A DNA stretch of 38,836 nt from Balneolales bacterium (GTDB lineage: Bacteria > Bacteroidota > Rhodothermia > Balneolales > Cyclonatronaceae): the NCBI GenBank assembly GCA_020832405.1, contig JAFIET010000036.1, positions 1-38,836 of the forward strand, in the 5' to 3' direction. How positions within the stretch are numbered: the first letter of the stretch is position 1; each line of letters opens with the position of its first letter. Of this stretch, positions 1 to 38,836 are shown one piece after another. Below the pieces are notes generated by a model. The model searched no databases. It had not been told where the DNA came from and saw only the letters and a program-made list of their open reading frames with translations. Both the position numbers and the translations under genes were made by a program.

Positions 1-391
1 GAGCGACCGCGAAGGCGTAGTGGGCATGTCCGTCGCCGGGGCGCAGCGCCATAGCATTTGAGGCAAGTTCGAGTCCCTGCGCGTAAAGCCGCTCTTTTTC
101 GGCACGTTCGCTTGCGCGGCGGCCTTCGCGCGCAGCAATGATGGAAGCGTTCCAGAGTGCCTCAAAATGATCAGGTTGTTCACTGATGAGTTCGAGGTAG
201 ATTTCAAGGGCGGCGGCTTCTTCCCCGCGGTCAAAAAGGGCGGCAGCTTCGGCTATTCTTGCATCAGTCCCGGCGGATGCCCCCTGCGCCAGTACAGGCT
301 GAGGGCACATCCATCCCCAAAGAAAAAAGGCGGCAAAAAGCACGATCAGTGACATGCGGAGAGGATTAACGCTTTGATTTTGGAATTCCAT
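1..391 (-). CDS. Exported TPR-like protein, N-terminal part (runs off the window)
   Basis: Reading leftward from the ATG at 391, the frame stays open to the window edge (about 130 residues). A hydrophobic segment (MSLIVLFAAFFLWGWM) ending in VLAQG looks like a signal peptide. The following helix-rich stretch (AALFDRGEEAAALEIYLELI, then HFEALWNASIIAAREGRRA, then GLELASNAMALRPGDGHAHY) has the spacing and residue pattern of tetratricopeptide repeats, which act as protein-protein interaction scaffolds. A second in-frame ATG at 355 would give a shorter, more conventional signal peptide. Neither start has a clear Shine-Dalgarno sequence. The C-terminal function lies outside the window and no partner can be assigned. 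Confidence 0.65.
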   Translation of the reverse strand, partial: MEFQNQSVNPLRMSLIVLFAAFFLWGWMCPQPVLAQGASAGTDARIAEAAALFDRGEEAAALEIYLELISEQPDHFEALWNASIIAAREGRRASERAEKERLYAQGLELASNAMALRPGDGHAHYAFAVA

Positions 392-467
392 AAGCAGCAA
401 TTTTGGGTGTTATTCAAAAGAAACTATACCGCAAGATAAACACCTTCCCGCATCATTTAAAGGACGC

Positions 468-1559
468 TTACGGAAGCGCTGAGGCGGCAGGGTTTTCAGG
501 ATGGTGAAAATTGAGCACCTCCGCTTTCATTTCTATGAGGGTTGAAGTGAAGAGATCCGGGCTCGCAAAAAAGGGCGTGTGTGCCTGCGGGAAGAGCACG
601 AAGCGTTTCAGCGGGGCTTCGACCGATTCGTAGAACTCGCGGACCAGCTCGGCCGGGGTGTTGTAGTCGTTGCGCCCGTTGAGGAACCACACGGGCAACC
701 TCAGCTCAGGTATGCTTTCGGCGAGGTTGTAGTCAGCAATGATGCCCTTGGCGTGCATTGGTTTACCACCACGATTCATACCTGCGAGCAGCTGCAGGTT
801 GTCGCGCATGCCGTATTCCGGGGCACGCAGGGCAATGCGGGCAAGCCCGGTGATGCTGAGGTCGGTTCCGCCGCCTCGGTGCTCTACAATTTTTGCGAGC
901 CGGCGGTAATCGTGGTGGCTCATGGCCGGGGGCTCGATTTCGCCGAGTATCCAGCGTTCTTCGAGGGTAGCGCGCCTAAGCAGCCATGCATATGCAATTT
1001 CAGTTGAGCGAGCATGATCAATTACCTGCGAAACCCCGGCGTATGCGTAGAACAGCTCCGGATGCTGTGCAGCCAGCTCAATGCCGATGCGCGTGCCCCA
1101 GGAGTGACCCAGCAGGAAGATGCGTTCCTGCCCGAAGCGCTCCTGCAGCCAGTGCACGAGCTCGAGGGCGTCGGCAAGCTGCTGCTCAAGCGTGAGGGAT
1201 GCTTCATCAAAATCGCCTGTGTTGGATTTCCCCGCCCCGCGCTGATCCCAGTGTACAACCACAAAGTGTTTTTCCAACTCGCGGTCGAAGGCGTGTGCGA
1301 ACGGCATCTGCGCGGCACCGGGTCCGCCGTGAAGCCACAGCAAAACGGGGTTTTCGGTATCATGGCCGCGCATGAGCAGGTGCTGCTCCATGCCGCCGAG
1401 CACAACGCTCGTCATTTCCGCAACGGAGCGGCCCTCCGCCGATTCGATGGCTTCGGTGTATGGGAAGAAGCTCCCGCGGGTGAACAGCAGCAGAAACAGG
1501 GTTCCGCTGATAAGGATGATGGCGAATACGATTCCAAAAAACTTCAGCAGCCAGCGCAT
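468..1559 (-). CDS. Membrane-anchored alpha/beta hydrolase, proline iminopeptidase-like (S33)
   Basis: A 363-residue alpha/beta-hydrolase. An N-terminal hydrophobic helix (residues 4-27) suggests membrane anchoring or export. The oxyanion-hole motif HGGPG is at 77-81, followed by WDQRGAGKS near 104-112, both diagnostic of the prolyl aminopeptidase branch of family S33. The nucleophile elbow GHSWG places the catalytic serine near residue 153. Later LNGRND (acid) and PQAHTPFF (histidine) complete a plausible triad. The family removes N-terminal proline from short peptides, but many members are general hydrolases, so the substrate is inferred. The Omp85-like gene lies 92 bases upstream in the same direction and may share a transcript. 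Confidence 0.85.
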   Translation of the reverse strand: MRWLLKFFGIVFAIILISGTLFLLLFTRGSFFPYTEAIESAEGRSVAEMTSVVLGGMEQHLLMRGHDTENPVLLWLHGGPGAAQMPFAHAFDRELEKHFVVVHWDQRGAGKSNTGDFDEASLTLEQQLADALELVHWLQERFGQERIFLLGHSWGTRIGIELAAQHPELFYAYAGVSQVIDHARSTEIAYAWLLRRATLEERWILGEIEPPAMSHHDYRRLAKIVEHRGGGTDLSITGLARIALRAPEYGMRDNLQLLAGMNRGGKPMHAKGIIADYNLAESIPELRLPVWFLNGRNDYNTPAELVREFYESVEAPLKRFVLFPQAHTPFFASPDLFTSTLIEMKAEVLNFHHPENPAASALP

Positions 1560-1651
1560 GGTAAAAATGGGGTTTAGGTTTGGGATAACATCACCCTGAA
1601 AATAACACCCTCAAAGCGGTTTAATTTGATTTTAGCGTGAAGATGCCGGGC

Positions 1652-2815
1652 TTAGAAGGCTTCCCCGATGGTGAGATAAAGTCCGTTGCCGTGCGCGCCG
1701 AAGCCGTAGTCGATGCGGATGTTCATGCTGTCGCGTGGGTTGAGGTTGAACCGCAGCCCGGCCCCGCCGGCATATTTGGGATTGCTCAGGGTGAAGTCTT
1801 CGAACCGGTTCCAGACCTCACCGGCGGAGGCAAAAGCCACAGCGCCGAAGCGCCACCACAAGTGCTGACGCAGCTCAAGCTGTAGCTGCGCCACATTCTG
1901 ATCGTTGAAGCGGCCGAAGTAGTAGCCCCGGCCGATGTTATCGCCGCCGAGGCCGGGCATGGCCTGAAAGGGCACATCGCCGGTGGTGAAGAAGCCGCTG
2001 AAGTGCGCGGCCACGATGGTACCGGGCAGGGGTTCGGGCTGCCAGTAGCGGCGGGCATCGAGGTACATGGAGGAAAACCCTTTGGAGCCCGCAACTGACG
2101 GATTCACGACCGGCGTGATTTCGAAATAGCGGCCTTCGGTCGGTGTCATGATGCTGTTGCGGGTATCAAAACGGACCGAGAAGCCGAGCCCTGCGATGGT
2201 GTTGTTTTCGGGATTGCCCCTTGCCCAGGCGGCGGGAATGCTGCCGTCGTCGTTTTCGGGGATGACGACATCCCAAACGCGCCCAAAGTTGATGACCGGC
2301 CCGACATACCAGTTGTTGCCACGGTTTTGGAGGAAATCGACCTGCAGAAAAAGGCGGCGGTACTCGACGGTACGCTCGCTATCGTCAAGGCTGTCAAAGC
2401 CGGGCGCGTAGTACAGGGCCGGGAAATAATTGTAGCCGGCGTAGAGGTTATGAATCCAGGTTTCGCCGGGCCGGATGAGGGTGGTGCCGCCTTCGAGAAT
2501 AATTTGGCTTTTGAGAGTATAAATGCCGGTGGCAAACAGCTGCGACGCCCGCGTTTCATCGCCTGCACCGGCGGGCTTGAACTGATAAAACACGACGGCG
2601 CCGAGCATCAGCCCGGTTTCGGGCGTATAGGCTACGGCCGGTACCGGCACTATGCTGTTGCGGTAGGCATCCGGTTCGGCCTCAGCCTGAAACAGCAGGC
2701 CGCTCATGCCGGGCGCGCGAAGGGTATCGGCGGGGGCCTGTCGGGCGTGAACTTCGGCACAGGATATAAAGGCTATAAACAGCAGCGAGAGCGTTCTTAC
2801 AAATAGTTGATGCAT
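1652..2815 (-). CDS. Omp85/BamA-type outer-membrane beta-barrel without POTRA domains
   Basis: A 387-residue protein with a signal peptide (residues 1 to about 25, hydrophobic LSLLFIAFISC, then a VHARQA cleavage region). The rest alternates short amphipathic beta strands and ends in an aromatic residue (LTIGEAF), the usual C-terminal signature of outer-membrane barrels. The segments RFDTRNSIMTPTEGRYFEI, GLGGDNIGRGYYFGRF and GAGLRFNLNPRDSMNIRIDYGFG match the barrel region of the surface-antigen (D15/BamA/TamA) family, including the G-x-x-x-G-R-G-Y type motif. The length leaves no room for POTRA domains, so it is more like the small Omp85-related barrels of Bacteroidota than BamA itself. The transported substrate is unknown. 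Confidence 0.8.
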   Translation of the reverse strand: MHQLFVRTLSLLFIAFISCAEVHARQAPADTLRAPGMSGLLFQAEAEPDAYRNSIVPVPAVAYTPETGLMLGAVVFYQFKPAGAGDETRASQLFATGIYTLKSQIILEGGTTLIRPGETWIHNLYAGYNYFPALYYAPGFDSLDDSERTVEYRRLFLQVDFLQNRGNNWYVGPVINFGRVWDVVIPENDDGSIPAAWARGNPENNTIAGLGFSVRFDTRNSIMTPTEGRYFEITPVVNPSVAGSKGFSSMYLDARRYWQPEPLPGTIVAAHFSGFFTTGDVPFQAMPGLGGDNIGRGYYFGRFNDQNVAQLQLELRQHLWWRFGAVAFASAGEVWNRFEDFTLSNPKYAGGAGLRFNLNPRDSMNIRIDYGFGAHGNGLYLTIGEAF

Positions 2816-2854
2816 AGAATAATTCAGATTTCAGATCAAAAAGCAGATCAGGTT

Positions 2855-2876
2855 GTTACGTGCAGGTACCATGTAA
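2855..2876. promoter_or_regulatory. Inverted repeat ahead of the Omp85-like gene
   Basis: TTACGTG and CATGTAA form a 7-base inverted repeat with one mismatch around a 7-base spacer, about 40 bases upstream of the start at 2815. It could be an operator. There is no independent support. Confidence 0.25.
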
Positions 2877-2918
2877 GATACTCTGTAATCGGCTTCGGAT
2901 TCAGCGACACGCACTAAA

Positions 2919-2953
2919 TAAAAAAGCCGGCCTCTTGTAAGAGACCGGCTTTT
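2919..2953 (-). terminator. Rho-independent terminator of the lipoprotein/barrel operon
   Basis: On the minus strand the sequence reads AGCCGGTCTCTT, ACAA, AAGAGGCCGGCT, then a run of T. The 12-bp stem has one G-T wobble. It lies 38 bases beyond the stop codon of the lipoprotein gene at 2991. Confidence 0.8.
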
Positions 2954-2990
2954 ATGAAGTTATTGTAATTGTGATTTCTGTATAAAAATA

Positions 2991-4655
2991 TTACACGTCG
3001 TCGCAGATATTATCCGGGATATCAAATATTTCTTCGACTACCGTTGTTTGGCCGGCTACGGCATTGTTGAGATCAATATCATACTGATAAAAACGGCCAT
3101 CATAGTTGATGCCAATGGAATATAAATCGGGCTCGGGCAGGGTTACTTCAAGTACACCACTCAAAATGGTACCTGCCGGGCGCCATCTGTTACCAATACT
3201 TGATCGTATTTGTGCAGGTATGGTTGCATAAACAACTTCGTCCCGGTCGGCACAGCGGCCCTCTGCCCTAAATTCAAGATCAAATTCGGGGCTTGATATG
3301 GGCACCTGAAGCTCGGTTTGGGCACATAAATCAGCTATTTCAAACTCATCGATCTGTGTATAATTCATATTCTGAACAATCCCCCTAACAGGCACATTGC
3401 GAGGTACCTGCTGGAAACGCGTTTCGATTTCCCTCTCACCGTCAACAATGCGGGTTGAGGTGCGGTAGCTGGTAACGTAGCGCTGATTATCTGTTCTGAA
3501 CAAATCGCCCTGCAACCTTAGCTTGGTGCCGGTAAACTTAACCGTTGCACCGGATAAGCAGGCCGGGATGCCGTTGCCGATCATGCTCATCAGGGGCATC
3601 GTGCCGAGGGTCATCACGGATTGGTTAAAACTCCGGCCAAAAGCATCTTCAAGCTCAGTGATGCTTACTGTTTGGCTGAAGGTCCAGCTGTCGGGGCGGG
3701 GCTGGTTGCCGGCCCAGCTTTCAAACTCTTCCGTATCGAAATTGCTGGCGGGGTAGGTCATAGTGAGCTCCAGCGGCGGATCAAAAAGAACGGCTTTGCG
3801 GCCATTTTCGTCCTCAATGGAAGCCTGCACAACGCCGCGATAGTCAAACAGGGTTTGGTCGAGGTTGCCGCCACGATTTGATTCTCCAAAGCGCGGAAAA
3901 ACCCTATTGTTCGGCCCGTAGTAGATAAAAGTAGCGCGCAGACCGCCCTGAAGCGGGTTTTCGTTTTCATCCCTGATAACCGTTCCTTCCGGGATAAAAA
4001 AGCGAACGCTCGGGGTAATGATGGAAATCGGCGGATTTGGCGGCAGATTATCACTCAGTGTTCCGGCTCCGGCTTGCTGCCGGGCGGCATCCTCCTCATC
4101 GCTTGAACTGAACGTAATGGGCTCTAAGGTGATGCCTTCCGGGCTTGTTGCTCCGATCGGTACATTTTCCCGGATCACAACGTCTTCAGGCGGATCGGAA
4201 ATACGGACCATGCTAATATCAATGCTGTTTTCGCCGTTTCCGTCGATAACAACAAGCTGTGATTCGGGCAGGTAGCCATCCGCCGTAACATTGAGGGTAA
4301 AGATGACGGGATTCTCCGGGCTTGGCTCAATTTCATCCCGTATAGCGAAATTAAAAAGCCCGTTTTCGAGATCTCTGAGCGCGGTTACCTCTTCGTTAAT
4401 CATATTGATGATTACAAGGCCGTCGATACCTGAAAAGGTGGCATCAAGGGTGAGGTCATCGTTTTCGAAACCAATCACATCGCCGGTAGCGGCATCCTGC
4501 ACTACTACCGAAACGGTTGTATTCCGCTCCTTCAGATTAAGCATGAGCTTAATACCATCAATCGGGTTCGTTATATCGCAGGCAGAGAACATAAAAGCCG
4601 GAATCAAAACCAGCACCCCGACCAGCATTCTTCTAAATATTTTGATCAAATTCAT
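2991..4655 (-). CDS. Large lipoprotein with an N-terminal carboxypeptidase-regulatory-like beta domain
   Basis: A 554-residue protein whose N-terminus (hydrophobic VGVLVLIPAFMFSACD) carries a lipobox with the cysteine near residue 26, so it should be lipid-anchored. The first 170 residues (VSVVVQDAATGDVIGFEN, later IFTLNVTADGYLPESQLVVI) resemble a carboxypeptidase-regulatory-like or Big-type beta sandwich. The rest is beta-rich and acidic with a proline-rich linker near 195-215, and I do not recognise the family. It starts 19 bases after the small barrel gene, and the terminator at 2919-2953 closes the unit. Together they look like a two-gene envelope operon. Function unknown. Confidence 0.75.
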   Translation of the reverse strand: MNLIKIFRRMLVGVLVLIPAFMFSACDITNPIDGIKLMLNLKERNTTVSVVVQDAATGDVIGFENDDLTLDATFSGIDGLVIINMINEEVTALRDLENGLFNFAIRDEIEPSPENPVIFTLNVTADGYLPESQLVVIDGNGENSIDISMVRISDPPEDVVIRENVPIGATSPEGITLEPITFSSSDEEDAARQQAGAGTLSDNLPPNPPISIITPSVRFFIPEGTVIRDENENPLQGGLRATFIYYGPNNRVFPRFGESNRGGNLDQTLFDYRGVVQASIEDENGRKAVLFDPPLELTMTYPASNFDTEEFESWAGNQPRPDSWTFSQTVSITELEDAFGRSFNQSVMTLGTMPLMSMIGNGIPACLSGATVKFTGTKLRLQGDLFRTDNQRYVTSYRTSTRIVDGEREIETRFQQVPRNVPVRGIVQNMNYTQIDEFEIADLCAQTELQVPISSPEFDLEFRAEGRCADRDEVVYATIPAQIRSSIGNRWRPAGTILSGVLEVTLPEPDLYSIGINYDGRFYQYDIDLNNAVAGQTTVVEEIFDIPDNICDDV

Positions 4656-4674
4656 GAGAAAATCTTGTTAAGAG

Positions 4675-5328
4675 TCAGTTAATGCGGTAATAAAGGGATA
4701 TGGTCATAACCGGATAGGCCGTAAACCAGGACAGGTTGTTTTCAAGGGTCGGTGCCTGACTTGCTGAGGGCGCGAGCAGGCCGTCGGCCTTCATCGTTAC
4801 ACTTGGCGAGCCCTGAAACATAGCGCCAAGCTCGAAATTCACGCCAAAAGAGCTTCCGCGTAAAGCATTCCCAAAACCGAGCCCGAGGTATGGCGTAATC
4901 GGGCTGAAGCTTATTTCAGCCTCAAGATTGCCGAGCTCATCGGGCGCATAAACATCACCGCCAATTTCATAAGACTGCTTGGGCTGCATTTCAGCGGTTA
5001 CCGTATTGCCATTAAAAACGAGGCCGCCGGTAAGCCTGAAACGATTGCCAAACGGGTGCCAGTCAACCATAGCTGAATAATTGGACAGATTAAGACCTGC
5101 ATCGAGGTCGTAATCATCGTCAGCATCCGTTTCATAGAAGTAGGAATAGGAAAAGAAATTAGCACCGGCGCGTACATTAATTTTTTCATGTACCGACATG
5201 CTGAGCTCCCCTCCTGCCCCGAGTGTACCGATATTGGCTTTAACTGCGAAGGACTGTGCCATCACTTTATCCCCGGCGGCAAAAATAAGCAGGGCTGCAA
5301 AAGTGAAGATGAGAAGTTTTGTTTTCAT
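4675..5328 (-). CDS. Small outer-membrane beta-barrel protein
   Basis: I place the start at the ATG at 5328, giving 217 residues that open directly with a signal peptide (MKTKLLIFTFAALLIFAAG, cleavage near VMAQS). The frame extends upstream to 5394, but that stretch reads through a GC-rich hairpin and would spoil the signal peptide. The mature part alternates polar and hydrophobic residues (VHEKINVRAGANFFSYSYFY, ITPYLGLGFGNA, SFGVNFELGAMF) and ends in YPVMTISLYYRIN, typical of 8-10-strand outer-membrane barrels. It carries an acidic ETDADDDYDLDAG loop that could bind cations. It precedes the large lipoprotein gene by 19 bases. No enzymatic motif is visible. Confidence 0.75.
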   Translation of the reverse strand: MKTKLLIFTFAALLIFAAGDKVMAQSFAVKANIGTLGAGGELSMSVHEKINVRAGANFFSYSYFYETDADDDYDLDAGLNLSNYSAMVDWHPFGNRFRLTGGLVFNGNTVTAEMQPKQSYEIGGDVYAPDELGNLEAEISFSPITPYLGLGFGNALRGSSFGVNFELGAMFQGSPSVTMKADGLLAPSASQAPTLENNLSWFTAYPVMTISLYYRIN

Positions 5329-5371
5329 ACTGTTCACCAGAAATTTAAAATAGAAGAATTTGGGCTTGGGT

Positions 5372-5397
5372 CCGGTCGTGCCCCTGCACGACACCGG
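5372..5397. other. GC-rich hairpin between the giant T9SS cargo gene and the barrel gene
   Basis: GTCGTGC and GCACGAC (5375-5381 and 5386-5392) form a perfect 7-bp stem over a CCCT loop, extended outward by CCG/CGG pairing with one bulged A. No T-run follows on the minus strand, so it is not a typical intrinsic terminator. It may be a leader structure for the barrel-lipoprotein operon or an RNA-stability element. Confidence 0.5.
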
Positions 5398-5409
5398 AAG
5401 CAGAGCCTT

Positions 5410-8400
5410 TTATTTAACCAGAAGCATTTTCCGGGTAATGACCATGCCGGAAGTTTGCAGCCGGTACAGGTACACCCCGCTTGAGAGGTTTGCAGCATCA
5501 AAACTCACCGTATGCACCCCTGCTTCAACGGTACCGTTCACCAGGCTTGCGACGCGCTGCCCCAGTACGTTGTACACCTCAAGGCGCACATCGGCGGCTG
5601 AAGGCAGGCTGTACTGAATTTGCGTAATCGGGTTGAAGGGGTTGGGATAGTTTTGGCTGAGGCTCACGGCTTCAGGGAGCTGGGTTTCTTCTCCGGGGCC
5701 GGATTCGCTGCCGGGCCGCACAAGTAGTTGATAGCGGGCTGCCATTGGCGCGTCCCTTTCTGCTGGTGCACTCATCTGAGCGGTAAGCTCACCACGGGGG
5801 GCCGGCCGGCCCTGCTGAGGCACTGCCGTTTCGACTGTAACCGAAGAAGCCGTACGCAGGTCAGTAATTTCGCCGGTTTGGGTATCCAGCAGAGCCAGCC
5901 CCCAATCATCCGGGAAGCGATCGGTTTCGGACCAGTTCAGTTCAGCTGTAGCGGCTGTTGCCTGCCAGCCTTCTCCATCCGCTTCATAGCGAATGATGCT
6001 CAGCGGGATGCGGATTTCTTCCTGTTGCCCTGCCGCCAGATCGAGAATATCATAGAGGCGGCCTTCCTTTTCAAGAGAAAGTTCAAGGTAAGAGCGAACA
6101 TCCATCGGCTGCAGCTGCCGTGCATTGCGCGGCTGTGTGCTGCCACTGTAGCTCAGCCAGCTTGTTGCCGGGTGAAGGCCTTCGGTTTCGGCCAGCAGCC
6201 TGAGGGCGGGCGCGTCGGTTCCGGGCCGTTCTGCATCCGGGTTGGTTACCAGCGCAGCGGCAGGGACTCCAAGGGAAGCATCATCCTCCAAAGTCTCCAC
6301 AAAGAAAGCTGTGAAAGGCTGAATGATGCCGTCTTCCAGCTCGCCGGCCAGGCCATTCCAGCTGCGGTAGCCGGGGATTGCGCTGTCGTACACATAAACG
6401 GCTTCACTCAGGCCGGAGCGGTCGAGGGCATCGGTATCCATCGGCCACAGGTTGTTGTTGGCCATCAGGGTCCATACGCCACCGGAAGGCGCCCCTTCAT
6501 CTGGCAGCTGATTCACCGTGAAACCTTTCACCGGTTCAGTTATTTCAAGCGCGGGTTTGCGGTACTGTGATACAATTGCGTGCACATCAACCTCGGTCTG
6601 CAAGGGCGGGGCGAAGGCGTAAATCGCAAAAGCTGATGTTTCAGGTGAGCCTGCACCGGACGGGCTGATACCCGTTACAGAACGCCAGCGGTTGCTGGAA
6701 GCGTAATAGTACAGGTTCGAAATTCCCGGCGGCACATCTGCCCCGACAAAACCCTGTGTTGCCAGAAAACGGGTAAATTCCGCATAGCTTTGGTTTCCGG
6801 TGAAGGACATCCCAAAATAGCGCCAGCCTTCTGCGCCTTCAATATGCGGGCCGGCGGCAATTACCGTACCGAAGGTGCCGGAACCTACAGCACCGCCTGC
6901 ATTTTCGGCTTTTAGCCAGGGGAAGGTGCGGCCTTCGATGATTTCCCAGGTATTCTCAAAATCAAAGGGTTCGAAAGAAGCCCCCAGCTGCATTTGAGCT
7001 GATGTGAGTGCAGTGGCAAAAAGGTCGAAATCAGCGGTACTGAGTTCATCATCCCAAAAAACATCCGCTACAATACTGCCCTGCGAACTTCCTATAAATC
7101 CGCCGGCTGCCGACAAAGTGCTGAAATCATCCGGAAAATGAACCGCTGAATAGGCCATTCGGATTTCCGAATCTAACTCAGCGCTGCCCGCAAAACCACC
7201 CAGGTTTTCAGCATCGCTGCCTAAAGCGCGCAGACTTCCGTGGGCGTACGCATTTTGAATAAGTGCACCGGCGTGCAAGCCTACAAAGCCGCCCACATTC
7301 AGGCTGCCCGAAACACCGGGCACACCCGCTGATGACGATAGTCCGGCTCCGGTCCGGTGGGCAGCAAAACTGTTTTCGATCACCGTGCTTCCGCTTGTTT
7401 GCCCGGCGAAGGTCCCGACGTTGGTAACACCCCGTACCTCAGCGGTTACGCTGCTGTTTCGGATGATGGTATCGTGCGCGTGGGCAACCAATCCGCCCAC
7501 ATTCACGCCTTCTAAGGCAGATAACACCCGTGCATTGACCAGATGGGTGTTTTCAATTACCGCACCTTCTGTATAGCCAAACAGCCCGTTATTTGATCGG
7601 GGGCGTGTGCCGCAACTTAAGGTTGAAATACAAATAAAGCTGTAACCGGACACCGCAAAATCATTTCCCTGCCAGTTGCCCATAAACGGATACTGCGGGT
7701 TTCCGATCGGATCAATCCGAACACTTGCTGAGAAATTCAGATCCTGTGCCTGGGAAAAATGTGATTCAAAAAACCACCTCACCCGGTCAAATTCGAACAG
7801 GTTTGTGACTTCAAAGGGATGTGTTTCGGTGCCGGCTCCCGCAAAAAAACCAGAAACGCCGGTCCAGCTCGTGAAGCCTGTTGCCGGGCTGCTGAAGCCG
7901 CCACCGAGGAAAAGCTCATCGGCATAAGGGGCTATAGCCTGAACAGGTGCATCCGTGCCGCTGGAAATGCTCAGCCACTCGCTATCGGCCCAGTTCCTGC
8001 GAACAATGTTGGCAGAGCCTTCCGCTGAGCCTGCTCCGGAAAAATCTCCGGCCAGGAAAATGTTATCGCCATACACCTTCAGATCGAAAACAGGCCCTTC
8101 GGGACTGCCGCTCACACTTGTCCAGGTCAAATCAGCAATTGACAGAACCGCGAAATGCTCTCCGCCGCTTTCAGCAGAAAAATTGCCGCCAACGTAAAGC
8201 GTTTTTCCGATTTTGTTTTGCAGAGCGTACACAACCGCGGGCAGATCATCAGATGCCGGCGAAAGGCCGTCTATTCCGGACCATTCGCCGGTTTCGAGAT
8301 CGAGCATGGCAAGAGCTGTTGCGGGTTCGGTGAAAGCACCGCCGGCAAACAAGGTGTTGCCCCAAACAGCCAAGGCATGAACCGGTCCATCGAAGGGGGC

Positions 8401-10245
8401 ATCGGGTGATGACCAGCCTTCTTCCGGAGAGTAAATTGCAAGGTTTGCAGCCGGCTGACCGTCTGCCTCAGAAAAGCTTCCTGCTACAAAAAGCCGGTCG
8501 CCATCCCAAAAAAGAGCATGAATGAGCACCGGCGCTTCATCAGCGCCTGTGAGCGCATCCCCCAAAACCGTCCAGCTTTGCGAGCTGCGGTCGAACTGCG
8601 CGAGTGCCGGAGCCGGACTTCCGTCGGCGAATATGGAAAAATCACCCCCTGTAAAAATCAGCTCCTCAGAAGCTGCAATTGCCCGGACAATGCCGTCACC
8701 AAACCCGCCACCCAAAGCCGTCCAGCCGCGGGTTTCGGTCGAAAACGCACCAATTCGTGTGATGGCTTCATCGCCGCCGGCACTTGTGAATGCTCCTCCG
8801 GCAATAATATCACGGCCGCTGTTTGCAAAAGCCAGGATTTCGCCGCCGGATACAATGGCATCGGTTTCCCCCCAGGGCGCTCCGAAAATAAACCAGCTGT
8901 TTGTTTCCGGGGTGTAGCCTGCGAGTCCGCCGGTATTGGTCTGACTTCCGGCGCGGGTAAAATCGCCTCCGAAATAAATGTTGTCATCATCGGCGGCAAC
9001 TGCACGTGCCGGACTGTTAAAAGCCTGCACACCGAAGCCATTCCATTGAAGCTCCTCCTCTCCGATATTCAGGCTCAGTGCTGATGGCGTTGTGCCGGGC
9101 GTGTCGATAATATCAGGGGTGATAACAACGAGCCCGTTCGGTCCCATTGCCATCGCAGTGATATCATCAAAGCGCCCGTCGGGATAAACGCGCCAGCTTT
9201 CGTTAGAAAGATTGAAGGAGGTAAGGGAGTAGGCTAACAGATTGGAGCTTCCGTTACGCACATTGTCAAAAAAACCACCTGCGTACACATGCCCGCCGCT
9301 CAGCACGAGTGCGTTCACGACGGCATTACCGGGACGAAACGGCTTGGTAATTTCCCCGATATTAGCCCAGCCCGCATTGTTGGTACGGTTTCCGGAGTAA
9401 TCGTACACGGCAAGACCTTTAATTTGTGTGGTTCCGGCGAGTGCGTTTTCGGAAAGTTCGATACCGACATAAACTTTTTCATCATTTGTGAGCAAGGCCC
9501 GAACCGGTTCAGAAATGCCGGCACCAAGGCGGTTCCAGCTGCGGTTGGAGGTGCGGAATCGGGCTATATTCTGCAGCTCTGTTTCGCCGGCCCGGTCGAA
9601 ATGCCCGCCCACGATTACCTGACCATCGCTAACAGCAAGGGCAGTAACAACCGCATTTCCGCTCCCGTCGCGCGTGAGATTGGTATCGATACCGCCCCAA
9701 ACACCAGTGTTAAGGTTATAGCGCTGTATGGCACCGCAGCTTGTTTCATCGTTACTCCAAACACAGCTGCCACCTGCATACAGGAAGCTGCCAAGAACGG
9801 CAAGCGCATTAACCTGACAGTCTTCATCACAGTCAAATCCGAGCGCTTCCCATTCACCGGTCTGCACGTTGAGCCGGCCCAGACCGCTTACTTCGGTATC
9901 CGGCACGGTGAAGCTGCCGCCTGCATAAAGGAAATCTCCCTGTCGCAGCAGCGCATGAATTTCCCCGTTTACACCGGGTGAGCTGTTCAGGATAGCCCAG
10001 TTTTCTGCCGATCCGGCATCTATTCGGGCGTTCAGCAGAACGGCTGCTTCATCACGGTCGGCAGCATAGGATGAAGCATCCTGCGCGTAGGTTGTGACCG
10101 GTAACTGAAACATCAGCGCGAGCAGCACGGCAATTATTGGTATGCTAAGCAGGCTGAGGCTACAGCGGCCTGGCCTTTTATTTTTGAACAAATACCAGGC
10201 AGGCACAAAGCCGCCGTGGCCTTTACGGGCGTATATATTATCCAT
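5410..10245 (-). CDS. Giant T9SS-secreted beta-propeller / GLUG-repeat protein
   Basis: A 1611-residue protein. A long n-region precedes a hydrophobic export segment (residues 30-50, cleavage near TTYAQ). Residues about 85-800 hold many blade-like units of the pattern LYAGGSF..A....A.Y...T..W..LG, resembling Kelch or delta-60-type propellers. Residues about 810-1120 contain GLUG-like repeats (NVGGLVAHAHDTIIRNSSV, NVGTFAGQTSGSTVIENSFA, NVGGFVGLHAGALIQNAYAH), as found in surface adhesins. After an unassigned region, the last 85 residues are a T9SS sorting domain (NYPNPFNP, GQRVASLV, GVYLYRLQ, KMLLVK). The expected fate is export, passage through the T9SS, and surface attachment or release. No catalytic motif is seen, so a binding or adhesive role is inferred. 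Confidence 0.85.
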   Translation of the reverse strand: MDNIYARKGHGGFVPAWYLFKNKRPGRCSLSLLSIPIIAVLLALMFQLPVTTYAQDASSYAADRDEAAVLLNARIDAGSAENWAILNSSPGVNGEIHALLRQGDFLYAGGSFTVPDTEVSGLGRLNVQTGEWEALGFDCDEDCQVNALAVLGSFLYAGGSCVWSNDETSCGAIQRYNLNTGVWGGIDTNLTRDGSGNAVVTALAVSDGQVIVGGHFDRAGETELQNIARFRTSNRSWNRLGAGISEPVRALLTNDEKVYVGIELSENALAGTTQIKGLAVYDYSGNRTNNAGWANIGEITKPFRPGNAVVNALVLSGGHVYAGGFFDNVRNGSSNLLAYSLTSFNLSNESWRVYPDGRFDDITAMAMGPNGLVVITPDIIDTPGTTPSALSLNIGEEELQWNGFGVQAFNSPARAVAADDDNIYFGGDFTRAGSQTNTGGLAGYTPETNSWFIFGAPWGETDAIVSGGEILAFANSGRDIIAGGAFTSAGGDEAITRIGAFSTETRGWTALGGGFGDGIVRAIAASEELIFTGGDFSIFADGSPAPALAQFDRSSQSWTVLGDALTGADEAPVLIHALFWDGDRLFVAGSFSEADGQPAANLAIYSPEEGWSSPDAPFDGPVHALAVWGNTLFAGGAFTEPATALAMLDLETGEWSGIDGLSPASDDLPAVVYALQNKIGKTLYVGGNFSAESGGEHFAVLSIADLTWTSVSGSPEGPVFDLKVYGDNIFLAGDFSGAGSAEGSANIVRRNWADSEWLSISSGTDAPVQAIAPYADELFLGGGFSSPATGFTSWTGVSGFFAGAGTETHPFEVTNLFEFDRVRWFFESHFSQAQDLNFSASVRIDPIGNPQYPFMGNWQGNDFAVSGYSFICISTLSCGTRPRSNNGLFGYTEGAVIENTHLVNARVLSALEGVNVGGLVAHAHDTIIRNSSVTAEVRGVTNVGTFAGQTSGSTVIENSFAAHRTGAGLSSSAGVPGVSGSLNVGGFVGLHAGALIQNAYAHGSLRALGSDAENLGGFAGSAELDSEIRMAYSAVHFPDDFSTLSAAGGFIGSSQGSIVADVFWDDELSTADFDLFATALTSAQMQLGASFEPFDFENTWEIIEGRTFPWLKAENAGGAVGSGTFGTVIAAGPHIEGAEGWRYFGMSFTGNQSYAEFTRFLATQGFVGADVPPGISNLYYYASSNRWRSVTGISPSGAGSPETSAFAIYAFAPPLQTEVDVHAIVSQYRKPALEITEPVKGFTVNQLPDEGAPSGGVWTLMANNNLWPMDTDALDRSGLSEAVYVYDSAIPGYRSWNGLAGELEDGIIQPFTAFFVETLEDDASLGVPAAALVTNPDAERPGTDAPALRLLAETEGLHPATSWLSYSGSTQPRNARQLQPMDVRSYLELSLEKEGRLYDILDLAAGQQEEIRIPLSIIRYEADGEGWQATAATAELNWSETDRFPDDWGLALLDTQTGEITDLRTASSVTVETAVPQQGRPAPRGELTAQMSAPAERDAPMAARYQLLVRPGSESGPGEETQLPEAVSLSQNYPNPFNPITQIQYSLPSAADVRLEVYNVLGQRVASLVNGTVEAGVHTVSFDAANLSSGVYLYRLQTSGMVITRKMLLVK

Positions 10246-10264
10246 GGTGATTAGGTTAGTTAGT

Positions 10265-10281
10265 AATCAGGCTGCCTGATT
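10265..10281. promoter_or_regulatory. Perfect inverted repeat AATCAGG-N3-CCTGATT
   Basis: Seven perfectly paired bases around CTG, 20 bases upstream of the giant T9SS cargo start at 10245. The position suits an operator or a 5'-leader hairpin of that gene. Confidence 0.4.
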
Positions 10282-10383
10282 AAATTGGCAGCCATCGGGT
10301 TATTAAAGTTCTTACAGTCAGCTGATAATGAGGCAAGTCATATTGAAGGGCCTGTCGGATACTCCCTAAAAGAGCCTGTTAGG

Positions 10384-10404
10384 GCATTCAATCAGGCTGA
10401 ATGC
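10384..10404. promoter_or_regulatory. Perfect inverted repeat GCATTCA-N7-TGAATGC
   Basis: A 7-bp perfect dyad with a 7-base spacer, about 140 bases upstream of the T9SS cargo start. Its half-site spacing would fit one DNA turn for a dimeric regulator. Candidate operator only. Confidence 0.35.
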
Positions 10405-10735
10405 ATATGTAAAGAAAAACGCATGCCACAGCCGATTGTTAATGAATAATCGATTACCACTCTTGCTCTCGAAAACCCTGTATCAACAATACCATCCGAT
10501 TCGGGTAAATGATGAACAAGAGATAAAGTAAACACTTAAAGTCAAGAAGGTTATAAGGTTAGATTAACCTAACAATAAATAAATGAAAGTTCAAAGCCGG
10601 AATTTTCCGGATCCATCAGAGATTTTTTTTGCATAAGACATTAGTTATGTTTTTATGGTTAGGGCAGCAACTGCTGTTAACTCCTGCTAAGTGTGCTTAA
10701 GCTTGTTCAATATAAAAAAGCTCACCTTTACAATC

Positions 10736-10753
10736 ACCGCATACTCATGCGTT
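10736..10753. promoter_or_regulatory. Shared dyad motif, copy 1 (ACCGCAT-N4-ATGCGTT)
   Basis: An 18-base inverted repeat with one mismatch. It matches 15 of 18 positions of the copy at 16469-16486 when compared base by base (ACCGCATA-TCATGCG-T in common) and shares the right half with the copy at 18100-18117. It lies 168 bases ahead of the YheT-like gene. Confidence 0.45.
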
Positions 10754-10920
10754 TCTGAGCACCTGCCTTTTTAACTAAGGATTTAATCGGAATTATGGTC
10801 ACTTAATAAATATAAAATCATTAAATAAGCGATGAATAGTGTGCTTTTAAAGTCCTTACTTTTAGGCGAAGCAGGTAAGATTATCACCAATTCTAATTTT
10901 ACACTAACCCCTCACTGCAA

Positions 10921-11910
10921 TTGCTGACCGCGCATAAAACCTCCGCTTTTAACCCCGCATGGCCGCTCCCTAACGGTCATCTCGAAACCATCTACCCTTC
11001 CCTGTTCCGGAAGGTGAACGGGCTTACCGGCCGGTACGTACGCGAGCGGCTCGAGCTGCCCGACGGCGATTTTCTCGATATCGACCGCCTCACCCGGAAG
11101 GCTTCGCAGGCGGTTATTATCTCGCACGGGCTTGAGGGCAACAGTTACCGGGCGTACGTTACCGGCATGGCGCGGGCTTTCGAAGCCCGGGGCTGGGACG
11201 TGCTCGCCTGGAACTTCCGCGGGTGCAGCGGGGTGATGAACCGCTTCCCCCGTTTCTATCACAGCGGGGATACCGCCGACCTGCTTTCCGTTGTGCGTTT
11301 CGCGATTGATGCGTGCGGCTATGAGCAGGTGGTACTGATCGGCTTCAGCATGGGCGGCAACATGACCCTCAAGCTGGCCGGGGAGGCGGGCGAAGGCCTG
11401 CCGCGGGAGGTGACCGGCCTCGTAGCTTTTTCCGTGCCCTGCGATCTCGCGGCCTCGGCCAAAAAGCTGGAAAAATCGGCTTTCGGGCTGTATCAGCGGC
11501 GGTTTATGCGCATGCTGAAAGCCAAAATCGAAGCCAAAGAAGCCGACATGCCGGGCACCTTCGACCTCAGCGGACTCGAACGCATGCGCACTTTTCGGGA
11601 ATTCGACGACACCTTCACCGCCCCGCTGCACGGCTTCCGGGATGCGGCCGATTACTGGGATAAGGCATCCTGCCTGCCCTGGCTGCCGGAAATCCACCGG
11701 CCGGCCCTGCTCGTGAGTGCCCTCAACGATCCCTTCCTAACGGAAAGCTGCTTCCCCCGCGAAGCCGCCCGTGCAAATCCCTGCCTCACCCTTGAAACCC
11801 CAAAGCACGGCGGGCACACCGGCTTCACCCAAAACCTTTCCGCGCCGGTTCTCTGGAGCGAGCTTCGCGCCCTGAAGTTTGCTGAAAGCCTGCAAACGAA
11901 AACAGGCTAA
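10921..11910 (+). CDS. YheT-family alpha/beta hydrolase (TTG start)
   Basis: A 329-residue member of the YheT/ABHD1-3-like esterase family. Hallmarks are PNGHLETIYPSLFRK near the N-terminus, LELPDGDFLDID, HGLEGNSYRAYV, FRGCSGVMNR, FYHSGDTAD, the nucleophile elbow GFSMGGN, then SALNDPFL (acid) and PKHGGHTGF (histidine). The family hydrolyses esters, but its physiological substrate in bacteria is not established. The start is taken as TTG at 10921: the frame is stopped by TAA at 10894, and no ATG or GTG lies between. The family's conserved N-terminal motif begins only about 16 residues in, so little can be missing. It is followed after 113 bases by the aminopeptidase gene in the same direction. 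Confidence 0.88.
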   Translation: MLTAHKTSAFNPAWPLPNGHLETIYPSLFRKVNGLTGRYVRERLELPDGDFLDIDRLTRKASQAVIISHGLEGNSYRAYVTGMARAFEARGWDVLAWNFRGCSGVMNRFPRFYHSGDTADLLSVVRFAIDACGYEQVVLIGFSMGGNMTLKLAGEAGEGLPREVTGLVAFSVPCDLAASAKKLEKSAFGLYQRRFMRMLKAKIEAKEADMPGTFDLSGLERMRTFREFDDTFTAPLHGFRDAADYWDKASCLPWLPEIHRPALLVSALNDPFLTESCFPREAARANPCLTLETPKHGGHTGFTQNLSAPVLWSELRALKFAESLQTKTG

Positions 11911-12023
11911 GTATTAAAGGTTTAGCCGAAACAGGATGTAATTATGGCTTTTTTTGCTTAAAATAACCCCCAATAATTGCTATGAGCACACATTATTCTA
12001 TCCATTTTACTTTTTGAATCACT

Positions 12024-13547
12024 TTGAAGATCTTCGTCAATTCCGGCAATCCTGAGCAAGCTGCAGATATTTTCCTCCCCCTGTACACCGATACGGCCTA
12101 TAGCCGAATAGCTGAAGTTTATCCCGCACTTTCGGCCTTCGGGCTTGAGCGGGCCCTCACCGATTTCCGGGCTGAGAGCGGTAAAACCGCTACGCTCTAC
12201 AATGCTGAGGGCGGTCGCCTTTTCCTCATTGGTCTTGGCAAACCGAAATCAGCCGGCTTCAGCGGTGTTTACCGGGCGGCACGTTCGGCGGCGGTACAGC
12301 TTGGCAAGCAGCTTCAGCCGGCTGCATCCCTCCTGCTCTCCCACCTTGCCGGCAGCGCCGAAGCAGAGGCCGGGCTCACCGATGCCTTTGTGAACGGTCT
12401 GGTATCCGGCACCTATCAGCTTGGCAGCTGGAAGGAAAATGCCGGCAGCGAGCCGCATCCCCTCGACGGAGAAGAAAGCAGCCTCACGCTGATTTCCGCA
12501 CAGAGTCCGGAGCACTTTGAGGACATCGCCTCAGCCGCACGCCGGGGGCACCTCATCGGACTGGCCCAAAAACAGGTGATGCATCTGGTCAATATGCCGT
12601 CTAACCTGCAAACGCCGCCCTTCCTCGCCGATGTTGCCCGCGAATGGGGCGAAAACCACGGTCAGAAAGTCACTGTTTTTTCGGGGGATGAAATCGAGGC
12701 CAACCAACTCTTCGCGCTGGCGGCCGTGAACCGCGGCAGCGAATATCCCGCGCAGTTTATTGTGATGGAGTACGAGCCCGAAAATGCGCCGGAAAGTGCG
12801 CCCACTGTCGGACTTGTCGGCAAGGGCATCACCTTCGATACCGGCGGCCTTTCCATCAAAACTTCTGCGGGCATGTATTTCATGAAGTGCGACATGGGCG
12901 GAGCGGCCGTTGTGCTCGGCTTTATGGAAGCCGCCGCCTCGCTGCAGCTCCCCGTTAAGCTCGTAGCCGTAGTGCCGGTAACCGACAACCTCATCGACGC
13001 CCGCTCATTCAAGCCGTCGGATATCATCGGTTCATATAGCGGAAAAACCATCGAAATTATGGATACTGACGCCGAAGGCCGCCTTATCCTCGCCGACGGC
13101 CTCAGCTGGATCACCGAAAAGTACGAGCTCGACTACCTCTTCGATTTCGCAACCCTTACCGGCGCCACCGTGCGCGCAATCGGCTACGCTGCCGCAGGCA
13201 TGTTCACCCCGGATGACGCCCTTGCCGCTGCCTGCTCCGAAGCCGGCGACCTTGCCGGTGAGCGCGTGTGGCGCTTCCCGCTTTGGGATGAATACGCCGA
13301 CGACCTGCACAGCGATGTAGCCGATGTGCGCAACCTCAGCGGCAAGCCGGTAGCCGGCGGCATCTCGGCAGCCAAGTTTCTGGAGGTCTTCACCCGGGAA
13401 CATCCGCGCTGGGCACACTTCGATATCGCCGGGGTAGCCTTTGGCGAAAGCGAATTCGGCAAGCACAAAAACGGAACCGGCTGGGGCGTGCGCCTGCTCA
13501 CCGAGCTCACCGCCAAACTAACAAAACCCGAAACAGGCACCAACTAA
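12024..13547 (+). CDS. pepA: Leucyl aminopeptidase, M17 family (TTG start)
   Basis: A 507-residue cytosolic aminopeptidase of family M17, which removes N-terminal residues from peptides using two divalent metals. The catalytic half shows VGKGITFDTGGLSIK near 264-279 (metal-binding Lys and Asp, catalytic Lys), MKCDMGGAA near 290 (Asp ligand) and DTDAEGRLILADGL near 347-360 (Asp and Glu ligands, catalytic Arg). The usual signature begins NTDAEGRL; here the Asn is Asp. The N-terminal third is the poorly conserved macro-like domain. A TGA at 12015 is in frame, and TTG at 12024 is the first usable codon after it, so a TTG start seems forced. No terminator separates it from the ATP-grasp gene 52 bases on. 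Confidence 0.92.
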   Translation: MKIFVNSGNPEQAADIFLPLYTDTAYSRIAEVYPALSAFGLERALTDFRAESGKTATLYNAEGGRLFLIGLGKPKSAGFSGVYRAARSAAVQLGKQLQPAASLLLSHLAGSAEAEAGLTDAFVNGLVSGTYQLGSWKENAGSEPHPLDGEESSLTLISAQSPEHFEDIASAARRGHLIGLAQKQVMHLVNMPSNLQTPPFLADVAREWGENHGQKVTVFSGDEIEANQLFALAAVNRGSEYPAQFIVMEYEPENAPESAPTVGLVGKGITFDTGGLSIKTSAGMYFMKCDMGGAAVVLGFMEAAASLQLPVKLVAVVPVTDNLIDARSFKPSDIIGSYSGKTIEIMDTDAEGRLILADGLSWITEKYELDYLFDFATLTGATVRAIGYAAAGMFTPDDALAAACSEAGDLAGERVWRFPLWDEYADDLHSDVADVRNLSGKPVAGGISAAKFLEVFTREHPRWAHFDIAGVAFGESEFGKHKNGTGWGVRLLTELTAKLTKPETGTN

Positions 13548-13599
13548 GTTCAGGGCACGGTCGCCATCCCCCTACAACATCACCAAAACCCATCCCGCT

Positions 13600-14820
13600 A
13601 TGTCTGAAAAAAAATCCCTCACTTATCTCTGCATCTCCACCTATTTCAAAGGCGGGGCGTTCCTCGAATCGTGCCACAACGAAGGCAACACCGTGTATCT
13701 GCTCACCGCCAAGAAGCTGGAAAACGACCCCTGGCCGCGTCACGCTGTTGAGGAGTTTTTCTATCTGGAAAATGAAGACAACTCCGCCGAAAACATCGAC
13801 CGCATCCTGAAAGGCTTTGCGTGGCTGATCAAAGAAAAGAACATCGACCGGGTTGTGGCGCTCGATGACTTCGATGTGGAAAAAGCAGCGGCCATCCGGG
13901 AGGAATTCCGGATTCCGGGTATGGGTCAGACCACCGCGCGCTATTTCCGCGATAAGCTCGCCATGCGCCTCAAAGCGCAGGAAGAAGGCATACCCGTGCC
14001 GCCCTTCACCGATTTGTTTAAGGATGCGCACATCAACCACTTCGCCGATACCGTGAAGCCGCCCTACGTGGTGAAGCCGCGCTCGGAGGCTTCGGCCATG
14101 GGCATCAAAAAAGTACACAGCAAGGAAGAGCTTTGGGAAACCATTCACGGCCTGGGCGAGCAGCGCAGCCATTTCCTGGCCGAGCAGTTCAAGCCGGGTG
14201 ATGTGTACCATGCCGATTCCCTTACCTTCGACAGTAAAGTGCTGTTTTGTTCGGTGAGCCGCTACCTGAGCACCCCTTTTGAAGTCGCGCACGGAGCCGG
14301 CATCTTCCGCTCCATGACCTGCGATGCCAAAAGCAGCGAAGCCAAAGCGCTGGTGAAGCTCAACAAGCTGGTGATGAAGGGTTTTGGGATGCGCTACAGT
14401 GCTTCGCATACCGAGTTCATTCACTGCCACGAAGACGGGAAGTTCTACTTCCTCGAAACCTCGAGCCGGGTCGGCGGGGCGCACCTCGCAGAGATGGTGG
14501 AGTTTGCAACCGGCATCAACCTCTGGCGGGAGTGGGCACGGGTTGAACACGCCTCAGCCATCAAAACGGGCTACGAGCTGCCGGAGCAGAAGAATCTTAA
14601 CGGCGGCATTCTGGTATCGCTCGCACGGTACGAGCACCCGGATCAGTCCTGCTTCAACGCGCCGGAAGTGAAATGGACCATCAGCAAGAAATGGCACGTG
14701 GGCACCATCGTGGTTTCGGAAAGCGCCGATCGGGTGCGGGAGCTGCTCGACGAGTACGCCGGCATCGTGCACCGCGATTTCCACGCAAGCGCGCCCCTCC
14801 CGGATAAAGCGACCAACTGA
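13600..14820 (+). CDS. ATP-grasp domain enzyme
   Basis: A 406-residue protein with an ATP-grasp fold. There is an N-terminal pre-ATP-grasp alpha/beta region (residues 1-110) with VVALDDFDVEKAAAIRE and GMGQTTARYFRDKLAMR, the usual entry to the ATP-binding lobe. Then come PYVVKPRSEASAMGIKKV (ATP-binding Lys and glycine/serine loop), HFLAEQFKPGDVYHADSL, and near the C-terminus HTEFIHCHEDGKFYFLETS followed by SRVGGAH, giving the Glu/Asn-type Mg ligand region. ATP-grasp enzymes join a carboxylate to an amine or thiol through an acyl phosphate. The substrate cannot be read from the sequence. It is probably co-transcribed with the aminopeptidase. The terminator at 14851 closes the unit. Confidence 0.85.
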   Translation: MSEKKSLTYLCISTYFKGGAFLESCHNEGNTVYLLTAKKLENDPWPRHAVEEFFYLENEDNSAENIDRILKGFAWLIKEKNIDRVVALDDFDVEKAAAIREEFRIPGMGQTTARYFRDKLAMRLKAQEEGIPVPPFTDLFKDAHINHFADTVKPPYVVKPRSEASAMGIKKVHSKEELWETIHGLGEQRSHFLAEQFKPGDVYHADSLTFDSKVLFCSVSRYLSTPFEVAHGAGIFRSMTCDAKSSEAKALVKLNKLVMKGFGMRYSASHTEFIHCHEDGKFYFLETSSRVGGAHLAEMVEFATGINLWREWARVEHASAIKTGYELPEQKNLNGGILVSLARYEHPDQSCFNAPEVKWTISKKWHVGTIVVSESADRVRELLDEYAGIVHRDFHASAPLPDKATN

Positions 14821-14850
14821 TTCCCGGCCGTTTCAGCGGCTTTCAAAACA

Positions 14851-14900
14851 AAAGCCATGCCCCCGCTCAGATGAGCCGGGGCATGGCTTTTTTATTTTTG
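14851..14900 (+). terminator. Strong rho-independent terminator after the ATP-grasp gene
   Basis: AAAGCCATGCCCC (14851-14863) pairs perfectly with GGGGCATGGCTTT (14878-14890), with an inner GCTC/GAGC stem and a T-rich tail. An A-run on the left side means it may also serve the convergent acetyltransferase gene. Confidence 0.9.
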
Positions 14901-15006
14901 GGATGTGTTTTTTTCGGGGGATGCGCTCCGTGACCTGATCCCGGCTTACGGCTTGCGCAGCATTTTTGGGAGGGACCTGACAGACGCTGCATGATACGGG
15001 GCTGCA

Positions 15007-15576
15007 TTAGTGTTGACGGGCTTCCTCAACCGGGCGAATGACCCTGCACGGATTCCCGGCCGCAAACACGCCTTCGGGGATATCGCGCGTAACCACGCTG
15101 CCCGAGCCGATCACCGACCGGCTCCCGATCCGCACGCCGGGGTTGATGATGGCGCCTCCGCCGATCCAGACATCTGAGCCAATCTCCACGGGCTTGCCAA
15201 ACTCCTGCTTTCTGCGCAGCATGGCATTCATGGGGTGCATGGCGGTATAAATTTGTACGGCCGGACCAACAAACACAAAATCGCCTACCTTAACTTCACA
15301 AATATCAAGCACCACACAGTTGAAGTTGAAAAAACAATTTTTGCCGAGCAGGATGTTGAATCCATAGTCGCAATAGAACGGGGGCTGCAGCCACACATCA
15401 TCGCCGCCTGAACCAAGCAGCTCCTTCAGAATGCGGCGGCGTAACTCCGCATCGCTTTCCCTTGTCGCGTTGAGATCCTGACACAGGTCGCGCGCCCGTA
15501 CCCGCGCAAGAGAGAGCTCAATATCCTGCGGATCGTAGAGTTCTCCGCGCAGCATTTTTTCCCGCATGGTTGACAT
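15007..15576 (-). CDS. Maltose/galactoside O-acetyltransferase-like enzyme (left-handed beta-helix)
   Basis: A 189-residue protein of the Maa/NodL/LacA family. These transfer acetyl from acetyl-CoA to a hydroxyl of a sugar. The N-terminal helical region (MREKMLRGELYDPQDIELSL, then CQDLNAT) is the family's maltose-acetyltransferase domain. The hexapeptide-repeat beta-helix follows: PPFYCDYGFNILLGKNCFFN, AVQIYTAMHP with the catalytic His (HP), GKPVEIGSDVWIGGGAIINP, GVRIGSRSVIGSGSVVTRDI and GNPCRVIR. The length is normal for the family and all key motifs are intact. An in-frame ATG three codons downstream is an equally good start. It faces the ATP-grasp unit across a shared terminator. Confidence 0.92.
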   Translation of the reverse strand: MSTMREKMLRGELYDPQDIELSLARVRARDLCQDLNATRESDAELRRRILKELLGSGGDDVWLQPPFYCDYGFNILLGKNCFFNFNCVVLDICEVKVGDFVFVGPAVQIYTAMHPMNAMLRRKQEFGKPVEIGSDVWIGGGAIINPGVRIGSRSVIGSGSVVTRDIPEGVFAAGNPCRVIRPVEEARQH

Positions 15577-15719
15577 AGTTTTTTCCCTGCACTGCTTGGT
15601 TATGAATAAAAGACCGGCTTTTTTACGGGCTTTCTGCAGCCCGGCCTCGCTGCAACATACGAAGCTAACCGGTCAAAACAAGCTTAACATAGACAGGAAA
15701 AAACGCGCGAAAACTTTAG

Positions 15720-15986
15720 TCAGTGGAAAATTCCGACTGCAAGCTCAGCCCAAATCAGGAGCAGCAGCAAGATTACAGACGCCATGCTCAGTGCCCGATA
15801 GCGCTTGTTTTTCATTTTCCGGAAAATAAGCTCCAGCGAAAAAGCGGTCGTAAGCAGCAGAATCGCCATCATCCCGAAATCATGCGCATCCCACACAACC
15901 CCGGAATCAAACTGCATGGCAATCAGAGGTAGAGAAAGTATTGCTGCTACGCACAAGTTAATCAGGGCAAACCGCTTAATGGTCAT
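15720..15986 (-). CDS. Small three-helix membrane protein, hypothetical
   Basis: Eighty-eight residues with three predicted membrane helices: FALINLCVAAILSLPLIAM, then FGMMAILLLTTAFSLELIF, then ASVILLLLLIWAELAVGIF, separated by short polar loops including FDSGVVWDAHDF and a basic RKMKNKRYR loop. The pattern resembles a widespread uncharacterised family of small inner-membrane proteins found beside unrelated genes. No function can be given. The gene stands alone between the acetyltransferase and the DUF6132-like gene. Confidence 0.7.
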   Translation of the reverse strand: MTIKRFALINLCVAAILSLPLIAMQFDSGVVWDAHDFGMMAILLLTTAFSLELIFRKMKNKRYRALSMASVILLLLLIWAELAVGIFH

Positions 15987-16093
15987 AAATCAAGAATTAG
16001 GTGAGGAGATTCAGCTCAACGAAGTGTTATGAGATAAATTATCCGCTTGAGATTTCCCCTCACAATTCCCCTGATTATGAAAAGCCCAAAAGC

Positions 16094-16333
16094 TTAAGCA
16101 GGATTCTCTGTCTGATTTAACTGCTGCTCTTTTTTTGCCTTACGGCTCGCAATGCTGTCTTTAACGATTGATGCTCCCAGACCGCCCATTCCCAAACCGT
16201 ACAAGGTGCTTGTGCTCCAGTTAGAAGTAATGGCACAGGTTCCGGTATCGCAGCCGATAAAATACCAGTAGGAGAAGCCGGTGAGGCCGCCAATCAGCAG
16301 GCCCGCGAGTATAATCAAAATGTTCTTGTTCAT
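16094..16333 (-). CDS. DUF6132-like small membrane protein
   Basis: Seventy-nine residues: a first membrane helix (ILIILAGLLIGGLTGFSYWY), the motif FIGCDTGTCAITSN, then STLYGLGMGGLGASIV as a second weaker helix and a charged tail. The IGC-x-TGTC-ITSN-x-STLYG pattern matches a family of tiny membrane proteins (DUF6132 as I recall it), sometimes found beside rhodanese and sulfur-handling genes. The two conserved cysteines suggest redox or thiol chemistry. That is inference. The shared dyad motif at 16469-16486 lies 136 bases upstream. Confidence 0.75.
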   Translation of the reverse strand: MNKNILIILAGLLIGGLTGFSYWYFIGCDTGTCAITSNWSTSTLYGLGMGGLGASIVKDSIASRKAKKEQQLNQTENPA

Positions 16334-16468
16334 GCGGGGAATTAATTTAAATAAATAACTATGCAGTAATATACGAAGTCGAAACTCTGATTCAAAACTG
16401 CTCCCTGAAAGCTAACAGCGCAGCTGAGGGACAGAAAAGAACAGCTTCAGCTCCCTTTTTCTGAATTT

Positions 16469-16486
16469 ACCGCATATTCATGCGGT
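16469..16486. promoter_or_regulatory. Shared dyad motif, copy 2 (ACCGCAT-ATTC-ATGCGGT)
   Basis: A perfect 7-bp inverted repeat with a 4-base spacer. The same architecture recurs at 10736-10753 (one arm mismatch) and 18100-18117 (degenerate left arm). It is upstream of the DUF6132-like gene and just after the small ORF. Confidence 0.5.
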
Positions 16487-16499
16487 GCATGCGGCTGAT

Positions 16500-16616
16500 T
16501 TAATCTATATACTGCATCAGAGCAGGATACAAAGATAGCTGCTTTTCGGGTCTCCCAAACATAACTGAGACACAAATTAAAATGAATACGAGTCCAAACA
16601 AAACGTTGTGCTTCAT
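16500..16616 (-). CDS. Possible 38-residue membrane peptide
   Basis: An ATG at 16616 opens a short frame ending in TAA at 16500-16502. Its product starts MKHNVLFGLVFILICVSVMF, one membrane-spanning helix, followed by a polar tail (GRPEKQLSLYPALMQYID). A GGGG-containing purine stretch lies about 8-12 bases upstream of the ATG. The layout (short basic n-region, one helix, polar tail) suits a real small membrane protein, but a chance ORF is possible. Confidence 0.4.
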   Translation of the reverse strand: MKHNVLFGLVFILICVSVMFGRPEKQLSLYPALMQYID

Positions 16617-16717
16617 TTTTTTACCCCAAACACGCCATAGCAGTAGTCCATACAACAATTAAAACCTAAACACGCGGTCGGAATTCCCCGGAGAAGGTTT
16701 CCCTGTATGTTTATGGT

Positions 16718-16751
16718 AAGAGGCCGCAAACCCGAAAGCTTGCGGCCTCTT
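16718..16751 (-). terminator. Likely terminator of the small lipoprotein gene
   Basis: AAGAGGCCGCAA and TTGCGGCCTCTT form a perfect 12-bp stem over a 10-base loop, 41 bases past the lipoprotein stop. The T-run on the minus strand is weak, so efficiency is uncertain. Confidence 0.65.
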
Positions 16752-16791
16752 TATTATAATAAGCGAATTTTAAGCAGGCGGATTCCGCAGC

Positions 16792-17214
16792 TTACTGCAT
16801 CCCGGCTCCCAGCTCGTTTGGTATGGAGCCGACTTCTATTTCATAGCCGCCTTCTGCGGTTGGGGTAGTGGTTTCTTCAAGTACTTCGCCATCGGCGAGC
16901 AGCGCAAGGCGCACGCCGGCGATATCACCGATGGGGCCGAGTATGATACCGAAACCGATGTAATTTCCGTCTTCTACGTTGTAGGTAAAGGTACCGGACT
17001 GAGGTATGGTGATGGTTTCGGAGTTAAAGTTTCCTTCATTGCCGTCCCATGTGTAGTAGGTCAGAAAAAAAGCACTTTCAACCGGAGCCTGCACTTCTAT
17101 AGTCAGATTGCCGTCGAGCCCCGGTGTATCGTTTGAACTGCCCGAGGAAGAACAGCTGGCAAGTAATGCACCGGCAAGCAACAGAATAATCAGGGTTAAT
17201 TTATTGTATAGCAT
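16792..17214 (-). CDS. Small lipoprotein, hypothetical
   Basis: A 140-residue protein with a clear lipoprotein signal (LIILLLAGALLASCSSSGSS; lipobox LASC, cysteine near residue 21). The mature part is acidic and beta-rich (LTIEVQAPVESAFFLTYYTW, SGTFTYNVEDGNYIGFGI, GEVLEETTTPTAEGGYEIEV), consistent with one immunoglobulin-like sandwich. I do not recognise the family. It lies downstream of the two-component system in the same direction, with 172 bases between, so it may be a target rather than an operon member. Confidence 0.65.
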   Translation of the reverse strand: MLYNKLTLIILLLAGALLASCSSSGSSNDTPGLDGNLTIEVQAPVESAFFLTYYTWDGNEGNFNSETITIPQSGTFTYNVEDGNYIGFGIILGPIGDIAGVRLALLADGEVLEETTTPTAEGGYEIEVGSIPNELGAGMQ

Positions 17215-17386
17215 AGGTTTATGTTTGATTTAGCATTAAAATGAACACATAAACCTAAAGACAATCTATTTAAATTTCAAATTTTTATACTTACAGACAC
17301 GAATACGACCCTCAAAACCCCTGAACTATGTAAAATAAATCGCATTAACAAACAAACCGAACACAAAGCCTGAAATCGGATTCAAC

Positions 17387-18040
17387 TTATGAAATAGTAT
17401 CCGGATTAATGATTCTGTTTTGAAATGCTTTACTCACCGCTTCTGATCGTGAATTAACCTGCAGCTTAGTGTAAATATTTCGGATATGATACCTGATTCC
17501 GTCGGTCGAAAGGAATAGCTGTTTGCCAATCTGATTGTAAGAATGTCCCTTAGCGAGGGCTTCGAGTATGGATTTTTCTCTGCGGCTGAGCTCCACCTGA
17601 CCATCCGCAGGAACATAAAGCACATCAATAACCATGCGTGCCACATTAGGAGTAAGGGGTGAACCACCTCTGAGTGCGCTTCGGATTGCTGAAATAAGTT
17701 CCTCGGGCGACATATTTTTCAGCATATAGCCAACGGCGCCGGCTTTGAGAGCTTCGAAGACATGTTTGTCATCATCAAAGACGGTCGCCATAATACAGAC
17801 CGCATCGGGATAGTGCATTTTAATATGCTGAACACCCTCAATGCCACTCATGCCTGGCAGCCCTATATCCATCAAAAACAAATCGGTTTTTGCACATAAT
17901 TTATTTTGCTCAAAAGCAGCCTCACATGATCCGAAATCACCAATTACCTCGAGATCATCCTCAAAATCCACAAAAGTTTTCCAACCGTTTCTGATGTAGT
18001 TGTTGTCTTCAATGATGATGATGTTACTCGCTTTTTCCAT
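17387..18040 (-). CDS. NarL/FixJ-type response regulator
   Basis: A 217-residue regulator. The receiver domain (residues 5-120) has the acidic pair E11-D12, the phospho-acceptor D58 in LFLMDIGLPGMSG, and the conserved Lys in MLKNMSP. The C-terminal LuxR-type helix-turn-helix (about 150-205) reads LSRREKSILEALAKGHSYNQ and then KQLFLSTDGIRYHIRNIYTK. It should be phosphorylated by the histidine kinase encoded 96 bases upstream in the same direction. The dyad at 18100-18117 lies in that gap, 60 bases ahead of the start, so autoregulation is plausible. Targets are unknown. Confidence 0.93.
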   Translation of the reverse strand: MEKASNIIIIEDNNYIRNGWKTFVDFEDDLEVIGDFGSCEAAFEQNKLCAKTDLFLMDIGLPGMSGIEGVQHIKMHYPDAVCIMATVFDDDKHVFEALKAGAVGYMLKNMSPEELISAIRSALRGGSPLTPNVARMVIDVLYVPADGQVELSRREKSILEALAKGHSYNQIGKQLFLSTDGIRYHIRNIYTKLQVNSRSEAVSKAFQNRIINPDTIS

Positions 18041-18099
18041 AGGTCTGTTTTAATATTGATAACAATTCCTTAATTAAAGAAAATGAGCAATGAGTTGAT

Positions 18100-18127
18100 A
18101 CTACATACTTATGCGGTATCTGCGGTA
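18100..18127. promoter_or_regulatory. Shared dyad motif, copy 3, plus direct repeat TGCGGTA
   Basis: ACTACATACTTATGCGGT (18100-18117) aligns with the dyads at 10736 and 16469. It overlaps a direct repeat of TGCGGTA at 18112-18118 and 18121-18127, with 9-base spacing. It lies in the kinase-regulator gap, about 60 bases upstream of the regulator start. Confidence 0.45.
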
Positions 18128-18136
18128 AAAGCCTGC

Positions 18137-21100
18137 TTAAAGCATTACCCGAACTATCCAGCGGGTACCCCTGCCGGGTTCGGTTTCAAGCACGGCTGTA
18201 GCTCTGATTTTATCCGCACGCTGCCTGATGTTTCTCAGTCCGTTGCCTGATGAAGCGTCCGGATTACTGAGTCCGCGTCCGTCGTCTTGCACAACAAGCT
18301 GCAGTTCGCCGTTTTTAATATGCAAAATAACCTCTGCACGTGAGGCCCCTGAATGTCTTGCAACGTTAGTGATCATCTCCTTAAAAATCATCCAAAGATG
18401 CTGCCGTAACTGCATATCGATTTTACCCGGATACGACTCGTCAATCCTAAGTGTGAAGGCAATATTTCGGCTTTCAAAAACATCAGATGCAAATCTCCTG
18501 CAGCGTGAAAAAAAGCTGTTCCATTCGTCATTTTCAGGATTAATGGCCCAGACGATATCCGATATTTTTTCTTTTGCATCACCGGAGCTTTCCAGAATGA
18601 GGCTCAGAAACTTCTCGTTCTGATCGGGCTTGCGGCCAGAGGCAATGGCCTGTGCAAAAAAGCTGATGCTGCTGAGGGTAGCGCTCACTTCGTCGTGCAG
18701 ATCGGCCGAAATGCGGTTCCGCATCTGATACTCGCGGGTTAATTTTTTTAAGCGAATGGTGAAGCCGATGTAAAACAGGCTGCCAATCGCGCCAAGGTAC
18801 AGCAGATAAGCCCACCAGCTACGGTGCCAGGGCGGCAGAACGGTAAAAATGAAAGGCTCAGAGGTTGAAATACCACCGAAGGCATTTCGTGCCTGAATTA
18901 CAAATTCATAGCGGCCTTCAGGCAGGCTTGTAAAATCGCGCTGGGTTTCAGCTGACCACGGGGTCCAGTCGGCATCAAAACCTGCCAGTTTTACCCGGTA
19001 TTGGTTTGAGCCCATGAACGTATTTGACGACCACAGGAACCGCATCAAACTTTTGGAGAAAGGAAAAACCGGGCGCATCTCCTGCAGCTCACCGCGAAAC
19101 TGCTGCACCCCGTCGCGAAAGAGGCGGTAAAGCTGTACGTTAAAGGGCCGTGATGCATCAAAATTATGTTGCGGCACATACCGGATTAGGCCTTCTTCCG
19201 TGCTGATCCAAAGCTGACCGTTCGGGTCGGTTGTAAGGTAATTCGACTGAAAGCCCGGTACCAGATTCAGCACCCCGGTGTATTCGGTAAGCTGCCCCGA
19301 CCCGGTTTGCAGCAGCCCGCGGTATCCGCCGGCAGCCCGCCACCAGATATTTCTCCACGGGTCCTCTGAGGCCCAAAAAAACTGATGCTCTTCACTGCTG
19401 AAGAACTCCCCCCATTCAGGAACAGACTCCATTTCACCGGTTTCGGCATTGAAGCGCATCACCCCGTAACCCCAGGTCAAAAATGATGGCTCACCCTGCA
19501 GAACTTTTGGGAGCACCCTAACCAGCCGCCGCAGGTTTCGGGCTTCGGTGAAATGTCGCTGAACAAGTGTGAGTGAAGGCTCACCGTTGGCTTCTCCGGT
19601 TTCAAACTGATACAGGCCCGCGTTTTCGCTGCCCACCCAAAGCCAGCCGCGCGGATCACGGATCATGTTATTAATGCTTCCGGAAAGTTCCTCGTCAGTA
19701 AAAACGGATCGGGTTGTTTCGGGCTGCAGTACACCATTTTCAGTTTTAACCAGTACCAGCCCGGCATCTGTGGCCATTAAAAGCCGGTGCTCATCCCACT
19801 CACTCACAGAGTTAACGGCGGTAAAAGAAGGAAATCGGTTCAATTCACCGTTTCGGAGCATAAAAAGATCACCCTGACATCGCAGGTATAACACACCCTG
19901 ATGCTTTGTGTATCGGTTACAATCGGGCTGCCGGGACACCTCTGTAAAGATTCCTGAAGGTGTCATTTTTTTTATGCCGGATTGAGTGAAAACATAAAAC
20001 TCTCCCTCAAACATTAGCATACGCTGCACCAACGATTCCAGACCTGAACGCTTGTCAAATATACGCAGCGGAAGGGATGCATCTACCCGCGATATTCCGT
20101 TAAGGGTTGCTGCCCAAATACTTCCCCACGTATCCTCATGCAAGCCGTAAACCGTGTTGTGTATCAGTCCCGTTTCTGTATTAATGATGCGCAAAAGCTC
20201 AGCCTGCGCACTGAGATGAATAAGGCCGCTCCGCCGCGTAGCCAGCATAACGCTGCCGTCGCCCAGGGTTATCAGGTTGCTGATCTGAACATCCGAAAGA
20301 ATATCGGAAGGGCTTGTTTGCCAGGATCGCATTTCGAAACCGTCGTACACATAGCAGCTGCCCGGGTCGCAGAACAAATCCAGTTCCTCCAAAGCTGTGT
20401 ACCCCCGAAATCCCCGCATCTGCTCAATACCCGCCGGATTCCAACTGTGCAGTCCGCCATCTCTGAACTGCATAAATTTGTGTTCCCTGTCGTAAACGAT
20501 TATTCCCTCACGGGTAAGCGCCATACGTACGAAAAAAGCCGGCGCAGGAAATAACTCAATTTCACCCTCTTCCAATACGATGAGGTAGCGTTCAGCCATA
20601 AAAAAAATACGCCCCTCGTGCTCTTCAACTGCCCAAACGGTACCGATGCGCTTATCAGGGCTTATAAGCCCGCTCAGGCTTTCATAAGTTCTGAGCCCCG
20701 TACTTGGAGGTGCCATTACATCAACCGGCCGAACCACACCGATTTCGTTATTACCGCCCAAATAAATATTACCATCAGAAGCATGTTTTACCGAAAACGT
20801 GCTGGCATTCGGAATCAGAAAATGAAGCCAGCGCTCACCGTCGTAAATCATCAGCCCCCCCTGATTGGCAACCAGCAGATTTCCATCGGTATCAGATTCA
20901 AAGCCCCAATTCTGAATATGCTGCCCGTAAACATCTGTTCCGTAATTCGTGATGAGCGGAAAACCCAGCCGGTCAGCCTCTGATGCCGCCATTACGGCTT
21001 TCTGCATATTCCCTAAAAAAATACAGCACAGCAAGCAGACAGAAAGTCTGGTGCAGCGCTGTTTCAATTCCGTTTTTTTTAATCGGATCATTCCCTGCAT
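18137..21100 (-). CDS. Sensor histidine kinase with periplasmic two-component propeller and Y_Y_Y domain
   Basis: A 987-residue sensor. After an N-terminal signal/anchor helix (LSVCLLCCIFLGNM), residues about 45-650 form a propeller of short blades (GNIYLGGNNEIGVV, GSIWAATLNGISRV, GWLWVGSENAGLYQF, GQLWISTEEGLIRY) typical of two-component regulator propeller repeats. A Y_Y_Y domain follows (YRVKLAGFDADWTPW, then LPEGRYEFVIQARNAFGG). One membrane helix near 755-780 leads to a HisKA_3 H-box (NRISADLHDEVSATLSSISF, phospho-His near 801) and a HATPase domain (NVARHSGAS, DDGRGL, GNGLRNIRQRADKI). The architecture matches the external-signal half of glycan-sensing hybrids, but the regulator here is a separate neighbouring gene. 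The ligand is unknown. Confidence 0.92.
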   Translation of the reverse strand: MQGMIRLKKTELKQRCTRLSVCLLCCIFLGNMQKAVMAASEADRLGFPLITNYGTDVYGQHIQNWGFESDTDGNLLVANQGGLMIYDGERWLHFLIPNASTFSVKHASDGNIYLGGNNEIGVVRPVDVMAPPSTGLRTYESLSGLISPDKRIGTVWAVEEHEGRIFFMAERYLIVLEEGEIELFPAPAFFVRMALTREGIIVYDREHKFMQFRDGGLHSWNPAGIEQMRGFRGYTALEELDLFCDPGSCYVYDGFEMRSWQTSPSDILSDVQISNLITLGDGSVMLATRRSGLIHLSAQAELLRIINTETGLIHNTVYGLHEDTWGSIWAATLNGISRVDASLPLRIFDKRSGLESLVQRMLMFEGEFYVFTQSGIKKMTPSGIFTEVSRQPDCNRYTKHQGVLYLRCQGDLFMLRNGELNRFPSFTAVNSVSEWDEHRLLMATDAGLVLVKTENGVLQPETTRSVFTDEELSGSINNMIRDPRGWLWVGSENAGLYQFETGEANGEPSLTLVQRHFTEARNLRRLVRVLPKVLQGEPSFLTWGYGVMRFNAETGEMESVPEWGEFFSSEEHQFFWASEDPWRNIWWRAAGGYRGLLQTGSGQLTEYTGVLNLVPGFQSNYLTTDPNGQLWISTEEGLIRYVPQHNFDASRPFNVQLYRLFRDGVQQFRGELQEMRPVFPFSKSLMRFLWSSNTFMGSNQYRVKLAGFDADWTPWSAETQRDFTSLPEGRYEFVIQARNAFGGISTSEPFIFTVLPPWHRSWWAYLLYLGAIGSLFYIGFTIRLKKLTREYQMRNRISADLHDEVSATLSSISFFAQAIASGRKPDQNEKFLSLILESSGDAKEKISDIVWAINPENDEWNSFFSRCRRFASDVFESRNIAFTLRIDESYPGKIDMQLRQHLWMIFKEMITNVARHSGASRAEVILHIKNGELQLVVQDDGRGLSNPDASSGNGLRNIRQRADKIRATAVLETEPGRGTRWIVRVML

Positions 21101-21210
21101 TTAATCAATTCTAAGCCACTAATTTTCGTGCAATTATGAATTTCATATTACCTGATTTATTCATCACTCAAAAATAATTAATTGGCAGAATCAAGTTACG
21201 TGCCCCGTGA

Positions 21211-21543
21211 TTAATCAGGCGGGTTTATGATCTCAATATCGCCGACTTTTGGCCTGTTTGGCTGCGTTCGGCGAAACTGCAGCGTAACGCTCCCCAAAGA
21301 GGCACTTCTGCCTGTTTCCGAAAAAGTAGAAGCCGTTCGGACACCGATCCGGTCTGTTCCGAAAGCAATGATTTCAACTGTGGACCTGACTGCTATGCTG
21401 GTTCTGTCTCCTGCCGCAAGCCTGCTGCCAGGATTGCCGTCAGGCCGCAATTCCAGCATAAAGCGGCTGCTATTGGTAATGGAGCAGCTGTTGGATGAAA
21501 TAAAATCACCGCCAACCCGCTGACTGTTTAACTCATCTGACAT
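21211..21543 (-). CDS. Hypothetical protein, small and beta-rich
   Basis: An open frame of 110 residues with polar, beta-prone composition (RFMLELRPDG, DRTSIAVRSTVEIIAFGTDR, ASLGSVTLQFRRTQ). No signal peptide, membrane helix or known motif is seen. The overlapping plus-strand frame (21227-21523) gives a less protein-like sequence, so I prefer the minus strand. It lies alone between the histidine kinase start and arsR. It may equally be non-coding. Confidence 0.4.
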   Translation of the reverse strand: MSDELNSQRVGGDFISSNSCSITNSSRFMLELRPDGNPGSRLAAGDRTSIAVRSTVEIIAFGTDRIGVRTASTFSETGRSASLGSVTLQFRRTQPNRPKVGDIEIINPPD

Positions 21544-21686
21544 TTCGATAACCCAATTACTATGTTTGGTTTACACATACCCCGGTATTTCCGGCGCAAC
21601 TCGGTGTAAAGCTGTTAAGCGAATATAGGAATTCAACTTAACACCTGCCCGGCGAACGCAATCTTTTCAAAGTTAGCCAATCAGTC

Positions 21687-21717
21687 TTGTTTTATCGTAA
21701 TATTACGATTACATTAA
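21687..21717 (+). promoter_or_regulatory. arsR promoter with ArsR-type operator
   Basis: The perfect 16-base palindrome ATCGTAATATTACGAT (21694-21709) sits between a TTG at 21687-21689 and TACATTAA at 21710-21717. This fits the Bacteroidota -33/-7 promoter (TTG, N20, TAnnTTTG-like). An operator placed between the promoter boxes is the expected layout for ArsR repression. Confidence 0.75.
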
Positions 21718-21754
21718 TCTAATCCATTATCACTCTCATTTCAGCTGCTCACCA

Positions 21755-22075
21755 ATGCTCTACGCCGTATCAATTGACGCGCCCGAAACCAAACGCCTTG
21801 CTGAAATAGCCAAAGCGCTTGGCCATCCTGCACGGGTAGCCATCCTCAAAATTCTCGCAGCCCGCAACACCTGCTTCTGCGGCGACATCACCGATCTGCT
21901 GCCCATGGCACAGTCAACGGTTTCGCAGCACCTCAAAGCCCTTAAACAGGCCGGGCTTATCCGGGGGGAAGTGGAAGGCACGCGTGTGAGCTACTGCCTT
22001 AACCCCGACGGTATCCGCGAGCTTCAGCAGCACCTGAACAGCATTTCCTCCGACTTAAGCCGCGTATGCTGCTGA
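21755..22075 (+). CDS. arsR: ArsR-family arsenite-responsive repressor
   Basis: A 106-residue winged-helix repressor of the ArsR/SmtB family. It shows [20 protein letters not shown], then [15 protein letters not shown] and [20 protein letters not shown] (recognition helix), and [10 protein letters not shown] (wing). The cysteines at 40 and 42, at the start of the DNA-binding helices, and the pair at the C-terminus (105-106) are candidate As(III) ligands. When arsenite binds, such repressors leave the DNA. A 16-bp palindrome overlaps its promoter and a matching one precedes arsD, implying it controls both units. The start at 21755 gives the usual family length. Confidence 0.93.
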
Positions 22076-22108
22076 GCTGTGTTTAGCCCCCCCTCCCGAA
22101 AAAAGAAT

Positions 22109-22149
22109 TTGACTTCGTCTTTATTCATCGTATTTTTACGATATACGAT
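22109..22149 (+). promoter_or_regulatory. arsDA promoter with second ArsR-type operator
   Basis: ATCGTATTTTTACGAT (22127-22142) repeats the arsR palindrome with the same 6-4-6 spacing, and a further TACGAT follows at 22144-22149. TTG at 22109-22111 and TATTTTTA at 22131-22138 (19-base spacer) match the Bacteroidota promoter, so the operator overlaps the -7 box. Confidence 0.75.
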
Positions 22150-22194
22150 AAATACAAACTGAACGCACAACCTCAACACCATCCCCCTCCGAAA

Positions 22195-22803
22195 ATGATG
22201 AACGACTCAACAACCCTCCAAACGCTCATTCAGGTATATGATCCGGCCATGTGCTGCAGCACCGGCGTTTGCGGCTCCGATGTAGATGAAGCACTCGTAA
22301 ATTTCGCTGCCGACGTAAAATGGCTCAAATCGCAGGGCATTGATATACAGCGGTTTAATCTCGGTCAGGAGCCGCTCGCCTTCAAAGAGCAGCCCGAAGT
22401 GCTCAGCCGCCTCAAAAATGACGGCGCCTCCATCCTGCCGCTAATTGTGGTGAACGGCAAAATCGTTGCCGAAGGGCGCTACCCAAGCCGCGACGAAATG
22501 TCCGCTCTCGCACTTCCACAGCAAGCGGAAATAACACAGTCCGGAAATGAAACTCCCGACCTCAGCAAACTTCTTGAAGATATAGAAGCAGCCGTTGCGC
22601 ACGGTACGGAAGCGGATTTGGTAATCGCTTTTGAAGCGGGCGAGTCGGCCGGGCTTACCTCTCAGGATATGGCCAACGCCATGCAGGCCGGCCTCAACAA
22701 AGCACAGCGCCGAATTTCAGTTATTGTAAACACAGCCAATCAGCTGCTTGGTGCCGGTAATTCCTCCGGAAGCTGCTGTACCCCCGGCGGCGGTTGCTGC
22801 TAA
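22195..22803 (+). CDS. arsD: ArsD arsenite metallochaperone with C-terminal extension
   Basis: A 202-residue protein. Residues 10-115 are the thioredoxin-like ArsD domain: YDPAMCCSTGVCGSDVDEAL carries Cys20, Cys21 and Cys26, equivalent to the arsenite-donating triad (12, 13 and 18 in the plasmid R773 protein), followed by ILPLIVVNGKIVAEGRYPSR. The usual ArsD is about 120 residues. Here an extra helical region follows (about 122-190, LLEDIEAAVAHGTEADLVI to VNTANQLLGAG), and the tail ends SCCTPGGGCC with two cysteine pairs. ArsD hands As(III) to ArsA, encoded 54 bases downstream. The extension weakly recalls an AhpD/carboxymuconolactone-type helical half without its CxxC; that is only inference. 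Confidence 0.9.
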   Translation: MMNDSTTLQTLIQVYDPAMCCSTGVCGSDVDEALVNFAADVKWLKSQGIDIQRFNLGQEPLAFKEQPEVLSRLKNDGASILPLIVVNGKIVAEGRYPSRDEMSALALPQQAEITQSGNETPDLSKLLEDIEAAVAHGTEADLVIAFEAGESAGLTSQDMANAMQAGLNKAQRRISVIVNTANQLLGAGNSSGSCCTPGGGCC

Positions 22804-22857
22804 TACCCGGCCCGATACCGCTATCCTTCAATCTTTTTCACACAAAATAAAATCAAT

Positions 22858-24630
22858 ATGTTACCCAACATAACCCCCTACATTTTTTTCACCGGTAAAG
22901 GCGGGGTTGGCAAAACATCACTCGCAAGTGCCACTGCCGTTAAACTGGCCGACGAAGGGCATCGCGTGCTGCTAATCAGCACCGATCCCGCCTCTAACCT
23001 CAAGGATGTGCTCGAAACCGACATCGCAGAGAAGATTACGCCGGTAAACGGCATCCAAAACCTGCATGCCGTAAATATCGACCCTGAAGCGTCAGCTGAA
23101 GCCTACCGGCAGCGGGTTATTTCCCCGCTTGAGGACATCCTGCCCGAGCACGACCTGAACCGCATCCGCGAGGAGCTCTCCGGTGCCTGTACTACCGAGA
23201 TTGCAGCTTTCGACGAATTCGCGCGCTACGTTGCCGGCGACGGCGAGGAGCAGCCCTACGACGTCATCATTTTCGACACCGCCCCCACCGGGCACACCCT
23301 GCGCCTGCTCGAACTGCCCGAAGCCTGGAGCAGCTTCATCGAGTCAAACCCCGACGGCGCCTCCTGTATCGGGCCGTCATCAGCGCTCAAAACGAGTCAG
23401 GAGCGCTATCAGAAAGTCGTTGACCGCCTCAAAGATAAAGACGCCACCACCATTTACCTCGTAACCCGTCCCGATACCTCCGCCCTGCGCGAAGCCAACC
23501 GCTCCGGACTCGAACTCGAAGAAATGGGCCTCGCCAATCAGCTGCTGCTCATCAACGGCTACTTTGAACCGGTTGATGAGTCCGATCCTTTTGCCCGCGA
23601 AATGAAAGCCATGGCCGATGAAACCCTGGCGAATATGCCGGCACGCCTCAAAAATCTGCGGCAGCTCGTGTTTCCGCTCCGGCCGTACAACCTGCTCGGC
23701 CTCGGCCGCCTTCGCACCGTTTTTGAGCCGCTCGACAAAGCTGCGATTCTGGCTGATATCGGCGAAACCGCACCGGCTACACACGAAAGCAGCCTGCCCG
23801 ATGTAGATGCCCTCGTTGATGACCTCACCAACGGAAAAGATGCCGGCCTGATCATGACCATGGGCAAGGGCGGCGTCGGCAAAACCACGCTTGCGGCGGC
23901 CATCGCCCTCAAACTTGCACAGCGCGGCTACCCGGTGCACCTCACGACAACCGATCCGGCGGCCCACCTGCTCGATCAGATCGGGGATATCACCCTGCCC
24001 GAAAACATTCTGGTTGACCGCATCGACCCGCATGCCGAGAAAAAGGCCTACATCGAAAAAGTGCTGAAACAGCGCGGCAAGGGCAAAACCGAGGAAGAAC
24101 TCAAGCTTCTGCGCGAGGACCTCGAATCGCCTTGTACCGAAGAAGTCGCGGTTTTCCAGGCTTTCTCGAAAGCCATCCATGAAGCCAAGCGCAAATTTGT
24201 GGTGATGGATACCGCCCCGACCGGGCACACCCTGCTGCTGCTCGACACTACGGGCAGCTACCACAAGGAAGTGCTGCGCAACACCGGCATGGACGCCTCC
24301 CGGCTCAAAACGCCCTACATGTACCTGCAGGATCCCGAATACGCGCGCCTGCTTATTGTAGCCCTACCCGAAACAACCCCGATTTCTGAGGCCGCAAAAC
24401 TTCAGGCCGACCTCCGCCGCTCCGGTATCGAGCCCTGGGCCTGGATTGCAAACCAGAGCATGTCTGCGGCCGAAGTCACCGATCCGCTGCTCCGTCAGCG
24501 CGCCGCCGCCGAGCTGCCGCTGCTTGAAAGCATGAAAACCGTGCACGCCAAACGCCTCTACAGCAACCCCTGGATTCCCGGTGCAAACGTGCTCGAAACC
24601 ATGCTCCGGAAAGGCGAAGAAGTAGCGTAG
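22858..24630 (+). CDS. arsA: ArsA arsenite-stimulated ATPase (two-domain)
   Basis: A 590-residue pump ATPase made of two homologous halves. P-loops GKGGVGKT lie at 13-20 and near 336-343. The switch/DTAP motifs are FDTAPTGHTLRLLELP in the first half and MDTAPTGHTLLLLD in the second. Cysteines at about 111 (GACTTEIAAF), 170 (SCIGPSS) and 426 (SPCTEEVAVF) correspond to the allosteric arsenite site of R773 ArsA (113, 172, 422). With ArsD it should drive an arsenite permease, but no arsB or acr3 follows: a terminator closes the operon 52 bases later. All catalytic motifs look intact. Confidence 0.95.
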   Translation: MLPNITPYIFFTGKGGVGKTSLASATAVKLADEGHRVLLISTDPASNLKDVLETDIAEKITPVNGIQNLHAVNIDPEASAEAYRQRVISPLEDILPEHDLNRIREELSGACTTEIAAFDEFARYVAGDGEEQPYDVIIFDTAPTGHTLRLLELPEAWSSFIESNPDGASCIGPSSALKTSQERYQKVVDRLKDKDATTIYLVTRPDTSALREANRSGLELEEMGLANQLLLINGYFEPVDESDPFAREMKAMADETLANMPARLKNLRQLVFPLRPYNLLGLGRLRTVFEPLDKAAILADIGETAPATHESSLPDVDALVDDLTNGKDAGLIMTMGKGGVGKTTLAAAIALKLAQRGYPVHLTTTDPAAHLLDQIGDITLPENILVDRIDPHAEKKAYIEKVLKQRGKGKTEEELKLLREDLESPCTEEVAVFQAFSKAIHEAKRKFVVMDTAPTGHTLLLLDTTGSYHKEVLRNTGMDASRLKTPYMYLQDPEYARLLIVALPETTPISEAAKLQADLRRSGIEPWAWIANQSMSAAEVTDPLLRQRAAAELPLLESMKTVHAKRLYSNPWIPGANVLETMLRKGEEVA

Positions 24631-24681
24631 TTTCTTTTCGGGGGATGGGTTTCCGGCCCGAATCCCGCTCCCAAATATTCA

Positions 24682-24719
24682 AAACGCCGTTGCGGCCTGT
24701 TCGCAGCGGCGTTTTTTTG
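24682..24719 (+). terminator. Rho-independent terminator of arsDA
   Basis: AAACGCCGTTGCG (24682-24694) pairs with CGCAGCGGCGTTT (24702-24714), with one T-G wobble, over a 7-base loop, followed directly by a run of seven T. Confidence 0.92.
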
Positions 24720-24943
24720 TAGGGTGATGGGTTCTGGGACCTGAATCCGGGCTCATGTACATCACCAGAAATTTGCCGGTGATCCTTCCTTCGGGGCCTG
24801 AATGAAGCCTGATATCCCATTTGTGCTTCTCGTTCCGAACTCAGCCGGGTTAACGTCCCCCCCCGGAAATTCGGTGTGATACCCCTGACCCAAGAGGGCC
24901 TCACCCCCGATTTCATTTCAGGGCATTGAGCCCTTCAACCAAT

Positions 24944-24979
24944 AAAAAAAGCGCCGAAGGAAAATTCCTCCGGCGCTTT
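24944..24979 (-). terminator. Rho-independent terminator of the mosaic T9SS cargo gene
   Basis: AAAGCGCCGAAGGAA (24948-24962) pairs with TTCCTCCGGCGCTTT (24965-24979) with one mismatch. The preceding A-run (24944-24950) is a T-run on the minus strand. It lies 69 bases beyond the stop of the gene ending at 25048. Confidence 0.88.
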
Positions 24980-25047
24980 CTTGTGGTGTGGCGGGTGATG
25001 CGATTTGTGAGCGCATCACCCTAAAAAACACACAGTTGTTTCAGGGG

Positions 25048-28000
25048 TTACTTCACCAGCATCATCTTATTGACCTGCTGGAAGCTGCCCGCCTGCAGGC
25101 GGTACAGGTACACACCGCTGGAGAAGCGGCTGGCGTCGAAGGTGACGCTGTGCACACCGGCCGGCTGCTGACCGTTTACGAGAACGGCTACGCGCTGCCC
25201 CGCAATGTTGAATACTTCGAGGCGCACATCAGCGGCTTCGGGAAGTGCATAGCGGATTTGCGTGGTCGGGTTGAACGGGTTCGGGTAGTTCTGGCTCAGC
25301 TCGAACGCAGCCGGTACGCCGTCAATCGGGCCGAGGCTGGTTGTCGGGTTGAGGAAGGCCACGTCGCCCGTATCGAGTACGGCAAGCAGGCCGAAGCTTT
25401 CGCCCTGTGAGGCATCGAGGAAACCGCTGGCAAGAATTACCGCTGAGCGGCCGCCGAACATTGAAAGGTCGGCTTCGAAGCTGAACACGGTGGTTTGGGT
25501 ACCGGCAAGGTTTACATCGAGGGTGTAGGCATCAGCCGGCACTTCGATAAAGAACTCGGTAACATCGGTGTAGGCGAGGTTATCGGCCAGTAGCGCGATG
25601 TCGCGGGCTACCACATCAACGGCAGGCGCATCGGTTACGCCGTGGTAGATGAGGAACTCGAAGGAGGTGCTGCTGTCAGCGCCTTCGATGGCACCCTGAA
25701 TTACATCAAGGGTGAAGGCGGTGCTTACGCCGTTCGGGTTCGGGTCGAACGCCGCCGGGTCGAGCACACCCTGTGCAATCACGTAGTACGATTCGCCGCC
25801 GTCGAGTTCAACTTCCGCTTCGAATACGGCATCTTCGAGGTCTGCACCGGCAGCGGTGAGGCTCACGGTAAACTCTGTGGGCGCATCGAAGAACGCAGTT
25901 GCGCCGCGGAACGGCACGTCGCCGAAGAGCAGCTCGCCGTCAACATACACATCAACCAGGGCAAGGGCCGGGTCGGCTGCGTTGTGGATGATCTGAACGC
26001 GCGGGGCGATGGTTGGCTCTTCCAGCTCGAACAGGAAGAACGGGAAAAGCTGCGCTTCTTCGTTAAAGCGGCCAAGTACACCTGAGAGGTTGAAAACGGC
26101 CGGCGGTACCGGGCTGCCATCAAACTCAGACTCACCGCGGTCAATGCGGATGTCGTACAGGTTGCCTTCGGCATCAATAGCCTGAACCGTTAAACCGCTG
26201 CCGCCCGGAATCGGCTCAGTCGGCCACTGACTCGGGTCAACCAGCGAAACTTCCTGAATGGTTACCCGGCGGCCCTGATCCGCGCCGTCGAACAGCCACT
26301 GGCTCTGGTAGTCGGTAATCGGGTTTGCCTCGGGAAGCGGGTTGTCTTCAGAAAGAACGTCGAATTCCAAGGGCTGAATCAGGATTTCCTGGAAACGGTC
26401 AGCCATGAAGCCGATAAGTTCAACTTCCTGACCTGCGGCGAACGGGGTATCAGTGTTACCGCCGCCGAAGCCGGGCCAGCGGACTTTCATCCCGCCGTCT
26501 TCATCCTGCATGTAAAACTCAGCCGCGTTGAAACCGAAATCGGGAGTTGTAACAATACCGGTTGTGCGCACCACAGTACCAAGAGGAAGCTCGCGGGCTT
26601 CATTCAGGGTGGCATCAATGGGGATATCAACAAACAGAGTCCGGCTTTCATTGGCAAGGCGGGTGAGTTCTTCGTTTTCAGCTTGTACGGTCCATTCAAT
26701 GATAACACTACCTCCCGGCTCGAAACCAAGCGAAAGCAACACCTCGTATGCATCGCCGCTTGTAATCGAAAGGGTTGTAGCGGTGCCGTCTTCATCAGAA
26801 GGCAGAGCAAGTACGGGATCGTCAAAACCTTCGCCGGGTACGGTACCAAGCCAAGTGTAGGTCTGCGCGTTTTCGCTCGCTTCCCATTCCACAACGATGA
26901 GTTCAGGGTCGTTTTCGAAAACAAAAAGCTGCGTATTATTCGGCGGACTTAAGAGATTAAACGCTCCGGGTACCGGCAGTTCGGTTGCACGCTCAAGGGT
27001 AATGGCAAACGGGCTGTTTGCGAGGCGGCTGTCGTCGCCGGCTTCGGCACGCACAGTCCACTGCAGGTTAGCTACGCCGCCTTCCTCTATACCAAGGTCA
27101 GCAAGGATGCCGTCGAGGGCAGCTACAGTTACCGTAAGCGTTGTAGCAGTACCGTCATTATCAGCAGGAACAGCAAGCAGCGGCTCTGCAAAATCACCAC
27201 CGGCTAAAACAGCAAGCCAGGTGTAGCTTTCAGCACCTTCGGCGGTTTCCCACTCGATAACGACTTCGGTTTCGTCGTCACCAGATGTTACAAGCGCAGT
27301 ACCATCAGCAGGAGCGAGGAGATCAAAACCTGCAATTGCGGCTTCAGACGGGCTGAAATCGGCCAGATTTCGGGCTGCAATATTCAGACCAGCATTGTTT
27401 TCCTGAACGATGGATACGATATCCCATTCACCGGCAGGAATTTCGGATCCTGTGATATCTGATCCGCCGAATACATTACGATGGCGCCCGGTAAAGCCTT
27501 CAATACTTGGATCGGTAATCGGCGTTATTGAGCCACCGCCGCCGAAATTCTGACCTGCGTTTTCGAAAGAAACATTTCGAACTACAATCAGAAGTGCCTG
27601 GTCATCAAATGAAAGATCAGCAAGCGTTCGCTCTGCAGGCTCCACAACATTACCTGAAGATACCGGTGCACCATAATCCACAAATGGGGTCAGTCTTAAC
27701 TGTCCCTGGAAAATTGCAAGTGTTCCGTGCAACAGGTTAACATTATCACCGGCCTCATACACGGTTGAGATAATGCCGGGCTGATCATCAATCTGAATAC
27801 CAAAGCCGGAGGCGTCCTGGAAAAACTTTGTGTTCCGGAAGCTGTCAGCCGCAGTGAAGGTTGCTTCACCAGCAACAGCATAGATAGTGCTGCCGGTTTC
27901 TGAACTGCGAAGGGCTTCAATATCAGCTACTACCACAGGAGCAACAAGGCTGATGTTCCACTGCTGCTCAGCAAGACGGGTAATCTCATCAGCTGAAGCT

Positions 28001-29835
28001 TCAACGGTCCACACCAGGTTCGCTACTGCGCCCTGATCGATGTCGAGTGAAGCAAGCACATCAAAAATTGCACCGCTCGTGAGGCTCAGTGTCGTTGCAC
28101 TGCCATCGTTATCAGCAGGAATCGAAAGCAGCGGCTCATCGAAGCTGCCGCCTGCTACAGTTGCAAGCCAGGTATAAGAAGTTGCGTTTTCAGAAGCTTC
28201 CCATTCGATCACAACTGCATCATCAGAACCTTCAAAAACCGGCAGGCGTGTATTGTTTGGCGGGCTCAGCAGGCTGAAAGTTCCAAGCTCAGGGTCTTCA
28301 TCATCATCGGAAGGGCTAAAATCGGCCAGGCTGCGGGCCGCGATATTCAGACCAGCATTGTTTTCCTGTACAATTGATACTAAATCCCATTCACCGGCCG
28401 GGATTGGTGAACCGGTAATGTCAGAATCACCAAAAACGTTACGATGCCGGCCGGTAAAGCCCTCTATACTCGGGTCTGTAATCGTAGTGATGGATCCACC
28501 TCCTCCAAAATCCTGCCCTACGTTTTCAAAAGCTACATTTCGTACCACAATCAGCCGTGCCTGATCGTCGAATGAAAGCTCACCCAGAGTGCGCTCAAGC
28601 GGCTCAATTACATTTCCTGATGTAACGGGCGCACCAAAATCAACAAACGGGGTCAGGCGAAGCTGCCCCTGAAAAATACCAAGCGTACCATGCAGAAGAT
28701 TTACGTTATCGCCAATTTCGTATGTCGTTGAAATGATACCCGGCTGATCATCAATCTGAATTCCGAATCCGGAGGCATCCTGGAAAAACTTGGTGTTCCG
28801 GAAGGCATCGCCGCCAATGAAGGTAGCCTCAGAAGCTACTGCATAAACCGTACTACCTGTGGCAGCACCGCGAAGTGCTTCAATGTCAGTAAGGATTGCA
28901 GGTGCAACCAGACTGATTGACCACTGCTGAGTGGCAAGCCGTGTTTCTTCACCATCGGATGCGCGCACCGTCCAAACGAGATTGGCAACAGTACCCTGAT
29001 CGATATCAAGGGAGGCCAAAACATCAAAAATAGCGCCAGATGTAAGGGAAAGCGTAGTTGCAGTTCCGTCGTTATCTGCCGGTAATTCAAGAAGTGGGGT
29101 ATCGAAGTTTCCGCCGGCAGCAACAGCAAGCCAGGTGTAGGAGGTTGCGTCATCTGCTGCCTCCCATTCGATAGTTACGGCATCAGATGAACCCTCAAAT
29201 ACGGGTAGGCGTGTGTTGTTTGGGGGGGAAAGAAGCGAAAATGCCCCAATCGGATTTGGTTCGCCGCCGTTATCATCATCAAGCCTGAATAAGCTAAGGT
29301 TTTGTCCAAAAGCGGTTGCATAAGCCACAAAGCGTGGTGAGCTCGGATTGTAACGCAACGTTCTGGTGGTGATCGCGGCGTTTGTTACCACAAACTCACC
29401 ATCCGTAAAGTTGATATCCCAGCGCTGGTTATCGGAAGTCACTTCCTCAACAACCTGAATGTTGTTGGAACTTCCGGTGTAGGAAACAAAACGCTGAGTT
29501 GCTTCACTAAAAATGGTCCATGAATCACCATCGGCCTGAATAAGCCATACATCGGCAATGTTCGGATTCTGCAGAACACCATCGACCGGCGATACTGCGG
29601 TTTCCGGCAAAAGCGTACCCGTATGGGCGCTGTTCATGGCAAACTCTCCCGGTGCATTGGTTACAACGTAGTAACCGTCTTCAAGCTCAGTAATACCAGT
29701 TAGCTGCGTAAATGCGCCCGAACCGGTGTACTGTGCCTGAACCTGAATGGCAAAACCCATAAAAAAGAAGGGAATCAGCCATAGAAAAGACCTGGAGAAT
29801 CGCTTCCCTAAGTTTTCAGTAACATGATTAATCAT
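25048..29835 (-). CDS. Giant mosaic T9SS-secreted surface protein (SusE-like / OB-fold / DUF4397)
   Basis: I start the protein at the ATG at 29835 (1595 residues): an AAAAGAA purine stretch precedes it and a normal signal peptide follows at once (SFLWLIPFFFMGFAIQVQAQ). The open frame reaches 29895 without a better start. Domain order: an N-terminal beta domain (about 35-190); a SusE-like Fn3 domain (FSLLSPPNNTRL, then IEWEAADDATSYTWL) plus an OB-fold-like domain (FRNTKFFQDASGFGIQIDDQ); a second copy of this pair; two further SusE-like domains; a divergent OB fold (LGTVVRTTGIVTTPDFGFNA); a DUF4397 region (VQIIHNAADPALALVDVYV, then FLIYHGVTDAPAVDVVARD); and a T9SS sorting domain (NYPNPFNP to KMMLVK). 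The domains suggest a polymer-binding or adhesive surface protein. No catalytic site is seen. Confidence 0.88.
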   Translation of the reverse strand: MINHVTENLGKRFSRSFLWLIPFFFMGFAIQVQAQYTGSGAFTQLTGITELEDGYYVVTNAPGEFAMNSAHTGTLLPETAVSPVDGVLQNPNIADVWLIQADGDSWTIFSEATQRFVSYTGSSNNIQVVEEVTSDNQRWDINFTDGEFVVTNAAITTRTLRYNPSSPRFVAYATAFGQNLSLFRLDDDNGGEPNPIGAFSLLSPPNNTRLPVFEGSSDAVTIEWEAADDATSYTWLAVAAGGNFDTPLLELPADNDGTATTLSLTSGAIFDVLASLDIDQGTVANLVWTVRASDGEETRLATQQWSISLVAPAILTDIEALRGAATGSTVYAVASEATFIGGDAFRNTKFFQDASGFGIQIDDQPGIISTTYEIGDNVNLLHGTLGIFQGQLRLTPFVDFGAPVTSGNVIEPLERTLGELSFDDQARLIVVRNVAFENVGQDFGGGGSITTITDPSIEGFTGRHRNVFGDSDITGSPIPAGEWDLVSIVQENNAGLNIAARSLADFSPSDDDEDPELGTFSLLSPPNNTRLPVFEGSDDAVVIEWEASENATSYTWLATVAGGSFDEPLLSIPADNDGSATTLSLTSGAIFDVLASLDIDQGAVANLVWTVEASADEITRLAEQQWNISLVAPVVVADIEALRSSETGSTIYAVAGEATFTAADSFRNTKFFQDASGFGIQIDDQPGIISTVYEAGDNVNLLHGTLAIFQGQLRLTPFVDYGAPVSSGNVVEPAERTLADLSFDDQALLIVVRNVSFENAGQNFGGGGSITPITDPSIEGFTGRHRNVFGGSDITGSEIPAGEWDIVSIVQENNAGLNIAARNLADFSPSEAAIAGFDLLAPADGTALVTSGDDETEVVIEWETAEGAESYTWLAVLAGGDFAEPLLAVPADNDGTATTLTVTVAALDGILADLGIEEGGVANLQWTVRAEAGDDSRLANSPFAITLERATELPVPGAFNLLSPPNNTQLFVFENDPELIVVEWEASENAQTYTWLGTVPGEGFDDPVLALPSDEDGTATTLSITSGDAYEVLLSLGFEPGGSVIIEWTVQAENEELTRLANESRTLFVDIPIDATLNEARELPLGTVVRTTGIVTTPDFGFNAAEFYMQDEDGGMKVRWPGFGGGNTDTPFAAGQEVELIGFMADRFQEILIQPLEFDVLSEDNPLPEANPITDYQSQWLFDGADQGRRVTIQEVSLVDPSQWPTEPIPGGSGLTVQAIDAEGNLYDIRIDRGESEFDGSPVPPAVFNLSGVLGRFNEEAQLFPFFLFELEEPTIAPRVQIIHNAADPALALVDVYVDGELLFGDVPFRGATAFFDAPTEFTVSLTAAGADLEDAVFEAEVELDGGESYYVIAQGVLDPAAFDPNPNGVSTAFTLDVIQGAIEGADSSTSFEFLIYHGVTDAPAVDVVARDIALLADNLAYTDVTEFFIEVPADAYTLDVNLAGTQTTVFSFEADLSMFGGRSAVILASGFLDASQGESFGLLAVLDTGDVAFLNPTTSLGPIDGVPAAFELSQNYPNPFNPTTQIRYALPEAADVRLEVFNIAGQRVAVLVNGQQPAGVHSVTFDASRFSSGVYLYRLQAGSFQQVNKMMLVK
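27345..29243 (-). repeat. 963-bp tandem duplication inside the mosaic T9SS cargo gene
   Basis: Two consecutive units of 963 bp (321 codons) each encode one SusE-like plus one OB-fold-like domain. Matching landmarks are offset by exactly 963 (for example the AGGC before GTGT-TTGTTT ends at 29210 and 28247). Long stretches differ only by scattered, mostly silent substitutions (compare 28750-28803 with 27787-27840). The boundaries are approximate. Confidence 0.85.
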
Positions 29836-30107
29836 AGTTCTTTTATTTGTTGTGAGATGACTTAAACACGGACACGGTGACCGTGCGGATTGCAAGAATG
29901 ATTCAAACCTGAAAATACCACCGCACTATTACGTGAGTATAAAGGCGGTTTAGCTAATTACTTTGGCAACAAAACGATAACGTATGGAGCGGATGATTAA
30001 AGAGGGCTGATATTCTAATATTGCAATTTACGAAATTAGAACTATTCCTGAAGCCCTACTTTATTCTGAATCAAATAGTTAGAATGCATTGCTGCCTGCA
30101 GATATTA

Positions 30108-31829
30108 TTACTTGACAAGGGTCATTTTATGCGTTAAAACCAAATCATCGGATTGCAGCCTTACAAAATAAAGTCCGCTCGCAAAACTGCTGCCGTCGAA
30201 GCGCACCTGATGTCGGCCTGACTGCACAGAACCATTCACCAGCGTCGAAACCAGCCGCCCCATCGAATCAAAAATTTGCAGCCTTACTTCGGCCGTTTCC
30301 GGCAAATCGAAAGTGATGTTAGTGACCGGATTAAAGGGATTCGGATAATTCTGATGCAGCACAATTTCCCGCGGCACTTCCGGCGCAGGTGCGGTACTCA
30401 CCGGGCTCTCCACAAAAAACGGAATAGCTTCGCTCCAGGCAGCTTCCCCGGCTTCATTTACCGGCCGCACCCGTGCCCATACATTCAGGCCGCTTTCTTC
30501 AAGGGTGATGGCAACTGAGCCTGATTCAGACTCACCCGATACCAAAAGCTCCCCGAAACCGGCTGATGAGCTGATTTCGTACTGATAAAAATCCGCACCG
30601 GCGATATCCTCCCAAACGAGCTCAAAGGCTGGCTGAACCGTAGCATCTGCCATCGGCTCGGTAATGGCCGTTGCCTCAGGCGTAGTCACAATCCGGAAGA
30701 TGCGTCCGTTGCTGTAACCCAGAATAAACAGCTCGCCGTCGTTATCCTCCGCAAAAGATGAAATATTTAGCGGAAGATTGATCAGCTCCGTGTTGGAAAT
30801 GGCTTCGAAGCTTTCCTCATTAAACTCAAGCGCCCAAACGCGGCCTGATATGAAATCACCAAAAATATACCGGCCGTAGAGCGACGGGTTCTTCACCCCC
30901 CGATACACAAATCCGCCCGTAACCGAGCGGTCGCCGTTATCGTGATTGTACTCAAAAACCGGCAGTTCAAGACCGTCAGTATTGCAGTTACTGCCCGGCG
31001 GGAAGCAATTGGAGCCCTCAAGAATATTCCACCCGTAATTCTTACCGTTCTCAATAATGTGGATGGCTTCCCATGCATTCTGACCCACATCGCCCGTCCA
31101 CAACACGCCTGATTCCCGGTCAAAAGAAAAGCGCCAGGGATTTCTCAGCCCCCATGCAAATATTTCAGGCATCCCGCCGGCATCCGCAAACGGATTATCA
31201 GTGGGGATGGCGTACTCGGCCGCTTCTGTGCTAACATCGATCCGGAGCATTGCACCGAGCAGATTGTTTGTGTTTTGCGCATTGTTCTGCGGATCGCCCC
31301 CGCTGCCGCCATCGCCTGAGGCGATATAAAGATAGCCGTCAGGCCCGAAAGAAATATCCCCGCCGTTGTGATTGGCAAAAGGCTGCCCGAATATGAGCAG
31401 CTGCTCTTCACTTCCTAAATCAGGTATTCCGTTTTCATTTGTCACAAAGCGCGAAATGACCGTGCGCAACGGACTTGCGATCGTGTAGTTTACATAAAAA
31501 CGCCTGTTTTGCTCAAACTCCGGGTCAAAAGCTAACCCCAGCAAACCGCGCTCTCCCCCGGAAATAAGCTGAGAAGTAAGATCAAGCCAGGGCGTAATTA
31601 CCGCGCTGCTGCCGGAGCGGTCAATCCGGAAAATGATCCCGCTTTGTGAAACCGCAAATAAATCATTTGTTCCGGGCGCAGACTCTAAACCCAAAATACC
31701 GGAAACACTTACCCCCGGAAAGGCATCAGTTACAATCAGATTGGCGTCCTGCGCCGTAAGCGGCCTGAAAACTCCCAAACAAAAGAGGAGAAGAAAAACG
31801 GTCGTTTGATACCTCATTCTGAAAATCAT
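30108..31829 (-). CDS. PQQ-type glucose/sorbosone dehydrogenase, T9SS cargo
   Basis: A 573-residue secreted protein. A signal peptide (TVFLLLFCLGVFRPLTAQ) is followed by a six-bladed propeller of the soluble glucose/sorbosone dehydrogenase (GSDH) family: GERGLLGLAFDPEFEQNRRF, FANHNGGDISFGPDGYLYIA (candidate catalytic His near 152), SGDGGSGGDPQNNAQN, EIFAWGLRNPWRFSFD, WTGDVGQNAWEAIHIIENGK, NYGWNILEG and YRGVKNPSLYGRYIFGDF. Members oxidise sugar aldehydes or hydroxyls using PQQ, though cofactor-free relatives exist. Residues about 390-480 form an Fn3-like domain. The C-terminus is a T9SS sorting domain (NYPNPFNP, GLYFVRLQ, KMTLVK). It follows the mosaic cargo upstream in the same direction with a 212-base gap. 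Confidence 0.92.
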   Translation of the reverse strand: MIFRMRYQTTVFLLLFCLGVFRPLTAQDANLIVTDAFPGVSVSGILGLESAPGTNDLFAVSQSGIIFRIDRSGSSAVITPWLDLTSQLISGGERGLLGLAFDPEFEQNRRFYVNYTIASPLRTVISRFVTNENGIPDLGSEEQLLIFGQPFANHNGGDISFGPDGYLYIASGDGGSGGDPQNNAQNTNNLLGAMLRIDVSTEAAEYAIPTDNPFADAGGMPEIFAWGLRNPWRFSFDRESGVLWTGDVGQNAWEAIHIIENGKNYGWNILEGSNCFPPGSNCNTDGLELPVFEYNHDNGDRSVTGGFVYRGVKNPSLYGRYIFGDFISGRVWALEFNEESFEAISNTELINLPLNISSFAEDNDGELFILGYSNGRIFRIVTTPEATAITEPMADATVQPAFELVWEDIAGADFYQYEISSSAGFGELLVSGESESGSVAITLEESGLNVWARVRPVNEAGEAAWSEAIPFFVESPVSTAPAPEVPREIVLHQNYPNPFNPVTNITFDLPETAEVRLQIFDSMGRLVSTLVNGSVQSGRHQVRFDGSSFASGLYFVRLQSDDLVLTHKMTLVK

Positions 31830-31998
31830 AATTCCCTCAGCTGTATATTAATTTTGTACTAAAAAGCAAAACCGCGGCAAATAGTTCATCATATTGTTAT
31901 CCGAATATTAATGATGGCTAGTCACCACGGTTTCACTACTTCCGTACGATACCATAACACACGAAACAGACGGACTGACTAACCTTGAAAATATTTTT

Positions 31999-33651
31999 TT
32001 AATCAAACATAGCTGCCTGCAGGTACCAGCTGCCCGGATCTATGACCGGTCTCATCGCTGAAGTAACAGTGAGCCAGTCGCCGCTAATTGGCACCACCTT
32101 TAGCCCCTCAGAAGTCCAGATCTGCACCGGCAGACTTCCCTCAACACCGGAAATCCTCAGCCGCCAGGTATGCCGGTCGTTTTCTGACTGCTCCGTTTCA
32201 AAGCGCGGCAGCCCTGTTTCGTAGAGATAAATCCGGAACAGGCTGCTGAGATCGTGAGCCGTAAACTGCTGCAAATGCGCCTCAACTGAAGCAGTATCGG
32301 TGTAGCCGAACCGGTTTTCTTCCACAAACGAACGCATGGCCACAAAAAAACTTTCGCGGCCTAACACGTGCATAAGGGTGTGCATAAACCATGCGCCTTT
32401 GTAGTACACATCATGATTGTACACTTCCGCTGAGGTCATATCAGTGCCCGGAATTATCGGCTGATGGTTCCGGATGAAGCGCACGTACTCCTCAATTTTA
32501 TCGTAGTAAACTTCCGGGCTGTAGAAATCCCACAAAAAGAGCGCGTCCGTAAAAGTGGTGATGCCCTCATGAATCCAGAAATCAGCCCAGTCGCGAACGG
32601 TTACGGCATTACCCCACCACTCATGACCCATTTCGTGCAGGAGCAGCCAATCGTAGGGCCGGTCGTCTATAATAGTGTACTCAAAATTATTCCCGTAAGC
32701 GTTGATGGTCTGATGCTCCATGCCGAGATAGGGCGTGTGAACCAACCCGAATTTTTCAGAGGCGAAGGCGTATTCCCCGTAATATTCGCGTAGCTGCTCA
32801 AGCTTTTGCAGCGTCATTTCCAGCAGCTGAGGCCCTTCATGCGCATGCTGCTCAAGCACATAAAACACCACCGGCATTTCCGCACCGGTTTCAGTGAGGT
32901 AGGTCGTACTGACCTCCTCAAAAATTCCCATCGTTACGTTTATATTGTAGTTGTGGATGGGGTAGCGGGTCATCCACAAGAAGCGGTGCCGGTTTTCATC
33001 TACGGCTTCGGTTTGTTCAAGCAATCCGTTGGATGCCACGAAATAGGGTTTGGGGACGGTGATATCAATGCGGACACTGTCGGCGCGGCTCGTCGGGTGA
33101 TCCTTAGCCGGCAGCCAGACTTTCGCCCCTTCCAGCTGACACGAAACCGAAACCCAGTGCCGGCGCTCACTGTCGCGCGCCCAGGTAAAACCGCCCTGCC
33201 ACGGCGGCCGTACCGCAACCGGCGGTGCCCCCGCATAGCTGATTTCGAGCGGCATCACCCTTCCCTCTGCAAGCAGCTGCGGCAAATTTACAATCAGTTT
33301 GTGGTTTTCATGGGTGAAGGGGAGTTCCAAGCCGGCATAGCTCACCGAGCTTACCTCAAAATGGTTTACCAGATCGAACTCTACTTGCATCACCCCCTCT
33401 TTCAGTGCAAAAACATGTGCCGTTACTGCTCCCGAGATTTCCTGTTCATCCGGATGAATTTCCAGGCTGATATCATAAAAGGTTACGTCAAACCCCTGCT
33501 GCAGCGGCGACAGCGGTCCGCCGCTCGACCAGCCCTGAGCCAGCAACAGGCCGGGCTGCAGCACGAGGACCAGCATCAGTAAAAAAGCCTGGCCGCAAAA
33601 CAGCTGCGGCAGCGTCCGGCTAAGGTTTTTGGTAACGCCCGGCTGTTTCAT
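31999..33651 (-). CDS. Secreted M1-family metallopeptidase (550 residues)
   Basis: A signal peptide (AFLLMLVLVLQPGLLLAQ) is followed by the M1 N-terminal beta-saddle (FDVTFYDISLEIHPDEQEIS). The exopeptidase motif corresponding to GAMEN reads GMEHQTINAYG, so the last Asn of the consensus is not conserved. The zinc site is LLHEMGHEWWGN near residue 337 with the downstream glutamate ligand in DFWIHEGITTF, and the family's YKGAWFMHTL follows. M1 enzymes remove N-terminal residues. The shortened length, with no large C-terminal helical domain, suggests a Bacteroidota-type periplasmic variant. A second M1 enzyme lies beyond the VapBC pair. Confidence 0.92.
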   Translation of the reverse strand: MKQPGVTKNLSRTLPQLFCGQAFLLMLVLVLQPGLLLAQGWSSGGPLSPLQQGFDVTFYDISLEIHPDEQEISGAVTAHVFALKEGVMQVEFDLVNHFEVSSVSYAGLELPFTHENHKLIVNLPQLLAEGRVMPLEISYAGAPPVAVRPPWQGGFTWARDSERRHWVSVSCQLEGAKVWLPAKDHPTSRADSVRIDITVPKPYFVASNGLLEQTEAVDENRHRFLWMTRYPIHNYNINVTMGIFEEVSTTYLTETGAEMPVVFYVLEQHAHEGPQLLEMTLQKLEQLREYYGEYAFASEKFGLVHTPYLGMEHQTINAYGNNFEYTIIDDRPYDWLLLHEMGHEWWGNAVTVRDWADFWIHEGITTFTDALFLWDFYSPEVYYDKIEEYVRFIRNHQPIIPGTDMTSAEVYNHDVYYKGAWFMHTLMHVLGRESFFVAMRSFVEENRFGYTDTASVEAHLQQFTAHDLSSLFRIYLYETGLPRFETEQSENDRHTWRLRISGVEGSLPVQIWTSEGLKVVPISGDWLTVTSAMRPVIDPGSWYLQAAMFD

Positions 33652-33702
33652 AATGGCTCAGAAAAAGGGTGAAAGGGAAGGTCAGGGTTCAGCGGCTGTG
33701 CC

Positions 33703-34152
33703 TTAGCTGTTTAGTACATTATGAAGATACTGCCCGTCGGGCATGCGGTAAATATTGAAATCGTTATCGATGGTTAGCACGTTGGTTACATTCATGCGGT
33801 CAGCAGCAATCATCAGACTGATGTCTGCCAGATCGGGCCGGATGCTGCTGTACTTCTCCATGTATGCCTTGATTTCCGGAACGTGACCGGCATTGAGTTC
33901 AAAGATCTGAACCCCGTTCCGTTCAACCCAGGTGAGCAGGTCGAGCTGCGCTTTGATATTAAAATCAAGCATGTGCATGGCTTCGGTAAGTACCGGCCAG
34001 GTGGTTATGAGCCTGCCCCGGAAGGTTTTGATGTACCGAAGTACGGGCTCGTGCCAGTCGTCATCCCGGTCGAAGAGGGCTATGAAGGGCCCTGCATCGG
34101 CCAGGATGTATCGTAACGGGATGATATTCGAAGGCCCTTTTTTGGGTGCCAT
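33703..34152 (-). CDS. PIN-domain ribonuclease toxin (VapC-like)
   Basis: A 149-residue PIN-domain protein: LADAGPFIALFDRDDDWHEP (first acidic residue D19), TTWPVLTEAMHML (conserved Glu), PDLADISLMIAADRMNVTNV (acidic cluster) and LTIDNDFNIYR (final Asp). All four acidic positions that bind Mg in PIN RNases are present, so an active endoribonuclease is expected. It lies three bases after the stop of the ribbon-helix-helix gene, the classic antitoxin-first toxin-antitoxin layout. The RNA target is unknown; VapC enzymes often cut tRNA or rRNA. Confidence 0.9.
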   Translation of the reverse strand: MAPKKGPSNIIPLRYILADAGPFIALFDRDDDWHEPVLRYIKTFRGRLITTWPVLTEAMHMLDFNIKAQLDLLTWVERNGVQIFELNAGHVPEIKAYMEKYSSIRPDLADISLMIAADRMNVTNVLTIDNDFNIYRMPDGQYLHNVLNS

Positions 34153-34155
34153 CGC

Positions 34156-34416
34156 TTAGTAGGATATGGGTTTGTTGTGCTTGCGGGCGAGCTTATCACG
34201 AAGCTTTGCCTTGTAGCTTACGGAGTTGCCGCCCGTGCCGCTGCCGTAGTTTCCGAAAAGCGGCTCGCCAACAATGAAAGGCTCGCTGAGGTTTTCTTCC
34301 TGCTCTACGTAGGCCATCAGGGCTTCTTTGATGATGGCGGAGCGGCTGCAGTTTTTGGCTTCAGCGAGGCTGTCGAGCTTTTGCTCGAGCTCTTTGGGCA
34401 GGCGTACTGACGTCAT
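34156..34416 (-). CDS. Ribbon-helix-helix antitoxin (VapB/CopG-like)
   Basis: I take the ATG at 34416 (86 residues), because it starts exactly at the DNA-binding strand (MTSVRLPKELEQKLDSLAEA, then KNCSRSAIIKEALMAYVEQE), as in CopG/RHH antitoxins. The frame is open back to 34497 but that stretch is not protein-like, and it contains the dyad at 34460-34478, which suits a promoter. The C-terminal half (EPFIVGEPLFGNYGSGTGGN, SYKAKLRDKLARK) is flexible and basic, the likely toxin-binding tail. It should neutralise the PIN toxin and repress the operon. Confidence 0.85.
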   Translation of the reverse strand: MTSVRLPKELEQKLDSLAEAKNCSRSAIIKEALMAYVEQEENLSEPFIVGEPLFGNYGSGTGGNSVSYKAKLRDKLARKHNKPISY

Positions 34417-34459
34417 GACATTTGGAGTTTGGTTTGCAGATTCCGGCTTGTGCCGGTTT

Positions 34460-34478
34460 GTACTACATAATGTATTAC
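34460..34478. promoter_or_regulatory. Candidate operator of the vapBC-like operon
   Basis: GTACTACATAATGTATTAC is an imperfect palindrome: eight of nine arm positions pair around a central A, including the perfect core TACAT-A-ATGTA. It lies 44 bases ahead of the antitoxin start, where autoregulating ribbon-helix-helix antitoxins bind. Confidence 0.55.
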
Positions 34479-34502
34479 TTTTTCTCCGGTTTTTCAAGTT
34501 TT

Positions 34503-36488
34503 TTATCTGATGTCGTAAACCATATTATTGCGGTCTATGTCAGGGAAGTGCCGGTCTGGGTCAATTTCTACACGCAGGATGTCGGTGTAGGGCGCCCTGT
34601 ATTCGGCGTTTCTCGTGCCGGTGAGCCAGTGTTCGTGTGAGATGCGGGCATCGTTTACTTCGCCGTTTGCACGGGTGATGCGCAGCAGCACAGGCATGGG
34701 CACGTTGCCGTAATCCCTAATCCGTATTACGCTTTCGCCGTCTTCGATGTGCAGCCCGGCAATGCCCTGATTGAGCGTCCAGGTTTCGTAGTACCAGGAC
34801 CGCCAGAACCAGCCGAGGTCCATGCCGCTCACGCGTTCAAAGGTGCGGAACATATCCCAGGGGTACATTTGCTTAAAGGCCCATTCCTGCACTATAGTTC
34901 GGTACGCTTCCCAAAATGCATCCTCGCCGATTACCCCGCGTAGTGCAACCAGCACAGAGGCCGGTTTGGGGTAAGAAGCAATGCCGTACGCCTGCTGTGA
35001 ATAATGAAAATCAGACCAGCGCATCAGCTCGCCTTCCCGGTTGTTGCGCGCAAAACTGATATAGCTTTGCTGAGTGCCGGCATGCTTATCCACTTCGGGG
35101 AAACGGCTGTGACGGGCTTCGTCCGTAGCAAACACGGTGTTGCCTTCGTCAATCCAGGTGTAGATGCGCTCGTTGGTGCTCACAATCATGGGGAACCACA
35201 TGTGCGCGAGTTCGTGCGCGGTTACGCTGTAGAGCGCCATCGCACCCCGCTGATTATAATCGCCCATGAGGGTCATCATCGGGTATTCCATTCCGCCGCC
35301 GATTATGGTCGAGCCTTCAACAGAGGTCATGTGCGGCCAGGGATACGGGAAGCCGGTCATTTCCGATAAAAAGCTGATGGCATGCGCGTTGTATTCTGCC
35401 ATCTCGGTCCACAGCGGGGCGAGCTCGCGGTAGAAGGCGTTCATGAGCGAGTAGTTGGTCTGCCCGTCGCCGGTGAGGTCACCAACGGGCGTGCGGCGTG
35501 CATCCCAGAATGATTTGCGGGTCGCACTGAAGGCCACATCCCGCACCCGCTCACTTTCGAAATGCCATGTGAGCATGCCGTTTTCACTTTCAGCAGTTGC
35601 GTTGCGGCCGAAATCTTCTGCGGTGATTACATGAATTACTTCATCACTTTCTTTAGCCGCCAGATAGCGCTCCAGCACATGGGGTGCGAGCGTTTCATCA
35701 GGATTGAGGAAATCCCCGGTCGCCATCACAACCCAGTCATCAGGCATGGTTATGGCCAGGCGGTAATCCGCGAATCCGTGATAGAACTCAGCGTTTCCTC
35801 TAAAGGGCTCGGTGAACCAACCGTACACATCATCATACACGCTGAACTGCGGGTACCAATAGCCCAGGAAGAAGAGGTCATCAGCCCAGCCGTTTCTGCC
35901 GGATGCCCCCCTGCGCGGTATTTCCGCCGTCCACTCGATTTCTACCTCCACCTCACCGCCCGACGGCAGGCCCTCAGCCAGATAAATGATCAGCTGCGTG
36001 CCCTGCACCACATAGGCCGGAAAACGGTTCTGACCTTCGGTAAGCCTGCGCCCGTTCACGGTAACAGCCTGAATCTGCTTTCCGCCGGTGATGTCCTGCG
36101 TGCGGGCCCTCACAACGCCTTTGCGGTGCACGTTCAGCGCCAGCTCCATGTGGAGGCGCCCGAGCTCATCCGGCGACTGATTAAAGTAGGTGGCCCGCAT
36201 CTGCCCTTCCAGTTTTTTGGTTACCGGATTAAGGGTTGCCTCGATGTCGTAGCTTGCATACTGCTGCCAGAAGTGCTCGCCCGGTGCGCCGGTTTCGGTG
36301 CGGGTGCCGGCCTCGATGGCTGCGAGATATTCACCGGGGATGTCGATAGGATACGGTATCGGGCGGGTGTCGTGCAGCAGCATCAGGTTTTGAGTCCGCT
36401 GCTCTTTGGTTGTTTTTTCGGAGGATGAACACGCCCAGGCCACGAGCAGCGCTGTGAGCATTAACAGCGCCGGATAAATTTTGATCAT
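34503..36488 (-). CDS. Lipoprotein M1-family metallopeptidase (661 residues)
   Basis: The N-terminus (LLMLTALLVAWACSSSEKTT) is a lipoprotein signal, cysteine near residue 20. The M1 fold follows: YASYDIEATLNPVTKKLEGQ, LHMELALNVHRKG, then the substrate-binding region MTSVEGSTIIGGGMEYPMMT (GGMEYP, the variant GAMEN site of this subgroup). The zinc motif is VTAHELAHMWFPMIV near residue 424 and the second glutamate is in YTWIDEGNTVFATDEARH. This subgroup is common in Bacteroidota and probably trims peptides in the periplasm or at the surface. The gene ends only six bases from the far end of the antitoxin frame's upstream extension. Confidence 0.92.
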   Translation of the reverse strand: MIKIYPALLMLTALLVAWACSSSEKTTKEQRTQNLMLLHDTRPIPYPIDIPGEYLAAIEAGTRTETGAPGEHFWQQYASYDIEATLNPVTKKLEGQMRATYFNQSPDELGRLHMELALNVHRKGVVRARTQDITGGKQIQAVTVNGRRLTEGQNRFPAYVVQGTQLIIYLAEGLPSGGEVEVEIEWTAEIPRRGASGRNGWADDLFFLGYWYPQFSVYDDVYGWFTEPFRGNAEFYHGFADYRLAITMPDDWVVMATGDFLNPDETLAPHVLERYLAAKESDEVIHVITAEDFGRNATAESENGMLTWHFESERVRDVAFSATRKSFWDARRTPVGDLTGDGQTNYSLMNAFYRELAPLWTEMAEYNAHAISFLSEMTGFPYPWPHMTSVEGSTIIGGGMEYPMMTLMGDYNQRGAMALYSVTAHELAHMWFPMIVSTNERIYTWIDEGNTVFATDEARHSRFPEVDKHAGTQQSYISFARNNREGELMRWSDFHYSQQAYGIASYPKPASVLVALRGVIGEDAFWEAYRTIVQEWAFKQMYPWDMFRTFERVSGMDLGWFWRSWYYETWTLNQGIAGLHIEDGESVIRIRDYGNVPMPVLLRITRANGEVNDARISHEHWLTGTRNAEYRAPYTDILRVEIDPDRHFPDIDRNNMVYDIR

Positions 36489-36606
36489 AGTAAAATTAAC
36501 TTCGGGTAGTAAGGTTAGATTGATTCAGCTGAGCTTTCAAAATAATGGCTGCCTGAACGACCTGCTGTAAAATTTAAACCGCCTGTGAAGTCTTTAGCCT
36601 GCTTTT

Positions 36607-37224
36607 TTATTCTGCGGCTATTTGCTGAGGCACAAATATCATGGCAGCAGAATTCATGCAGTAGCGCAGGCCGGTTGGTTCGGGTCCGTCATCAAATACG
36701 TGGCCCAGGTGCGAGTCGCAGCGGGCGCAAATCACCTCGGTGCGAACCATAAACAGGGAACGGTCTTCACGGTAGTCGGTGCTGATTTTCGCCAGGGGCT
36801 CCCAAAAGCTGGGCCAGCCGGTACGGGAGTCGTACTTCACTTCCGATGAAAATAAAGGATGATGACATCCGCGGCAGTAATAAATGCCTTCCCTTGTTTC
36901 GCTGTTGTATTCGTTGCGCCAGGGCAGCTCGGTGCCCTCATTGCGCAGGATGCGGTACTCGCCCCGGGTGAGCAGCTCCCGCCACTCCCGCTCCGTGCGC
37001 TCCACGCGGTCAATCACAGAGCGGTCCGTCAGCTGCCTGAAGGCGGCGATTTCCTCCGCACTCAGCGGCTCGACCTGCAAGTGCGGTCTCTCCTGTGCGG
37101 CTTCCTCTGCGAACGCCAGTTCAGCCGGCACCGGCACTTCTTCAGGGCCGGAAGCACATCCCCCGAAAAACAACAAAAAAATACCGGCAATGAATGCCAC
37201 AGTAAGCGGGTAAAATGATTTCAT
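36607..37224 (-). CDS. msrB: Lipoprotein peptide-methionine (R)-S-oxide reductase, MsrB
   Basis: A 205-residue protein: a lipoprotein signal (VAFIAGIFLLFFGGCASGPE) and a spacer, then a complete MsrB domain. It repairs the R form of methionine sulfoxide. Two CxxC pairs bind structural zinc (YYCRGCHHPLF near 116-119, VICARCDSH near 162-165). YDSRTGWPSFWEP and GHVFDDGPEPTGLRYCMNSA hold the substrate pocket, with the catalytic Cys in RYCMNS near 187. The anchored location suggests protection of envelope proteins against oxidation. No msrA is adjacent. It is divergent from the DUF4097-type gene. Confidence 0.94.
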   Translation of the reverse strand: MKSFYPLTVAFIAGIFLLFFGGCASGPEEVPVPAELAFAEEAAQERPHLQVEPLSAEEIAAFRQLTDRSVIDRVERTEREWRELLTRGEYRILRNEGTELPWRNEYNSETREGIYYCRGCHHPLFSSEVKYDSRTGWPSFWEPLAKISTDYREDRSLFMVRTEVICARCDSHLGHVFDDGPEPTGLRYCMNSAAMIFVPQQIAAE

Positions 37225-37407
37225 ACTTTGGTTGATTTTGGTTTTTTGATGATGAACCCAAAACCGACAGGCAGACTGAATGGTTCAGGCTAAATATCAC
37301 AGGAAAAAATTTACGCCAAATTATTGCTGCTCATACACTAACTTTTTGATCTGCAGCTTCGTAAAATGCCGGTCAGCTACATCCTTAGAAAATCAGACAT
37401 TTAATTA

Positions 37408-38388
37408 ATGTACAAAGTGATGCATACCAAATTTACGATACTTGTTGCAGGCATTCTGCTGCTGCTCATTCCTGCCCTGCTGCCGCTAACGGCCCAGCCC
37501 GATAATGTGTACCGCACCGAAACCTTCCGCACCGGAAACGCTCCGTCTCTCTCGGCCGCAACTTCGGGCGGTAACGTCACCATCGAGCGGCACGACCGCG
37601 ATGAAGTGGTGATACACGTAATTGCACGACGGGCAGGCCGGTACCTGAGCCCCGGCGACGACCTCTCGCAATACGCCGACCTTACCATCGAACAGAACGG
37701 TGATGAAATTTCCGTTAGCGCACGGAGCAGAAACCGCTCCGGTTTCAGCCTGTTTGGCAGCTCAGGCGGGAACGTGAGCGTTTCCTACCATATCATGACG
37801 CCGGCGGGGAGTTCGGCCGAGGCTACGACCTCCGGGGGTAACATCAGCCTGAGGGGACTCAACGGCACGCAGAACCTCCGCACCAGCGGCGGCAACGTGA
37901 GCCTTGCAGACGCTTCGGGCAGCCTTCGCGCCAGTACCAGCGGCGGCAACATTGAAGCAAGAGGCGTAAGCGGTGAGCTTGACGCGAGCACCTCCGGCGG
38001 CCGCATCACCCTCAGCAACAGCAGCGGCAACCTGCGCGTACGCACCTCCGGCGGCAACATCAGCATCCGCGATTCGAACGGCACCATCAGCGCAAGCACC
38101 TCGGGCGGTAACATCACCGCTTCGATTGCGGAGCCGGGCGAGTCCGTGAACCTGACTACCAGCGGCGGCAACGTGAGCCTGAACCTGCCGGCTTCGCTCA
38201 CCGCAGCCGGCAGCCCGGGGCTCACCCTCAACCTGCGCGGCAGCAGCGCAAGCATGCAGGGCACCCTCCGCGGCGAAATGCAGAACAGCGATATCAGCCG
38301 GAACCGCATCAGCGGCACCTTCGGGGCCGGGGCTTCCGAAATCACCCTGCGTACATCCGGCGGCCGCACAACCCTTACCTTTGAATAG
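37408..38388 (+). CDS. Exported DUF4097-type beta-repeat protein
   Basis: A 326-residue protein with a signal peptide ([22 protein letters not shown]). It then carries ten copies of a [ST]SGG[NR] turn about 15-25 residues apart ([45 protein letters not shown] and so on). This is the pattern of the DUF4097 family, thought to form a right-handed beta solenoid; some family members are called putative adhesins. An ATG at 37420 is an alternative start. Long open frames on the opposite strand arise from the repetitive GC-rich codons and are not genes. The function in this organism is unknown. Confidence 0.88.
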
Positions 38389-38441
38389 GCCGACAAAGCT
38401 GCCGTAAAGCGGGGCGCCATCCCCCGAAAATTGCCTATCTT

Positions 38442-38479
38442 GGGGAATACGACTTGTTTCGTGTTCCCCTTTTTTTATT
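38442..38479 (+). terminator. Rho-independent terminator of the DUF4097-type gene
   Basis: GGGGAA-T-ACGA (38442-38452) pairs with TCGT-G-TTCCCC (38459-38469), the inner T opposite G, followed by eight T. Confidence 0.9.
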
Positions 38480-38504
38480 TCCAAAACCTTCAAACCCGAC
38501 CTGT

Positions 38505-38836
38505 ATGAATGCTCCTTTACCATGCGGCAAGCCTTTGCGCTGCACCCGCATTTCGTTGCTTAGGGTGATGGGCAACACCCTCGCCCTCATTTTGTTCACA
38601 GCCCTGCTTACCGGCCTCAGCGCCCCAAACAGCACCGCGCAAACCGGCGGACTCACCCCAGAGCTCATGATGGAGATCGGGCGCCTCGGAAATCCCGTCG
38701 TTTCGCCCGACGGACGCACCGTGCTGTTCACCATCACCTATATGTCGGTTGACGAAAATTCGTCGTCCACTCATATCTACCGACGCGATATCGGTTCAGA
38801 AATCATCATGCAGCTCACAACCGGCGCTTCGGCTTC
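38505..38836 (+). CDS. S9-family peptidase (prolyl oligopeptidase type), N-terminal part
   Basis: From the ATG at 38505 the frame is open to the window edge (about 110 residues). A signal peptide ([20 protein letters not shown]) leads into [40 protein letters not shown] and [17 protein letters not shown]. The LTPE-x-hM-x-hGRLG-x-P-x-hSPDG opening is typical of the beta-propeller of secreted S9C-type (acylaminoacyl peptidase/dipeptidyl peptidase) enzymes. The catalytic domain lies beyond the window, so activity cannot be judged. A strong terminator 26 bases upstream implies its own promoter or read-through from the DUF4097-type gene. Confidence 0.8.

Follow-up and report, generated by a model that had tools for sequence, protein, structure and literature searches.

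An AhpD/CMD-like domain, mostly without its CxxC motif, inserted in the ArsD metallochaperones of Balneolales

We have found that the ArsD protein encoded in a 38,836-nucleotide stretch of a Balneolales genome (contig JAFIET010000036.1, hereafter the window) carries a domain homologous to the AhpD/CMD family. Judged from the sequence comparisons, the extra element of this protein is a helical domain that separates the chaperone part from the tail cysteines native to ArsD, and not the tail itself. The long form is conserved throughout the order Balneolales, and the active site has been lost in the group to which the window protein belongs. The initial annotation had described an extension with a faint AhpD/CMD likeness but without the catalytic CxxC, followed by four tail cysteines as a possible added soft-metal site; the first part of this interpretation stands, while the second is not supported.

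ArsD and AhpD/CMD are both known families, and their fusion is a new variant; in the open-access literature searched, no fusion of ArsD with CMD or AhpD is described. ArsD has been studied as a compact carrier of 110–120 aa with one essential site, and here a whole clade carries an extra domain before the tail. This domain has a known redox ancestry, and natural versions with CxxC, without CxxC and with the domain lost all exist, so that the roles of the ArsD tail and of the CMD proteins in ars operons are directly testable. Besides the fusion, a second question is raised by the genomes which possess arsDA and no recognised pump.

The window protein and its predicted fold

The gene lies between arsR and arsA, adjoining the latter (Table 1), and its product is the single ArsD found in a search of the window genome. 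PF06953 matches it with 137.1 bits, against a curated cut-off of 27, and the same part corresponds to the solved ArsD structure 3mwh by sequence (8.3e-31) as well as by fold. About 88 residues follow this match in an intact frame, which agrees with the earlier reading that the chaperone domain ends near residue 115 and the protein continues to 202. The cysteines are seven in total, at positions 20, 21, 26, 194, 195, 201 and 202. A frame artefact as the source of the extension has been rejected on account of the 37 aligned homologues. In addition, DUF6428 gives a weak match to residues 170–202 (0.04–0.12), covering the last helix and the tail only; a dapA library match (0.002–0.01) and weak matches to ATP synthase gamma and sigma factors were set aside as chance.

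We have modelled window ArsD as a monomer by AlphaFold2 with 17 sequences. The extension, proposed earlier to be helical, is confidently predicted to form three helices (residues 123–136, 139–151 and 156–184), with pLDDT values of 93–97 in most blocks, and the same helices are obtained at about pLDDT 98 when the extension is modelled alone. The linker at 109–117 (pLDDT <50) and the tail, where the values are likewise low, are both modelled as disordered. In structure comparison, the predicted residues 121–184 best match 3bey (Z 10.1, rmsd 1.9, 63 aligned), followed by RclX 7y4r (Z 9.2), TTHA0727 2cwq (7.5), the AhpD core 2ouw (7.4) and CMD 1vke (7.1), but Z values of the size of several of these can arise by chance between helical bundles, and therefore the sequence evidence matters. 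With the extension alone, 3bey is at the top again (3bey_E, Z 9.7; Foldseek probability 1.00 but E 0.37), and no Foldseek E-value was as good as 0.001. The prediction and fold search proposed in the initial annotation thus point to an ordered three-helix domain with CMD structures as the best matches; fold matches to YebC and a corrinoid protein are weak and were set aside as chance.

Table 1 Features of the window ars operon and of other ars loci mentioned in the text
Locus	Feature	Coordinates	Strand	Basis
Window	arsR, ArsR/SmtB regulator, CFCGD motif	21755..22075	+	HTH_5 4.1e-14; NF033788
Window	arsD with inserted CMD/AhpD-like domain	22195..22803	+	intact ORF, 202 aa
Window	ArsD metallochaperone domain, residues 12-114, thioredoxin-like fold	22228..22536	+	PF06953 4.9e-40; 3mwh Z 15.1
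Window	As(III)-binding motif C20 C21 ... C26 (CC-x4-C)	22252..22272	+	in 37/37 long ArsDs; function from literature
Window	flexible linker of variable length, residues about 105-120	22507..22554	+	pLDDT <50 at 109-117; length differs across alignment
Window	AhpD/CMD-like domain of three helices without the catalytic residues, about 121-186	22555..22752	+	predicted fold and alignment
Window	site of lost CxxC, T138 and D141 replacing both Cys	22606..22617	+	alignment columns
Window	Cys tail CC-x5-CC (C194, C195, C201, C202)	22774..22800	+	same spacing in E. coli ArsD
Window	arsA, two-domain ATPase, 590 aa	22858..24630	+	TIGR04291 739.9 bits
L121	zinc-ribbon protein with CC tail	5841-6056		PF09723 confirmed
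L124	zinc-ribbon protein with CC tail	4497-4727		PF09723 confirmed
L125	zinc-ribbon protein with CC tail	4428-4661
L126	zinc-ribbon protein with CC tail	5678-5911
L124	Com_YlbF protein	7503-7871		Pfam (PF06133)
L126	Com_YlbF protein	2039-2407
L121	ArsM-ArsD fusion	2775-3962		ArsM by eye
L122	ArsM-ArsD fusion	2575-4248		ArsM by eye
L123	ArsM-ArsD fusion	3633-4793		ArsM by eye
L144 (contig C86)	C-terminal part of ArsP_1	193-558

AhpD/CMD homology and the native Cys tail

At the sequence level, window ArsD itself does not match PF02627 in a Pfam search up to E 10. Among its fused relatives, 8 of the 14 scanned are above the curated cut-off, i.e., all seven with CxxC (L003, L015, L018, L043, L066, L071 and L031) and L012, in which one Cys is left; L004 falls below the cut-off, and L011, L006, L009, L014 and L002 show no CMD match. 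Starting from the extension of L043, phmmer reaches the CMD/AhpD chains 2cwq (1.1e-4) and 3bey (6.5e-4), and the comparison of ten CxxC-less rows with five stand-alone CMDs by hhalign gives a probability of 75 with E 2.5e-5. That is, the link of the window domain to CMD rests on intermediates and fold, because it has no CMD match of its own in Pfam and no Foldseek E-value down to 0.001.

We take the catalytic set of the AhpD type to be E/C/C/H, with the residue roles of M. tuberculosis AhpD. In window ArsD, these four positions are occupied by L126, T138, D141 and A145, and E, both Cys and H are all absent. The complete set is retained by 3 of the 37 fused proteins (L043, L066 and L071) versus 5 of the 7 stand-alone CMDs, while CxxC is present in seven long ArsDs and absent from the other 30. 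PMC8945050 describes AhpD proteins as CxxC thiol reductases. The faint resemblance to AhpD/CMD proteins without CxxC, noticed earlier, is hence borne out by the fold match, the relatives above the PF02627 cut-off and the replaced catalytic positions.

Compared with the known systems, window ArsD shares with the E. coli R773-type metallochaperone (PF06953, NF033727) the chaperone domain, CC-x4-C, the CC-x5-CC tail and the arsR–arsA position, but adds a CMD-like domain of about 65 residues plus a linker before the tail. With the AhpD/CMD family (PF02627; 3bey, 7y4r, 2ouw, 1vke) it has the three-helix fold in common, and some fused relatives also have CxxC with E and H, whereas in the window copy E, both Cys and H are missing, and it occurs singly, embedded in a different protein. 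The best NCBIfam match of the CxxC-bearing extensions is NF041047, the GSU3128 family of distant AhpD homologues, with 29.6–31.6 bits; this is far under the cut-off of 110 bits, and NF041047 is a stand-alone (seleno)protein family. A precedent for AhpD joined to an arsenic protein is NF041537, the arsenite methyltransferase/AhpD-domain selenoprotein, which is listed in a table of a selenoproteome review (PMC13188914) and is matched by L003 at 2.1e-6. There the partner is ArsM with Sec, while here it is ArsD without Sec; window ArsD does not match NF041537, and the best relative reaches 26.8 bits against a cut-off of 510.

The C-terminus of window ArsD reads SCCTPGGGCC, so the CC-x5-CC described earlier is indeed there. 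Its reading as an added soft-metal site is not supported, since CC-x5-CC is the ordinary C-terminus of ArsD: in E. coli R773 ArsD, the pairs are Cys112–113 and Cys119–120 according to PMC4562236, where the chaperone activity is also said to require the N-terminal Cys12/13/18. Translation of an E. coli plasmid gene likewise gives an ArsD with the end SCCGGKTSCC, and a Cys-rich CC tail is present in all 30 of the 30 ArsDs inspected from other families of the phylum; for these reasons the tail is not an addition. Exceptions without such a tail are found in the phylum and the order (L019, L020 and L124–L128). The conservation of the tail among relatives has been confirmed, as C-x5-CC or CC-x5-CC is exact in 35 of the 37 long ArsDs and broken in two; the full motif including the fourth Cys occurs in four, window ArsD among them. 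According to PMC13381914, As–S binding in ArsA and ArsD is three-coordinate.

Small zinc-ribbon proteins in ars operons also end with CC-x(4-6)-CC like ArsD, e.g., GGCCTPGSGCC, and the Cys tail of ars-operon proteins looks modular. Com_YlbF proteins ending with APSSCCS or APSSCCG are found near arsA in ars clusters.

Distribution and origin of the fusion

We have sampled 128 Balneolales genomes, of which 41 contain ArsD (45 match rows). The survey of ArsD lengths suggested by the initial annotation gives 37 distinct long forms with the domain (185–232 aa), located in 36 of these 41 genomes. The other eight rows are short ArsDs without the insert in G014 and G017, a 126-aa protein in G015 with the insert gone and the tail kept, a 111-aa frame ending early in G030, one fragment at the edge of a contig in G441 and three broken arsD fragments in G450. 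In the phylum sample, ArsD occurs in 69 of 394 genomes and the long form with the domain in 11, all within Balneolales; one pattern scan extending outside Bacteroidota gave two loci, both again from Balneolales. No place covering 80% of the query was found in the plasmid collection. G450 has two CxxC-bearing fused ArsDs (L071 on contig C4 and L072 on C16) together with two ACR3s, one ArsB and the broken arsD pieces. In three genomes of the same class, long ArsD frames are due to a second kind of fusion, in which ArsM is ahead of ArsD, beside arsA (Table 1).

In other Bacteroidota (L124, L125 and L126), a stand-alone CMD of 80–85 aa with CxxC is encoded between the ArsR gene and arsD-arsA (PF02627 4.2e-13 in L124), and thus the two proteins united in the fusion are found elsewhere as neighbours in one operon. 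In the CMD-domain tree, 29 of the 30 CxxC-less proteins, including window ArsD, constitute one clade (98/94). As this clade is kept when the three trait columns are removed, but with support down to 67/85, a single loss of CxxC among the fused ArsDs is likely rather than demonstrated. CxxC as the older state is supported by the trees and the stand-alone CMDs, though these do not prove it. The stand-alone L124–L126 are nested among the fused domains in the unconstrained tree (80/79), and the data do not reject a constraint that unites all fused domains in a single clade (p 0.40). The chaperone-domain tree is poorly resolved and needs five changes of the CxxC label. In this tree, the domain-less L016 and L017 are placed together with L015 and L018, which bear CxxC (89/99), and the absence of the domain there therefore looks like a secondary loss. 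Since L016 has lost the domain and retained the tail, the domain appears dispensable in at least one lineage.

Possible role and operon context

As the active site has been lost and the domain kept, it is probably a scaffold rather than an enzyme. With moderate confidence, we favour the reading that the inserted AhpD/CMD-type domain started out as a redox module acting through a dithiol, and that it now presents the tail thiols as a scaffold without catalytic activity. The domain is inserted into the As(III) metallochaperone ArsD, between the body and the native Cys tail. In the ancestor, it may have been a dithiol redox partner resembling the separate CMD protein that other Bacteroidota encode near arsD, with the task of keeping ArsD reduced at its thiols or of handling arsenic bound to thiols. 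The window domain would now serve as a scaffold, probably for oligomerisation or for docking to ArsA, and the C-terminal C-x5-CC thiols on their flexible arm would make up a putative second three-thiol site, which may hold As(III) from C20/C21/C26, or let it pass, en route to ArsA.

A decaying relic, i.e., a spacer between chaperone and tail tolerated after the dithiol redox function was lost, is a doubtful alternative. The CMD domain is less conserved than the chaperone part (mean pairwise identity 0.40 versus 0.69 over 666 pairs; tail, 0.66), CxxC is missing in 30 of 37 proteins, and L016 has kept its tail without the domain, all of which would suit decay. On the other hand, the dN/dS of the CMD domain in five CxxC-less close pairs is 0.10, 0.21, 0.19, 0.15 and 0.24 (chaperone part, 0.05–0.13), i.e., the CxxC-less domain is under purifying selection in close pairs. 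Relic status is also at odds with the residues that are specific to the fusion and absent from most stand-alone CMDs (Q164, L185 and G186 in 37/37, N182 in 36/37), as well as with the intact three-helix prediction.

Quite unlikely, in our estimation, is a mainly regulatory role of domain and tail, in which the fusion would act at the ars promoter, either as co-repressor or by sensing redox state, as reported for the tail cysteines of E. coli ArsD, and CMD would be the dimerisation module. PMC4562236, a paper on Bacillus CDB3 ArsD, links the R773 C-terminal pairs to regulation and reports no promoter binding by a tail-less Bacillus ArsD, and arsR is directly upstream in the window; but a dedicated ArsR is thereby present, and no DNA-binding family in Pfam or NCBIfam is matched in the extension. 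We regard it as very unlikely that the CxxC-bearing relatives are still redox-active and that window ArsD relies on a different thiol, with its tail CC pairs reducing from within the same molecule. Its rare full CC-x5-CC (4/37) could speak for this, but none of the four AhpD catalytic residues is retained in window ArsD, and the confidence of the tail prediction is low.

Beyond the scaffold reading, one may imagine that the fusion in these Balneolales has two S3 sites, CC-x4-C in the chaperone and C-x5-CC on the tail, built on an inactive AhpD scaffold, and that it relays or sequesters As(III) between them. In cells devoid of both known arsenite pumps, ArsD–ArsA would then act in storage or supply an unknown permease in place of ArsB/ACR3; we consider this improbable. 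ACR3 has no match at E 0.001 in 10 of the 21 genomes searched (G000–G006, G009, G046 and G239), and no convincing ArsB is found in the same ten (the score of G000, 22.2 bits, just equals the cut-off, and G005 reaches 19.5 bits). G005, pump-less by this search, is a single contig. Several genomes, the window genome included, thus seem to have arsRDA without a recognised ArsB or ACR3, and the neighbourhoods are arsR-(phosphoesterase-like)-arsD-arsA without a pump. For a different ArsA cluster, PMC2963123 noted arsA operons in genomes without other ars transporters. An association between CxxC and a pump (ArsB/ACR3) was examined in 21 of the 37 proteins, with G450 counted twice and G015, which is without the domain, left out: the raw counts of 6/0 versus 5/10 give Fisher p 0.012, but only 1–2 pairs are independent by phylogeny, for which a sign test gives p 1, and therefore the link is not claimed.

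The window genome (G000) also has a 157-aa frame that matches an ArsP_1 permease over its C-terminal part. This locus (L144, Table 1), which has an ArsR-like frame next to it, may possibly be an alternative or broken pump; ArsP_1 matches are found in G046 and G239 as well. Two further genes, both named by sequence appearance, recur in these operons: a phosphoesterase-like gene (MKIALFSDIHAN...) beside arsR/arsD in L071, L074, L078, L081, L085, L089, L138, L139 and L141, and a DinB-like gene (...WKMGRTRLTNQL...) in some of them.
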